Shown one piece after another: positions 1-64,000 of a stretch of 64,000 nucleotides of DNA. A program made the translations under genes and the position numbers. Origin of the DNA: Nitrospirota bacterium (GTDB lineage Bacteria > Nitrospirota > JACRHL01); the NCBI GenBank assembly GCA_029881725.1, contig JAOUMB010000013.1:1-64000 (forward strand). Reading direction: 5' to 3'. Under the pieces are notes generated by a model. It had not been told where the DNA came from and did no database searches. It worked only from the letters and a program-made list of their open reading frames with translations. How positions within the stretch are numbered: position 1 is the stretch's first letter; each line of letters opens with the position of its first letter.

Positions 1-146
1 ATTCTCTGAAGCGGCGGGAGGGGCACTTTGCACCCGGAGGGTTGGCGCTGTCCTTCGAGTTTCCGGACGATGCCCGGGTCTATCGTGAGTTCCGCCGTCG
101 GCTGGCGCTAATCAGCGAGCGGGTGGAGGCGGCCCACGCGCACTGA
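1..146 (+). CDS. C-terminal fragment of a protein truncated by the window edge
   Basis: Open frame ...FAPGGLALSFEFPDDARVYREFRRRLALISERVEAAHAH then TGA at 144-146; no family recognised. Confidence 0.5.
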   Translation, partial: SLKRREGHFAPGGLALSFEFPDDARVYREFRRRLALISERVEAAHAH

Positions 147-160
147 AGGAGGGCTTTTCC

Positions 161-712
161 TCAGTCCAGGGCCGGATCGATACCGGTGGGCAGTCCGTCC
201 ATGCTTACGGCGTTTTTCTCGCGCCAGTACTTCACCAATCCCTCTGGACCGCGCCCCTGGGCCCACTCCTTGAGTCGGGTGCGCTCACCGGTGAACTCCA
301 TCTCCGGCACCGAAAACCCACAGGAACTTTGCACCCGTTCCACTTGCATGTCGATCACCTGCCGGTAGCCGGGGGTGTCCGGAAACAGAGCGATCAACGC
401 CTCCCACTCCGCATCACGCGGGTGGACGGTGCGAGCGGTGCCGTACAGACGCAGGATCATCGGGTCACCGGAAAAGGCGCACAACATCAGGGTGATGCGT
501 CCATCTGCCAGCAGATGGGCGGCGGTCTCGTTGCCGCTGCCGGTCAGGTTCAGCCAGCATACCCGGTTCGGGCCCACCACCCGCAGGGTGTCGTATCCCT
601 TGGGTGACAGGTTGATATGGCCGTTGGCCGCCGCCGTGGCCACGAAAAAGATCGGCTGATTGCGGATGAACCGGGCGTGGTCGTTGCCGATATGGTCAAA
701 CGCTTTGGCCAC
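161..712 (-). CDS. Pyridoxamine 5'-phosphate oxidase-family protein
   Basis: AKAFDHIGNDHARFIRNQPIFFVATAAANGHINLSPKGYDTLRVVGPNRVCWLNLTGSGNETAAHL... matches the PNPOx-like flavin-binding split-barrel pattern; start trimmed to an internal GTG because the longer ORF overlaps the upstream gene. Confidence 0.85.
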   Translation of the reverse strand: MAKAFDHIGNDHARFIRNQPIFFVATAAANGHINLSPKGYDTLRVVGPNRVCWLNLTGSGNETAAHLLADGRITLMLCAFSGDPMILRLYGTARTVHPRDAEWEALIALFPDTPGYRQVIDMQVERVQSSCGFSVPEMEFTGERTRLKEWAQGRGPEGLVKYWREKNAVSMDGLPTGIDPALD

Positions 713-720
713 CGGGGATG

Positions 721-1443
721 CTATTCCCGTGTCCCATACACCACCCGCACGGGCAGCGCATCTCCGGAGGCGGTAGGCACCACGCCCCGCCCACGAAACT
801 GAACCGACGGGTGATCCCCGTCCAGGGCCATATAGAAAAACATCGGGTCCACCACCTTGCGAATCAGCCATCCGGACGGCTCCATGCGGAATATGGCCGT
901 GGCCCGTCCGTTGACGGTCTCCTCTCCAGTGCGGTTCAGACGGAAGCCGACGGTACCCGTGCGGCTGGGAACGATCAGTTCAAACGCCAGTTGCTCTCCC
1001 GCCGCCAGTCGTCCCCACTCTCGATGGATCAGGGCGGGAATGCTCAGGGACAATAGTTGCATTCCCGCCGAGGCGAGAATGCTCGACTTTTCCTTGTGCT
1101 TTGCATCCTTTTTGAAGCGGATTTCCAACCCACCGTTGGTACGTCGCACGGCTTCCTCCATCCCAAGCCGGAGGTCGGTGGCGCGGTAGGAAACGGCGGA
1201 CAGGGTATCCGCCCGGTACGCTCCCTCGCGTTCGAAAATCAATGTACCGTCTGGCGCACGGTAGGTTACCCGTTCGGTGAAAGTCTCTCCGGTTTCGGTC
1301 ATGGTCTGTTCGCCGGTGTACAGCACCTCGTCGGTTTCCAGGTCGTGGGCGGTAAAATGGGAAGGGGGGGCGGCAATCGCCGGCAAGGGAAACGTGGTTA
1401 TCAGGATGGTGAGCGCAATCAGGCGGACAATTGACCGGGCCAT
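721..1443 (-). CDS. Exported protein, DUF3108-like
   Basis: N-terminal signal peptide (MARSIVRLIALTILITTFPLPAIAAP), beta-rich YRAPDGTLIFEREGAYRADTLSAVSYRATDLRLG. Confidence 0.65.
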   Translation of the reverse strand: MARSIVRLIALTILITTFPLPAIAAPPSHFTAHDLETDEVLYTGEQTMTETGETFTERVTYRAPDGTLIFEREGAYRADTLSAVSYRATDLRLGMEEAVRRTNGGLEIRFKKDAKHKEKSSILASAGMQLLSLSIPALIHREWGRLAAGEQLAFELIVPSRTGTVGFRLNRTGEETVNGRATAIFRMEPSGWLIRKVVDPMFFYMALDGDHPSVQFRGRGVVPTASGDALPVRVVYGTRE

Positions 1444-1634
1444 GGGGAGTCTCCGTCACCAAGGAATTCAGCCTGCAATCTCCTACTCTCAGGCAGTGTA
1501 GGGAAGTTCTGTCGCGAGTGCAAAATATGCCTGTGGCGCAGAGGGTTGGGTTGCGCTGTGCGATGGCCGATAAGGGGTGTACGGCGCGCCGTCGGGTGCG
1601 GATTACAAACACTCTTTTGCATGGGTGATCCGTC

Positions 1635-2084
1635 GTGAACGAGACAGTGGAAAAAAAGCGCGGGAGCAAATGGCTGATCCTCCTCATGTGCTCGCTGACG
1701 TTCAGCTTTGTGTTCCGTGCGGAGTTGGCCGATTTTACCCTCAAGGTGACGGCTCAGGCGTTGAACCGGAAACTCCCCACCATGATGGGTGACGGTCTGC
1801 GTCTTGAGGGTGTGGCCGCCGCGCCGGAGAAGCGGTTGCTTGCCTATTTGACCCTGCTGGACATGCCGGGCGCCAGCCCGGCGGCGCGCCAGGTGAGCAA
1901 GCAACTGCCCGGAATGGTGCGTGAGGGGGCCTGTGGCGAACAAAAGATTCGCCAGTTGTTGGATTTTGGGCTGGTGCTGGAGTTCTCCTTTTCCGGTAAC
2001 GACGGCAAGCCGGTGGGGACCAGTGTGGTGGACGCTGCTGCGTGCGCGGGGGTACCGCTACCAGTGACCACGGCCGCACACTGA
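1635..2084 (+). CDS. Hypothetical exported protein
   Basis: KKRGSKWLILLMCSLTFSFVFRAELA signal/TM segment; no family recognised. Confidence 0.5.
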   Translation: MNETVEKKRGSKWLILLMCSLTFSFVFRAELADFTLKVTAQALNRKLPTMMGDGLRLEGVAAAPEKRLLAYLTLLDMPGASPAARQVSKQLPGMVREGACGEQKIRQLLDFGLVLEFSFSGNDGKPVGTSVVDAAACAGVPLPVTTAAH

Positions 2085-2404
2085 CGCACTTCGCAAGTGC
2101 GATGGTGCGGATGGCATCGGCACGGGTTTCAACAGGCCCTGAACAGGTAGATCGGGGGATCCGCGACGCGCTTGATCTTGAGTGGGTACCTGTTCGCGTC
2201 GACGATTTCGGATCAGCTTCTGAATAATCTATCGAGACCAGTGCCAGGATGCGGACCGCCAATGGCGATGCCCTCGTGGGGTAACCCGCTCCACCCGTGT
2301 ACGAGAGGCGGGTGCGCACCCCCCTGTAACCCCTCACTGCCTCAAGGGGACAGACCGGCACTGTAACCCATTAAATCAGAACAGCCAGCAATACGGGGTC
2401 CAGT

Positions 2405-2944
2405 TCAGATGCGCTGCGCGACGATCCGCGCGCAGGCGGTTTGTGCCGCTTCGTCGATGCGCTCCTCGTAGTGGCGCACCCGGAAGCCGGAATCAAACTC
2501 GCGCAGCAATTCGTTTTTTCCCCAGGCAAATTCGGCATGGCGCGGGGTTCCCCAGCGCTCGCGCTGATCGATCAGGAAGGTTTCGTAGACCAGAAAACCG
2601 CCCGGCATGACCGCGTTGCGGATCGCTGGCATCAGCGGACGGTGCAGAAAATAGAACACGCACACCACTCCGAACGGTCCCGGCAGGGTGGCCCCTTCCG
2701 CCTCCAGATCACTCTTGGTGACGTGGGCTTCGATGTCGCGCTTGCGGACCTCGGCCATCACGTGGCCGATGGAGTCGTCGTCGTATTCCACACCCGTGAC
2801 GTTAAATCCCTGTTCCGCCAGGTAAATCAGGTTGCGCCCCTTGCCGCAGGCCACATCCAGTGCAGTCATCGCCGGGGCGGTTTTGAGCAGATCGATCTGC
2901 CCGGTCAGAAAAGGGGACGGCTGGTCGCTGTGTTCGTGGGCCAC
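2405..2944 (-). CDS. Class I SAM-dependent methyltransferase
   Basis: TALDVACGKGRNLIYLAEQGFNVTGVEYD motif I. Confidence 0.9.
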   Translation of the reverse strand: MAHEHSDQPSPFLTGQIDLLKTAPAMTALDVACGKGRNLIYLAEQGFNVTGVEYDDDSIGHVMAEVRKRDIEAHVTKSDLEAEGATLPGPFGVVCVFYFLHRPLMPAIRNAVMPGGFLVYETFLIDQRERWGTPRHAEFAWGKNELLREFDSGFRVRHYEERIDEAAQTACARIVAQRI

Positions 2945-3071
2945 GGGATGCGCCTCCTTGCGCGGTAGATCAGTAACGTCTGCACAGTCTATTCGGCCAT
3001 CCCGGCCAGACCGTTAAACCAGCACTTCACCTGTTGGGCGGGACAACAGAACGAATTAACTTTGTGTGAGT

Positions 3072-4904
3072 TTATTCAACCGTCACGCTTTTGGCCAGAT
3101 TACGCGGCTGGTCCACGTCGCATCCCCGCAGCACCGCGATGTGATAGGCCAGAAACTGCAACGGAATCGTATACAGTGCAGGGGAGGCAAAAGGCCCGGC
3201 CATCGGTACGCGCAGCACCGCATCCACCTTGGCGGACAGTTCGGTGTCGGCGTCGTCCACCACGGCGATCACGATGCCGTCGCGGGCTTTCACTTCCATG
3301 GCATTGGCCACCACTTTTTCATATTGGGGGCCCGGAGGAGCCAGCATCACCACCGGCATTTCCTCGTCGATCAGCGCGATGGGGCCGTGTTTCATCTCTC
3401 CGGCCGCATAGGCTTCCGCATGAATGTAGCTGATTTCCTTCAGTTTCAACGCCCCCTCCAAGGCGATGGGGAACATGGATCCACGTCCCAGGAACAGGAA
3501 ATCCCGGTGCCGGAAGAATTGTTTGGCCAAGGACTCCGCCTCATCTTCACGGGCCAGAGCCATTTTTACCTGCCCCGGTAAACGGGCCAGATCGTCCAGC
3601 AACTCCCGAGCTCCCTCCGCACCCAACGTACCGCGCACGCGCCCCAGATGCACTGCAAACAGATACAGGGCCACCAACTGGGTGGTGAATGCCTTGGTGG
3701 AGGCCACACCAATTTCCGGTCCGGCGTGGGTGTATACCACCCCATCGGCGGCGCGCGCGGCGGAACTGCCCACCACGTTGCACACGGTCAGCAGCGTCGC
3801 CCCCTTTTTTCGGGCCTCCTGCATGGCCGCCAGGGTGTCGGCGGTTTCGCCTGACTGGGTAATGGTCAAAATCAGTTCGCCGGGTCCAGTGAGCGGGTCC
3901 CGGTAACGGTATTCTGATGCGATATCCACTTCCACCGGCAGGCGGGCCACCGCCTCGATCATGTATTTGGCAGCCAGCCCCGCGTGCCAACTGGTGCCAC
4001 AGGCAACGATGGTGATGCGCGTCAGCGCGCGCAGGGCATCGTCGGAGATTTCCATCTCCGGCAGCAGCACCCCGTCCCGGTCCGGCGTCACGCGCCCCAT
4101 CATGGTGTCGCTGATGGCCGACGGCTGCTCGTGTATTTCTTTTAACATGAAGTGCTTGAACCCGGCCTTTTCGGCCATCACCGGGTTCCAGTCCACCACG
4201 TTCACCGGGTGCGTGACCGGCGTGCCGTCCACCCGGGTGACCGTCACTCCGTCCGCCGTCAGTACCGCCACCTCGCCATCATCCAGATAAATCACCCGGC
4301 GGGTGTGGGCCAGAATGGCCGGAATATCGCTGGCGATGAAATTTTCGCCCTCTCCCATACCGACCACCAGCGGGCACGCCTTGCGCGCTGCGTATACAAC
4401 GTCCGGCGCATCCTCGCACACCAGCCCCAGGGCGTACGCCCCACGAACCTCGCCCAATACGTGACGCAGCGCGGCTTCGGCATTGTCCCCCTGCTGCATG
4501 CGCTCATCGATCAGGTGTGCAATCACCTCGGTATCGGTTTCCGAGTTCATGGTGCGGCCCGCGGCAATCATCCGTTCACGCAACGGGATGTAATTCTCAA
4601 TAATGCCGTTGTGTACCAGAGCGATGCGCCCCACCTTGTGCGGGTGCGCGTTGGGCACGCTGGGGCGTCCGTGGGTCGCCCATCGAGTATGGCCGATCCC
4701 GGTCGTGGCGATATATTCCTTGCCGTGGATCTGCGCCTCCAGTACGGCCAATTTGCCTTCGCCGCGCTCCACGGCGATACCGTTTCCCGGCTCCAGCACG
4801 GCAATTCCCGCTGAGTCGTACCCCCGGTATTCCAGTTTGCGCAACCCTTCGATCAGCACCGGGACCGCCATCTGCGACCCCACATACCCGACAATCCCGC
4901 ACAT
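3072..4904 (-). CDS. glmS: Glutamine--fructose-6-phosphate aminotransferase (isomerizing)
   Basis: MCGIVGYVG N-terminal Cys GATase II domain, two SIS domains, C-terminal DQPRNLAKSVTVE. Confidence 0.98.
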   Translation of the reverse strand: MCGIVGYVGSQMAVPVLIEGLRKLEYRGYDSAGIAVLEPGNGIAVERGEGKLAVLEAQIHGKEYIATTGIGHTRWATHGRPSVPNAHPHKVGRIALVHNGIIENYIPLRERMIAAGRTMNSETDTEVIAHLIDERMQQGDNAEAALRHVLGEVRGAYALGLVCEDAPDVVYAARKACPLVVGMGEGENFIASDIPAILAHTRRVIYLDDGEVAVLTADGVTVTRVDGTPVTHPVNVVDWNPVMAEKAGFKHFMLKEIHEQPSAISDTMMGRVTPDRDGVLLPEMEISDDALRALTRITIVACGTSWHAGLAAKYMIEAVARLPVEVDIASEYRYRDPLTGPGELILTITQSGETADTLAAMQEARKKGATLLTVCNVVGSSAARAADGVVYTHAGPEIGVASTKAFTTQLVALYLFAVHLGRVRGTLGAEGARELLDDLARLPGQVKMALAREDEAESLAKQFFRHRDFLFLGRGSMFPIALEGALKLKEISYIHAEAYAAGEMKHGPIALIDEEMPVVMLAPPGPQYEKVVANAMEVKARDGIVIAVVDDADTELSAKVDAVLRVPMAGPFASPALYTIPLQFLAYHIAVLRGCDVDQPRNLAKSVTVE

Positions 4905-5067
4905 GTTTAGATCTCGCGACCGGTATTGAATTGATAAACCGCAGGCAACCCCGCGAAGGATGAAACCGCCTCAAGTGCCAAGCAATAGAAGGCCGCGGTG
5001 GGGGACGGGTGGGGCATTGCCTGGGCAGCTTCCACGACGGCCGAATCGTGCTGGTTCGATATCGCCA

Positions 5068-6135
5068 CTATCCGTCTCCAAACAGATCGCTTTGCGGTCT
5101 GGGCGGCAGTGCCCGTCCCAGATGCTCCACCGCCCTGGCAGTGGCCACACGGCCGCGCGGGGTGCGATCCAGGAAGCCCTCTTTTAGCAGGTACGGCTCA
5201 TACACGTCCTCAATGGTATCGCGGGACTCTCCCAATCCGGCCGCCAGCGTGTCCAGCCCTACCGGGCCACCACCGTACTTGTCCACAATGGACGACAGCA
5301 GCTTGCGGTCCATCGGATCGAGTCCGCCTTCGTCGACCTCCATCATGGCCAGTCCCGCGCGGGCGGTTTCCAGATCAATGGCGCCGGTGCCCTTCACCTG
5401 GGCCACGTCGCGCACCCTGCGCAACAAGCGGTTGGCGATTCGGGGGGTGCCCCGCGAGCGGCGGGCGATCTCCATCGCCCCTTCGCTGGACAGGGGGACT
5501 TCGAGCAGTTGGGCCGAGCGGGTGACAATGCGCACCAACTCCTGCGGGGTATAGAATTCCAGCCGGCTGATGATTCCGAACCGGTCGCGCAGCGGGCCGG
5601 TGAGCAGGCCGGCACGGGTGGTGGCCGCCACCAGAGTGAACGGCGCCAAATCGATTTTCACCGAGCGTGCCCCCGGCCCCTGGCCGATCACCAGATCCAG
5701 GGTGTGGTCCTCCATGGCCGGGTACAGCACTTCTTCCACCGCCGGGTTCAGGCGGTGAATCTCATCGATGAACAGCACGTCCCGCGGTTGCAGGTTGGTG
5801 AGGATGGCGGCCAGGTCGCCACCATGTTCGATCGCCGGGCCGCTGGTTCCCACCATGTTGACCCCCAGCTCCGTGGCCACGATGTGCGCCAGGGTGGTCT
5901 TGCCCAGTCCGGGGGGGCCATACAGGATTACGTGATCGAGCACCTCCCCCCGTCCGCGGGCGGCCTCGATATACACGGTCAGGCTTTCCTTGATGCGCTC
6001 CTGGCCCACATAGTCCGCCAGGGTGCGCGGACGCAGTGCCGGTTCTCGGCGCGCCTCGGCGTCACCCGCCTGTGGGTCGGTCAGCCGGTCGGATTCATAA
6101 TCCAGGTCGGGCATGGAGGAAAAATCGGGCTGCAT
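5068..6135 (-). CDS. ruvB: Holliday junction branch migration helicase RuvB
   Basis: [47 protein letters not shown]. Confidence 0.98.
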
Positions 6136-6202
6136 GGAAGGTAGGATAGCACGGGGAAAGGTGATTTTGGCGGCAGCTGTCCGCTACCACGGGAAGGTGA
6201 TT

Positions 6203-6811
6203 TTACCCCTTCGCCAACTGCGCCAGCCCCAGTCGGATCAAGCCTTCCAACGGCATGTCCGGGTGTTCGGCGAGGACGGTCTGGATGGCTTTATCCGCGC
6301 GTGCCTTGGAGTATCCCAGATTGACCAGTGCGGACACCGCGTCACCCATCCCCGCACCGGGCAGAGCGGGGGTTCCAGCCGAGGCGGTGGCCATGACGGG
6401 GGAAACACCAAGGCCCAGCACCTTGTCCTTTAGCTCCAGCGCCAAGCGGCTGGCGGTCTTTTTTCCCACCCCGGATACCCTGGAAAGCGCCGTCACGTCC
6501 GCCCGGGCGATGGCCCCGGCCAACTCCGCAATCGGCAGATCCGAAAGCAGCGCCAGCGCCACCTTGGGGCCCACCCCGGTTACGCCGGTCAACAGCAGGA
6601 ACATGGCCTTTTCCGGCTTGCTGCCAAAGCCGTACAGGTGAAATGCATCCTCACGTACCAGGGTGTGTACGTACAGGGTTGCTTCCGCACCCTCCCGCAA
6701 GGTCATTGATGTGGAGCGGGGGCAGAACACCTCGTAGCCAACCCCATGCACGTCCACGGTCAGCCGCTGGTCGTCCCGTTCCGCCACAGTGCCGGTCAAG
6801 CGCGCAATCAT
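6203..6811 (-). CDS. ruvA: Holliday junction branch migration protein RuvA
   Basis: MIARLTGTVAERDDQRLTVDVHGVGYEVFC; start trimmed to overlap ruvC by 4 bp. Confidence 0.97.
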   Translation of the reverse strand: MIARLTGTVAERDDQRLTVDVHGVGYEVFCPRSTSMTLREGAEATLYVHTLVREDAFHLYGFGSKPEKAMFLLLTGVTGVGPKVALALLSDLPIAELAGAIARADVTALSRVSGVGKKTASRLALELKDKVLGLGVSPVMATASAGTPALPGAGMGDAVSALVNLGYSKARADKAIQTVLAEHPDMPLEGLIRLGLAQLAKG

Positions 6812-7326
6812 CTCCTTCTCCCTTGTGTGGCGCCTGCCGCCAGAGCCTCGTAGCGCCCGCGTTGAATGTGGCACAGGGCGATGCCCAGCGCGTCAGCCGC
6901 GTGTTCCGAGGGAGGATCGCCGGGCAGGTTCAGCAGCCGCTTGATCATATAGATCACCTGCTCCTTGGGCGCGGCGCCGTTTCCGGCCACGGTCTGCTTG
7001 ACCGTTACCGGGTTCACGTCCACCACTGGCAACCCGGCCCGGGCCGCCGCCAGAAGAATAACCCCGCGGGCCTGACCCAGTTTGATCGGCGTTTGCGGGC
7101 TTTTGGTTTTGGAGATGAACGCCGTTTCCACCGCCACAGCATCCGGGTGAAATTCGGCAATCAGTGATTCAATGCAGTCGAAGATGGCCAGCAGCCGCAT
7201 TTCCATCGGATTCCTGGCGCTGGAGCGGATGTCGCCCGCGGTAAGGCAGTGAAAGCGGTTTCCTTCCCCGGCCACCACGCCATAACCAGTGGCCACGGTG
7301 CCCGGATCGACCCCCAGGACAATCAC
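6808..7326 (-). CDS. ruvC: Crossover junction endodeoxyribonuclease RuvC
   Basis: MIVLGVDPGTVATGYGVV, AVETAFISKT, HAADALGIALCH. Confidence 0.97.
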   Translation of the reverse strand: MIVLGVDPGTVATGYGVVAGEGNRFHCLTAGDIRSSARNPMEMRLLAIFDCIESLIAEFHPDAVAVETAFISKTKSPQTPIKLGQARGVILLAAARAGLPVVDVNPVTVKQTVAGNGAAPKEQVIYMIKRLLNLPGDPPSEHAADALGIALCHIQRGRYEALAAGATQGRRR

Positions 7327-7383
7327 CGGCGATGTCCCTTTTGCAAGGCGCGGGCAAAAACCGGCGGGGAGGGCACGGGCCGA

Positions 7384-8133
7384 CTACCCCATCAACTGTT
7401 CGAGAACGTCGTCGGGAATGTCGAAGTTGGCGGCGACCGACTGGACATCGTCCTGGTCTTCCAGAAGATCCATGATCTTGATCATCTTTTCCGCATCCTT
7501 ACCCTCGATGCCCACGTGGTTTTCGGGCACCATGCGGACTTCGGCGTCGGAAGGTTCAATGTCCGCCGCCTTCAGGGCTTCCAGCACCGCCTCGAAGTCT
7601 TCCGGGGTGGTGGTGATGGAGAACGAGTCGCCGTCGTTTTGCAGGTCTTCGGCACCGGCCTCAAGGGCGAGTTCCATCAGGTCGTCCTCTGAACGCCCCT
7701 CCGCGTCGACGGTGATCACACCCTTGCGGTGAAACATCCACCCCACGCATCCGTTTTCACCCATCTTGCCACCGTTTTTGGACAGGATGTAGCGGATTTC
7801 ACCCACCGTGCGATTGCGGTTATCGGTGGCCACGTCGATCAGGATCGCCACCCCTCCGGGGCCGTATCCCTCATAGACGATCTCCTCGTAGGTGACACCT
7901 TCCAGATCGCCGGTGCCCTTCTGAATGGCGCGGGTAACATTGTCGAGCGGCATGTTGGCACTGCGTGCCTTGAGCATCGCCAGCCGCAGGCGCGGGTTGG
8001 CATCCGGATCGCCGCCGCCGGTTTTGGCGGCGACGGTCAGTTCTTTAGCCAGCTTGGTGAATATCTTTCCGCGCTTGGCATCCACCGCCGCCTTGCGGTG
8101 TTTGGTGTTAGCCCACTTGGAATGTCCCGCCAT
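7384..8133 (-). CDS. yebC: YebC/PmpR family transcriptional regulator
   Basis: [31 protein letters not shown]. Confidence 0.97.
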
Positions 8134-8171
8134 GGGGGTGCTCCGCCGCTATGAAACCAGAGGGTGCCGGA

Positions 8172-8531
8172 CTAGTTGCCGCCTGTCGGGGCCGCATTGC
8201 CTTCCGCCGGAGCGGACAGGTCGGGCAGGGCCGCCGGGGCGATTTCGTCGGTGAAGAACTCGGTGCTGGTGACGCCCATGTCATCCACCACCGAAGAGCC
8301 GGCCTGATTGCGGGCCGCAACCGCTAAGGACAGCGAGGTGACCATGAAGATCCCCGCGCAAGTGACGGTTACCTTGGCCAGAAAGCTGGTGGCGCCGCGG
8401 GCACCGAAAAGGGTGTGACTGCCGCCGCCGAAGGCCGCGCCAATGTCCGCGCCCTTGCCGTGCTGGAGCAAAATAATGCCGATCATCAGCACACAGGCGG
8501 TAACGTGAAGAATGGTAAGCAGGGTGGCCAA
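8172..8531 (-). CDS. secG: Preprotein translocase subunit SecG
   Basis: ILLQHGKGADIGAAFGGGSHTLFGARGATSFLAKVT. Confidence 0.95.
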   Translation of the reverse strand: MATLLTILHVTACVLMIGIILLQHGKGADIGAAFGGGSHTLFGARGATSFLAKVTVTCAGIFMVTSLSLAVAARNQAGSSVVDDMGVTSTEFFTDEIAPAALPDLSAPAEGNAAPTGGN

Positions 8532-8830
8532 TGTGTAAATTCCTGTACAGCCGGTTGCCGCAAAAGCCGCCCGTTTAAAACGGGATGGCTCCCCATACCC
8601 CCCGCCGCCGGAAAAATGGCCGGGACCGTTGGCGCGGAGGTAAGCGCGCCATTATAGCGGCAAACACAGCAAAAACAAAGGGGGCAGGGATGTTCGCCGC
8701 TTCGGTGCGGGCCTCAGGTGCGGCATTTGTCTTTTATCACTCAGTTGCCGATAGGTAAGAGCGGTTTTGCATCGGACAGAGTATATTTGGCCGGTTTCCG
8801 CAACTATAAGAAAATACAGAAAAAGGGGAG

Positions 8831-9484
8831 GTGATGGGCTCCTATTCGCTACACAAAACGGTATCTCCGGAACGGAAACTCGAGGCCACCCGCGCGCGCC
8901 ATTATCGCGACAAGGCGGAATCGGCCCTGTTCCGTCAATACATCAAAATCGCTTTAGCCCTGTGTGTGGCCCCGGCCCTGTTTTTTGTAAAGGCCATCAG
9001 CGCCTACGTGGTCACTGCCATGGGTGCGGTGTTTCTGGTTGGTGGAGTGGCGGGTTCCGTCTGGTACGGACGCCGGTTCAAAAACAGCCAGAACCGGGAG
9101 GAATGGCCCACGGTGGAGGGGCGCATGCTCAAAAGTCGTCTGATCAAACTGCCCTCCAAGTTCGCGCGTGGAACCTTTGATTACCTGCCCGAGGTGCAGT
9201 ATGAATACACCGTGCGCAACAAAACCTACACCGGCACGGCGATTCGTGTGGGAGATGACAAGGATCCCCTGCTGGAAACCCATCGCGGGCGTTGGGCGCC
9301 ACTGATCGAACGGCAGCCGGTGGGCAGTTTCATCCGAATCCACTACAATCCGGACCGACCGGCCGAGGCGTGTCTGGAGCCAAGCGAGTCCGGTTTAGGT
9401 GTGGCGTTTGTCACCGCCGGACTGGTGGCCGTTCAGGGGGCTTACGGCCTGCTGAATGGACTGATCCGGATGGGGGTCTGGTAG
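8831..9484 (+). CDS. DUF3592-like membrane protein
   Basis: WPTVEGRMLKSRL..YEYTVRNKTYTGTAIRVGDD..IRIHYNPDRPAEACLEP and two TM segments. Confidence 0.75.
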   Translation: MMGSYSLHKTVSPERKLEATRARHYRDKAESALFRQYIKIALALCVAPALFFVKAISAYVVTAMGAVFLVGGVAGSVWYGRRFKNSQNREEWPTVEGRMLKSRLIKLPSKFARGTFDYLPEVQYEYTVRNKTYTGTAIRVGDDKDPLLETHRGRWAPLIERQPVGSFIRIHYNPDRPAEACLEPSESGLGVAFVTAGLVAVQGAYGLLNGLIRMGVW

Positions 9485-9757
9485 TCGGTTTGAGGCCGAT
9501 GGAAAGCTCCGCCTGACTGTTGGATTTCGTGTAACCCGCCGGTTCTAAACGCACTCGAAAAAAAACTGAAAAATTGCCGCAAAAACCGTTGCGTGTTTGA
9601 GCGATCGGACCTACATTTCCCACGTTCGGTCAACCGGACCCACCCGCAAGGTTCGCCCCCATGGGATCGAAACCGTAAGCCGAATCTGCCCCCCTGCGGA
9701 GCGCGTGGTGCCTTTCGTGATGGGGAGTGGAACCGCGTTCTGCTCGGGAGGACCATA

Positions 9758-11698
9758 ATGAGCCGGAACAAGACCACCGCGCCGCGCCGGGTGGCGCGGC
9801 GCCGCACCCTGGGCCCGGTGCCCGATCTTCAGGCCCATGTCACCGGTGACTGGTGGCGACAGATTTTTAATCCTTTGTACCTCAAGACCGACGGTGACGT
9901 GGTGGGCGATGCGGAGATCACCCGTGGCGAGGTGGCGCGCATTGTCGACCTGCTGGCCCTGCCTCCGGATGCCAGGGTGCTCGACCTGTGTTGTGGGCAG
10001 GGGCGTCACACCTTGGAACTGGCCCGGCGCGGGCTGGTCAATGTGGAGGGGCTGGACCGTTCTCACTACCTGATCCAAAAGGCCCGCGAGGCCGCTCGCA
10101 AGGACGGGCTGAAGGTGCGTTTCCGCGAAGGCGACGCGCGCAAGCTGCCGTTTCCCGCCGACCGTTTCGATGCGGTGCTGATTCTGGGTAACAGCTTCGG
10201 CTATTTCGAGAGTTTGCAGGACGATCTGGACGTGCTGCGGGAAGTGCTGCGGGTACTCAAACCGTGGGGCCGGGTGGTGATGGATCTGGCCGACGGGGAC
10301 TACCTGCGCGAGCACTTCCAGCCCCGCTCCTGGGAGTGGATCGACCGCAACATGTTTGTTTGCCGGGAACGCTCCCTGTCCGACGACGGCGACCGCCTGG
10401 TATCGCGCGAGGTGGTAACCCATGTGGAAAAAGGGGTGCTGGCGGACCAATTCTACGCCGAGCGGCTCTATTCACGGGAGTCCATCGGGCGTCTGCTGGT
10501 CCGTGCCGGATTTCACGACACCGCTTTTCCGGAAGAGGCGGTGCGCACCGCCTCGCAACGGGATCAGGACCTGGGCATGATGGCCCAGCGCAACATCGCC
10601 ACAGCCGTGGCCCGCAAGGACTGGAGTCCCAAGCGTAAAACCGCCGCGGGGGCCCGTCACGTGGTGGTGTTGATGGGAGACCCGGAGCGGCCCGATGCCC
10701 TGAAGCCGCTTACGGTGTTCGACGATGACGATTTTTACACCATCGACCGCATGAAGGACGCCCTGGCGGAACTGCCGGGCTACAAGTTCACCTACCTGCA
10801 CCGCCACGGCACCCTGATCCAGGACCTGGCCAAGCTGGTGGGCAAGGTGGACTATGTTCTGAACCTTTGTGACGAGGGATTCAACAACGACCCGCGCCTG
10901 GAACTGCACGTGCCTGCCATGCTGGAGATGCTCGGTATCCCCTATACCGGCTCCAACCCCCAATGTCTGGCCTATTGCTACGACAAATCGCTGGTGCGCG
11001 GTATTGCCAAGGAAATGGGCCTGCCCACGCCGCAGGCGGTATTTTTGCAGGCCGAGGACATGGCATATGAACTGCCGTTTCCGTTTCCGGCCATCGTAAA
11101 ACCCAACTTTGGCGATTCCAGCTTCGGCATTAACGTGAACAGCGTGGTGCATACCCCCGAGGCGTTGATCGATCAGGTGCGCGCGATCCGCGATCAGTTT
11201 GGTTATGACAAACCTGTACTGGTGGAGGAATTCCTCACCGGCAAGGACATCACCGTGGGGATTATCGGAACTCCACCGGCCGACTACACGGTGCTTCCGG
11301 TGCTGGAGGAGGACTATTCCGACCTGCCCGCCGATCTTCCGCGTATCTGCGGTTATGAGGCCAAATGGCAGCCGGACTCACCCTATTCGGTGCTCAAAAG
11401 CCTGCCAGCTGGGCTTCCCGCCGGAACCGAGCAGGCGTTGGTGGAGTGGTGCGTGGCGCTGGCTGAGCGGCTGGAATGCCGGGACTACATGCGTTTTGAC
11501 TGGCGCCTGGATGCCGACGGCGTGCCACGCTTGCTGGAAGCCAACCCCAACCCGGGCTGGTGCTGGGACGGCCATCTGGCCAAGATGGCCGGGCTGATGG
11601 ACATCGGCTATGGCGACATGCTGGCAGCCATCCTGCGCGCCGCGGAACAACGAATCGGACTGACCGCTGAACTGGCTGTTCCGGTGGAAACCGGCTGA
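9758..11698 (+). CDS. Fusion protein: N-terminal SAM-dependent methyltransferase + C-terminal D-Ala-D-Ala ligase-like ATP-grasp domain
   Basis: VLDLCCGQGRHTLELARRG (MT motif I), then GIPYTGSNPQCLAYCYDKSLVRGIAKEMGLPTP..FPAIVKPNFGDSSFGI..YMRFDWRLDADGVPRLLEANPNPGW (DDL/ATP-grasp); GGAG SD before ATG 9758. Confidence 0.92.
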   Translation: MSRNKTTAPRRVARRRTLGPVPDLQAHVTGDWWRQIFNPLYLKTDGDVVGDAEITRGEVARIVDLLALPPDARVLDLCCGQGRHTLELARRGLVNVEGLDRSHYLIQKAREAARKDGLKVRFREGDARKLPFPADRFDAVLILGNSFGYFESLQDDLDVLREVLRVLKPWGRVVMDLADGDYLREHFQPRSWEWIDRNMFVCRERSLSDDGDRLVSREVVTHVEKGVLADQFYAERLYSRESIGRLLVRAGFHDTAFPEEAVRTASQRDQDLGMMAQRNIATAVARKDWSPKRKTAAGARHVVVLMGDPERPDALKPLTVFDDDDFYTIDRMKDALAELPGYKFTYLHRHGTLIQDLAKLVGKVDYVLNLCDEGFNNDPRLELHVPAMLEMLGIPYTGSNPQCLAYCYDKSLVRGIAKEMGLPTPQAVFLQAEDMAYELPFPFPAIVKPNFGDSSFGINVNSVVHTPEALIDQVRAIRDQFGYDKPVLVEEFLTGKDITVGIIGTPPADYTVLPVLEEDYSDLPADLPRICGYEAKWQPDSPYSVLKSLPAGLPAGTEQALVEWCVALAERLECRDYMRFDWRLDADGVPRLLEANPNPGWCWDGHLAKMAGLMDIGYGDMLAAILRAAEQRIGLTAELAVPVETG

Positions 11699-11702
11699 CC
11701 GG

Positions 11703-12947
11703 ATGCACCTGGATCCGGCCATGCCCGCGCTGGTAGGGGCGCTGCTGGCCATTCTGGCAGTGGGGCTGCTGTTGCGATTGCTGCGGCAGCCCCACGTGGT
11801 TGGCTACCTTCTGGTGGGCGTGGGACTGGGGCCCCACGGTCTGGCCCTGATCACAGACGAGCCGACCCTTTCCCGTCTGGGCTCCGTGGGTGTGATGCTA
11901 CTGTTGTTTTTTGTGGGCATGGAGGTCCATCCGCGTGAACTGATGCGGGGATGGAAGGTGGCCGTGTTCGGCACCGGACTGGGTACCCTGTTGATCGTCG
12001 CCGGTGTGGCGCTGATCGGCACCTGGCGGGACTGGCCCATGGGGCGGGTGGTGTTGCTTGGTTTTATCGTCAGCCTTAGCAGCACCGCCGTGGTGCTGAA
12101 GCTGCTGGGGGACGCGCGGGAATTGGAAAGCCGTATCGGGCAGGGAGTTTTATCCATCCTGCTGGCTCAGGACCTGGCACTGATCCCGATGCTTGTAATC
12201 ATCTCGCTTTTGGGTGGCGACAACCTGTCCGGTGGGCAAATGGCGGCCCAATTGGCGGGGACCGCGGTGATCGCCGGGGTGGTCGGGTGGATGATTCGCT
12301 CCCCCAGGATCAGCCTGCCATGGCTGCGTTCCCTGCGCGGCGATCATGAAATGGAGGTGTTTGCCGCCCTGGCATTTTGCCTGACCCTGGCATTGGTCAC
12401 CGGCTTGACCGGACTGTCTACCGCGCTGGGGGCGTTTTTGGCCGGCATGCTGGTGGGCACCGCGCATGAGGGTGACTGGATTCACCGCCATCTGGCGCCG
12501 TTCCAGGTGGTGTTTCTGGCTCTTTTTTTCGTGTCGGTGGGCATGCTGCTGGACCTGGGCTTCCTGCGTGAATCCTTCACGCTGGCGCTGCTGCTGGTCA
12601 TGCTGGTGCTGATCGCCAAAACGGCGGTCAATGCGGTGCTGCTTAGGCTGTTGCACACCAACTGGAGAGATGGCCTGTATGCCGGGGCGCTCCTGGCGCA
12701 AATCGGGGAATTCAGTTTCGTGCTGGCAGCGGTGGGATTGCAGGCGGGGCTGATTGGCCGGTATGGCTACCAGATGGGGATTTCGGTGATTACCCTGTCG
12801 CTGGCGGTTAGCCCGTTGTGGATTGCCGCGTTCCGGATACTGACTGGCCAGCGCCGGAGGCCGCTTACCCCTTTGGAGCCGGATTTCCCAGCCGGGCGAG
12901 TTGAGTCTCCAGCGTCTCCAGCAGGCAGCGTGACACGTCCGGAGTAA
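11703..12947 (+). CDS. Kef-type cation:proton antiporter (CPA2)
   Basis: GVMLLLFFVGMEVHPREL, SLSSTAVVLKLLGDARE, GLSTALGAFLAGMLVG. Confidence 0.93.
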   Translation: MHLDPAMPALVGALLAILAVGLLLRLLRQPHVVGYLLVGVGLGPHGLALITDEPTLSRLGSVGVMLLLFFVGMEVHPRELMRGWKVAVFGTGLGTLLIVAGVALIGTWRDWPMGRVVLLGFIVSLSSTAVVLKLLGDARELESRIGQGVLSILLAQDLALIPMLVIISLLGGDNLSGGQMAAQLAGTAVIAGVVGWMIRSPRISLPWLRSLRGDHEMEVFAALAFCLTLALVTGLTGLSTALGAFLAGMLVGTAHEGDWIHRHLAPFQVVFLALFFVSVGMLLDLGFLRESFTLALLLVMLVLIAKTAVNAVLLRLLHTNWRDGLYAGALLAQIGEFSFVLAAVGLQAGLIGRYGYQMGISVITLSLAVSPLWIAAFRILTGQRRRPLTPLEPDFPAGRVESPASPAGSVTRPE

Positions 12948-13416
12948 GGCCGAAGCCAACCCGGGCCACGCGCCCCTGACATTCGAAGCGCACCACGCCG
13001 CCGGTGGGGCGGTCCAGCCGCAAACCGCCGATGCATTCGGCCGGGTAGCGATGATGGGGACCGAGGCCAAGCAGGGTACGCCGGTGCGCCAGGCTGCCGT
13101 TTTCCACATGGATGCTTTCACGGCTCATGTGAATCCACGTAAAACGCGCCAATGCCACGCACAGGGTGGCCATCATCACCAGAAAATATGGATCGGCGGG
13201 GCCACGGCTTTCCAGCAGCGCAAGGGAAAATCCCGCGAGCAGAACGGTCACCACTGCCAGGCTGGTGCCCATGGCGGCCATCACCGAAACAAAGGTGGGG
13301 TGCAAATGCACGGTGCATCCGGTTTCGTGTTCCTCCAGCCGCAGGTCGCGAGCCAAGTTTCCGCCGGTCAGAAAGTTGGGCCTGTGGTGCCGCTTGCGGG
13401 TGTGCTTGATCGGCAT
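12865..13416 (-). CDS. Hypothetical membrane protein
   Basis: Two TM segments; convergent 3' overlap with the antiporter gene. Confidence 0.6.
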   Translation of the reverse strand: MPIKHTRKRHHRPNFLTGGNLARDLRLEEHETGCTVHLHPTFVSVMAAMGTSLAVVTVLLAGFSLALLESRGPADPYFLVMMATLCVALARFTWIHMSRESIHVENGSLAHRRTLLGLGPHHRYPAECIGGLRLDRPTGGVVRFECQGRVARVGFGLTPDVSRCLLETLETQLARLGNPAPKG

Positions 13417-13433
13417 GGGTCATCCTCCCCGGA

Positions 13434-14513
13434 TCAGGACGGCGAGGCGCAGATATCCTTCAGGGCCGTCCATTCCTTATCGGTCAGTGCCGGGGGAAAC
13501 CTTTGTGTGTCACGGGTCCGGGCGGTAAGGTCGGCCACCCGTTGTTCCGAAGGCGGATGCGTGCTGAACAGGGCGGGCAGGGCGAGGGGTTCCTGCGCCA
13601 TCAGGCGGGTGAAAAACTGCACCAGCCCCTCACCGCTTATCCCGGCGCGGTCCAGAATCTCGGTCCCCACCCGGTCCGCTTCCCGCTCCTGCTCGCGGGA
13701 GAAGGACAGCTCCAGCAATTGCGCACCTAATTTACCGATAGCGGCTCCGCTTTCGGCAGAGCCGCCCATCAGGATGCCGATGGTGACACCGAAGCCAATG
13801 GAGCGGATCATCCCCTCGGTTCCGTGGCGCCGGGTTACGTGTGCGACTTCGTGGGCCAGCACTCCGGCCACCTCGTCCGGCGATCCGGCCCCCGAGATCA
13901 CGCCGTTCATGACCACGATCTGCCCTCCCGGCAGGGCGAAGGCGTTGATAACATCACTGTCCACCACGCGCACGGACAGTGGAAACCGGCTTTCCGACGC
14001 CTCTTCCAGGCGTTTGGTCAGCAACGCCAGCGCGTGGCTCCCCCGCGGAGATTCGCATACGGTTTTGCCATCCAGCATCCCCTCCATTGCCCATTCGCCG
14101 AGCTTCTGCTCCCAGTTCGGGGGGATATGGCGAACCAGTATCTGTGGCAGCCACAACACGGCAGCCGCCAGTACCAGCAGGACCGACGCCACTGCGCCGA
14201 TGCCCCGCCATGCGGTGCGGGCCTTGCGTTCCGCTCGCGCGCGGTCACCCAGAACCTCGGGGGCGGCCTCCTTGAGTGCTGTATCGAAGTCCGGGTCGGC
14301 CACGGTAAGCACCGCGTCCGGGTGATCCGGGTGGCGGACAGTTAGTGGGTCACCCGGCATCACCGGTTCCGGCGGCACGATGCCGTTCAAACGCCAACTG
14401 GCCAGGCGGTCGCCCTCCGGGGAACAGATGTCCAGAGTTATCCGGGTGACCTCCACCCTGACCGGATGCACCATGGCGGTGCGTCCGTCGCAGAAGCGGC
14501 CGGAAAAAATCAT
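13434..14513 (-). CDS. M48-family metallopeptidase
   Basis: HEVAH zinc motif in VAGVLAHEVAHVTRRHG; SREQEREADRVG. Confidence 0.93.
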   Translation of the reverse strand: MIFSGRFCDGRTAMVHPVRVEVTRITLDICSPEGDRLASWRLNGIVPPEPVMPGDPLTVRHPDHPDAVLTVADPDFDTALKEAAPEVLGDRARAERKARTAWRGIGAVASVLLVLAAAVLWLPQILVRHIPPNWEQKLGEWAMEGMLDGKTVCESPRGSHALALLTKRLEEASESRFPLSVRVVDSDVINAFALPGGQIVVMNGVISGAGSPDEVAGVLAHEVAHVTRRHGTEGMIRSIGFGVTIGILMGGSAESGAAIGKLGAQLLELSFSREQEREADRVGTEILDRAGISGEGLVQFFTRLMAQEPLALPALFSTHPPSEQRVADLTARTRDTQRFPPALTDKEWTALKDICASPS

Positions 14514-15724
14514 CCGAAGCCGATGTCACCCAATTCCAGCACCTCGGATATGCCTTCGGCGTCTCCGGCCGTCTGGCGGGTCCCCTGCTGGACGGTGCCG
14601 AAGTCCACATGACCGTGCAGCGAGTGGCGCGCACATAGGAACCCCATATTGCGGTGAAACACCAACGGGCCGCCAAGGCCGAACGTGAACGAGGTCAGTG
14701 CCCAGTTTCCGGAAATAAGGGAAATCAACTTGCGGTAGGTGACATCCGAAGCAAAACGGGCCCCTTGCAGGGTGGTGTGCTCGGCGATGTAGCGGTGAGC
14801 CCGGGCCCGGTACCACACCGTAATCAATCCGAAGGTAGGCAACAGCAGGATCAAGGTGACCAGCCACGGCTTGATCAAGCCGCGACCGGTGCCATCGTAG
14901 CCCAGGTGTTCGGCCCCCAGGGAAGTGGCACGGGCCATGCGACTGGTCAGGTTGCTTTGGGCCCAAGGCAGATACAGCCCCAGAGTGGCAAGGGTCAACA
15001 ACCCCTGGACCATTCCATACAGTCCGTAGCGCATGGCCGATCCGTGCAGGCCAAGGCGAATGCCTCGCCATACGGTGCGGCTGTAGCGGTAACGGCGGGC
15101 ACTGAAGCGGGCCAGTTCCATCACGAAGATGCCCAAGGTCGCGAACAGTCCGAAGCCGACGGCTGCTGCGGTGCCCTGGCCATACATGGAGCCCACGGCG
15201 CTCACCAGGGCGGCGCCACCAAAGTACAGAACCATCATCAGTACCGAGCCGATGATCATTCCTTTGAACAACTCCTTTCCGGTGCCGGTGTATTCAAAGC
15301 GGTCCCCCAGAAAGGAAACCCGGCTCCACAGATAGCGCCGGTAGTTTGTCTTGGCCCACGGGTGGTAGAGACCGAGGGTGAGGATGTTGAACATCAGGTT
15401 GCGGAAAAAAATGCGGTACAGCTGTCCGCTGGCGCCGTCATAGGTGAGCCGGCGATCTCCGCCGGAAAACAGGGAGCGATCGGCGCCCGGTGCTGCTGTG
15501 GGCGGCGCGACCTCGCGCGGGACCGAATTGGACTCGGATGGAACCGCTGTTGGGGTCATTTCGGACGTGGCCGGTGTCGTAGTTGGTTGCGGTGGGGATT
15601 CGGCAGCGGGTGTTTTTTTGAACTTGCTCAAAAAACCGCCCCCTTCCTTCTTAGGCTTTGGAGAGCCACCGGATGATCCTTGGGAACGGATGCGCCGCGG
15701 GGGGTTGGATTGATCGATGCCCAT
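14510..15724 (-). CDS. DUF898 (YjgN-like) membrane protein
   Basis: YDGASGQLYRIFFRNLMFNILTLGLYHPWAKTNYRRYLWSRVSFLGDRFEYTGTGKELFKG; start trimmed to MGIDQSN. Confidence 0.85.
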   Translation of the reverse strand: MGIDQSNPPRRIRSQGSSGGSPKPKKEGGGFLSKFKKTPAAESPPQPTTTPATSEMTPTAVPSESNSVPREVAPPTAAPGADRSLFSGGDRRLTYDGASGQLYRIFFRNLMFNILTLGLYHPWAKTNYRRYLWSRVSFLGDRFEYTGTGKELFKGMIIGSVLMMVLYFGGAALVSAVGSMYGQGTAAAVGFGLFATLGIFVMELARFSARRYRYSRTVWRGIRLGLHGSAMRYGLYGMVQGLLTLATLGLYLPWAQSNLTSRMARATSLGAEHLGYDGTGRGLIKPWLVTLILLLPTFGLITVWYRARAHRYIAEHTTLQGARFASDVTYRKLISLISGNWALTSFTFGLGGPLVFHRNMGFLCARHSLHGHVDFGTVQQGTRQTAGDAEGISEVLELGDIGFG

Positions 15725-15806
15725 ACAAAAAAACTCCGCTAGAGGCGCGCACTGGCGCACCGCATACCTCCTTTCGGCGGCATGCGGTGCATCCTTTACA
15801 CTCGGG

Positions 15807-16757
15807 TCAGCAACGCCGGGACAGGCCGATGACCGTGACCCCTGCCAGCACAAGGACCGTGCCGACCAGATGTGTGGCGGTCAGTGGTTCGCCCAGGGCC
15901 AGAGAGTCCAGTCCGAGGGTGGCCACCGGTCCCACGGTGCTGAGGATGGCCGCGCGCGGAGCACCAACCAGGGCCACCCCGGCACTGAAACAGAATGCGG
16001 GCAGTACGGTGGCGAACAGCGCCATTACCGCACTGAACATCAGGGCCCCGGCGGGCAGGGTGAGCGGCGAGGTGGCGCCGGACAATCCGAAATGCAGCCC
16101 CACGGCCAGTGAGGAGCCGCACATGGCCAGGGCGGTGAAGCGCGTGGCTCCCAGCTTGCTGATTACCGGCGCGCTGCCCACCGAGTAGAGCGCGAAGGTG
16201 AAGGCCGCGCCCAGCACGAGGGCGACTCCCAGGGTCCCGTTCGAGCGTGGCAAACCCAAATGCCCAGAAACGGCGAGCGCCACTCCGGCCCAGGTGAGCA
16301 CAAGCGCGGGAACCGTGCCGCGCTCCACCCCGCGCCGGTACAGCATTGCGGAGATCACCACCACCAGGGTTGGATAGGCGAACAACACCACCCGTTCCAG
16401 CCCGGCAGAGATGTAGGCCAGTCCGGCGGTATCCAGCAGTTGCGACAGATAGTAGCCAAGCAGGGCCAGACCCCCCACCTGTGCCCAGTCGCGACCAGTA
16501 AGCGGAACCCTGCCGGGGCGGTTGCTCCACAGGGCGATGAACACGAACAGTGGCACGCTGAACATGAGCCGCGCGGCCATCACCGTGATCGGTTCGATGC
16601 CTCCGGCGCTTTGATAGACCAGTTTTACCAGCACCGGCTTGGCGGAAAAGCAAATGGCTGTCGTCACCACCAGCAGGGTGCCGGTCCAGTGTGCCGAACG
16701 GGCGCGCAGCTGCGCATCGGTCGGGTTGCCGGAACAAGGTGACTGGGAGGGCTGCAT
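15807..16757 (-). CDS. EamA/DMT-family transporter
   Basis: Ten-TM EamA pattern, AARLMFSVPLFVFIALW, ERVVLFAYPTLVVVISAML; start trimmed to MQPSQSP. Confidence 0.88.
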   Translation of the reverse strand: MQPSQSPCSGNPTDAQLRARSAHWTGTLLVVTTAICFSAKPVLVKLVYQSAGGIEPITVMAARLMFSVPLFVFIALWSNRPGRVPLTGRDWAQVGGLALLGYYLSQLLDTAGLAYISAGLERVVLFAYPTLVVVISAMLYRRGVERGTVPALVLTWAGVALAVSGHLGLPRSNGTLGVALVLGAAFTFALYSVGSAPVISKLGATRFTALAMCGSSLAVGLHFGLSGATSPLTLPAGALMFSAVMALFATVLPAFCFSAGVALVGAPRAAILSTVGPVATLGLDSLALGEPLTATHLVGTVLVLAGVTVIGLSRRC

Positions 16758-16861
16758 GATGGACCTTTCCGCCGGAAACTTCCGCGCGAAAAGATGCGCA
16801 ACGCAGCCTGACGCGGGAAGCGCCACGGCCGTCTGCGGGGTTGCTGGTTCTTAGGAGAAAA

Positions 16862-16975
16862 TCAGGAGAACGCACGCATGCAGGCCGGGCCGTGGACGGC
16901 GGCCTTTAGCCACAGACCGACGGTCGGAATACGGCGCACAATGGCCGCCTGCGAGATGCGTACTGAATTGAACAT
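16862..16975 (-). CDS. Possible 37-aa leader ORF upstream of the EamA transporter
   Basis: MFNSVRISQAAIVRRIPTVGLWLKAAVHGPACMRAFS in the 5' leader; no other support. Confidence 0.2.
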   Translation of the reverse strand: MFNSVRISQAAIVRRIPTVGLWLKAAVHGPACMRAFS

Positions 16976-17104
16976 GATCCGCGCAATCTAACAGGAGAGA
17001 CTGCCGATTGTCAACTGGCTATCAGTCGGGTCCGTGCATGCAGCGCTTGGGGTGAACCCGTTAGACGTCACTATTTCTGCTGGCTTGCGCCACGTTGCGG
17101 TCCG

Positions 17105-18853
17105 CTACAGCAGGTTGCCCAGGGTCTGCTTGAGTGCCTCCGGGGTGATCGGCTTGAACAGGATGCCGCATCCGGCGGCGGCACTGGCGGCGGCCACCTG
17201 TCTGGAGGTATCTCCGGTCAGGATCAGTGCCGGAATCGGGTGTTTATAAAGGGCACGGATGCGAGCCACCGCTTCCAGACCTGTTTCGCCGCCACGCAGT
17301 CGGTAGTCAGCCACCACTACGTCGGGGCACGGGTGGCCGTTGACGCTCAATTCTGATACTGCCTGGTCCCCACCGGAGGCGGTCAGCAATTCGCAATCCC
17401 AACCGCGCAACAGGCTGCGCATACCCTGACGGATTGGCCGCTCGTCGTCCACCACCACCACAAACGCCCCGGCCAGACCAGCCACCCGGTGCGTTTCACC
17501 GTTTACCGGCATCCGTTCCGTTGTGAGCGGTACGTCAATGGAAAAACAACTGCCCTTTCCCGGCTTGCTGAGCAGGGCCACTGGGTGATCCAGCAGGTCG
17601 GACAACCGCCGCACGATGGCCAGCCCCAAGCCCAGCCCCTGGGAGCGGTCCCGCTCTGGATTGCCCAACTGGTGAAACTCGGAAAATACCGCCTCACGGT
17701 CTGTGTTGGCGATGCCGGGGCCGGTATCCCACACCTGGATGCGGGCGAACCCCCCGCGCCGCCGCACGCCGATCAGCATGCCGCCGGAGCGGGTGTGACG
17801 CACCGCGTTGGTGGCCAGGTTGCGTACCATACGCCCCAGCAGCACCGGGTCGGTGCGTACCGTCAAGTCGCGAATGCGCAGGCGCAGGGTCAGGCCGTGG
17901 GTGTTGGCCTCGCCGCGCAGCTCGTCGGCGATATTGGTCAGCAGTGGTGCCAGTGAGGTGGTGACGGGGGTCGGCAGGATGGAGCCGGAATCCAGTTGCG
18001 AAACATCCAGCAGGGCATTCAGCAAGTCACTCAGGGCACTGCTGGAGCGGCGCGCGTTTTTCAGCAGGTTGCGCTGCTCGGCGGTCGACAGGTTCTGCTC
18101 CAGCGCGCCCAGAAACAGGTCCAGGGCGTGCAGCGGCTGGCGAAGGTCGTGGCTGGTGGCAGCCAGAAAATGGGACTTTTCCTGGCCGCGTTGCTCGGCC
18201 AGAAGAGTCTGTCCGCGCAGGTGGTCAAGCAATTCCAGGTTTTCATAGCGCAATTCCAGCGAGCGCAGGAACTCCCGCCCCAGATGGCGACCCAGTACCA
18301 GCGAAACCGGCAGGCTGCCAAGCATCACCATGGAGATCAGCAACCAATGCTCAGGGGTCGGATTCAGCAGCAGCCACCCCACCAGCGGCAGTTGCAGCCC
18401 CAGCGCCATGCCGTAATGCAGCGCCACGAACGGAGCGCCGACGATGGCACTGCCGAACACCGGCAGCACCAGAAGGGCATAGGCCGCGTATTTGTAGGTG
18501 GTGAGCGCCGGATCGAGCAGATAGAACGGGCTGGTACCCACCAGCACGGCCACCAGTGTGCTGCTGGCGGCGATACCCCAGGCCCAGCGGGTGGCGGCAT
18601 CGCCCACCGGGGGGGCTGCCAGATAGCGGCGGATGGCCACCCACTCGGCCACGCCGACGAGCAGGATTACCGTTGCCCATGGGATTAGCCAGGCCGGTTC
18701 CGCGTGGCGGTAGACAAAGCACAGGTTGCCCACCCAGGCCAGCAGGCCGAGTAGCACCCGTTGCAGGTTTTCGTACAGGATGCGGGTGCGTTCGCTGGCA
18801 ATGGCCGCCTCGCGCGACGAGGGAGACGGCTCCGTGGCGGCTGCCTGCATCAA
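17105..18853 (-). CDS. Hybrid sensor histidine kinase with C-terminal receiver
   Basis: FLAATSHDLRQPLHALDLFLGAL H-box, N/G boxes, REC domain VVVDDERPIRQGMRSLL..VVADYRLRGGETG. Confidence 0.92.
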   Translation of the reverse strand: MMQAAATEPSPSSREAAIASERTRILYENLQRVLLGLLAWVGNLCFVYRHAEPAWLIPWATVILLVGVAEWVAIRRYLAAPPVGDAATRWAWGIAASSTLVAVLVGTSPFYLLDPALTTYKYAAYALLVLPVFGSAIVGAPFVALHYGMALGLQLPLVGWLLLNPTPEHWLLISMVMLGSLPVSLVLGRHLGREFLRSLELRYENLELLDHLRGQTLLAEQRGQEKSHFLAATSHDLRQPLHALDLFLGALEQNLSTAEQRNLLKNARRSSSALSDLLNALLDVSQLDSGSILPTPVTTSLAPLLTNIADELRGEANTHGLTLRLRIRDLTVRTDPVLLGRMVRNLATNAVRHTRSGGMLIGVRRRGGFARIQVWDTGPGIANTDREAVFSEFHQLGNPERDRSQGLGLGLAIVRRLSDLLDHPVALLSKPGKGSCFSIDVPLTTERMPVNGETHRVAGLAGAFVVVVDDERPIRQGMRSLLRGWDCELLTASGGDQAVSELSVNGHPCPDVVVADYRLRGGETGLEAVARIRALYKHPIPALILTGDTSRQVAAASAAAGCGILFKPITPEALKQTLGNLL

Positions 18854-18856
18854 TGG

Positions 18857-19465
18857 CTAACCCAGCCCCAGAATGGCCCGCGCCTGCATGCCCGCCTGGG
18901 TGCGGTTATCGGCCCCCAGCTTGGACAGCAGGATACTTACGTACTGCTTGACGGTGCCTTCCGACAGGCACAGTCGATCGGCAATTTCACGGTTGGAGCG
19001 CCCCTCGGCCAGCTCTGCCATCAGGGAGCGTTCCCGCTCGGTAAACTGGAGCGATCCCGCCGCCATGGCCGATGCCGTAATGCGTGGCCGCCAGATCTCC
19101 CCCGCCAGCACTTGGCGCACGGCGGTCAGAATGGTGTCGCCGGAGGCCGATTTGGGCACGTACCCGGCGGCCCCGGCGTTCAGGCAGTAGTCGATGGCGT
19201 GCGGGTTTTCATCCGCCGACACCACAATCACCGGAATTTTCCTGGCCAGCGCACACACCCGCCGCACCCCCTGGACCCCGTCCATGCCGGGCATGGCCAG
19301 ATCAAGCAGGATCAGGTCGGGCCGGTCACCCCCGTCGTCAAGCGCCTGCGCCACATGCGCGAAGCAGGTGCCGGTGGACACACGCACAGGGCCGTTCAGC
19401 GCTTTCAGCCAGGCGCTTAGGGCGTCGCGGAACAGGCCGTGGTCGTCTGCCAGCAGGATGTGCAT
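18857..19465 (-). CDS. LuxR/NarL-family response regulator
   Basis: MHILLADDHGLFRDAL..LILLDLAMPGMDG + LTERERSLMAELAEGRSNREIADRLCLSEGTVKQYVSILLSKLG HTH. Confidence 0.93.
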   Translation of the reverse strand: MHILLADDHGLFRDALSAWLKALNGPVRVSTGTCFAHVAQALDDGGDRPDLILLDLAMPGMDGVQGVRRVCALARKIPVIVVSADENPHAIDYCLNAGAAGYVPKSASGDTILTAVRQVLAGEIWRPRITASAMAAGSLQFTERERSLMAELAEGRSNREIADRLCLSEGTVKQYVSILLSKLGADNRTQAGMQARAILGLG

Positions 19466-19493
19466 GGTGCTCCAGAATGTCTGCCCGACAGGC

Positions 19494-22175
19494 TTATGTC
19501 CTGCGTGACACCAGCCGGATCAGGGGCAGGGCGAGCAGCGTCAGCAGCACCAAGGCGTCCTCCAGAGGAGCATCGCCTCTGCGGACGGTGCACCCACCGC
19601 CCCCGCCGTTATCGTTTTCTGTCTCTTGAGCCACCGCCAGGTTGGTATTTAAGCCTCCGTTTAGGTCCGCCATAATGGTGGACAGGGTTTCCGCCGTCGG
19701 TGGAGTGGGTGTGACCCACTGGTTGACCGATGTCGTAGGCAGGTGCGGGGGGGAATCGTCCCCATCCTGCTCGGCCACGCACATCGGTTTTGCCAGGGTT
19801 GCCTTGTTTGCCCGAGTCCGGGTGCCGTCCGGCAGCGAAATCAGGGTGCCGTACTCCTGGTCGTGCTCGTACTCTCCGATCCAGTAAGTGCCGGTTTCGG
19901 CCAGCCCGGCAAACAGCATGGCGTGCTCACCCTCGGCCATTTCCCACTCGTGCAGTCCCATATAACGTTCGAATTCCAGTCCCTCGCAGTGGCTGTGGGC
20001 CTCCCGCAGGGGCATCGGCTCGGGGGCCATGGTGGGCGTATACAGGTATTCCACCTCATTTTCTTCCCCATCGTCCTCTTCTTCCGGCTCGATCACGCGG
20101 ATCAGCGGAGGCGGCTCGGAGACCACCTTCCAGTAGCCGTCCCGGTCCAGGTCGTTGACGTTGATCCACGTTTGCTGCGGCTCCTGCCCGTTGGGTGTGG
20201 GTACGTATGCCAGGGTCGAGTTTTGAAAACCGTTGGCGGGACCCGCGAAAAACCAGCGGAAGCCGGTTTGCTGATTCAGCGCGCGTACTTCGTCCACCAG
20301 GGCGTCACCGGGATAGAACAGGGCGTCGGGGGTACCCACCATGTCCCAGGTGCCCGCCGTTTGGGAACGGGTCCACAGGTAGGCGCCATTTTCCGTGTTC
20401 AAGGGCAGACGGAACTCGGCCGGGTTGTTCATGTCGGCCGTCTCCGGCGTTCCTTTCGGGTAAACCCGCGACATGGTGCGCAGGGAATAGGGCCGTGCCG
20501 CATACCCCGGCGCGACTGAATACCAGCGTGGAGAGGTGAGGTTTCCATCCTGCAGAACCACGTCCTGGCCGTTGCTTACCGCCTGTCTGGCGATTTCCAC
20601 CAGCACGTCGGGATGCAGAAAGTCGGACGCGCTGTTGTTGGTGAAGAAGTTGGACCCGTCGGTGCGGTTGCTGTACTCCCGCATGCTGTACTCCCAGGTG
20701 ACCCGATGCCGTGTGTACAGACTGCTCCCGGTATTGTCGCCGGCAAGCATGTCATTGTATGCGGAACGCATGGGCGCCGGGTCTCCGGGGCGCCAACTCC
20801 ACACCGCCCAGCGCAGGCGGTCGTAGGAGGACTCAGTGGGCGGAACGTCCCATAGGTGCCGCTGTACGTTTTCCAGCGAGTTTTTCTTGCATCCCCAGGT
20901 TTTGTCTTCCAGACCAACACGCTGGTTTGAGTTGAGGTCGTGGTCGTTCCACAAGGCACCGACTGTGTATTTGGGAAGTATGTGGTACTCGTTCCCCAAC
21001 AGGAAGTCCATCTTGACGATGTTTATGTTCATGTTGGCTGCCTGCCACATGCGTGTCGGGGTGACCCGGTATTCTCCGAAATTAAACTTCCCGCCGCTTT
21101 TGTCGTAGAGGCAGCGAATCCACCAACTCGGGTCCCCCGGAATGTCCTGATCTCGGCCCTGGCTGTCCCCCTGCAGAATGTAAAATCCATCGGGGTTGTC
21201 GTTGCGTTCGAAGCGGTCTTTGGCGGCGGTGCTGTTTTCCGAAAAATTAATGGTGCCGACCTGCTTCACGAAATAATCCGGGAGGGTGCCATGCCACCCA
21301 AAGGCGATCCGATCCTCCCCGGCAGGAGTTTGTGCGTTCAGAAAGATGGAGTGGTCGGAGAGGATGATGATCCGCCGCTGAAGATCCACCATCTGCCGCT
21401 GTGTGGGCCAGCGGTTGCCGTTGCGCTGAAAATCGTCCAGGGTGTAGATGAGCGAATTGCCGGCTTGATCGTCCACCAGTTGCTGCACCAACAGTCCGCG
21501 GAGGGCGGCCTCCATGTAGTTGAACCACCATGTGCGGTCCGTATCGTTCATGTTCTTGACGCGATCGTCCCAGTTCTCGGTGTTGAGAATCTGATCTTCG
21601 AAATCGATGATGACGATCTCGTTCTGGTTCTCCGGGCGGTTCAGCCACCCGGCAATGTCGCGGAGGTTGTAAAGTACTGGACGCCAATTGCTGTTTTTGG
21701 GGTTGTAGTGAAAGGTCACCAGGGCGTTGAAATAGACGGTGGCGTCCTTGATCGGCACCGTCGTGACGTCCAATTCGACGTAGCGTGCGCCGATGGACAA
21801 CTGCTCCGGAATGGTGAACGTCTGGTTGGGGCCAACCAGACCGGTAAAATAGGCCCTGGAATCCCAATCTCCCCCACCCACGCCGCGCCGGGCGTTGGCG
21901 GCGTTGTGGCTGCCGATGTGCATGGTGTTGGTGATCGGCAAGTCCAGCGCCATATCGCGCTGACTTTTTAATGCCCACCAGATGCCATCGCGGTGGAACG
22001 CGAACATGTAGGCTTCCAGGGAACCCGGAAATTCCCGCCACGCTTTTGTGTTTGAGGTATGCACCCCGTCATGCGGCGTGTCGCTGTGCGCCCATGCGGC
22101 TGCGGCGAACGCACACAGCCCCACCATCAAGATTGTAACGGCACCTACGGTTTTGATTTCGGATCCTCCCATCAA
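19494..22175 (-). CDS. Secreted PI-PLC-X-like (TIM-barrel phosphodiesterase-like) protein with Cys-containing C-terminal sorting signal
   Basis: Signal peptide; ITNTMHIGSHNA, QLSIGARYVELDV, NQNEIVIIDFEDQ; C-terminus GGGGGCTVRRGDAPLEDALVLLTLLALPLIRLVSRRT. Confidence 0.78.
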   Translation of the reverse strand: MMGGSEIKTVGAVTILMVGLCAFAAAAWAHSDTPHDGVHTSNTKAWREFPGSLEAYMFAFHRDGIWWALKSQRDMALDLPITNTMHIGSHNAANARRGVGGGDWDSRAYFTGLVGPNQTFTIPEQLSIGARYVELDVTTVPIKDATVYFNALVTFHYNPKNSNWRPVLYNLRDIAGWLNRPENQNEIVIIDFEDQILNTENWDDRVKNMNDTDRTWWFNYMEAALRGLLVQQLVDDQAGNSLIYTLDDFQRNGNRWPTQRQMVDLQRRIIILSDHSIFLNAQTPAGEDRIAFGWHGTLPDYFVKQVGTINFSENSTAAKDRFERNDNPDGFYILQGDSQGRDQDIPGDPSWWIRCLYDKSGGKFNFGEYRVTPTRMWQAANMNINIVKMDFLLGNEYHILPKYTVGALWNDHDLNSNQRVGLEDKTWGCKKNSLENVQRHLWDVPPTESSYDRLRWAVWSWRPGDPAPMRSAYNDMLAGDNTGSSLYTRHRVTWEYSMREYSNRTDGSNFFTNNSASDFLHPDVLVEIARQAVSNGQDVVLQDGNLTSPRWYSVAPGYAARPYSLRTMSRVYPKGTPETADMNNPAEFRLPLNTENGAYLWTRSQTAGTWDMVGTPDALFYPGDALVDEVRALNQQTGFRWFFAGPANGFQNSTLAYVPTPNGQEPQQTWINVNDLDRDGYWKVVSEPPPLIRVIEPEEEDDGEENEVEYLYTPTMAPEPMPLREAHSHCEGLEFERYMGLHEWEMAEGEHAMLFAGLAETGTYWIGEYEHDQEYGTLISLPDGTRTRANKATLAKPMCVAEQDGDDSPPHLPTTSVNQWVTPTPPTAETLSTIMADLNGGLNTNLAVAQETENDNGGGGGCTVRRGDAPLEDALVLLTLLALPLIRLVSRRT

Positions 22176-22408
22176 GTCTGGCCTCCATAGACTATATCAA
22201 TAAGGATTCGTGCCCACCATTCACCAAAGTTAGGAATTTTTCGCCCCGGGACAGACGCCTTCGCGTTCCGCCCCTGCCTCAGGGGTGCGGGGGGGCGTGT
22301 CCGGGTGCCGGTGACGTGGTGACGCGGTGGGGGAAGTGGATTGCATCCGGCCCCACAAAGGCTTCACGGTCCGGTCTCGAATATCCGAAAAGGACCCACA
22401 AGGACGTT

Positions 22409-23017
22409 ATGACACGCAACGCCACATTTACCATCGGCTTGTTTTTCATGCTGTTTCTGACGGGGGGATGCGCCTCGCTCGGGGGCGGCAGAGCACTGGC
22501 GCCGGACGAGGGGGTGGTGTTCGGCTCCGTGCGCATGCATTTTGTGGATGAATCCGGTCAGCCCGTAGTGCCGGACAATACCCATGGCGTGTTCGAAATA
22601 TTTGTCGGCAGGCCGGGCAAGGGATTGCTCGCGCGCTATCTGTCTGCCCCTCCGGTGCTGTCCATGTTCCCCAGCCAGAAACGCATCGTCGGCGGACTGG
22701 GGGGAGCCACCGGGTTTTCCCGACATCTGGCGTCCGGAGAATATGCCATCTATAAGGTGCGCATCCATTTGGACGGCCGCTACCTGGAGGCCTATCCTGA
22801 AATTCGCTTCCCCGTGGTGAGTGGTCGGGCCAACTATCTGGGCGCTCTGGAACTGGATCTGGTCACACGTAACACGGTATCCCACGGCATTGTGGTGGAC
22901 CGGATCACCGGCTGGCGGGTGACCGACGCCTATCCCCAGGACGTGACCGCGTTCCGCAAGCATCACCCGGAGTTGCCCATGCCGCTGACTGCCCGCCTGA
23001 TGGAGTCCCAGCCCTAG
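22409..23017 (+). CDS. Hypothetical lipoprotein
   Basis: MTRNATFTIGLFFMLFLTGGCASLGGG lipobox. Confidence 0.75.
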   Translation: MTRNATFTIGLFFMLFLTGGCASLGGGRALAPDEGVVFGSVRMHFVDESGQPVVPDNTHGVFEIFVGRPGKGLLARYLSAPPVLSMFPSQKRIVGGLGGATGFSRHLASGEYAIYKVRIHLDGRYLEAYPEIRFPVVSGRANYLGALELDLVTRNTVSHGIVVDRITGWRVTDAYPQDVTAFRKHHPELPMPLTARLMESQP

Positions 23018-23093
23018 CCTCCGCCGGGGAGGTATCTCCGCTGTGTGCTAGGATGTCCCGATGTGTCTGTAATCCGTAGGTTCGGGAGGTCGA

Positions 23094-24887
23094 ATGGCCA
23101 ACATTGACGGTTGGTTCCGCGAGGCGATTCAATTTAATAGCGAGGGAAGCGCTGCCCAGGCTCTGGAGCGCTGCCGCAAGATATTGAAAAAGGTTCCCAA
23201 ACACCCCGGTGCCCTCGCGCTGGCAGGCGTGCTGAGCATGGATCGGGGGGATGCCAAAGAGGCCATCCAATATCTGCAAAAGGCGGTAAAAATCCACCCC
23301 GGAGACGGCTCCGTGCATCTGGTGCTGGCCCGCGCGTTTCGGTCCACCGGCGATCACGCGGGCGCTCGCAAGGCATTGGAACAGGCCACAGGCCGTGGCC
23401 AGTCTGGTGCCCGGCTGTTTTTTGAGCAGGGTCTGCTGGCGATGGAAGAGGGGCAGGTGAGTGACTCGATCCGCCTGCTCGGCAAGGCGGTCACCCTCAC
23501 CCCGACCAGTCCGGAGTTCGCCTTTGAACTGGGGGTGGCCAAGGGCATCGCGCTGGATTTCCCCGGATGTGTCCAGGCTTTCGAGCGTGCCGCCGCATTG
23601 CGTCCTGGGCACGCGCTGTCCGAGGATCAGGCGCTGTTTTTTACCCTCTACGATGAAACGCTGTCACTTGCCGAGGTGCGTGCCCGCCATGACAAATGGG
23701 GCAGTGAACAGATGGCGCGGCTCCAGAACCTTTCTCCGATCGTCCACACCAACCGGCCCGATCCGGAACGGCCGCTGCGGGTAGGGTTGATCTCCGGCGA
23801 CTTTCGCCAGCACGCAGTGACCTATTTTTTGCAGCCGCTGCTTACCCACCCGAATCCTGACGTGTTTGAGCTCACCTGTTATGCGAACGTGGAAAAACCG
23901 GACGCGGTGACCGAAGTACAGCGCTCCCTGGTGCCCCGCTGGCGGGATATTGTTTACGACACGGATGCGCAGGTGGCCCAAAGGATTCGTGAGGATGGCA
24001 TCGACATCCTGATCGATCTTTCCGGGCACAGCACCGGCAACCGGTTGCGGGTAATGGCTCTGCGTCCGGCACCGGTGCAGGCCACCTGGTTGGGACATCC
24101 GTCCACCACCGGTCTGCCCACTGTGGATTACCGCCTCACCGACCGGGAGTTGGACCCGCCCGGCACCGAGCGGTTCTATCGGGAGCGGCACGCGTATATC
24201 GAGGGCGGATTCTGTGCCTACGAGCCGCCGCCGGACTCCGTGGCGCCAGAGGTCGGCCCCCTTCCTGCAGTTGCCAATGGGCATGTGACCTTCGGCAGCG
24301 TCATGAACCCGCGCAAGATCAACGAGCGGGTCATTGGCCTTTGGAGCCGGGTGTTGACTCAGGTGCCAGGATCACAATTGAAACTGCTGCGTTCCACCTT
24401 CCGGCGTGGGGAGATGCGCGAAAAATTCCTTGAGGCTTTCGAGGCCCACGGGGTGGATCGGTCACGGGTAGAGATCACCGGTGACGACAACTCCGGTTGG
24501 GACGATGTACTGGGATTTTACAATACGGTGGACCTTTCCATGGACACGTTCCGCTACAACGGCCACACCACCACCTGCGAGGCCCTGTGGATGGGGGTTC
24601 CGGTGGTGGCCCTGTCCGGTGAGGCGTATATCGGCCGGGTTGGGCAGGCGCTGTATGCGATGCTGGACCTGCCGGAGATGGTGGCTGAAAGCGAGGACGC
24701 CTTTGTATCGCTGGCAGTGGGGTTGGCCAACGACACGAGCCGTTTGTCTGCGTTACGTGCCGGCATGCGCGATCGGATGCGTGCCAGCCGTCTGCTGGAT
24801 GCGGAGGGGTTTACGGCCGCGTTTGCCGACTCCTTGCGCAGAATGTGGCGGGAGTGGTGCGCGGAAAAGGCGTCCCGTCCCGGTTGA
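23094..24887 (+). CDS. TPR + O-linked GlcNAc transferase (SPINDLY/Glyco_transf_41-like) protein
   Basis: N-terminal TPRs; LRVGLISGDFRQHAVTYFLQPLL, LIDLSGHSTGNRLRVMALRPAPVQATWLGHPSTTGLPTVDYRLTD, DTFRYNGHTTTCEALWMGVPVVALSG. Confidence 0.93.
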   Translation: MANIDGWFREAIQFNSEGSAAQALERCRKILKKVPKHPGALALAGVLSMDRGDAKEAIQYLQKAVKIHPGDGSVHLVLARAFRSTGDHAGARKALEQATGRGQSGARLFFEQGLLAMEEGQVSDSIRLLGKAVTLTPTSPEFAFELGVAKGIALDFPGCVQAFERAAALRPGHALSEDQALFFTLYDETLSLAEVRARHDKWGSEQMARLQNLSPIVHTNRPDPERPLRVGLISGDFRQHAVTYFLQPLLTHPNPDVFELTCYANVEKPDAVTEVQRSLVPRWRDIVYDTDAQVAQRIREDGIDILIDLSGHSTGNRLRVMALRPAPVQATWLGHPSTTGLPTVDYRLTDRELDPPGTERFYRERHAYIEGGFCAYEPPPDSVAPEVGPLPAVANGHVTFGSVMNPRKINERVIGLWSRVLTQVPGSQLKLLRSTFRRGEMREKFLEAFEAHGVDRSRVEITGDDNSGWDDVLGFYNTVDLSMDTFRYNGHTTTCEALWMGVPVVALSGEAYIGRVGQALYAMLDLPEMVAESEDAFVSLAVGLANDTSRLSALRAGMRDRMRASRLLDAEGFTAAFADSLRRMWREWCAEKASRPG

Positions 24888-24978
24888 TCCCGTCCCGACG
24901 CCCCGGATATGCTGTCGGGCGACATGCGAGTATCCGGTTTTTCCGGTGCTCGGCCAATTGATTGAGGGGAGAGAATCC

Positions 24979-25656
24979 ATGCAGCGAGGGACTGTCGTGC
25001 TCCGCATCCTTTGCGGATTGGCGCTGGTGATATCCACGGCCTGCAAGCCGTCCGAGCCGCCGCCTCCACCCAAGGTGGAGGCACCGCCTCCCGTTGCAGC
25101 GCCTCCGGCAGCAAAGAAGCCGGACCCCGTGGCTCAGGTGGTCAAAAAAGGGGGGGGCTGGGTGCTTGAATTAACTCCCCCGATGCAGGATGCCCTCCAG
25201 CGCACGCATCCGTACTTCAAGGCCTGGGAGATGGGGGATTTCTTTGCCCCTTCCGTTGCCCACTACAAGATCACCCGACGGCAGGTGCCGTGGGGCGTGG
25301 TGGCCGACTTCAATGGAGATGGAATCTCGGACGCGATGTTAATGGGGCGCGACGCCACCTACCGGATGCGGGTGGCGATCCTGTCCGGCCCGGACGGGTT
25401 TCAGGTGCAGACCCTGTCCCGTTCCCGATTCCAGGAGATCGAGGGTCGCAAGGGCCTGGAAACCTATGTGATGTACCATCCTCCCGGCGTGGTGCGAGAG
25501 TATCTGGATCCGGAATTTGGCGACGACGAATCCGGCAGTGGATGGAAAAAACGCAAGGTACCCCACGAAGCCTTCAAGGAGGTATACGACGAGGTGGGTG
25601 GAACCGTGTATTACTTTGAGGAAGGCAACTGGAAAGACGTGGTTCCAGCCAGATAG
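24979..25656 (+). CDS. Hypothetical lipoprotein
   Basis: MQRGTVVLRILCGLALVISTACKPSE lipobox; FNGDGISDAMLMGRDA (FG-GAP-like) segment. Confidence 0.7.
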   Translation: MQRGTVVLRILCGLALVISTACKPSEPPPPPKVEAPPPVAAPPAAKKPDPVAQVVKKGGGWVLELTPPMQDALQRTHPYFKAWEMGDFFAPSVAHYKITRRQVPWGVVADFNGDGISDAMLMGRDATYRMRVAILSGPDGFQVQTLSRSRFQEIEGRKGLETYVMYHPPGVVREYLDPEFGDDESGSGWKKRKVPHEAFKEVYDEVGGTVYYFEEGNWKDVVPAR

Positions 25657-25680
25657 CCTGTCGGAACCGGACGGCCGGGG

Positions 25681-26673
25681 TTATTTGAGCAACACCTCGA
25701 TCTCTTCCTTTGTAAATTTCCGTCCCATGCGTGCGCCCAATTGACTCACCACCCGGCCCGCCGCGTGGCTTCCCAAGTGACCTGCCTGCTTCCACGATAG
25801 GCCGTTGGTGATGCCGTACAGCACGCCGGCGGCATACATATCGCCCGCGCCGGTGGTGTCGATGGCGTCCACGTCCACCCCCTCGATGGGGAGCAGATCG
25901 CCGCCATGCATGATGATGGAGCCGTTCTTCCCCAAGGTCAGGCACACGTTCTCGGCGTGTTCGTGGATCAGCCGGGCACAGGAAACGGCGTCGTCCAGAC
26001 CGGTTAGCGCCTTGGCCTCCTCCTGATTGCAGAACAGCAGATCCACAGGGCCACGGATCAGATCCCAGAACACGTCCTTGCAGATGGAGATCAGGAACGG
26101 ATCGGAAACCGTGAGCGCGACCTTCACCCCTTCCTCCTGGGCAATCTCGATGGCGCGGATGGCGGCGGCGCGGGTTCCGGGGCTCGAAAACAGATACCCC
26201 TCCACATAGATGTATTTGGCGCGCGCAATCTGGTAGCGGTTCACATCGTCGGTGGACAGGCCGGTGGAGGCTCCCAGATGGGTGAGCATGGTGCGTTGGG
26301 CATCATTGGTGATCAGGATCACGCTGGTTCCGGTATCGCCGGAACCGGGTTCCACATCGCAGGTAATGCCCAGGTCGCGCAGTTCGCCCACATATAAACC
26401 GCCCATCTCGTCCGCGCCGGTCTTGCAGGCATAGGCGGCAGTGCCGCCAAAGTCGGCCACACCCACCACGGTGTTGCATGCCGAACCGCCGGAGCAGCGG
26501 TTGACTGCCTTGCCCTCCAGGCCCTCGAGCCCACTCAGGATGTGACGTTGCTGGGCCGCTTCCACCAGGGTCATTACCCCCTTCTGGACGCCAATGGCCG
26601 CGAGAAAATCATCATCCACCTGAACCTGAAGGTCCATGATGGCGTTGCCAATGCCGTATACGTCGTATGCCAT
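25681..26673 (-). CDS. PfkB-family carbohydrate/adenosine kinase
   Basis: [33 protein letters not shown] and [16 protein letters not shown] PfkB signatures. Confidence 0.93.
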
Positions 26674-26818
26674 GAGGGCCGGTTCTTCCTTGAACGGGGC
26701 CGTGCGTCGGGTGAGCGCGCCGTGCCGGTTGTCGCCTGCGGGGACGGATCCTGCCGGAACCATATCGGTTACCCCAAGGGGGCAACTTTAAAGGATGTTC
26801 CCCTCGATCGACAACCGT

Positions 26819-29800
26819 TCAATGGGATTGGCCCGTCGCGAAGCCTTGTGCAGAGGCACTGGAAACGCGCATGGAGACCGGGTCGGCGGGCAGGGTGAAG
26901 GTGAATGTGGAGCCATTCCCCAATTCGCTCTGCACCGAAATCACCCCCCCGTGCAGTTGCACCAGTTCCCTGCAGATAAACAGTCCCAGTCCCAGCCCCT
27001 GATGAGTGTGCGCGTCACCTTTATCGATCTGATAAAAGCGCTGGAACACATGTGTCGCCTGCTCCGGGCTCATGCCGCGACCCGAGTCGCGCACAGAAAT
27101 CGCCACCATGGCCGGATCGTCCGCGGACCTTTCCGCATCCACCTCCACGGTGCCGCCCTCCGGGGTGAACTTAAGCGCATTGGTCAACAGGTTGGTCAGC
27201 ACCTGGGTGATGCGGTGTGGGTCGGCCACCACGCCGGGCAACGGATCCGGAATATGGTTGAGCAACACCACCCCTTTTTGCGTGGCCCGCTCGGCTACCG
27301 CTGCCAGTGCCCGTCCGGTCAGTTCCGCCACCCGCACCGGCACCGGGTCGATGGCCAGCTTGCCGGTTTCGAGCCGGGTGGCATCCACCAGATCATTAAT
27401 GATCAGGGTCATCTGGTTGCAGCTTTCCTCGATGTCCGTCAGATACTCGTCCTGCTCATCGGTGAGGGGACCCGCCAGGCCATCCTTGATGATCAGGGTG
27501 AACTCGCGGGCGCTGGTCAGGGGCGTCTTTAGCTCGTGGGACAGGGTGTGATAGAAACTCTGGATCTCCCGTTTGCTGGCCTCCAGTTCTCTCACCCGAT
27601 CCGATAGCTCGGCCTCCAGTTTCTTGTGTTCCGTAATATCGTGCACGGTACCGACCATGCGCACCGGCTTGCCGCTTGTCGTACTGCGGGTGACCTCGCC
27701 CTGTTCGCGCACGAAGCGGATTGTGCCGTCCGGCTGTACCACGCGGTGTTCCACGTCGTAATCGCGGGAGCCGCGCAGGGCCATGTCCACTCCTCCCGTT
27801 ACGATGTCCCGGTCCTCCGGGTGGACGGCCAGCAGAAACGAATCGTACGTGGCCGGAAACCGGTCCGGATCAAGGCCGAAAATCCGATAGATTTCCTCTG
27901 ACCAACTGAGCGCTCCGCTTTCAATGTCCCAGACCCAGTGCCCCAGGTGGGCGATCTGCTGTGCCAGGATCATCCCTTCGCTGCTTTCCTGAAGGGCGCG
28001 CTCCGCCTCCTTGCGTTCTGTCAGGTCGCGCACGATCCCTGAGTACTTGATTTTTCCGGCAATCTGCATGCGCCCCACCGAGAGCTCCGCAGGAAATTCG
28101 CTGCCGTCCTTGCGCCGGGCGCGCACCTCCCGGCTGTGAATAGACATCGGGTCCGCTTCCGTCGATTCCATGTCCTCCGGACGGGGACCGGTCTGATCCG
28201 GCATCAGCAGGGTGATGGGCTGTCCCGCCGCTTCCCGGGTGGGATATCCGAACATGGCTTCTGCGGCACTGTTAATGGTTTCGATGCGTCCATGATTGTC
28301 GATTGTGATGAGTGCATCCACCATGGTTTCCAGCACCGTGCGGTGGCGCACCACGCTGTCACGCAGCGCCAACTCCGCTTCCCGTGCTGCCTGATCCACG
28401 GAGTGGGCGGAGAGAATATTGGCAAAGGTGTGCAGGAACGGGTGAAGGGTGTCCACCAGGTCGGACGGATACCCACCATCCCGGTTGGCCAGGGTGACAA
28501 TCCCAACGGCTTTGGTTCCTTTGAATACCGGAACCGCCAGCAGACAGCGAAGCGGCGGATGACCCGGCGGCAGACCAGCAAGCCGGGAAACTTCCAGCGG
28601 ATGGTTCAGGATCACCGGCTCCCCGGAATTGACGACCCGCTCCACCAGTGAGTTCAGTCCGGAAACCACTGCCGCATCCGCCAGATGGTTGGTCTGCCAC
28701 TGGGCGCGCTCGGCGTTCCAGCCCATTTCAGTAGCCGCCTGGACCCGCAGGCACGGGGCGCCGTCCTGGCGTTTACAGATGTCTCCCATAAACCCGTAGC
28801 GGCTTCCGGTGGCGGTCATCAAGGCGTCCAGCAGCCGCTCAAAGGCGTGCCGTGGATCGCCGCCGGTGATGAACGCCCCCTGGGCGGCGCCAATGGCGTC
28901 CAGTTGTCGGATGACTCGGTCCCGAATCACCAGATTCCGCTGGGAAGCACGATAATATCCGGTTACAAAATACAGGATGGCCAGCGTGGCAAGCACACCT
29001 CCCGCCGCGCCGCCATAGAGCATCCGGGTGAATTTTTGCTCCCTTTCGGCCAGTAATGATTGCAGCAGGTCGTTGGCTTCGTCGTACAACACCATAACTG
29101 GCTTGTATAAGGTCTTTCCCTGCTCGTAAATGGTGTTCGCCGAATCCGGGCTCCGGGCATCCCACTCCTGCAATAATCTCCGGAATTGGTTGTCGGCCGC
29201 AGCCATGCGCACTCCAAACGGGGTCACCTGGGCGGCCAGTTCCGGCACGTATTCGGCGATGGCCCGCATGTCACGGACAAGCGCCTGAGTCTGCATGTTG
29301 AACTGGTCGTACAGCAGTTCCAGGCGGGCCCTTTCCACCTCGGAAAGGGCTTTGCCGGAGGCCCCTCTGATCTGTAGACCCAGCAAGGTGGTGGTGTCTT
29401 TCATCATAAGGGGGAGGCGGTGGACCTGAAGGTACATCAGATGATAGCTGGCCAGTTTCGGATCCAAAATCAGGGTGGAACGCTCAGCTACCGTATGGCG
29501 GATGGCATCGGTCTCGGCCAGTAACGACTGGATCCGTTCGGGGTGTGGCGTTTCTCCGGAAAACGCCAACTGAATGTTTTCACGGAGGGAAGCAAGTGGC
29601 CCCGCCACCTGAAACATGTTTGTTGCCGAGTGCAAGGCAAGCTGTTCAATCAAACCCGATGCGATATCGGCGGTATTCCCGGTGCCGCCGGTCATCGGCG
29701 GGTCACCGGTTTGTATTTGCGATCGCAACGATGCCTGATGCAGGCTGTACGACAGCCGGTTCAGATCCCGCAGGAAGCTGGCGCCACTCTGTTCCAGGCG

Positions 29801-29932
29801 GGCGATTCGCCGTTCCCCGGCGGAATACATGCCGAACGTCACGACCACCCCGGACAGCAGGATGACCGGAATCAGCATGGCCGCCAGATAGCGCCAGGTT
29901 TCGGCACGGAAGAAGTTGCGGATCAATTCCAT
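26819..29932 (-). CDS. Membrane sensor histidine kinase with GAF and PAS/PAC domains
   Basis: N-terminal TM pair, GAF (NREGGYPSD-type), PAS/PAC repeats, FYHTLSHELKTPLTSAREF H-box, GLGLGLFICRELVQLHGG. Confidence 0.9.
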   Translation of the reverse strand: MELIRNFFRAETWRYLAAMLIPVILLSGVVVTFGMYSAGERRIARLEQSGASFLRDLNRLSYSLHQASLRSQIQTGDPPMTGGTGNTADIASGLIEQLALHSATNMFQVAGPLASLRENIQLAFSGETPHPERIQSLLAETDAIRHTVAERSTLILDPKLASYHLMYLQVHRLPLMMKDTTTLLGLQIRGASGKALSEVERARLELLYDQFNMQTQALVRDMRAIAEYVPELAAQVTPFGVRMAAADNQFRRLLQEWDARSPDSANTIYEQGKTLYKPVMVLYDEANDLLQSLLAEREQKFTRMLYGGAAGGVLATLAILYFVTGYYRASQRNLVIRDRVIRQLDAIGAAQGAFITGGDPRHAFERLLDALMTATGSRYGFMGDICKRQDGAPCLRVQAATEMGWNAERAQWQTNHLADAAVVSGLNSLVERVVNSGEPVILNHPLEVSRLAGLPPGHPPLRCLLAVPVFKGTKAVGIVTLANRDGGYPSDLVDTLHPFLHTFANILSAHSVDQAAREAELALRDSVVRHRTVLETMVDALITIDNHGRIETINSAAEAMFGYPTREAAGQPITLLMPDQTGPRPEDMESTEADPMSIHSREVRARRKDGSEFPAELSVGRMQIAGKIKYSGIVRDLTERKEAERALQESSEGMILAQQIAHLGHWVWDIESGALSWSEEIYRIFGLDPDRFPATYDSFLLAVHPEDRDIVTGGVDMALRGSRDYDVEHRVVQPDGTIRFVREQGEVTRSTTSGKPVRMVGTVHDITEHKKLEAELSDRVRELEASKREIQSFYHTLSHELKTPLTSAREFTLIIKDGLAGPLTDEQDEYLTDIEESCNQMTLIINDLVDATRLETGKLAIDPVPVRVAELTGRALAAVAERATQKGVVLLNHIPDPLPGVVADPHRITQVLTNLLTNALKFTPEGGTVEVDAERSADDPAMVAISVRDSGRGMSPEQATHVFQRFYQIDKGDAHTHQGLGLGLFICRELVQLHGGVISVQSELGNGSTFTFTLPADPVSMRVSSASAQGFATGQSH

Positions 29933-29985
29933 GGTTCCCCCCTGGTCCAGTCCTTCCCCCTCCGTAAACGGAGAGGCATTTCCCG

Positions 29986-30381
29986 TCAGGAAGCGATGCT
30001 GCCGGCGGTGGGTTCCCCCAGCACCAGCGTTTCGCGGATGGCGTTCAGCAATTGATCGGAGTCGAACGGTTTTTCGAAAAACGCCACCGCTCCCAATTCC
30101 TCGGCCTGTTTTCGATACTCCGGTCGTTTGCTGGCGGTGATGAGGATGACCGGGATCATTGCGGCTGTGGGGTTCATCTGTACCCGCTGCATGACCGAGA
30201 AGCCTCCTCCCCCCGGCATGCCGATATCCAGCAGAATGAGGTCGGGCTTGTCCTGCACGGCGGCTCGCACGCCCATCATGGCGTCCTCCGCCATCGCCAC
30301 CACGAAGCCGCTGGACTTCAGACGGATGGACAGGGATTTGGTGATTTTTTTATCGTCTTCGATGATCAGGATTTTTTTCAT
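29986..30381 (-). CDS. Stand-alone receiver (REC) protein
   Basis: MKKILIIEDDKKITKSLSIRL..LILLDIGMPGGGG. Confidence 0.88.
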   Translation of the reverse strand: MKKILIIEDDKKITKSLSIRLKSSGFVVAMAEDAMMGVRAAVQDKPDLILLDIGMPGGGGFSVMQRVQMNPTAAMIPVILITASKRPEYRKQAEELGAVAFFEKPFDSDQLLNAIRETLVLGEPTAGSIAS

Positions 30382-30406
30382 TTGTAGTGGCTCCCCCCAA
30401 GGCTGT

Positions 30407-30823
30407 TCAGGCAGAGTGGCGGCTCCCTTGTCGATCCGGTGACTCGCTGTTGGAAATGATTGGCGCGGCCAGCAGGCCGCGAACGGTGGCCAGCAATTGT
30501 TCGCTGTCGATCGGCTTGGGTAACAGGGCCTCGGCACCGTGGATTTTTGCCCGTTCACTGTGTGCGTCGGTGGCGTGGGCGGACAGCATCACTACTGGGA
30601 TCCGCGCATGATCCGGGTTGGATTTCAGGCGGTCCAGTACCGTATAGCCGCTGCCACCGGGCAGGTAGATGTCGAGCAGGATCAGGTCGGGTCGGGCGGA
30701 CGCTACCATCGACAGGGCGCGTTGCCCCTCGCGGGCTTCGTCCACCTGCACCCCGGCGTGCTCCAGGCGCACGCGGATTGCCTTGGCGATGTAAGGATTG
30801 TCCTCAACGACGAGGATACGCAT
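30407..30823 (-). CDS. Stand-alone receiver (REC) protein
   Basis: MRILVVEDNPYIAKAIRVRL..LILLDIYLPGGSG. Confidence 0.88.
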   Translation of the reverse strand: MRILVVEDNPYIAKAIRVRLEHAGVQVDEAREGQRALSMVASARPDLILLDIYLPGGSGYTVLDRLKSNPDHARIPVVMLSAHATDAHSERAKIHGAEALLPKPIDSEQLLATVRGLLAAPIISNSESPDRQGSRHSA

Positions 30824-30906
30824 TCGGGACCCCCCCCTTGTGCTAAAGCCCACACCCGGCTCTGTCTTCCTCTTCGGCTGATTTTCCCAACCGGTTAAAT
30901 ATTATT

Positions 30907-31752
30907 TCAGGCGGCTGGCGGGGTCCTGGCCAGCGTACACACGCTGTAATAATCAAACAGTGGTGAATTCAGCGGCACATGCGGCTGATAGCGCGCGGAA
31001 AGCTGTGCTGTGGTGAACTGACCATGCACTTGCAGCCCGGCGTCGCGTGCGGTGGGGGAGATATCGTCAAAGCCACTCACCCAGGGGGCGCCCATGCGTG
31101 CCAGGTGGTCGATGTAGTCGTTCAGATCGGTATGTCCGGTGCTGCGGGCAATCACCTGATGATGCATGAAATCCATGGCCGCCACCACCCCGGCGGCACA
31201 CTGGCCGATTTGGGAAAGTACGTCGGCAACGGTTTGCGTCGGCAGGTAGGTGGCATTGCCCTCCCACAGGAAAAACGCCGGGGCGCCGTGGTTGAAGCCC
31301 GCAGAGGCCAACATGGGAGCCACCCGCTCCGCCACGTAATCACCAGGGATGTAGCAGACGTGCGGTAACAGGCCGTTGGCCGCTAACGTGTGCTCCTTGT
31401 AGGCCAGTGTTTCCGGGTTGTCGATTTCGAAGTAACGCACCCCCTCGCCGCCAATGCGCGCGGCGCGGGTGTCCAGGCCGGACCCGAGGATCACAACCTG
31501 GGTGACCCCCCCCGCAATGGCCTCGCGTAATGCATCGTCGAAATAGCGGGTGCGCAAACGGATCATGTCCGGGGCGTGGGGAAATTTCTTCGCCGCTTCC
31601 CGCGCCGCCGCCAGCGCCCCTTCGTCGAGCAGCAGACCGGTGACCGGGTCGTCATACAACGGCGGGTTACCTGCCTGTCCCCACACACGGAAGCTGGCGG
31701 TAACGAATGCCGTTCCACTCACGTTGGCAATTTCGGGCCGGGCCTGAGCCAT
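30907..31752 (-). CDS. Class I SAM-dependent (leucine carboxyl methyltransferase-like) methyltransferase
   Basis: VVILGSGLDTRAARIGGEGVRYFEIDNPETLAYKE. Confidence 0.85.
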   Translation of the reverse strand: MAQARPEIANVSGTAFVTASFRVWGQAGNPPLYDDPVTGLLLDEGALAAAREAAKKFPHAPDMIRLRTRYFDDALREAIAGGVTQVVILGSGLDTRAARIGGEGVRYFEIDNPETLAYKEHTLAANGLLPHVCYIPGDYVAERVAPMLASAGFNHGAPAFFLWEGNATYLPTQTVADVLSQIGQCAAGVVAAMDFMHHQVIARSTGHTDLNDYIDHLARMGAPWVSGFDDISPTARDAGLQVHGQFTTAQLSARYQPHVPLNSPLFDYYSVCTLARTPPAA

Positions 31753-31872
31753 GACGGTTCCCCTCGCCAGACGCGCTCCCCCCGGCACCACACACCCGCC
31801 CGGGTTTGACCGCGTACAGATTTTGGAAGCTTCTTCGAGTATAGCCAAATCCGGTCCGAAGTTCCAAAAATA

Positions 31873-31920
31873 CAAAACCCCGCCCCCGGGATGTCGCGTC
31901 CGGTGGGGGCGGGGCTTTCT
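31873..31920. terminator. GC-rich terminator hairpin
   Basis: aaaaCCCCGCCCCCgggatgtcgcgtccggtGGGGGCGGGGcttt; downstream of thiC (minus). Confidence 0.7.
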
Positions 31921-31956
31921 CCATCCCGCGCCGATGGCGCGAGATGGGGATTCGAA

Positions 31957-33900
<1,944 letters not shown>

Positions 33901-34170
33901 TTAAGGCCCACTGACCTCCAAGTCAACGAAAGGCTGCCTTTGAATATCAGGCCGGCCGGTCTGTCACACCAGACCTCACACCGGTGGCCCTCCGTTGGTG
34001 CTCGAATCACCGTTCCGGTCACTACAAGCCAGTCCAGGCCATACGCAGAGCCACCCCAACTGAAGCCAGAGCGTTAACGGAGGGTTGCTTGCCACCAGCC
34101 TCCCTTGCCGCGCCCGAACGATTTGCGTATGGTTAGCGGAGTTTTTACTGTCTCTATTCCGGCCTGTGTC

Positions 34171-34899
34171 ATGTCCCGCGATTCCGACTCTCCCTCCCGC
34201 ACCGAAACCGCTCCCGACGAGGAGTTCACCCCCGCTCCCGACGAGGTGGAGGAGCAACCGTCCGGCCCGGACGCTTTGCCGGAGGCAGACCCGGAATACG
34301 ACCTGGATGCCGAGGAGGAAGATGCCCGCTCCTACGAGCAGGACTACATGACCAAGGGCATGATCATTCTGGTGGTGCTGGTGGTGGGGTTTATGTTCGC
34401 AGTCTGGTCCATCCAGTGGTCGCTGCTGAAACAACAGGCCGCCCGGCCGGAAACCTCCCACGACATCACCACCGCCGTGTCCGGCCTGCACCGGGCCATG
34501 CACGGGCAGGGGGTGCGCCTGGAGGAGGGCCCGGAAGCCGAACTAGCCGCGTGGCTGCGTGATTCCCTTGGCGCCCATGCCCGTCTTCCGGACCTGTCCG
34601 CCGCCGGCCTGCACCCGGTGGGGGTGCGTGACCTGAAAACCGGCACCGGCTTCGGTTTTATCCGCTATCGGGGAGACGGAGGTGACCTGCTGGTGGTGAT
34701 GGGGCCGAAGGACATGATTCTGGTGCCCGCCGATGCGGTTGCCCGGCAGATGGCAGGCACTGAGGTGTGGCTGCAGGAGACCCCGGTGCTGCGGCTGGTC
34801 TATGTGCCCGGCAGGCTGGCCGACTGGGCGCTGGTGGCCGCCCCGGATCAGGGTGACCTGCCCGCGGTGGCGGAGGTGTTGCTGGCTGGGCTGCGCTGA
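34171..34899 (+). CDS. Hypothetical single-TM membrane protein
   Basis: Acidic N-terminus then MIILVVLVVGFMFAVWSIQ TM; no family recognised. Confidence 0.65.
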   Translation: MSRDSDSPSRTETAPDEEFTPAPDEVEEQPSGPDALPEADPEYDLDAEEEDARSYEQDYMTKGMIILVVLVVGFMFAVWSIQWSLLKQQAARPETSHDITTAVSGLHRAMHGQGVRLEEGPEAELAAWLRDSLGAHARLPDLSAAGLHPVGVRDLKTGTGFGFIRYRGDGGDLLVVMGPKDMILVPADAVARQMAGTEVWLQETPVLRLVYVPGRLADWALVAAPDQGDLPAVAEVLLAGLR

Positions 34900-34983
34900 C
34901 ACTGGCAAGGGCTCACGATTCTCCACCATAATGATCCCTGTCGCCGGTCGGGCATATAGCTCGTCAGGGTCCTGGAGAGGGGC

Positions 34984-35883
34984 ATGGAACAAATCACCAA
35001 CTGGCTGCACAGTTCCTGGGTTGGCGCGAAACTGCTGGAGGGGAGCCATCTGCTTCTGATCCTGGCCGGTACTGTGCTGGTTCTGACGACCGTCCTGCGC
35101 CTGATGCATATTCTGGAGTCCCGGACGGTGGCGCGCCTGGAAGGACCGGAACTGGTGCCCACCGAGGCCTCCAAGCGCACCCGCACCCTGATGAAACTCA
35201 CCCGTACCGGGCTCACCCTCGGCATTCTGGCCGTGGCGCTGTTGCTGGTGCTGGGTCAGTTGGGCATTGATATCGGTCCGATCCTGGCCAGCGCCGGAAT
35301 TCTTGGTCTTGCCGTCGGCTTCGGTGCCCAGAACCTGGTGCGGGACGTGATTTCCGGCTTCTTCATGACCATGGAAAACCAGATTCGCGTGGGCGACGTG
35401 GTGAAGATCAATGGTACCGGCGGGCTGGTGGAAAACATCAGCTTCCGCACCGTGGTGTTGCGCGACGTGGAAGGTACCGTGCACGTGTTCCCCCATGGGA
35501 CAGTGAACACGCTGAGCAACCTGACCAGCGGCTGGTCGGCGGCGGTGTTTGACATCGGTGTAGCCTATCACGAGGACACCGACCAGGTGGTGACGGTAAT
35601 GAAGTCAGTGGCGGCCGAGTTGCGCGCGGACACTTCCTTCGGACCGTTGATCCGCGAGGATATGGAGGTGTTCGGGGTGGATGCATTCGGGGACAGCGCC
35701 GTAGTGATCAAGGCACGCATCAAGACCGTTCCCGGCAAGCAGTGGGACGTGGGCCGCGAATACCGCAGGCGCCTGAAAAAGGCGTTTGACGTGGAAGGTA
35801 TCGAAATTCCGTTCCCGCAACGGGTTATGCACACAGCTCCGTCGCTGGAACGCTCCGCGGCTCAAAAGGGCGTGAAATCGTGA
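34984..35883 (+). CDS. MscS-family mechanosensitive channel
   Basis: LASAGILGLAVGFGAQNLVRDVISGFFMTMENQIRVGDVV. Confidence 0.95.
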   Translation: MEQITNWLHSSWVGAKLLEGSHLLLILAGTVLVLTTVLRLMHILESRTVARLEGPELVPTEASKRTRTLMKLTRTGLTLGILAVALLLVLGQLGIDIGPILASAGILGLAVGFGAQNLVRDVISGFFMTMENQIRVGDVVKINGTGGLVENISFRTVVLRDVEGTVHVFPHGTVNTLSNLTSGWSAAVFDIGVAYHEDTDQVVTVMKSVAAELRADTSFGPLIREDMEVFGVDAFGDSAVVIKARIKTVPGKQWDVGREYRRRLKKAFDVEGIEIPFPQRVMHTAPSLERSAAQKGVKS

Positions 35884-36881
35884 GCCCGAATATCGAGCCG
35901 TTGCCCACCGACGCCCCGGACAACGGGCCGTTGGTTACCGCGTGGCGCCTGGATGGCGCCGGTGGCGGCACTGAAATCGGATGGGGGGAGGTGAATGCCG
36001 GAGTGGAGGGGCCGGTGTGGATTCACCTGCATTTTCCCAATCCGGAGGCCCAGCGCTGGCTGGTGGAAGCCAGTGGTCTGGACGAGGTGGTCACCGACGC
36101 CATGCTGGCGGAGGAAACCCGCCCCCGCGCGGTGACCCATGGCAGCGGGATACTGGCCAACTTGCGCGGCGTCAACCTGAACCCGGGCGCCGAGGCGGAG
36201 GATATGGTGTCAGTGCGTATCTGGCTGGAGCCGGGGCGCATTATCACCACCCGTCGCCGTCACCTGCGCAGCGTCGATGACGTGCGCGCGGCCCTGGTGC
36301 GCGGTGGCGGTCCGGAAAACCCGGCGGCGCTCATGGCCCTGCTGGCCGAGCGGCTGGCGGAGCGTGCCTCGGACGTGGTGGAGGCCCTGTCCGATCAGGT
36401 GGATGACCTGGAGGAAGCGGCCACCCGTCGCGACCCGCAGGCGGTGCGTCATCAGGTGGCCGACTGCCGCCACCGGGCGGTGCAATTGCGCCGCTATCTG
36501 GCCCCCCAGCGCGATGCCTTAGGGCGGGTGGCGGTGGAGCGCGTCGGGTCTCTGTCCGATGATGACCGCCTGTTGCTGCGCGAGGTGGTCGATCGATTGA
36601 CCCGCACCGTGGAGGAACTCGACATGGCCCGTGAGCGGTCGCAGGTGATTCAGGAGGAAATCACTTCCTACGCAACCGAGCAGCTTTCCCGGCGCATGTA
36701 TGTCCTTTCGCTGGTGGCGGGGGTGTTCCTGCCGCTTAGCTTTGTCACCGGTCTGCTGGGGATCAACGTGGGTGGAATTCCAGGCTCGGACAACCCAGAT
36801 GCGTTCCGCTGGGTGATGGCCATGCTCGGCGTGGTGTTCCTCGGGTTGCTGGCCACATTCCGATGGGTACGTTGGTGGTGA
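35880..36881 (+). CDS. CorA/ZntB-family divalent cation transporter
   Basis: C-terminal YVLSLVAGVFLPLSFVTGLLGINVGGIPG (GxN-containing CorA signature); 4-bp overlap with MscS gene. Confidence 0.92.
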   Translation: MSPNIEPLPTDAPDNGPLVTAWRLDGAGGGTEIGWGEVNAGVEGPVWIHLHFPNPEAQRWLVEASGLDEVVTDAMLAEETRPRAVTHGSGILANLRGVNLNPGAEAEDMVSVRIWLEPGRIITTRRRHLRSVDDVRAALVRGGGPENPAALMALLAERLAERASDVVEALSDQVDDLEEAATRRDPQAVRHQVADCRHRAVQLRRYLAPQRDALGRVAVERVGSLSDDDRLLLREVVDRLTRTVEELDMARERSQVIQEEITSYATEQLSRRMYVLSLVAGVFLPLSFVTGLLGINVGGIPGSDNPDAFRWVMAMLGVVFLGLLATFRWVRWW

Positions 36882-37035
36882 CCTGCTTCCCGCTGCGGCC
36901 CCTTTAGGCTCCTTGGGCCAGAAGCGCCACATTCGCCGCAAGCGAAGGCCCCACGCTGGTGTGGCCCCCTACCTTTCCCACCCACGGCCGGATGGCTCCG
37001 GCTGCGAGTGACGCAAAAGGTGGTAAATTAGTACG

Positions 37036-37413
37036 ATGAATCCGTGGGCACTGCATCGAACCGTGCGGCAGACTGGAATTGGCCTGCTGACGGTGCTGTA
37101 TCTGATGCTGACCATCAGTGCGCTGCTGTGCGTGCTGGATCACGGAATTGCCCTGGCCGGTGGCCCGTGTCACCAGAGCAGCGATTCCTCCATGCTCGGG
37201 GGCGAGGCTCCCGGCGACGTCCACTCCATGTCAGGTTCCCTGTGCGACTGCCTGGACAAGCTGGCCGCCCACGGGGTGGACTTGCCCCGGCTGGCGGGGC
37301 TGGATGGCCCGTCCTTCGAGTCTCCGGCGGCTGCCGACCAGTCCGTTCCCTCCTCCGCCGATTTCGGCGTGCTTCCCGCCCGCGGACCACCCGCGTCGGC
37401 CGTTTCCGCCTAA
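37036..37413 (+). CDS. Small Cys-containing membrane/exported protein
   Basis: Single N-terminal TM, CHQSS and CDC residues; first gene of a putative four-gene operon. Confidence 0.5.
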   Translation: MNPWALHRTVRQTGIGLLTVLYLMLTISALLCVLDHGIALAGGPCHQSSDSSMLGGEAPGDVHSMSGSLCDCLDKLAAHGVDLPRLAGLDGPSFESPAAADQSVPSSADFGVLPARGPPASAVSA

Positions 37414-37492
37414 AAAACCGATCTTCAATTTGACCGTTCCAGAGGGGAGGCCCAGTCCGCCTGCGCCCTCCTCCGTGTGAAAGGAAACCGTT

Positions 37493-38665
37493 ATGCGTAT
37501 TGGTATCCGCGTGCTCGCATGCGCTGTTGTGTTGCTGTTTGGGCTGCTGTCCCCCCTGTCCCGAGCTGAGGCCTATGTTGGCCTGTGCTGCGGAAAATGC
37601 GGAGGCAACATGCCCATGAACATCCCCGGCGGCGGCGTCCCCGAAACCCACGAGTTCCGCTTCAAAGTCACCCCCATGTTCATGCACATGGACGGCCTTC
37701 TGTCCGGCACCTCCCGCGTGGACCCGGCCTCGATCCTGGGTACCCCCGCTCCGGGCGTATACATGGCGGCGCCTACTTCCATGGATATGCGTATGCTGAA
37801 CCTTGCGGCGGGGTACAGCTTTACCGATGACTTCTTCGCCGGGCTCATGTTCATGTACAAGGACCACGAGATGGACATGCTGTTCAACAGCAACATGGCG
37901 ATGATGACCGGCCTGCCCGGCTACACCATGGAATCGTCCGGTATGGGTGACACCATGCTTATGACCAAGTACCGCCTGTTCACCGATGACCCACTGGTGC
38001 CAACCCGTCAGGCTTCCCTGTTTTTGGGCCTGTCGTTACCCACCGGCTCCATAGACGAAAAGAACACCACGCACCCGGTGGTCATGCGCCGGGCGGAACA
38101 GCTTCCCTACGCGATGCAGCTTGGCTCGGGCACGTTCGACCCAACGGTGGGACTGCTCTATCAGGGTTCGGCCAGCCCGTTCTGGTGGGGTGCCAACCTG
38201 ACCAGTACCCTGCGCCTGTACGACAACAAACGGGACTACCGCCTGGGTAACCGCTATGCTCTCGATCTGTATGCCATGCACCAGTGGCGGTACGATCTGC
38301 TGGGACAGTTGCAGTTGAATGGCGAGGCGGTGGGCGCCATCGGCGGCGAGATGGACGCCTACACCGACGGATCCTCCGGTCGAGCCAATTGGCCCGTGAA
38401 TCCGAACCCAATGACTCCGGCCTGGGAGACGGACAACTACGGCGGCCAGCGGGTATCCGTGTCGGCGGGCTTTCAGTGGCAGCCGCGCCCGTTGCATATC
38501 GTCGATCTGACCGTGCAGGTACCGGTCTATGAAAATCTGAATGGTCCGCAAATGAGCGAGGACTACCGGGTGATGCTGACCTGGTATCTGGAGGTTCCCA
38601 CTAAACGCAGCGTGCGTCACCCGGACAGCGTGGGTGCGGCGGGCGAAAGCCGGCTCGGATTCTAG
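37493..38665 (+). CDS. Met-rich outer-membrane/transporter-like beta-barrel protein
   Basis: Signal peptide, AYVGLCCGKCGGNMPMNIPG, repeated MFMHMDG / MDMRML / MFMYKDHEMDMLFNSNMAMMTG Met clusters. Confidence 0.75.
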   Translation: MRIGIRVLACAVVLLFGLLSPLSRAEAYVGLCCGKCGGNMPMNIPGGGVPETHEFRFKVTPMFMHMDGLLSGTSRVDPASILGTPAPGVYMAAPTSMDMRMLNLAAGYSFTDDFFAGLMFMYKDHEMDMLFNSNMAMMTGLPGYTMESSGMGDTMLMTKYRLFTDDPLVPTRQASLFLGLSLPTGSIDEKNTTHPVVMRRAEQLPYAMQLGSGTFDPTVGLLYQGSASPFWWGANLTSTLRLYDNKRDYRLGNRYALDLYAMHQWRYDLLGQLQLNGEAVGAIGGEMDAYTDGSSGRANWPVNPNPMTPAWETDNYGGQRVSVSAGFQWQPRPLHIVDLTVQVPVYENLNGPQMSEDYRVMLTWYLEVPTKRSVRHPDSVGAAGESRLGF

Positions 38666-38673
38666 GGGGTGCC

Positions 38674-38976
38674 ATGAAATTCAGCGAAAGGAAGATCAAA
38701 CGGATTTCCCTCGGCCTGTTCGGGACATTGATGTTGACGGGGCTGGTTGCCTGTGCCGGGGCGCCGACCCCGGTGCCGGACGGGGAGGGGGTGGACCTGT
38801 ACCGGGCCCGCTGTGGTGCCTGTCATTCAGTGCCACACCCGGCCCGCCATACCAAAGAGCAGTGGCCCCCGGTGCTGACCCTGATGGAGCGGCGCATGGC
38901 CGAAGCGGGCATGCCGCCCTTTGTTGAGGGCGAGCGTGCGCGCATTCTCGGTTATCTGGAAAGGCACGGACGATGA
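38674..38976 (+). CDS. Mono-heme c-type cytochrome-like lipoprotein
   Basis: Lipobox LTGLVACAGA; CGACH heme motif (CxxCH), distal Met. Confidence 0.8.
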   Translation: MKFSERKIKRISLGLFGTLMLTGLVACAGAPTPVPDGEGVDLYRARCGACHSVPHPARHTKEQWPPVLTLMERRMAEAGMPPFVEGERARILGYLERHGR

Positions 38977-39539
38977 ACCGGTTGCTGCGGATGATTCTGC
39001 CATTGCTGGTGGTCGGGGCGCTTGGGGGGGCGCTTCCGGCCGCCGCAGGGCCGGCCCCCCCGGAGAATGTTTCCGGTGCCTTGGCGTCCCTGGGCATGTC
39101 GGCCCCTCGGGAGCGGCTGTCGGCTCCGGAGTTTCGCCTGTTCACCCCGGACGGCGCCGAAGGGAGGCTGGCCGATTACCGGGGCAAGCTGGTGGTCCTT
39201 AACTTCTGGGCCACCTGGTGCGGTCCCTGTGTCACCGAGATGCCCGCCCTCGAAGCGGTATGGAATACCTATCGGGAAGCCGGGCTGGTGGTGCTGGCGA
39301 TAAACGTGGACCGGGGCCGTTTGAAGGCGGTGCGTCAGTTCGTGGCGCGGCGCGGTCTCTCCTTTCCCGTATTGCTCGACCCCACCGGTGAAACGCGCAA
39401 AGGGTATGAAGTGGCGGCGCTGCCGGTAACCTATCTGATCGGGCGCGACGGCCGGTTCATGGGTAAATCACTGGGGGCACGGGAGTGGAACGGGGCCGCG
39501 CAGATGGCCGCATTCGAATCATTGCTTGCCGCACCCTAA
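38973..39539 (+). CDS. TlpA-like thioredoxin-fold thiol:disulfide protein
   Basis: LVVLNFWATWCGPCVTEMPAL CxxC active site. Confidence 0.93.
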   Translation: MNRLLRMILPLLVVGALGGALPAAAGPAPPENVSGALASLGMSAPRERLSAPEFRLFTPDGAEGRLADYRGKLVVLNFWATWCGPCVTEMPALEAVWNTYREAGLVVLAINVDRGRLKAVRQFVARRGLSFPVLLDPTGETRKGYEVAALPVTYLIGRDGRFMGKSLGAREWNGAAQMAAFESLLAAP

Positions 39540-39796
39540 TGGACCCACCGGAATGTTCCGATTCGTACATAGCGGGTGGATTTTGAACACCGGCGGGTAA
39601 GAAATACTGTCACCTGGACCAATTTCCGGCACGGGGACAGGGGGCGAAGACTCGGGGGTGGTCTTCACAAACGATTGAAAATTTTTAATTTACGCCCTTC
39701 CGTGAAGGATGCGGTGGTGACCTGTTTAAAAATGGTCCGCCGTTTGCAGCCTCTATTGGCAGGTTTTGTCAGACACGTACTCGTAGGATTGATCCA

Positions 39797-39877
39797 ATGC
39801 CTGTTTTCGCCAATCTCATCTGTGGTACCTGCTTCGCCCTTGCGGCCATGGGTTGGCTGGTACTGTTGGCTGGCTGA
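39797..39877 (+). CDS. 26-aa single-TM small protein candidate
   Basis: MPVFANLICGTCFALAAMGWLVLLAG; AGGA about 9 nt upstream of ATG, strong terminator ~57 nt downstream; similar to the 44012..44089 ORF. Confidence 0.5.
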   Translation: MPVFANLICGTCFALAAMGWLVLLAG

Positions 39878-39931
39878 CCACCAGCTCCTCACGCGGCGCC
39901 CGGGACTTTCTGGTTCCGGACGGTGTGACAA

Positions 39932-39963
39932 AGAAGCCCCGCTTTCCGGCGGGGCTTTTTTTG
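39932..39963 (+). terminator. Rho-independent terminator
   Basis: aaGAAGCCCCGctttCCGGCGGGGCTTTTTTTg, stem followed by T7. Confidence 0.8.
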
Positions 39964-39986
39964 TCTGCGGGCAGTGATCCGCAGGT

Positions 39987-41840
39987 TCAATCCTTCTTTG
40001 TTTTCTTGCCTTTGGCGGTGGTTTCACGCGGCTTGGGGGTAGCTTTGGAAATCACCCCCGCCTGCTTGGGAGACTTCCCGTCCTTCTTGCCGGGTGAGGT
40101 GGTGTCCGCCGCAGGTGCCGGTTCGGTCTCCACTCCCACGTCGGTGGCCGGGGCGGACTGTACAACGGCCTTGGGCACGCCGCGCTTTTCTTCCGGTCCG
40201 TCCGGGGTGGAGGCGCCGTCCGGAATCGTCCGGGCCGGCAAGGGGGCTGCCAGAGGCGCTTCGGAGCCGAACAGGATGACCCGGTTGCGGCCATTGTTCT
40301 TGGCCCGGTAGAGGGCCTGATCGGCCCCTTCCAGCAGTTCGCGCGGGGCGATCATGGTGGTGGTCTGGGGAGAGGCTACCCCGATCGACAGGGTGGTGCT
40401 CACCTTGTGCTTGCCACACACCACCACCATTGCCTCGGCCTGCTCGCGCAGCCTTTCGGCCAGCATGCTGGCCTGCTCGCCGTTGGTCTGTGGCAGGATG
40501 ATGGCGATTTCCTCACCTCCGTAACGGGCGGCCAGATCCACCTTGCGGATGTGCCGGGCCACCAGTTTGGCCAGTTCAATCAGATAGGCGTCACCGGCCT
40601 GATGGCCGTAGCTGTCGTTGACGTTTTTGAAGTGATCGACGTCGATCAGCAGCAACGACAGGGGCAGGTCGTAGTAGGTGACCGCGCGCTGGAATTCCTC
40701 CTCCAGGCGGCGGTCGAACTGGGCCCGGTTGAACAGGCCGGTGAGTCCATCGAACAGCGCCATCTGTTCCAGTTTGTCCTCGAACGCCTTGCGCTCGGTC
40801 ACGTCGCGGAAGTTGAGCACCATGCCGGCCTGCTCTCCTTCGTGGTCCAGCAGCGGCGAGGCCGTCAGTTCCACCGGGCGGCGGGTGCCGTCGCTGCAAA
40901 GAATGTGCATGGTCTTCAGAGTGACCGGCTGTTCCTCCACTACCACTTCATACAGAATGTGGCGCGCGGTGGGACGGTCGCGGGTGCCCTCGATTTTCAG
41001 TACGTCCTCGATGGCCTGATGCATGGCCGCCTCGTGGGAGCGGCCGGTGAGCGCCTCGGCCAGGGGGTTGATCATGGTGACCACCCCTTTGCGGTCGGTG
41101 GCGATCACGCCCTCGCCCACGCTGCGCAGCACGGTGGACACCAGTTGCTTGTCGTTTTCGCGGGCGCGCAGGTTGGCCTCCAGCAGGGCTTCCGTATGTC
41201 CGGCCCGCTGCCATTCAAAGCGGAAAAAGGTCAGCGCCGCAGCCAGTCCCAGCAGGGCGCAGGCGATGATCAGCGCCAGTTGGGTGCGCACAAAAGCGGA
41301 AAACTGGTTGTCCATGGCGTGGTGCAGGGCTTCGTTGGTGCGCTGCATGGACAGGTTGAAGGCGGTGAAGGCCCCCTCGAACTGCTCATTGTCCTTGTTG
41401 TCGTGCCCGGCGCGGCGGTTGACGGTGGCCAGGTACAGTCGGGTCTTGGCGGCGTCGCGGAATTCCTCCAGCCGGGTCACGGTGCGGCCCAGTTGCTGGG
41501 TCAGTTCCGGGTCGTCGATGGGGATGATCTTCCATTCCTCGGTGTCGGCCCCATCCAGCATGGCGCGGGCCAGCAGGTCGGCATGATCCAGCCGCGAACG
41601 GACTTCCTCAAAGCGGCTTTTGGCGTCTCCGGCCAGAATCTCGTCCATCACCAGGTGGGCACGCACCACTTCCACCTCAATCGAGGTTGCGGCGCGGGTC
41701 AATGGTACGTTCACCGCCTGAATGCGCGCACCCGTGGACAGCACGTACCCCATCCCCGCCAATACGAACAGGGTTAGCACGATGGTGAAGATGGGCATGC
41801 GGCCCGGGCCGGCGAGGGTTTTGAGATTGAAGCCCTGCAT
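39987..41840 (-). CDS. Membrane PAS-GGDEF diguanylate cyclase
   Basis: PAS segment, LFNRAQFDRRLEEEF, RYGGEEIAIILPQ (GGEEI active site); Lys/Pro-rich C-terminal tail. Confidence 0.92.
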   Translation of the reverse strand: MQGFNLKTLAGPGRMPIFTIVLTLFVLAGMGYVLSTGARIQAVNVPLTRAATSIEVEVVRAHLVMDEILAGDAKSRFEEVRSRLDHADLLARAMLDGADTEEWKIIPIDDPELTQQLGRTVTRLEEFRDAAKTRLYLATVNRRAGHDNKDNEQFEGAFTAFNLSMQRTNEALHHAMDNQFSAFVRTQLALIIACALLGLAAALTFFRFEWQRAGHTEALLEANLRARENDKQLVSTVLRSVGEGVIATDRKGVVTMINPLAEALTGRSHEAAMHQAIEDVLKIEGTRDRPTARHILYEVVVEEQPVTLKTMHILCSDGTRRPVELTASPLLDHEGEQAGMVLNFRDVTERKAFEDKLEQMALFDGLTGLFNRAQFDRRLEEEFQRAVTYYDLPLSLLLIDVDHFKNVNDSYGHQAGDAYLIELAKLVARHIRKVDLAARYGGEEIAIILPQTNGEQASMLAERLREQAEAMVVVCGKHKVSTTLSIGVASPQTTTMIAPRELLEGADQALYRAKNNGRNRVILFGSEAPLAAPLPARTIPDGASTPDGPEEKRGVPKAVVQSAPATDVGVETEPAPAADTTSPGKKDGKSPKQAGVISKATPKPRETTAKGKKTKKD

Positions 41841-42121
41841 CAGGGGGGGTAACTGCTCCTTGCTATCCACCGGGGGGCAAAACACCCCGAATTCCGGCAC
41901 CTTCCCATAATCGTCCGGGTGCGGCTCCGCCGGACGCCCCGATGCACATCGGGTTGCGGCGTATCGGCAGTACGGCACCTTGTCACGGTCTTATCGGACG
42001 AAGTGCGCGAAAAGTGCAACGAACAGGCTCATTTTTCGCCCCGTATTTCGATTTTTGGGTGGGGTATCGTCTATGATGCGGACCACGCTGGACAATTCCA
42101 ATTCGTCAGAATGGGGCGCGG

Positions 42122-42697
42122 ATGACGGCAATCGGGCAAACAACTGGACGGACCGTATCGACCCATCGCCGATGGGGAATCGGCGTGCTGCTGTTGCTGG
42201 TGGCCGTGCTGGAAGGGGGGTGCTCCGTGCTGACCCTGGCCCGGGGCCTGAGCGCCGAGCGCATGGAGATCCGGTCGCGTCAGGAGGCCATCGACCGATA
42301 CCTGACCGGCCGCCCCCTGTCGTGGCTGGAGGGGGTATGGGTGTGGCAGGACAACACCTACGAGGTGGCGATCCTGCCCAACGAAACCGGCCTGTATCCC
42401 GACTTTCAATACGTAGCGGTGGTGACCGACGCGATTCCCTTCGGCTGGCAGAAGCCGGGGCGCATCAAGATGTTTATCCAGTCCACCGCCCGGCGCGACG
42501 TCTATACCGGCCGCATCTGGATGCGCGATTCCACCGAATCCGGGGTGCGTCTGAAAATCAGGAATCGCAACGAACTGCGCCTGGATGTGGGCGAGGAGAA
42601 GGTGTCCCTGTACCGGGTGTTTCCTGCCGATACCGGCCCGCCCGATGCGGACGATCCGGGCCCTGGCCCGTCCAGCAGCGGCAGGCAGGCACCCTGA
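42122..42697 (+). CDS. Hypothetical lipoprotein-like exported protein
   Basis: WGIGVLLLLVAVLEGGCSVL lipobox-like; directly upstream of the protease remnant. Confidence 0.65.
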   Translation: MTAIGQTTGRTVSTHRRWGIGVLLLLVAVLEGGCSVLTLARGLSAERMEIRSRQEAIDRYLTGRPLSWLEGVWVWQDNTYEVAILPNETGLYPDFQYVAVVTDAIPFGWQKPGRIKMFIQSTARRDVYTGRIWMRDSTESGVRLKIRNRNELRLDVGEEKVSLYRVFPADTGPPDADDPGPGPSSSGRQAP

Positions 42698-42722
42698 GCC
42701 CAACCGGGGGACCCGCATCTAA

Positions 42723-43010
42723 GCGTTTGGCTTTCCGCTGGCGGGGAAATTGTCGGACCAACTGACGGTGACCGTCGGCATCATCAACAACACCTCCGGA
42801 TTCGAGGGCGTTCCCGGCGCGTTCCAGATACGTCCGCAGGTCCATGCGGGCAATACAGCGGTGGCCCGGTGCTGGATGAGCGGGGGCGCGTGGTGGGGGC
42901 GCGTGGTGGGGGCGGCCCCGTGCGCCACCCGCCCGGCGGGCGGTGTGCTGGCGGCGGACGAACTGGTGCGACGCACCTCCGGTGCGGTGGTGCAGGTGCG
43001 GGTGTTTTAG
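42723..43010 (+). pseudogene. Remnant of a trypsin-like (S1/HtrA-like) serine protease domain
   Basis: Frame 3: AFGFPLAGKLSDQLTVTVGIINNTSGFEGVPGAFQIRPQVHAGN; frame 2: SGGPVLDERGRVVGA; then frame 3 again: AAPCATRPAGGVLAADELVRRTSGAVVQVRVF. The catalytic G-N-S-G-G-P motif is split by a frameshift. Confidence 0.6.
42881..42914. repeat. 13-bp tandem duplication
   Basis: gggggcgcgtggt gggggcgcgtggt gggggcg. Confidence 0.85.
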
Positions 43011-43753
43011 GCGCCCGGATTCTGTATCTGACGGACCACCAGCGCCGATCCCCAGGCCAGCCCCAGGATCATCAGCGCCCCTCCCATGTTCCACGCCACC
43101 GTGGCAATCAGCCGGTCGTGGCGAAGTAGTTCCAGGGAATACAGCAGGTTGCGCCAGTCGTGGGCGTCGGGCACGTCCTCGGCCAGAAATCCGCCGATCA
43201 TCATCAGTTTCAGCGATTGGGCATCGCCGATGTAGGGGGACAGGTCGATCAGGCTGGTGCCCAGCCACCAGGTGGCGACCGCGGCACCAAACGGCTGGGG
43301 CCGGGCGTATAGAAACCCGGCCATTGCCGCCAGCGGAATCAGCAGTTGCATCAGACTGCCCCCGGCGATGCTCATAAAACGTCCGAATGGGGCAAACAGC
43401 AGGTGCCCCGCCTCGTGAAACACCAGATGGGCGTTGTGCAGAAAGTGGCTGTCCCACACCCCCCAGGGACGGTTGAGCTGGGCGAAACGCCACCCCCACC
43501 AGGCCAGCAGCACTAATAGCAGGGCGCGCCCGGCGGCCACCGGCAGACCATCTTCCGGGTCGACCCAGGTCAGGTGACGCCAGACGTGGGAACCCCAGCC
43601 GGCCCCGCCGGGGACGGGAGGCGGCGCGCTCGGTGCCGGTGCTCGACGGGCGGCGTTCGCGCGCGCAAACACCACACCGCAGCGGCCGCAGGCGCGGTCA
43701 CCGGGCACCATCCCGGCCGGGGTGGAAACTCCGCATTGGCGACAGTCGTGCAT
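43007..43753 (-). CDS. Zinc-ribbon + M50-like membrane protein
   Basis: N-terminal CRQC...CGRC ribbon; HLVFHEAGHLLFAPFG with multiple TM segments. Confidence 0.7.
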   Translation of the reverse strand: MHDCRQCGVSTPAGMVPGDRACGRCGVVFARANAARRAPAPSAPPPVPGGAGWGSHVWRHLTWVDPEDGLPVAAGRALLLVLLAWWGWRFAQLNRPWGVWDSHFLHNAHLVFHEAGHLLFAPFGRFMSIAGGSLMQLLIPLAAMAGFLYARPQPFGAAVATWWLGTSLIDLSPYIGDAQSLKLMMIGGFLAEDVPDAHDWRNLLYSLELLRHDRLIATVAWNMGGALMILGLAWGSALVVRQIQNPGA

Positions 43754-44011
43754 ACCTCCCTTTTCGGCGCGATCACGCGGAGCGGAAAGCAAACGGCGGG
43801 CATACGGGACAAAGATTTTCCCAGAATCGGCGGTTTTCACCCGTTGTAAGGTAGGGGCCGGTACGGCGCGGTGTTGTGGTAACAATTTGATTTAAATATA
43901 CAAAAACCCATTAACCCGATGCGGTCCGCGAATTGCAATATTGCCCGCTTGATAATCAGTAATGGCCCGTGTGTTTGGGGCCGTGTGTGCCCTTGTGAGG
44001 AACAATATTCT

Positions 44012-44089
44012 GTGAACGTGATGAACTTCATTTGCACCGCCGCCGTGATGCTGCTCGCGATGGCCTGGGCGGAATACTACATCGAGTAG
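44012..44089 (+). CDS. 25-aa single-TM small protein candidate
   Basis: GTG start: MNVMNFICTAAVMLLAMAWAEYYIE; GAGG about 11 nt upstream; similar to the 39797..39877 ORF. Confidence 0.45.
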   Translation: MNVMNFICTAAVMLLAMAWAEYYIE

Positions 44090-44224
44090 TCGCCACTCCC
44101 TCCGGATCTCCGGGTCCGTTTCGTTTCTTACCATTCAACATTGAACCCTGCGACTGCTTGTGCGCCCCGCTGGCGGCGGCATGCGTAACTTGCTGGAAAA
44201 GATGTCACGGGTTTAGTACCGTAC

Positions 44225-46369
44225 GTGAAAACAGAACGAGTCCCGAACGGCCAACCAAGGTGGGTTCGGGTGGCGGAAGAATTGCCCGCGCGCCGGGGGG
44301 AGCGCGGTCCTGTATGGCAGGAGGTTGCCCCGGTGCGTGTGTGGTTTCGGAATGTTCTGCCTCTTCTCCTGCGGGCATGCGCGGTCTCGCTGACAGTGGG
44401 AGTGGCGCTCCCCGGGATGGCGCTGGCCGGAATGTCGATTTCCGAACGGCACAACGGGATATCTCCGCTCGGTTGTGTGACCCTGAATAACCCGGGGCAA
44501 CTCCTGTATTGCGGCCATTCCGCGGTCGACCTTTGGCAGATTTACCTGTATCAACCGGCTACCGCCACCTCCCCCGCAGCCTCCATCCGCTTGAGTCACC
44601 AGCCGGAACTGGTGGAGCCGCAGGCCGATCTGAACGACGTGGGGCAGGTGGTGTGGGCCGCCGGCGCCACGGGAGCCAGGCACATCTTTTTTTACGACGG
44701 TGCGGGGGCGGCCCGCATCTCCGTGGATGGTGACAATCGCCACCCGCGCCTGAACAACACCGGGCAGGTGGTGTGGGAGTGGTCCCCGCCCGGCGGAACC
44801 GGTTCCGCCATCGTTCGGTATGACATCGCCACCGGCGCGTTGACGCCGGTCAGCAACCCCGGCACGGCCATGGACCTTCGTCCCGATATCAACGACTCCG
44901 GGCAAATGGTGTGGATGCGGCGGACACTCTATTCCTCATCCCTGATGCGACTGGACGCCATCGGCGGGACTCCGGCCACCGTGCCGGATTCGGGGCAGGC
45001 GGGCATTCCCCGGATCAACAATCCGGGTCACGTCGCCTGGGCGGTTGCGAGCGGCCCGGGCGGCGGCATCCATCTGCACGATGGGATGGTGGACCGGATC
45101 ATTGCGGCAACCGGTACGGACGGATTTTTATCCCCGGCATACGTTTCCCTGAACGATCAGGACGAGGTGATGTGGACCGCTCCTCATTCCGCGACTCAAA
45201 CCGGTCAATTGTTCCGTGGCGGCATCGCCGGGGTTGCCCAACTCACCACCACGTTCCAGGACAACGCCTTCCCGTCCATCAATGACGGCGGGCATTTCGC
45301 CTGGGTCCAGCAGGCCGACGACGGCTACCGCCTGCTGTCGGCCTTCGACGATCCCAACCTGACGCCGGGCAGTGAGTTGTGCAATGGCCTGGACGACGAT
45401 CTGGACGGGGAGATCGACGAATTTCAGACCGTGGACGGCTATACCGACGCCGATGGCGACGGTTGGGGGGTGTTGCCCCCCGCACGCGTGTGCCGTGATA
45501 CGCCGGGGTACACCGCCCGGTGGGGGGATTGTGACGATACCGATCCGCAGGTCTATCCGCAGGCAATGGAAGTGTGCAACGGGGTGGACGACAATTGCGA
45601 CGGCCGGGTGGACGAGGGCGTGGATTGGCCCTATTTCCGCGATGCGGACGGCGATGGCTACGGCCATTCGGCATCGACCACCCGCGCCTGCGCCACGCCC
45701 CCGCCCGGATTCAGCGCCAACCCGGACGATTGTGACGATACGGACCCCGCCATTCATCCCCTTGCGGTGGAGGTGTGCAACCTGCTGGACGACAACTGCA
45801 ACGGCCGCAACGATGAATACGTATGCAACACGACTGCGGGCAGCGACGTGCTGGCCAACGCCGGCCCGGTTGTGGACGTGCTGTTTTCCGTGGTCAGCCT
45901 GCGCGGGGAAACCGTGGCCGTGATCCGGGATGACGCGCCACCCCTGCCGGACGGGTATACCGGGGGGATCGCCCCGGTGTACTACGACATTTCCACTTCC
46001 GCCCTGTTTGCCGGGGAGGCCATTGTGTGCATGGCGCCGGAGCCGGGCCGGTTTGCGCCCGATGCCGACCTGCGCCTGCTGCACTGGGACGCGGTGGATC
46101 AGGCGTGGCGCGACCTGCCCCAGGTGGCCGGCCTGCCCACCACTCAGGTGTGCGGCGTGACTGCGTCCTTTTCCACCTTCACCCTGGCGGCGGCCATGCC
46201 TCCGCCCCCATCCCCCCCGGCACCGGGGGCCGAGCCCGGTGCCGGGGGAGGCTGCGCCGTGGCCACCGGTGTCGCCTCCCGCGGTGACGGCCTGACCGTA
46301 ATGGCCCTGCTGGCCCTGTTGTCTGCCGCCCTGCGCGGTCGTGGAAAACGGAAAATTGCTGAGGGTTAA
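44225..46369 (+). CDS. Secreted MopE-like (putative metal-binding motif) protein with N-terminal repeat region and Cys-containing C-terminal sorting signal
   Basis: Signal peptide near residue 40 (true start may be a downstream GTG); repeats LNxxGQVVW/INDSGQMVW; two DCDDTDPxxxPxAxEVCNxxDDNCdGRxDE motifs; C-terminus GAGGGCAVATGVASRGDGLTVMALLALLSAALRGRGKRK. Confidence 0.85.
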   Translation: MKTERVPNGQPRWVRVAEELPARRGERGPVWQEVAPVRVWFRNVLPLLLRACAVSLTVGVALPGMALAGMSISERHNGISPLGCVTLNNPGQLLYCGHSAVDLWQIYLYQPATATSPAASIRLSHQPELVEPQADLNDVGQVVWAAGATGARHIFFYDGAGAARISVDGDNRHPRLNNTGQVVWEWSPPGGTGSAIVRYDIATGALTPVSNPGTAMDLRPDINDSGQMVWMRRTLYSSSLMRLDAIGGTPATVPDSGQAGIPRINNPGHVAWAVASGPGGGIHLHDGMVDRIIAATGTDGFLSPAYVSLNDQDEVMWTAPHSATQTGQLFRGGIAGVAQLTTTFQDNAFPSINDGGHFAWVQQADDGYRLLSAFDDPNLTPGSELCNGLDDDLDGEIDEFQTVDGYTDADGDGWGVLPPARVCRDTPGYTARWGDCDDTDPQVYPQAMEVCNGVDDNCDGRVDEGVDWPYFRDADGDGYGHSASTTRACATPPPGFSANPDDCDDTDPAIHPLAVEVCNLLDDNCNGRNDEYVCNTTAGSDVLANAGPVVDVLFSVVSLRGETVAVIRDDAPPLPDGYTGGIAPVYYDISTSALFAGEAIVCMAPEPGRFAPDADLRLLHWDAVDQAWRDLPQVAGLPTTQVCGVTASFSTFTLAAAMPPPPSPPAPGAEPGAGGGCAVATGVASRGDGLTVMALLALLSAALRGRGKRKIAEG

Positions 46370-46820
46370 ATCACTCACAACAGATTGATCTTTTTCAAAA
46401 AAGCGGAAATGTTAGGCAGACACTAAATATTCCTTGCATCCGCTTCTCCGGGTCGTCACAATGCGCTCCACAAAATTCTTTATCAGGCGCGCATCCGGTC
46501 ATTCAACCGGTGCGATGCGGGCCGCCAACCCCGTGTGAATGCCACACGGTGATTACGCTTCTCGGGGGCCGATTCCGCGTCCCCGGCTGGTGTGTGTTTT
46601 CCCCCTTTTCACGCCTCGTGTGTGTGGTGGATCTGGGTGTGTGTCTTTCGATTTGTACCCCCCCGCCGTGCCTCGGGGTGGCCGGGTGCCCGTGGGGGTT
46701 CGGCAAGCGCGCGCGGGATGTGTTATCGTGAAAGCGTTTGCATGGCACTGCCGGTTCCGTGCCCGCATGCGGCGGGCGGCGGGTGTGACCGGGGTGCCGC
46801 ACCGGGGGAGGACCACCATC

Positions 46821-47126
46821 ATGGGCAACCGGGTATACGTAGGCAATCTGCCGTTTTCAGTACGGGACGAGTCCCTTGCGCAGTTGTTTGCCGAGGTGGG
46901 GGAAGTAACCCGCGCCAGCGTGGTGACCGATACCTCCGGCACACGTTCGCGGGGATTCGGTTTTGTGGAAATGGCCAGTGACGCGCTGGCTGCGTCCGCC
47001 GTCGAGCGCTTCAATGGCCGCGAGGTTTCCGGCCGTGCGCTGAAGGTGGACCTGGCCCGCCCGCGGCCGGAACGCTCCCGCAACGCACCGCGCCGCGAAT
47101 CCCCCCGGCAATCCCCCACCCTTTAA
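46821..47126 (+). CDS. RRM-domain RNA-binding protein
   Basis: NRVYVGNLPFSVRDESLAQLF (RNP2), RSRGFGFVEM (RNP1). Confidence 0.95.
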   Translation: MGNRVYVGNLPFSVRDESLAQLFAEVGEVTRASVVTDTSGTRSRGFGFVEMASDALAASAVERFNGREVSGRALKVDLARPRPERSRNAPRRESPRQSPTL

Positions 47127-47201
47127 TTCCCGGACCGGCCGGAACAACCCGACGTGACCGTGGAGCGGTCGCGTCGACAATCCAAAGACAAGAGCACGAA
47201 C

Positions 47202-47630
47202 ATGGAACAGACGGTAAACCAGGGCGACGTTATCGGCATTCATTACACGGGAAAGCTGACCGACGACTCGGTTTTCGACAGCAGTGAAGGGCGCGACCCG
47301 CTCGAATTCACCGCCGGCGGCGAGGAAGTGATTCCCGGCATGAGCGCCGGAGTGCTCGGCATGAAGCTGGGGGAGCAGCGCACCCTCACCATTCCGCCGG
47401 AGCAGGCCTATGGCGAGTACAACCCGGAGCTTCAGGTGAAGGTTCCGGCCAGCCAGCTGCCGGAAGGGGTGTCCCCCGGCGACGTGCTGGGCGACAACCA
47501 GCAGCCGGGCCGCATGTGGACCGTGCGCGAGATCGGCGGCGAAAACGCCACCATCGACGCCAACCACCCGCTGGCCGGTCAAACCCTGGTGTTTGACGTG
47601 GAGATTGCCTACATCGGCGCCAACGCCTGA
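47202..47630 (+). CDS. FKBP-type peptidyl-prolyl cis-trans isomerase (SlyD-like)
   Basis: GDVIGIHYTGKLTDDSVFDSSEGRDPLEFTAGGEEVIPGMSAGVLGMKLGEQRTLTIPPEQAYGEYNPEL. Confidence 0.95.
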   Translation: MEQTVNQGDVIGIHYTGKLTDDSVFDSSEGRDPLEFTAGGEEVIPGMSAGVLGMKLGEQRTLTIPPEQAYGEYNPELQVKVPASQLPEGVSPGDVLGDNQQPGRMWTVREIGGENATIDANHPLAGQTLVFDVEIAYIGANA

Positions 47631-47715
47631 CGTGGTTTTTCGCCCCGGTGCGCGCAAATAAATGCACGCGCATCGGGGCGGAATCATCGTACAATCGGGG
47701 GTCTGGAGAAAACTC

Positions 47716-48939
47716 ATGACCCGTTCCACCACCGATATCGACCGCATGCAGTGGGATTCCGCCCTATCCACCCGGACCAGTCTGGAGGAGGCGGTGGCCC
47801 AGTGCGCCAGCACCCTTTCCGCCACCGAACCGTACGACCTGCTGTTCGTGTTTGTCTCCCCGGAATACCCCGGTGTGGAGCGCCTGCCGGAACTGCTTGC
47901 CGAGGCCATTCCGCACCGCCACATGGTGGGCTGCGGCGGTGGTGGGCTGATCGGCCAGGGGCGCGAAATCGAATTCAATCAAGCCCTTTCCGTGGTGGCG
48001 GCACGCCTGCCGGGGGTGGCGGTGACCCCGTTCCGGCTGACGGCGGAAACCCTTTCCGGCATCGGCTCCTCCCCCGCCGAATGGGCGGCGGCCCTGGGTG
48101 TCCCGCGGGAGGACCACCCCGATTTTGTGGTGCTGGCCGACCCGTTTTCCTTTCCCGCCGAGGATCTGCTGGCGGGACTTGATTTTGCCTACACCGGCGC
48201 CCAGGTGATCGGCGGCATGGCCAGCGGCGCCGAGGGGCCCGGCAACAACGTGCTGTTCATCGATGGCCGCACCGAGCGCACTGGCGCGGTGGGGGTGGCG
48301 CTCAGCGGCGACATCCATATCGAAACGGTGGTCGCCCAGGGGGTGCGCCCGGTGGGCGAGGTGTTGATGGTCACCAAATCCGAAGCCCACGTGCTGCACG
48401 AACTGGACGAGGAACCGGCCCTGGCCGTGCTCGGGCGCATGTTTGCGGAACTGCCCGAAGAAGACCGGGAACTGGCCCGCTCCTCCCTGTTTCTGGGCAT
48501 TGCCCAGAGTGCCGTCAACGACCACCCGGAGCACGGGGATTACCTGATCCGCAACGTGCTGGGCATCACCAAGGACGAATCCTCCCTGGTGGTGGGTGAA
48601 AAGCTGCGCGAAGGCCAACTGGTGCGCTTTCACGTGCGCGACGGCGCCTCCAGCGCGGCGGATCTCATTCAGATGCTGTCCGCCTATCTGGAGCGCCATC
48701 AGGACGGCCCCAAAGCCTCCGGCGCCCTGCTGTTCTCCTGCCTGGGGCGCGGGCAAAGCCTTTACGGAACCCCCAATCACGATGCCGAAGCCTTCGCCAC
48801 CCTGGTGGATGGCGTCCCCATGGGCGGTTTCTTCTGCAACGGCGAGATCGGCCCCGTGGGCGACGCCACCTATCTGCACGGCTACACCTCCGCCTTCGCC
48901 ATCTTCCACCCCGCACAGGGGCTCCGCGCACAGCAATAA
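47716..48939 (+). CDS. FIST N/C-domain sensory protein
   Basis: HRHMVGCGGGGLIGQGREIEFNQALSVVAARLPGVAV; C-terminal GALLFSCLGRGQSLYGTPNHDAEAF..GGFFCNGEIGPVGDATYLHGYTSAFAIF. Confidence 0.93.
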   Translation: MTRSTTDIDRMQWDSALSTRTSLEEAVAQCASTLSATEPYDLLFVFVSPEYPGVERLPELLAEAIPHRHMVGCGGGGLIGQGREIEFNQALSVVAARLPGVAVTPFRLTAETLSGIGSSPAEWAAALGVPREDHPDFVVLADPFSFPAEDLLAGLDFAYTGAQVIGGMASGAEGPGNNVLFIDGRTERTGAVGVALSGDIHIETVVAQGVRPVGEVLMVTKSEAHVLHELDEEPALAVLGRMFAELPEEDRELARSSLFLGIAQSAVNDHPEHGDYLIRNVLGITKDESSLVVGEKLREGQLVRFHVRDGASSAADLIQMLSAYLERHQDGPKASGALLFSCLGRGQSLYGTPNHDAEAFATLVDGVPMGGFFCNGEIGPVGDATYLHGYTSAFAIFHPAQGLRAQQ

Positions 48940-49860
48940 GTGCGGATTAGCCGGGTGGGACCTTCCCGCGCCTTCCTCCCTCACCACCGGCCTTTCCTGA
49001 TGCAATGGAATACGGCATTCCATGGACTGCCATCCCGCCGCATGTGGGGGTGAGGGGAGTGATATTTCAAAGATCGGTTGGCCCCTTGCTGTTGGCCGCG
49101 ATGGCGGGGGGGCGGAATCGGCGGGAAGGCGGCACGGCGATTCCCCCGTCATGGTGGCCGACTTCCGCGCGGCCGGTGGCGTGCATCTGGCGCTGCTGGT
49201 GCTTGATGCGTTTGTGGGGATGCCCTGCTTCGTAAAAACAACACGTTATTCATCGCGAGGCCCCTGGTGCGTGGGGCGCTCCGGGGGCGCGGACGGGGAA
49301 AAATCGTGTTACTTCGCTTCGCAAACGGCAAAGCTAAACCGTGGGTCACGGTAAATCACCGGGCATAACCCACTGACAACGTGGTATTTTTGGCCGTTTG
49401 TGGGCACGGCGGATTTATTTCGCAAAAAATCGGCTGAAAACTCAGAACCATCTGTTTTTGCACGGCAAATCCCGTTTGTGGTTGCGAAATGAAACACGGT
49501 GAAAATTAACGGTTTTCGCGCGCAGAACCGGTTGATTTTGTGGAATAAAAACCGCTTTGTGGGGACGTTTAGCACCGTGGGTTTCGCATGTTCACGGTGT
49601 CCTCGGAACGGAATATCAAGGGGTTCTGAAGGCCGGTAGCACGATGCGGTGGGTTGAACCGGGAATTTCTCCGGATGATTTTCAGAACTCATTGAAATTA
49701 TGTGGAAAAAAGGCCTTTGTGGAGGGGCTGGCTTGCGAGACGGAACGTGCAGAAGGTATTGAAAACATGGTGGTTTTTGGAGTTGTGGAGGGCGCGGTTC
49801 ACGGTGGGGTGCACCGGGGAGTGCGGCCCTGGGGCCTCCGGCGGTCCCGAACGGCTGTCA

Positions 49861-49882
49861 CTCCCGCGTGGCGGGAATCCGG
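49861..49882. repeat. Dispersed palindromic intergenic repeat, copy 1 (partial)
   Basis: ctcccgcgtggcgggaatccgg. Confidence 0.5.
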
Positions 49883-49980
49883 AGTTCGGTGCCGTTTGAT
49901 CCACTCCACCGTACCCGTCGGGCCGCATCAATGAGCCAGCATCACCTTTGTTTATACGGTGATGCGCACCGTGATGGTCA

Positions 49981-50013
49981 CTGGAATCCCGCCTGCGTGG
50001 GAATGACGGGGTG
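49981..50013. repeat. Dispersed palindromic intergenic repeat, copy 2
   Basis: ctggaatcccgcctgcgtgggaatgacggggtg. Confidence 0.7.
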
Positions 50014-50495
50014 TATTGGGAGCGAGGGCGGCGGGAGTGCACACGACCCATATCCCAGCTCGAGGAGCACTTTGCGGGAGGCTAAGTTACCGGTGCGTTA
50101 ACGGTTCGTAAAAGGGATTTTTACGGATTGATTACCGATCGACCGGTTCCCATCCAAACGGGTAACCGAAGCCACTCGATGCCCCTACGGCGTGGCCCAT
50201 CGACGATAGCCAATATGGAATGCAAGGCGGCTGGTCATTTCCACCGAAAGAACTCCAATCAGCCCTCTACAGTCACATACCGCCGTGCGCGCAGCACACC
50301 CCCTTGTCCCCTTGTGGGGGATAAGGGATGGGGATTGGGGGGTCGGGAAGGACGTGGAAGAAACGTAAGAAGCGGGATGAGACCCGTGCGACGGCCCCAC
50401 GCGGTCACTCACACGAAAATCCGGGCAAACTGGCACACAGCCATTCACCGGATACCCGCCGCCGATCCAAAAGGCCGATCGACCATGCCTTGCCC

Positions 50496-50552
50496 CTGGA
50501 ATCCCGGTGCCCGCCAAACGGCCAAACCGCCTGCGCGGGAATGACGGGGTGG
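50496..50552. repeat. Dispersed palindromic intergenic repeat, copy 3 (with internal insert)
   Basis: ctggaatcccggtgcccgccaaacggccaaaccgcctgcgcgggaatgacggggtgg. Confidence 0.65.
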
Positions 50553-50582
50553 GGTGGGAAGGCCAGGGGGAGCAGGCATCGC

Positions 50583-50624
50583 CCACAAAAAAGCCCCTGG
50601 CGCTTGGGGCCAGGGGCTTTTTTG
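50583..50624 (-). terminator. Rho-independent terminator (near-symmetric)
   Basis: AAAAAAGCCCCTGGCgcttgGGGCCAGGGGCTTTTTT downstream of MCP1 (minus). Confidence 0.85.
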
Positions 50625-50646
50625 GGTTCCCTATGGAAGGCTTCGG

Positions 50647-52365
50647 CTAGAAGTCTTCCATGTTATCCGGACCAGCGGCCGGTGCCGACCCGGCGGGGGT
50701 CGGGGTGGCCGTCTTCATGGCGCGCTTGCGGCGCTGGGTGGCCTTGCCCACAAAGCCGGTGGAGGCCGCCTTCTGGCTGGCCTGCCAGCCGGTTTCGCGG
50801 GTGGCGCGGCTGCTGACGTGATGGTCCATGCCGTCGATCTTGAAGAAGGTCATCAGGCGGGCCAGGTGCTTGGACTCCTCGGCCAGGTTGTCGGAGGTGG
50901 CCGCGGCCTCCTCCACCAGCGCGGCGTTGGACTGGGTGACTTCGTCCATCTGACCGATGGCCTTGTTCACCTGATCGATGCCCGAGGCCTGCTCCTGACT
51001 GGAGGCGTTGATCTCCGACACGATGTCGGTGACCTTGGCCACCGATTCGCTGATGTTGAGCAGCGCGCGGCCGGTCTCTTCCACCAGTTCGGAGCCGTTC
51101 TTCACCTTGGTGACCGAATCCTCGATCAGCTTCTTGATCTCGTCGGCGGCGGAACCGGCGCGCTGGGCCAGGTTGCGCACCTCGGAGGCCACCACGGCAA
51201 AGCCGCGTCCGTGCTCACCGGCACGGGCCGCCTCCACCGCGGCGTTGAGCGCCAGCAGGTTGGTCTGGAAGGCGATCTCGTTGATCATGCCGATGATCTC
51301 GGCGATCTTGCGGGACGATCCGGTGATCTCCTCCATGGCCGTGACCGCCTTCTGCACCACGGCGCCACCGCCTTCGGCCTGTTCGCGGGCTCCGTTGGCC
51401 AACTGGTTGGCCTTGGCCGCGTTTTCGGCGTTGGCCTTCACGGAAGCCGTCATCTGCTCCATGGAAGAGGCGGTCTCCTCCAGGGACGCCGCCTGTTCCT
51501 CGGTGCGCTGCGAGAGCTCCGAGTTGCCCTGGGCGATTTCGCCCGAGCCGTCGGTGATGGTGGCGGCCGCGGCGCGCACGTCGGAGACGGTCTCGCGCAG
51601 CTTGTCGTTCATCTCCTTGAGCGCGGTCAGCATCTGCCCGGTCTCGTCGGTGGTGGTCACCTCGACCTTGCTGTTCAGGTCGCCGGTGGCAATCGCCTTG
51701 GAAACGCGCACGGCCTGCTCCAGCGGAGCGGTAATGCGGCGGGACAGCCAGGTGGAAATGGTCATCAACAGACCGAAGGCCACCACGGAAATCACCAGGA
51801 TCAGGCCCTTGGCGCCGGACACCGCCTTGTCGCCGCCGGCCTGGGCTTCCGCGTTTTCCGACTCGATCATCGCCGACAGGCCTTCCATCTCCTCGGCCAG
51901 GGCCTCGAACGATTTCTCGAAGTCGGGCAGCATGGCATAGGCGGCCATCAGGTCGCCCTCGGCCACGCGCACGATCTCCTCGGTGGTCTCAATGTAGCGC
52001 TCCAGGGCCGGACGAGCCTTGTTCAACTCGTTGACCACGTGGGTATCCATGCCCAGGCCGTCGATGGCATCCAGTTCCTCGCGGAAGCTGGCGGCGCTCT
52101 CACGCAGGGAATCCTTGGCGTCGCCCAGGGCGCCGTGGTCGTTGCGGGCTACCGCCACCAACGAATTGAGCATGTCGCTCTTGATGGTGTCGTGGCGCAT
52201 ATCGGCCACCAACTGGTGGGCCAGCCCCTGGGAGTTGACCACGATGGTGTCCATCGCCTCGTCCACCGTGGTAAGGCCCATGTAGCCGGTGACGCCCAGC
52301 GTGATGGCCATGGCCATGCTGAGCATGCCGAACCAGAGTAGTTTTGCTTTAACTGAAATGTCCAT
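50647..52365 (-). CDS. Methyl-accepting chemotaxis protein (4HB_MCP-HAMP-MCPsignal)
   Basis: [40 protein letters not shown] hairpin tip; C-terminus NMEDF. Confidence 0.97.
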
Positions 52366-52670
52366 TCCCGATTCCTTCCCGTATGTTTCCCAACCCCGAG
52401 GAGCCCGGTGCCCCTACATATCAAGCGGATGCGCGCCGATGAATGTGCGTCTGAAATCAGACGTACATTCACCGAAAGCCAAATGCCCGTGCGATCGAGA
52501 CCCCTCTCCTGGATGGGTGTGTTTCGCCGGTGCCGCCCCGCGTGCGCGGTCGCTTCCGTTACCTGCCGGAAGCCATGTCCCGAAGTTGGGAATGGCTTCC
52601 ATGACACTCCATTCGGAAGGCGCTCGGGAAAGGTTTAGGAAAATGTCCGGGTAGTGATGGACGAACGACC

Positions 52671-52713
52671 CTGAAAAAAAACCCCGCCGAAAACAATCGT
52701 TCCGGCGGGGGCA
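52671..52713 (-). terminator. Rho-independent terminator
   Basis: Minus strand CCCCGCCGgaacgattgttttCGGCGGGGTTTTTTTT downstream of MCP2. Confidence 0.85.
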
Positions 52714-52736
52714 AGGGTCAGGAGACGGGAGACGGA

Positions 52737-54407
52737 CTAAAAGTCCTCCAGTTCGCCACCCACGGGGGCGGTGACGCGGCGGGCCTTGACGGTACGCTTC
52801 GGCTTGCTCACATAGCGTCCGGCGCGGTGGCCGGAGGCGGAACCGGTGGAAACCGGCGAGTTGGCGGTGCCGGTGTCGATCTTGAAGAAGGCCATCAGCC
52901 CGGCCAGGTTTTTGGCCTCGTCCGCCAGGCTGTCGGAGGTGGCGGCGGCCTCCTCCACCAGCGCGGCGTTGGACTGGGTGACCTCGTCCATCTGGGTGAT
53001 GGCCTGGTTCACCTGATCGATGCCCGTGGCCTGTTCCTGGCTGGAGGCATTGATCTCCGACACGATGTCGGTCACCTTGGCGATGCTGTCCTGGATGGTG
53101 GCCAGCGCCTTCCCCGACTCGGCCACCAACTCGGTGCCGTTCTTTACCTTGTCCACCGAATCCTCGATCAGCTTCTTGATGTCGGCGGCGGCGGAGGCGG
53201 CCCGCTGGGCCAGGTTGCGCACCTCCTGGGCCACCACGGCGAAGCCGCGTCCGTGCTCACCGGCACGGGCCGCCTCCACCGCGGCGTTGAGCGCCAGCAG
53301 GTTGGTCTGGAAGGCGATCTCGCCCACCATGCCGATGATCTCGGCGATCTTGCGCGAGGACTCGTTGATCTCGCCCATGGCGTCCACCGCCCGGGTGACC
53401 ACGGCCCCGCCGCTCTGCGCCTGGTCGCGGGCGCCGGCGGCCAGGTCGTTGGCCTTGTGGGCGTTGTCGGCGTTGGCCTTTACGGCGGCGGTCATCTCCT
53501 CCATGGACGCGGCGGTTTCCTCCAGGGCGGCGGCCTGCTCCTCGGTACGTTGAGAAAGCTCGGTGTTTCCCTGGGCGATCTCGCCGGTGCCACCGGTGAT
53601 GGTGGCCGCCGAATGGCGCACGTCGGTCACCGTGCTGCGCAGCTTGTCGCACATGGCCTGCAGGGCGGTGAGCATCTTGCCGGTTTCGTCGTCGCCGGTG
53701 GCGGTGACCTTGCAGGTCAGGTCGCCCGACGCGATGGTTTCCGCAAACGACACCGCCTGTTGCAGTGGCACGATGATGTGGCGGCTCAACAACAGGGTGA
53801 ACAGGGTCAGCAGGCCGAACGCGAGCACGGTGACCGCAAGGATGGTGCGCCGGGCCAGCACCACCGCCTCGTCACCCTTGGCGCGGGCGGCGTCGTTGGC
53901 CTCGCTGATGATATCGGAGGTGCCGTCCAGCTGTACCGCCAGTGCCTCGAAGGCCTGTTCCATTTCCGGCAGCATGGCGTAGGCGGCGTTCGGGTCGGTT
54001 CGGGCGGTTCGGATGATGCGCTCGCCGGTGCCGATGTAGTCCTCCAGCGGTGCCTTGGCGCGGGCCAGACCGGCGGTGATTTCCTTGTTCAGATCCAGAT
54101 CGTCCTCCGCCGCCAGATCGGCGCGCATGGAGGCGGCCATTTCGCGGTAGGTTTCCGCGCGGTCGTTGAACCGGCCGCGGTCGTCCCGCTGGGCGGCCAT
54201 CAGGGCGCCGTATACCTGGCCGATAAGGCCCTCGTGGAACATGTCCGCGTCCTGGTGATAGCTGAGGGCGGTGGAATTGACGGCGATATGATCCATGGCT
54301 CCGTCCACCCTGGCCAGCCCCAGATGGCCGGTGACACCCAGCAACACCGCCACACCCATGCTGACAAGGCCGAAGGCGGCCAGTTTGGTTTTTACACTTG
54401 CGCTCAT
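52737..54407 (-). CDS. Methyl-accepting chemotaxis protein
   Basis: Same architecture and hairpin tip as MCP1; start trimmed to MSASVKTKLAAFG; C-terminus ELEDF. Confidence 0.96.
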   Translation of the reverse strand: MSASVKTKLAAFGLVSMGVAVLLGVTGHLGLARVDGAMDHIAVNSTALSYHQDADMFHEGLIGQVYGALMAAQRDDRGRFNDRAETYREMAASMRADLAAEDDLDLNKEITAGLARAKAPLEDYIGTGERIIRTARTDPNAAYAMLPEMEQAFEALAVQLDGTSDIISEANDAARAKGDEAVVLARRTILAVTVLAFGLLTLFTLLLSRHIIVPLQQAVSFAETIASGDLTCKVTATGDDETGKMLTALQAMCDKLRSTVTDVRHSAATITGGTGEIAQGNTELSQRTEEQAAALEETAASMEEMTAAVKANADNAHKANDLAAGARDQAQSGGAVVTRAVDAMGEINESSRKIAEIIGMVGEIAFQTNLLALNAAVEAARAGEHGRGFAVVAQEVRNLAQRAASAAADIKKLIEDSVDKVKNGTELVAESGKALATIQDSIAKVTDIVSEINASSQEQATGIDQVNQAITQMDEVTQSNAALVEEAAATSDSLADEAKNLAGLMAFFKIDTGTANSPVSTGSASGHRAGRYVSKPKRTVKARRVTAPVGGELEDF

Positions 54408-55068
54408 TGCAGTCAAATCCCTCAAAAAGTAACAATCCCAATGGTGGATGAGGCCTCCTGGAACCTGTGGCAGCCGCACGGTGATTCCGCGCGCCATCTG
54501 CGATGGCGGCGCATACAACACACAGCGGTGGTTGCCATCGGGATCCCATGCCGGCGAGATCCTTATCGCCGGTTACGGGATCCCCATCCGGCCACGGACC
54601 GCATTGGCTGCGGCCCTGTATGTCCTATCGACTGAACATCGTTAAATCTTCATTAAACGAATGCAGAGTGTTTAGCGACACTTGTCACCTGCGCGGCTAA
54701 CGATGTAACGATTTGAAAATTAAGTAAATTATGGTTAACCTGATGGTTTGCGTTCATCTGAAAAATTTGCGTAATGCAAAACAGTTTTACCAGGCTATAT
54801 GACAACTATCATGTAAACAGGCCAACAAAATTCATGAATTCGGGGGTTGCGCGGGCCGGTTGCCTGCTTGGTGGGCAGGCGGGGTGCCGCCGGTGCCGGT
54901 GTGAAGTGGGTGGAAACCGTACCGGGACGGGCGGCGACCGGTCCCTCCGACAGGTGGGTTGAGTGGGGAGACCCCAAGGGGGTCCCCCCCCGCCGATTGG
55001 GGGTTGGAGGAGGCCGGCGGGGGGGGAGTGGGGGGCGAAGAGGATTTAGCCTGGGTAAGGGGAAGGGG

Positions 55069-56805
55069 CTAGAAATCCTCCATGGACGCCCCCTGCGGAA
55101 CAGGGGGGGTGGGCGCGGTGCGCCCGGCAACGGCGGTTTTCCGGCGGCGCCGGATTTTGGCCGCGAACCCGGTGGCCGGTGCGACCTTGCGCGCCGGGGT
55201 CCGGGTGGGGGCCGGTTGCGGGTGCAGACCGGGAGCGGTGGCGCCGTGCGTGGCGGCGCCGTGCGTGGAGGTGTTCACCTTGAAGAAGGTCATCAACTGC
55301 TCCAGGTGCCGGGCCTGGCCGGCCAGCCCTTCGGAGGTGGCGGCGGCCTCCTCCACCAGGGCGGCGTTGGACTGGGTGGCCGCGTCGATCTGGGTGATGG
55401 CGCGGTTCACCTGATCGATGCCGGTGGCCTGCTCCTGGCTGGAGGCATTGATCTCCGACACGATTTCGGTGACCCGGGCCACGCTGTCCTGAATGGCGAT
55501 CAGTGCCTGGCCGCTTTCGGCCACCAGCGCGGAGCCGTTCTTCACCTTGCCCACCGAGTCCTCGATCAGCTTCTTGATCTCGTCCGCGGCGGAGGCGGCC
55601 CGTTGGGCCAGATTGCGCACCTCGGAGGCCACCACCGCGAAACCGCGCCCGTGTTCCCCGGCGCGGGCGGCTTCCACGGCGGCGTTCAGGGCCAGCAGGT
55701 TGGTCTGGAAGGCGATTTCGGCGACCATGCCGATGATCTCGGCAATCCGCTTGGAGGCATCGTCGATCTCCCCCATGGCGGCCACCGCCCGGTGCACCAC
55801 GGTGCCGCCGGTGGCCGCCTGATCGCGGGCGCCGGTGGCCAGCTTGTTGGCGCGGGCGGCGTTTTCGGCGGTGGCTTTCACCGAAGCGGTCATCTGCTCC
55901 ATGGAGGAGGCCGTTTGCACCAGGGACGCGGCCTGCTCCTCGGTGCGCTGGGACAGTTCGCCGTTGCCGAACGCCATTTCCCCGGCGCCGCCGGTGATGG
56001 CGTCGGCGGCCTGACACACCTCGGACACCGTATCCCGCAGCCGGTCGTTCATGGCCTTGAGGGCGGTGAGCATGTCGCCGGTTTCATCCCGGCTGGTCAC
56101 CTCCACCTGGCTGTTCAGGTCTCCCGCGGCAATGGCGCGGGCCACCCGCACCGCCTGCTCCAGCGGCCGGGTAATGCGCCCGGACAGCCATACCGACAGG
56201 CTCATCAGCACCCCGAAGGCGGCCGCCGCCACCAGCCAGACCAGGGTCAGGGCGGTGCCCGATACCGCCTCGCCATGGGACAGGGCGTCCTCGTTGGCGC
56301 GGGTGATCAGGTCGGAAAGCCCGTCCAGCTGGGTGGTCAGATTGGCAAACGCGGCGTCGATCCTGGGCAACTCTCCCAGTGCGGCGCCAATGTCGTCCCC
56401 GGCAATGGCGATGATGGATTCGGCGGTGGCCACGTAGTTTTCCAGCGCCGGGCGAACCCGGGCCAGTTCCCGCTTGGTCTCCGCGTCCATGGCCAGCCCC
56501 TCGACGGTGTCCAGTTCGGCGCGCAGGGTGTCGGCGTCGGTCTGGAATTTCCGGCTGGCGGCGGCGATGGCGTCCGGGTCGTTGCGCGCGGCGGACACCA
56601 GCGACGCATACACGTCGCCGATGATGCCCTGGTGCATCATGTTGGCTTGCAGATGGTGGCGCAGCCCGGCGGAGTTGACCGCGATCCGGTCCATGGCGCC
56701 GGTGGCGGTGGCCACCCCCAGGTGACCGGCCGCCGCCACGGTAATGACCAGCCCCATGCCGATCAGGCCGAAGCCCAGCAGTTTTGTTTTGACGCGAAGT
56801 TTCAT
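55069..56805 (-). CDS. Methyl-accepting chemotaxis protein
   Basis: MKLRVKTKLLGFGLIG..; MCP hairpin tip; C-terminus SMEDF. Confidence 0.96.
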   Translation of the reverse strand: MKLRVKTKLLGFGLIGMGLVITVAAAGHLGVATATGAMDRIAVNSAGLRHHLQANMMHQGIIGDVYASLVSAARNDPDAIAAASRKFQTDADTLRAELDTVEGLAMDAETKRELARVRPALENYVATAESIIAIAGDDIGAALGELPRIDAAFANLTTQLDGLSDLITRANEDALSHGEAVSGTALTLVWLVAAAAFGVLMSLSVWLSGRITRPLEQAVRVARAIAAGDLNSQVEVTSRDETGDMLTALKAMNDRLRDTVSEVCQAADAITGGAGEMAFGNGELSQRTEEQAASLVQTASSMEQMTASVKATAENAARANKLATGARDQAATGGTVVHRAVAAMGEIDDASKRIAEIIGMVAEIAFQTNLLALNAAVEAARAGEHGRGFAVVASEVRNLAQRAASAADEIKKLIEDSVGKVKNGSALVAESGQALIAIQDSVARVTEIVSEINASSQEQATGIDQVNRAITQIDAATQSNAALVEEAAATSEGLAGQARHLEQLMTFFKVNTSTHGAATHGATAPGLHPQPAPTRTPARKVAPATGFAAKIRRRRKTAVAGRTAPTPPVPQGASMEDF

Positions 56806-56832
56806 GGTCCCTCGAATGGTGTCGTTTTTGGG

Positions 56833-57279
56833 TTATTGCGCGGTGCGGTATACGGCGCGCAGGCCGGATGCATCCGCCAGCGCCTGATCGGTCAGCACGC
56901 CGATGCCGCCGGGGCTCGAGGCCACCCGCTGGGCCACGGCGCTGCCGCCCGGCTCCCGGCCGGGGGCCTTGCCGCCCGCGCGGAACACCTGGCGCATCCA
57001 GTGGGAATTGAAGTCCGCCACGCTGAGGCCCAGCACCCGGTGCAGAAAATTCTCCTGAACCGGGTTGCTGTCCACATACATGACCACTGCCAGGCGGGTG
57101 CCTCCCACGCGGGAGATATCACCCAAAAAGATCTGCCGCACCTGGCTTTCCGAGAGTTGCTGCACCGGTGACTGGTCGGGAACCACCACCAGCAGGTCCT
57201 GCGCCAGGGCCATGCCCGGCACCGCGAGGGCGAGAAGGGCGCCCAGTGCGCAGGTCATCAATTGATTGGTTACTTTCAT
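56833..57279 (-). CDS. Small phosphate-ABC substrate-binding-like (PBP-like) periplasmic protein
   Basis: Signal peptide ALLALAVPGMALAQ; LSESQVRQIFLGDISRVGGTRLAVVMY..GGIGVLTDQALA pattern. Confidence 0.85.
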   Translation of the reverse strand: MKVTNQLMTCALGALLALAVPGMALAQDLLVVVPDQSPVQQLSESQVRQIFLGDISRVGGTRLAVVMYVDSNPVQENFLHRVLGLSVADFNSHWMRQVFRAGGKAPGREPGGSAVAQRVASSPGGIGVLTDQALADASGLRAVYRTAQ

Positions 57280-57326
57280 GGTCTGGTCCTCTGTCTTGAG
57301 GTCTCTGGAATACATGCCTGCCTGTC

Positions 57327-58451
57327 CTAGAAGGCGAACGACCACTGCACGGCACCCTCGTTGTAGGAGCCGTCCACATCGTCGTCCACCGCCCGGTATT
57401 CGAGCTTGAGGGCGGAGCGGTAATTGAGGTCGTAGCGGAACCCGGCCACGGCCACGCTCTTCTGGCGGTTGGCGGCGGTGGTGGTGCCGTCCCAGGTCAT
57501 GCCCACCGCGTTGAACAGCGGATCGGCCTCCGCGTCCAGCATGGTGTAGCGGGCATAGGGGGTGAACCCGTCGCCGAAGCGGTAGCCCGCCTGCACGTAG
57601 TACCCGGTGCTGCCGTCGTAGGTGAGACCGGTCATCATGCTTTCGTTGCTCCAGGCGTAGTACTCGGCCAGCACCTCCAGGCGGTCGCCCCGGAAGGTCA
57701 GGTCGCCGGCCAGCAGGGTCTGGTCGATGTGGTCGTTCATGGTGGGGGTGGGGTTGGTATCCATGATGTGGATGGTGCCCACCTGGCCCGAAAAGCCCAC
57801 CGCCAGACCGGACAGGGCCGCCGGGTGGTAGCGTAGCTGCCACGAAACGGCCTTGTCGTTGTCCGCGTCACCGGCGGAGTCCGGGTTCAGTTCGCCGGTC
57901 TGGCCTCCGCTCAGGTCGGCGGCCAGGGATGCGCCGTTGCCGAACATCACCCCCAGGTCGATGCGCCCGGCGCCGGTGTCGAAGCGGCTGTCCCACCACA
58001 GGCCCACCGCATGCACCGGAACCACGCCGTTTTCGTCCTCGAACTCCAGAAAGAACGGACGGCCGACGGGGGTGTGCAACTGGGCCCCATGGTGGTAGGC
58101 CAGGTTCCAGTAGCCGATCAGGTTGTGAAAGCGTCCGGCGCGCAGGTGGTGGTTGTCGCCCACCGCGTAACCGATCTGCAAGCGCTCCAGATCCACCACA
58201 AACCCCTCGCCGGGGGACTCGATGACGAACTCGGTGAGCACGTCGATGCGGTCGTCGATCTCTTCGGCCACGTACAGATCGAGCTGCCCGAGGGCAAAGC
58301 CGTTGTTGGAGGTTCCGCCCTCCTCGGTGCTGCTGTAGACCACGTCGCCGAAGCCGTTCAGTTCGAAGGCGGCGGCGGCGCCCGGAAAGGCGAGCGCGGC
58401 GGCCAGCAATGCGGCGGCGCCCAGGTTTCGAATGGTAGCGGTGTTAAACAT
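57327..58451 (-). CDS. Outer-membrane porin
   Basis: Signal peptide, beta-barrel alternation, C-terminal Phe (VQWSFAF). Confidence 0.85.
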   Translation of the reverse strand: MFNTATIRNLGAAALLAAALAFPGAAAAFELNGFGDVVYSSTEEGGTSNNGFALGQLDLYVAEEIDDRIDVLTEFVIESPGEGFVVDLERLQIGYAVGDNHHLRAGRFHNLIGYWNLAYHHGAQLHTPVGRPFFLEFEDENGVVPVHAVGLWWDSRFDTGAGRIDLGVMFGNGASLAADLSGGQTGELNPDSAGDADNDKAVSWQLRYHPAALSGLAVGFSGQVGTIHIMDTNPTPTMNDHIDQTLLAGDLTFRGDRLEVLAEYYAWSNESMMTGLTYDGSTGYYVQAGYRFGDGFTPYARYTMLDAEADPLFNAVGMTWDGTTTAANRQKSVAVAGFRYDLNYRSALKLEYRAVDDDVDGSYNEGAVQWSFAF

Positions 58452-59034
58452 GCCCCTCTCCCGTGTGTGACGCCTCCCGCCCCATCCGCAAGGAGGGGGG
58501 AGAGGCCGTGTTTGTGCTGCACATGGCCCGGTGCCATGAATCATCGGCTCGCGGGGACGGTGCCCCGTGCGGACGGCCCGGAAACCGGGTGGTCCGGAAC
58601 TGCACGCTGTGCGGTTCACACTTCTTATCGAGTGCAACCCGTTAACACTTCATCAGAATTTTGTAATTTGTACAGTAATCGGCGATTAGCATGGTGAGGC
58701 GGGGTGAGCCGTTGAAAACACAGCGGGTGCGGGTGGGATGCGGGGCCGGAGAACCGCATTTTTCGTGTTAAATGCGAAAGACGCTAGCGCGGCCAGCCGG
58801 ATTTTTTTTGAAACGGACCGGCGCTTTCGACGCGATCCGGTCCGCCGCAGCGTGCGACGGGAACCGGAGGGCGGAATTATTGGCCGGTCATGACATTTGC
58901 AGTTACCGCTTCCGGAAACGGCAGTCTATGATGGTAGTGTGATGAGTGGTCACCCGTATTCGCGGGTGGGAATCCGAAGGTGAGCGCCCCGTCGGGGAGG
59001 CGCTGCCGGTTCGGGAACCGTCAAGGAGGTGCAG

Positions 59035-59574
59035 ATGTCGCTGCAGATCACGTTTCGTGACATGCCGCGCTCGGAGGCAATCGAGGCCGCCGTCCGCGAG
59101 AAAGCCGAAAAGCTCGAGGAAGTATATGACCGCATCATGGGATGCCGGGTGGTGGTGGAGTCGCCCCATCGGCATCACCACAAGGGGCGCCTGTATCACG
59201 TGCGCGTGGACCTGACCGTGCCGGGCGCCGAACTGGTGGTCAGCCGGGCGCCGGGCGATAACCACGCCCATGAGGATGCCTATGTGGCGGTGCGCGACGC
59301 GTTTACCGCCGCCCGTCGCCAGTTGGAAAACTTTGCCCGCAAGCAGCGGGGCGACGTGAAGGCCCATGAGGTGCCCGAGGCGACGGGGATTGTGTCGGAA
59401 ATTTTCCCGCACCGGGACCACGGGCGCATTGAAACTGTGGACGGCCGCTCCGTCTATTTTCATCGCAACGCCGTGCAGGGTGGTGATTTCGAAAAACTCG
59501 ACGTGGGCAGCCACGTGCGCTTTGTGGAAACCACCGGCGATGAAGGGCCGCAGGCCAGCCTGGTCTACGCCTGA
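59035..59574 (+). CDS. RaiA/HPF ribosome-associated domain fused to a cold-shock-like domain
   Basis: SLQITFRDMPRSEAIEAAVREKAEKLEEVYDRI + EATGIVSEIFPHRDHGRIETVDGRSVYFHRNAVQGGDFEKLDVGSHVRF; AAGGAGG SD. Confidence 0.92.
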   Translation: MSLQITFRDMPRSEAIEAAVREKAEKLEEVYDRIMGCRVVVESPHRHHHKGRLYHVRVDLTVPGAELVVSRAPGDNHAHEDAYVAVRDAFTAARRQLENFARKQRGDVKAHEVPEATGIVSEIFPHRDHGRIETVDGRSVYFHRNAVQGGDFEKLDVGSHVRFVETTGDEGPQASLVYA

Positions 59575-59599
59575 TCCGACCGAAAGGCGTGAACATCCG

Positions 59600-59648
59600 G
59601 AACGGGCGGCGGGAGGGGGCAACCCTTCCGCCGCCCGTTTTTTTAAAA
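59600..59648 (+). terminator. Rho-independent terminator
   Basis: AACGGGCGGCGGgagggggcaacccttCCGCCGCCCGTTTTTTTT. Confidence 0.85.
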
Positions 59649-59720
59649 AAACCGGCACGGTAATTGCCGCTGGAATGCACCCGGGGGTACAGGGTGCGGA
59701 GTAAACCCACAGGCGTGCAC

Positions 59721-61199
59721 ATGGAACCGATCACAGATACTCCGCAAGCTCCATCCGATACGGACCCCGCGGCGTCGGGGGAGCCTTCCGCGCCCGTGAA
59801 CCCCAAGGCGGACGCCGATGTGGTGCGCGCCTTCTCGCGGGACCCGGAAAAGCGCCGCGAGGCCGAGCAGCCGCAGGCCGCACCGGCGGCCGTGCCGCGC
59901 ATCGTGGTGGTGGGCGGCGGCGCGGGCGGCCTGGAACTGGCCACCCGGCTGGGCAACACCCTGGGCAAAAAGGGCAGGGCCGAAGTCACCCTTATCGATG
60001 CCCGCCTCACCCACCTGTGGAAACCGCTGCTGCACGAGGTGGCCGCGGGCACCCTGGATTCCCACGACGACGACATTCAATTCCTGGCCCAGGCCCGCCA
60101 CCACCGCTTCACGTTCCGCCTTGGCGCCATGGAAGGGCTGGACCGGAAGCGCAAGGTGGTGCAACTGGCGCGGATTACCGACGCTTCCGGAGCGGTGCTC
60201 AGCGAGCGGCGCGAGGTGCCCTACGACACGCTGGTAATCGCCGTGGGCTCCGTGTCCAACGATTTCGGGGTGCCGGGGGTGCAGGAGCACTGCCACTTTC
60301 TGGACACCCGTGAGCAGGCGGACCGGTTCCAGAAGACCCTGCTCAACAGCTACCTGAAAACCCAGCACCGGGAGGCGCGCCAAACCGACGGGATTACCGT
60401 GGCCATCGTTGGCGGCGGCGCCACCGGGGTGGAACTGGCCGCTGAACTGCACCATGTGGCGCGGCGGCTGGTGGCCTATGGCTTCGATCGCATCGATCCG
60501 GACCGGGACGTGCGCCTGGTGCTGGTGGAGGCCGCTCCGCGCCTGCTGCCGGCGGCGCCGGAGCGCATCAGCCGTCTGGCCGAGCGGGAACTGACCCGGC
60601 TTGGGGTGGTGGTGCAGACCGGCGTGCAGGTGTCGCGGGTGAGCGCTCACGGGCTGGAAACCGGGGATGTATGCATCCCGGCGGATCTGCTGGTGTGGGC
60701 GGCGGGCATCCGTGCCCCGGCGTTCACCCAACGGCTGGATCTGGAAACCAACCGGGCCGGCCAACTGGTGGTCAAGGACACCCTGCAGACCACCCACGAC
60801 CCGGACATCTATGCCCTGGGCGACTGCGCCGCGTGCCCGTTTCCGGCCACCGGCCGCAATGTGCCGCCCACCGCCCAGGCGGCCCATCAACAGGCCGCGC
60901 TGCTGGTGCGCAACCTGAGTGCGCGGGTGGCCGGAGGGGCGGACCGGGACGCGGCGTTCCGCTACCGGGACCACGGCTTCATGGTGTCCCTGTCGGGCTA
61001 TACCGCCGTGGGCAACCTGATGGGCAACCTGATGCGTATGTCCGGCGCGGTGATGATCGAGGGGTGGCTGGCGCGTTTTACCTACCGGCTGCTGTACCGC
61101 AAGCACCAGATGGCCCTGTTTGGCCCGGCGCGCACCGCGCTGATGGTTCTCTCCGACTGGATCTCCCGGCGGGGGCGGGCGCGTCTCAAGCTGCATTGA
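59721..61199 (+). CDS. NAD(P)/FAD-dependent oxidoreductase (NDH-2-like)
   Basis: RIVVVGGGAGGLELATRLGN, VAIVGGGATGVELAAELH, DPDIYALGDCAACP. Confidence 0.93.
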   Translation: MEPITDTPQAPSDTDPAASGEPSAPVNPKADADVVRAFSRDPEKRREAEQPQAAPAAVPRIVVVGGGAGGLELATRLGNTLGKKGRAEVTLIDARLTHLWKPLLHEVAAGTLDSHDDDIQFLAQARHHRFTFRLGAMEGLDRKRKVVQLARITDASGAVLSERREVPYDTLVIAVGSVSNDFGVPGVQEHCHFLDTREQADRFQKTLLNSYLKTQHREARQTDGITVAIVGGGATGVELAAELHHVARRLVAYGFDRIDPDRDVRLVLVEAAPRLLPAAPERISRLAERELTRLGVVVQTGVQVSRVSAHGLETGDVCIPADLLVWAAGIRAPAFTQRLDLETNRAGQLVVKDTLQTTHDPDIYALGDCAACPFPATGRNVPPTAQAAHQQAALLVRNLSARVAGGADRDAAFRYRDHGFMVSLSGYTAVGNLMGNLMRMSGAVMIEGWLARFTYRLLYRKHQMALFGPARTALMVLSDWISRRGRARLKLH

Positions 61200-61323
61200 G
61201 CGGATGCGCGTGCCGCGTGGCCTGCCGCATGACTCGCAAAACCGGGAAAAATCGGCTAGCATGCCAGAATAGCCCTGTCCCCGGACGGACCGGGCACCCC
61301 GTTACACAGGATGGAGAGGGACC

Positions 61324-62214
61324 ATGAGCATTCTTCTGGTTGGCGGAACCGGAATCATTGGCTGTGCAGTGGCGCATGCCCTGCTTGGGCGCGGCATTGA
61401 ACTGGCGGCGCTGACCCGCTCGCGGGACAACATGAGCGGCATGCCGTTTTCCGTGAGCGCGCGTCTGGGAGACCTGTCCCGTCCCGATTCCCTGAACGAC
61501 ACCCTGGCCGACTTCGAGAGTGTTTTTCTGGTCACCCCGGAAGGGCCCGACGAGGCCGCCATGGGCGTCGGGCTGGTGAAGGCCATCAAGCAGGCGGGCT
61601 GCAAGCAGGTGGTGTACCTTTCCGCCCCGGCTCCCGCCTGGGGCAACGAGGTGCCCATGCTGGCCGCCAAGCGCACGGTGGAGGATGCGGTGCGGGACTC
61701 CGGACTGCGCTGGACCATCCTGCGCCCCAATCACCTGTTCCAGAACGACCTGGCCTGCCGCGACGCCATTGCCGGGCGCGGCATCTACCCGCTGCCGCTG
61801 GGGGATGCCGGAATCAGCCGGGTGGACGTGCGGGACGTGGCCGAGGTGGCCGCCGCCGCCCTCACCGGCACCGGCCACAACGGCAAGACCTACCGTCTGG
61901 ATGGCCCGGACCCCCTCACCGGACGCGAGGTGGCGGCCGCCTGGAAGCGTCACATGGGGCGCAGCGTGGTCTATGCCGGGGATGACGTTTCCGCCTGGGC
62001 CGCCCAGGGCGCGGGTGATCTTCCCGCCGAAGTGGCCAGCGCGCAGGCGGAATACTACCGCCAGCTACAGCGCCACGGGTTGCATGCGGACCCGGCCGAC
62101 CTGAAGATCATGCAGGAGATTGTGGGCCGATCGGCACGCAGCTTCGAGGGCTTTGCCGCGCAGGTGTCCCACACCTGGCAGCAGGTGGCGCGCGAGGTGG
62201 CCGCCGGGGCCTGA
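61324..62214 (+). CDS. NmrA/SDR-like NAD(P)-binding protein
   Basis: MSILLVGGTGIIGCAVAHALLGRG. Confidence 0.9.
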   Translation: MSILLVGGTGIIGCAVAHALLGRGIELAALTRSRDNMSGMPFSVSARLGDLSRPDSLNDTLADFESVFLVTPEGPDEAAMGVGLVKAIKQAGCKQVVYLSAPAPAWGNEVPMLAAKRTVEDAVRDSGLRWTILRPNHLFQNDLACRDAIAGRGIYPLPLGDAGISRVDVRDVAEVAAAALTGTGHNGKTYRLDGPDPLTGREVAAAWKRHMGRSVVYAGDDVSAWAAQGAGDLPAEVASAQAEYYRQLQRHGLHADPADLKIMQEIVGRSARSFEGFAAQVSHTWQQVAREVAAGA

Positions 62215-62361
62215 TTACCGGCCCGCGCGGGCGCACTGCGCCCACGGGATACATGACATCACCCCTGCGGTCGTGCGCCGTTCCGTATCGACCGGGAACG
62301 GCGCCTCCGCCGGACCGAATGAAGTGCCCCCAATGGGGCCGATGCAGCCGAGGAGGCGCGT

Positions 62362-62973
62362 GTGACTGAAGGCAGATTTCCCGATTGGACTGAACGCTAC
62401 GCCCAGGGTGCGGTGGCGGAAATGCCGTGGTACCACGAGGGGCTGGATCCGGATGTGGAGGCGGCCATGTCCCTGTTCGGGGTTTCCTCCGGGCGGGTGC
62501 TGGATATGGGCTCCGGGCCCGGAACCCAGGCGGTGGAACTGGCCCGGCGGGATTTTTCCGTGACCGGCGCGGACGTGGCCGAGGGGGCGGTGACCCACGG
62601 GCGGGAACTGGCCGCCCGGGCCGGGGTGAAGGTGGATTTTGTGCACCTGGACCTGCTGGAGGGCGACCTGACCCCGCTGGGGGTGCCGTTCGATCTGGTG
62701 CTGGACCGGGGCTTGCTGCACGCCGTGGCACCGTCCGCCCGCCGGGAATATGTGCGCCGGGTGGCGGCCATGGTCGCGCGCGGGGGACTGTTGATGGTGA
62801 AGTGCTTTTCCTGGCGGGAGCCGGGGGAGGACGGCCCCCACCGGTTCGACCCGGAGGACATCCGGCTGCTGTTCGAAAAGGATTTTCACCTGCAGCATGT
62901 GAAGGACACCGTGTTTCACGGCACCCTGAATCCGCCGCCCCACGCCCTGCTGGCGGTGCTGCGCCGCCGGTAG
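62362..62973 (+). CDS. Class I SAM-dependent methyltransferase
   Basis: VLDMGSGPGTQAVELARRDFSVTGADVAEGAV; GTG start. Confidence 0.9.
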   Translation: MTEGRFPDWTERYAQGAVAEMPWYHEGLDPDVEAAMSLFGVSSGRVLDMGSGPGTQAVELARRDFSVTGADVAEGAVTHGRELAARAGVKVDFVHLDLLEGDLTPLGVPFDLVLDRGLLHAVAPSARREYVRRVAAMVARGGLLMVKCFSWREPGEDGPHRFDPEDIRLLFEKDFHLQHVKDTVFHGTLNPPPHALLAVLRRR

Positions 62974-62990
62974 CCCTCCTTGGCCGGGGC

Positions 62991-63212
62991 TCAGGCGCGG
63001 CGCGCCACCAGCCCCACCAGCACCCCCGCGGCAAATACAAAAAAGATCATCAGCGCCCGCGACAGGGACAGGTCCCAGAACAGGAAGCGCACCGTCACCA
63101 CGGTGGCGTTCTGCACCGTGAACACCACGATGAGCAGCAGCAGGGCCACACCCAGATACTTTTTGAAGTGCATCGGCATACCGGAGGGATGGGGTTGGGT
63201 TTTCCCCATCAT
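62991..63212 (-). CDS. LapA-like (DUF1049) small membrane protein
   Basis: KKYLGVALLLLIVVFTVQNATVVTVRFLFWDLSLSRALMIFFVFAAGVLVGLV. Confidence 0.8.
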   Translation of the reverse strand: MMGKTQPHPSGMPMHFKKYLGVALLLLIVVFTVQNATVVTVRFLFWDLSLSRALMIFFVFAAGVLVGLVARRA

Positions 63213-63242
63213 CGGATTGCGGGACGGACGGCGTCAAGCGGG

Positions 63243-63281
63243 ACAAAAAAAACGGCGCCCGGTTGCCCGGACGCCGTTTTG
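63243..63281 (-). terminator. Rho-independent terminator
   Basis: Minus strand AAAACGGCGTCCGGgcaaCCGGGCGCCGTTTTTTTT downstream of the HYR/PxKF gene. Confidence 0.8.
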
Positions 63282-63300
63282 AGGTTGCAGACGTTTGCCG

Positions 63301-64000
63301 TTAGCGGAGGGTGATCTCCACGTCGTGGCTGGTGCCGTCTTCCAGCACCACGCTCAGCCGGTACATGCCGACCATGCTGCGGTGGGTGCGGTAGTTGAGG
63401 CGGTACACGCCATCCTCCGCATCGTACCGGAACACGGACGGATCCAGCACCTGGCGATCGTGATCGCCGTGGCGGTCCTTGTGATCGCCGTCGTGGTGGC
63501 GCTCGTCTTCCACGGCCACCGGCAGCGGCGCGCCGTTCAGGGCGGTCACCTCCAGGCGGGCCACCGCGTTCGGCACCGGGGTGCCGTCGGCGAATAGCAG
63601 ACGGAAGCGAACCGGCAGGGTGCGACCGGCCTTGAAGGTCAGGTCGTGCCCGCGATCTCGGTCGTCATGGCGACCTTCGTGACGGTCCTCGTGACGGCCC
63701 TTGTCGTGGTCGTCGTCCGAGGCCACGCCCAGGGGGCGCAGGAAGCCGCCGAACAGGTAGCTGATCATCACGTTCTGGGTGTCCGTCACCCGGTTGCCGT
63801 TGGCATCGGTGGCGGTCCAGGTGACCGTGGTCAGGCCCACCGGGAAACCGTCCTTCGGGGCATCGTTGGTGATGACCACCGGGCCGAACAGGTCGGTGGC
63901 GGCGGCCTTGCCCAGATCCACCACGGTCAGCAGACCGGTGGCGGGCAGGTCCACCAGATCGTCCGGCACGGTCAGCAGCGGCGGGGTGGTATCCCGCACG
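63301..64000 (-). CDS. C-terminal part of a secreted HYR-domain / PxKF-domain protein, truncated by window edge
   Basis: DTTPPLLTVPDDL..FPVGLTTVTWTATDANGN (HYR); LTFKAGRTLPVRFRLLFADGTPVPNAVARLEVT (PxKF-like); two His/Asp-rich inserts. Confidence 0.75.
   Translation of the reverse strand, partial: VRDTTPPLLTVPDDLVDLPATGLLTVVDLGKAAATDLFGPVVITNDAPKDGFPVGLTTVTWTATDANGNRVTDTQNVMISYLFGGFLRPLGVASDDDHDKGRHEDRHEGRHDDRDRGHDLTFKAGRTLPVRFRLLFADGTPVPNAVARLEVTALNGAPLPVAVEDERHHDGDHKDRHGDHDRQVLDPSVFRYDAEDGVYRLNYRTHRSMVGMYRLSVVLEDGTSHDVEITLR

Follow-up and report, generated by a model that had tools for sequence, protein, structure and literature searches.

Can a pair of open frames encoding only 26 and 25 residues be genes, and if so, what drives their expression and what might their products do? 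The question arises in a Nitrospirota genome of 3.0 Mb (G000), within a window of 64,000 nucleotides, the whole stretch of DNA analyzed here (GCA_029881725.1, contig JAOUMB010000013.1, positions 1 to 64,000). An initial annotation had read the two frames, ORF1 and ORF2, as tiny single-transmembrane (TM) proteins of one family. Its coordinates for both frames are correct in the sequence, as are the Shine-Dalgarno (SD)-like purines upstream (Table 1). ORF2 begins where it was placed, with GTG rather than ATG as its first codon; the first M of its product is the initiator Met.

Table 1. Features of the two tiny genes and their surroundings, in window coordinates
Feature	Position	Strand	Description
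Candidate enhancer (UAS) footprint of ORF1	39565..39591	+	GTACATAGCGGGTGGATTTTGAACACC; G003 counterpart GTACAAAATGGGGGAGGGATTTTGTACACG; found post hoc
IHF-like site of ORF1	39668..39680	-	TTTCAATCGTTTG, 1 mismatch to WATCAANNNNTTR; AT-matched chance about 7%
Predicted sigma54 -24/-12 promoter of ORF1	39733..39748	+	TGGTCCGCCGTTTGCA; 12/12 to degenerate sigma54 pattern
SD-like AGGA of ORF1	39785..39788	+	From sequence; AGGA kept in G003
ORF1	39797..39877	+	ATG..TGA, 26 aa, MPVFANLICGTCFALAAMGWLVLLAG; one predicted TM helix carrying C-x-T-C and M-x-W
Strong hairpin/U-tract terminator 3' of ORF1	39927..39965	+	RNA fold -26.5 kcal/mol, z -4.6
IHF-like site of ORF2	43880..43892	-	AATCAAATTGTTA, 0 mismatches; AT-matched chance 0.9%
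Predicted sigma54 -24/-12 promoter of ORF2	43922..43937	+	CGGTCCGCGAATTGCA; 11/12
SD-like GAGGA of ORF2	43997..44001	+	From sequence; GAGG kept in G003
ORF2	44012..44089	+	GTG start, 25 aa; one predicted TM helix with A-E-x-Y-[IV]-[ED] at its end
Weak hairpin resembling a terminator, 3' of ORF2 and before MopE-like gene	44103..44118	+	Fold -9.3 kcal/mol, z -1.5
MopE-like secreted protein gene (Cu-binding MopE motif)	44225..46369		Downstream of ORF2

ORF1 and ORF2 are almost certainly real protein-coding genes because each is conserved in relatives; their resemblance to one another, taken alone, is weak evidence. The comparison set consisted of three other members of the family, one per genus. 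In G003, a Nitrospirota MAG of another genus in the same family, ORF1 has a counterpart of the same length with 77% amino acid identity, and ORF2 has one in the same place with 52% identity. An ORF1-type copy with 52% identity occurs at a related locus in a third genus (G001), and no homolog of ORF2 was found in G001 or G002. Across these three genomes of one family, a shallow phylogenetic depth, the start Met, the first Cys, and M-x-W are invariant in all five copies.

The surroundings of the genes are also kept. Both lie on one G003 contig, arranged and oriented as in the window: ORF1, a convergent PAS-GGDEF gene, a small lipoprotein-like gene, ORF2, a MopE-like gene, and a FIST gene. The window has one additional gene between the lipoprotein-like gene and ORF2 (43007..43885, minus strand); it encodes a 292-residue membrane protein that has no match in Pfam or NCBIfam and is apparently absent from G003 at the equivalent place. 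The G001 copy lies ∼3.5 kb upstream of a FIST gene.

Substitution patterns indicate what has been preserved. ORF1 and its G003 counterpart differ at 24 of 75 nucleotides, distributed 8/2/14 over the codon positions and without indels. When the same changes were placed at random, the protein was preserved as well in 0 of 20000 simulations for ORF1 versus G003, again in 0 of 20000 for ORF2 versus G003, and in a fraction of 0.00025 for ORF1 versus G001. NG86 estimates are dN 0.39 and dS 1.38 for ORF2 versus G003, and dN 0.19 with saturated dS for ORF1 versus G003. Loss of the frames or frame-breaking indels in relatives had been named as evidence that would count against coding; the frames are kept, the G003 copies contain no breaks, and their substitutions are purifying. 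These patterns uphold the claim that the frames are selected, tiny single-TM coding sequences that are very probably translated. Short hydrophobic frames are common and statistics drawn from the window alone are weak, as would fit two chance open frames, but conservation of frames and synteny across genera largely refutes that reading and leaves it next to no probability.

The same data bear on the idea that the promoters described below drive regulatory sRNAs, the tiny ORFs being incidental or leader peptides only. Sigma54-dependent sRNAs are known, for example GlmY in enterobacteria. The predicted ORF1 transcript is short and stand-alone, ending before a strong terminator, and ORF2 is placed before the MopE-like gene much as a leader peptide would be. 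However, codon-position bias and the simulations show that conservation tracks protein and not RNA. Moreover, shuffled sequences fold as well as the transcribed regions do (z -0.45 and -0.05) and a search of Rfam returned no family at gathering score, on which grounds an RNA element was rejected. The sRNA reading is very unlikely, and protein-coding genes remain the preferred one.

Within reach of the searches made, the tiny genes are narrowly distributed. A five-sequence profile run against 396 genomes of the phylum returned only five strong matches, each one a sequence already in the profile, with the rest at noise level; the best match outside the family (E 0.007) contains an internal stop and is not credible. 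The ORF2 profile matched only the window and G003. A contig scan of 84,980 species (GTDB) recovered the same two relatives and one chance match, in Synechococcus, which lies inside a longer membrane protein. Neither tiny protein has a match in Pfam, NCBIfam, PHROGs, or PDB, and a scan of viral contigs found no relative. DNA-level searches of the relatives with the gap sequences gave chance matches only (a carA segment, a terminator, and a short exact match). The search of relatives with dN/dS, proposed alongside the initial annotation, has yielded homologs of both genes in G003 and none that is credible outside the family.

Whether ORF1 and ORF2 form one family is a separate matter. ORF1 types have C-x-T-C-F...[AS]-M-[GA]-W-L in common and a helix devoid of charged residues, whereas ORF2 types share N-V-x-x-F-x-C-T...L-L-A-M-x-W-A-E-x-Y-[IV]-[ED]. 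Hydropathy exceeds 2 over 15 residues (Kyte-Doolittle) in window ORF1 and in both G003 proteins, and a single predicted hydrophobic helix takes up most of the chain. As the initial annotation had it, a one-gap alignment of ORF1 with ORF2 does contain nine identities, and different codons encode the V, N, I, C, L, and A residues that the two have in common. The pair scores 38 versus 31 for the best pair among the window's other TM-like tiny ORFs, and residue shuffles reach this score at p=0.0006. Comparison of the two small families by hhalign gives a probability of 65% (E 6e-5 for one comparison), in register over C9...M-x-W. The two genes also agree in size, promoter type, and neighborhood, ∼4 kb apart. 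Alternatively, they may encode unrelated small TM proteins, convergent short hydrophobic helices with only a promoter type in common. Unrelated membrane helices score about as well as the pair: of 327 TM-like 26-mers from long frames, 3 match ORF1 at least as closely. In G003 the counterpart pair reaches only 22 (shuffle p=0.20). Furthermore, C-x-T-C is confined to ORF1 types; ORF2 retains only the first Cys and has a charged/aromatic C-terminal end. The one-family claim is suggested by the in-register profile comparison and weakened by the helix background and the G003 pair. The caution that chance or convergent TM composition could explain the resemblance fits that background and is countered by the shuffles and hhalign. 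Convergence is a substantial possibility that falls short of being probable, and homology of ORF1 and ORF2 is slightly favored.

The promoters provide a further shared feature. A near-perfect sigma54 -24/-12 site (TGGYCYG-N4-TTGCW) lies 64-95 bp upstream of the start codon in all five copies. The five sites (TGGTCCGCCGTTTGCA, CGGTCCGCGAATTGCA, TGGTCTGCTCCTTGCA, TGGTCCGGGACTTGCT, and TGGCCCGGAGCTTGCA) score 12, 11, 12, 12, and 12 over 12 positions; among random 110-bp stretches 1% reach 11 and 0.4% reach 12, for a pattern that was first seen by eye in these flanks and scored afterwards. Between ORF1 and its G003 counterpart, AAATGGTC and TTGCAG count among the best-conserved blocks of the upstream region, and the fourth site, that of the G003 ORF2 counterpart, is at an equivalent distance from the start (90 versus 92 bp). 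Neither gap yielded a sigma70-type promoter. A single RpoN and roughly a dozen strong EBP AAA domains are encoded in each genome. From these computationally identified sites we infer that ORF1 and ORF2 are very likely sigma54-dependent, with sigma54-RNA polymerase and an EBP transcribing each tiny gene from its own -24/-12 promoter. A relaxed pattern allowing one mismatch did not outperform its control and was set aside.

The 3' surroundings of the two genes differ. ORF1 is best explained as a stand-alone unit ended by its predicted terminator, which none of 200 shuffles equals in folding and beyond which lies the convergent GGDEF gene. In the window and in G003 (L011: ∼8873 to 9205) alike, the MopE-like gene comes shortly after ORF2, and the best explanation of this arrangement is that ORF2 either stands alone or leads into that gene; the two may be co-transcribed and share the sigma54 promoter. 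ORF2 could even function chiefly as the translated leader, or as the first cistron, of a sigma54-driven MopE-like secreted protein gene, given its placement in both genomes, the weakness of the intervening hairpin, and the sigma54-type sites at other surface lipoproteins. Yet the ORF2 amino acid sequence is under selection through its C terminus, and no such gene follows the ORF1-type copies, which makes a mere leader role unlikely. The shared sigma54 promoters, the C-x-T-C of the ORF1 type, the ORF1 terminator, and the position of ORF2 before the MopE-like gene all go beyond the initial annotation.

Sites resembling the IHF consensus (0-1 mismatch) lie upstream of three of the five tiny-gene promoters. 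The ORF1 site recurs at the identical position (-65) and strand in G003, where ORF2 has only a poor match; the G001 promoter is without IHF-like and UAS-like elements. HU/IHF-type proteins are present in the three genomes tested, and IHF-type DNA bending is likely at most tiny-gene promoters. Among the tiny genes a UAS-like element accompanies ORF1 only, as a TGWACA(C) element, picked out post hoc, at -149/-148 in both G000 and G003.

A wider set of sites gives these promoters a context. The pattern TGGYNYG-N4-TTGCW occurs at 28 sites in G000 and G003. Apart from the tiny genes, the sites precede the pilA genes of the two genera, a pilin-like gene, and a number of genes for secreted lipoproteins; others fall inside genes and are probably chance matches. 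Genome-wide, the sigma54 pattern is barely enriched over a reversed control (17 versus 10 in G000, 11 versus 10 in G003). When the regions upstream of 15 such promoters were searched for palindromic motifs, the result was a TAACAA-N4-TTGTTA-like motif (70.6 versus 35-45 in shuffles) that closely resembles the IHF consensus. IHF-like sites with at most one mismatch occur at 11 of 17 promoters versus 3% of random stretches; the signal is weaker against stretches of equal AT content (single-site p 0.009-0.09), and the promoter elements, from three genomes, were partly picked after viewing the sequences.

Both pilA genes (L133, G000:C102:56216; L126, G003:C53:332) have TGGTACG-N4-TTGCT, an IHF-like site, and, again noted post hoc, TGWACA at -93. 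A conserved PilR-type pilA promoter is probable in this Nitrospirota family. The TGWACA elements do no more than hint at a shared EBP. Homologous genes for secreted lipoproteins (GEVVIGLTDADGDF...VDVTSLTL) are found in G003 (L124, G003:C39:23784), where the gene is preceded by a sigma54-type promoter that has both TGWACA and IHF-like sites, and in G001 (L012:8972-10894), where the gene adjoins the tiny ORF1-type gene and its product matches nothing in Pfam or NCBIfam. In G000 (L129, G000:C84:88492) and G003 (L120, G003:C31:102532), large surface lipoproteins that resemble each other (RYL[IL]PILGI..ALSGC) have sigma54-type sites upstream.

At RpoN promoters, IHF typically binds between the enhancer and the promoter, and in Geobacter IHF affects PilA (PMC7962754). 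Control of pilA by PilSR is established in P. aeruginosa (PMC6058289). The pilA and pilin-like genes of G000 and G003 resemble PilR/RpoN-regulated pilA with IHF in carrying the same -24/-12 pattern, IHF-like sites, and TGWACA. Given this typical IHF arrangement of RpoN promoters and the precedent of PilSR control of pilA, the tiny genes most likely belong to a sigma54 envelope program; that they share the EBP regulon of the pilins is a tentative extension and less likely than not. The tiny proteins themselves are not pilins: G[FM]TLxE, the prepilin N-methylation motif, is absent from their sequences, and they have no Pfam N_methyl match.

Single-TM proteins of the E. coli inner membrane such as YohP, MgrB, KdpF, CydX, and AcrZ offer a comparison for the products. 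Like them, the tiny proteins have fewer than 50 residues and one predicted TM helix and are encoded by apparent stand-alone or leader cistrons; to our knowledge the C-x-T-C...M-x-W pattern occurs in none of these five. Small membrane proteins of similar size are thought to be non-catalytic, act on membranes or larger complexes where studied, and are often induced by stress or alternative regulators (PMC12719787). The initial annotation inferred a subunit or regulator of a membrane complex. By analogy with such proteins, a modulator of a membrane complex is a reasonable expectation: once the sigma54 envelope/pilus program is on, the products would be inserted in the inner membrane and modulate a larger partner, perhaps a sensor kinase, transporter, or pilus component. 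No conserved gene partner pointing to the target was found. The conserved C-x-T-C near the helix end in the ORF1 type suggests a disulfide, metal, or helix-packing role. A more specific proposal, and a quite improbable one, casts the C-x-T-C helices as type IV pilus partners coinduced by PilR/sigma54 that, for example, sit beside the pilin in the inner membrane and feed back on a PilS-type sensor or the assembly platform. Taken together, we infer that ORF1 and ORF2 probably encode single-helix proteins of the inner membrane that are under sigma54 control and modulate an envelope complex, perhaps one linked to type IV pili.

Proteins of 25 residues evade annotation, and almost none are known in uncultured phyla. 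Here an unannotated pair is backed by conserved coding sequence together with a specific regulatory signature, which points to a named type of regulon. If the link to the pilin genes is true, these proteins would add a new single-helix participant to the biology of the envelope or pilus under sigma54 control; if they are in fact pilus partners, Nitrospirota would have a micro-protein of a new, pilus-linked kind.
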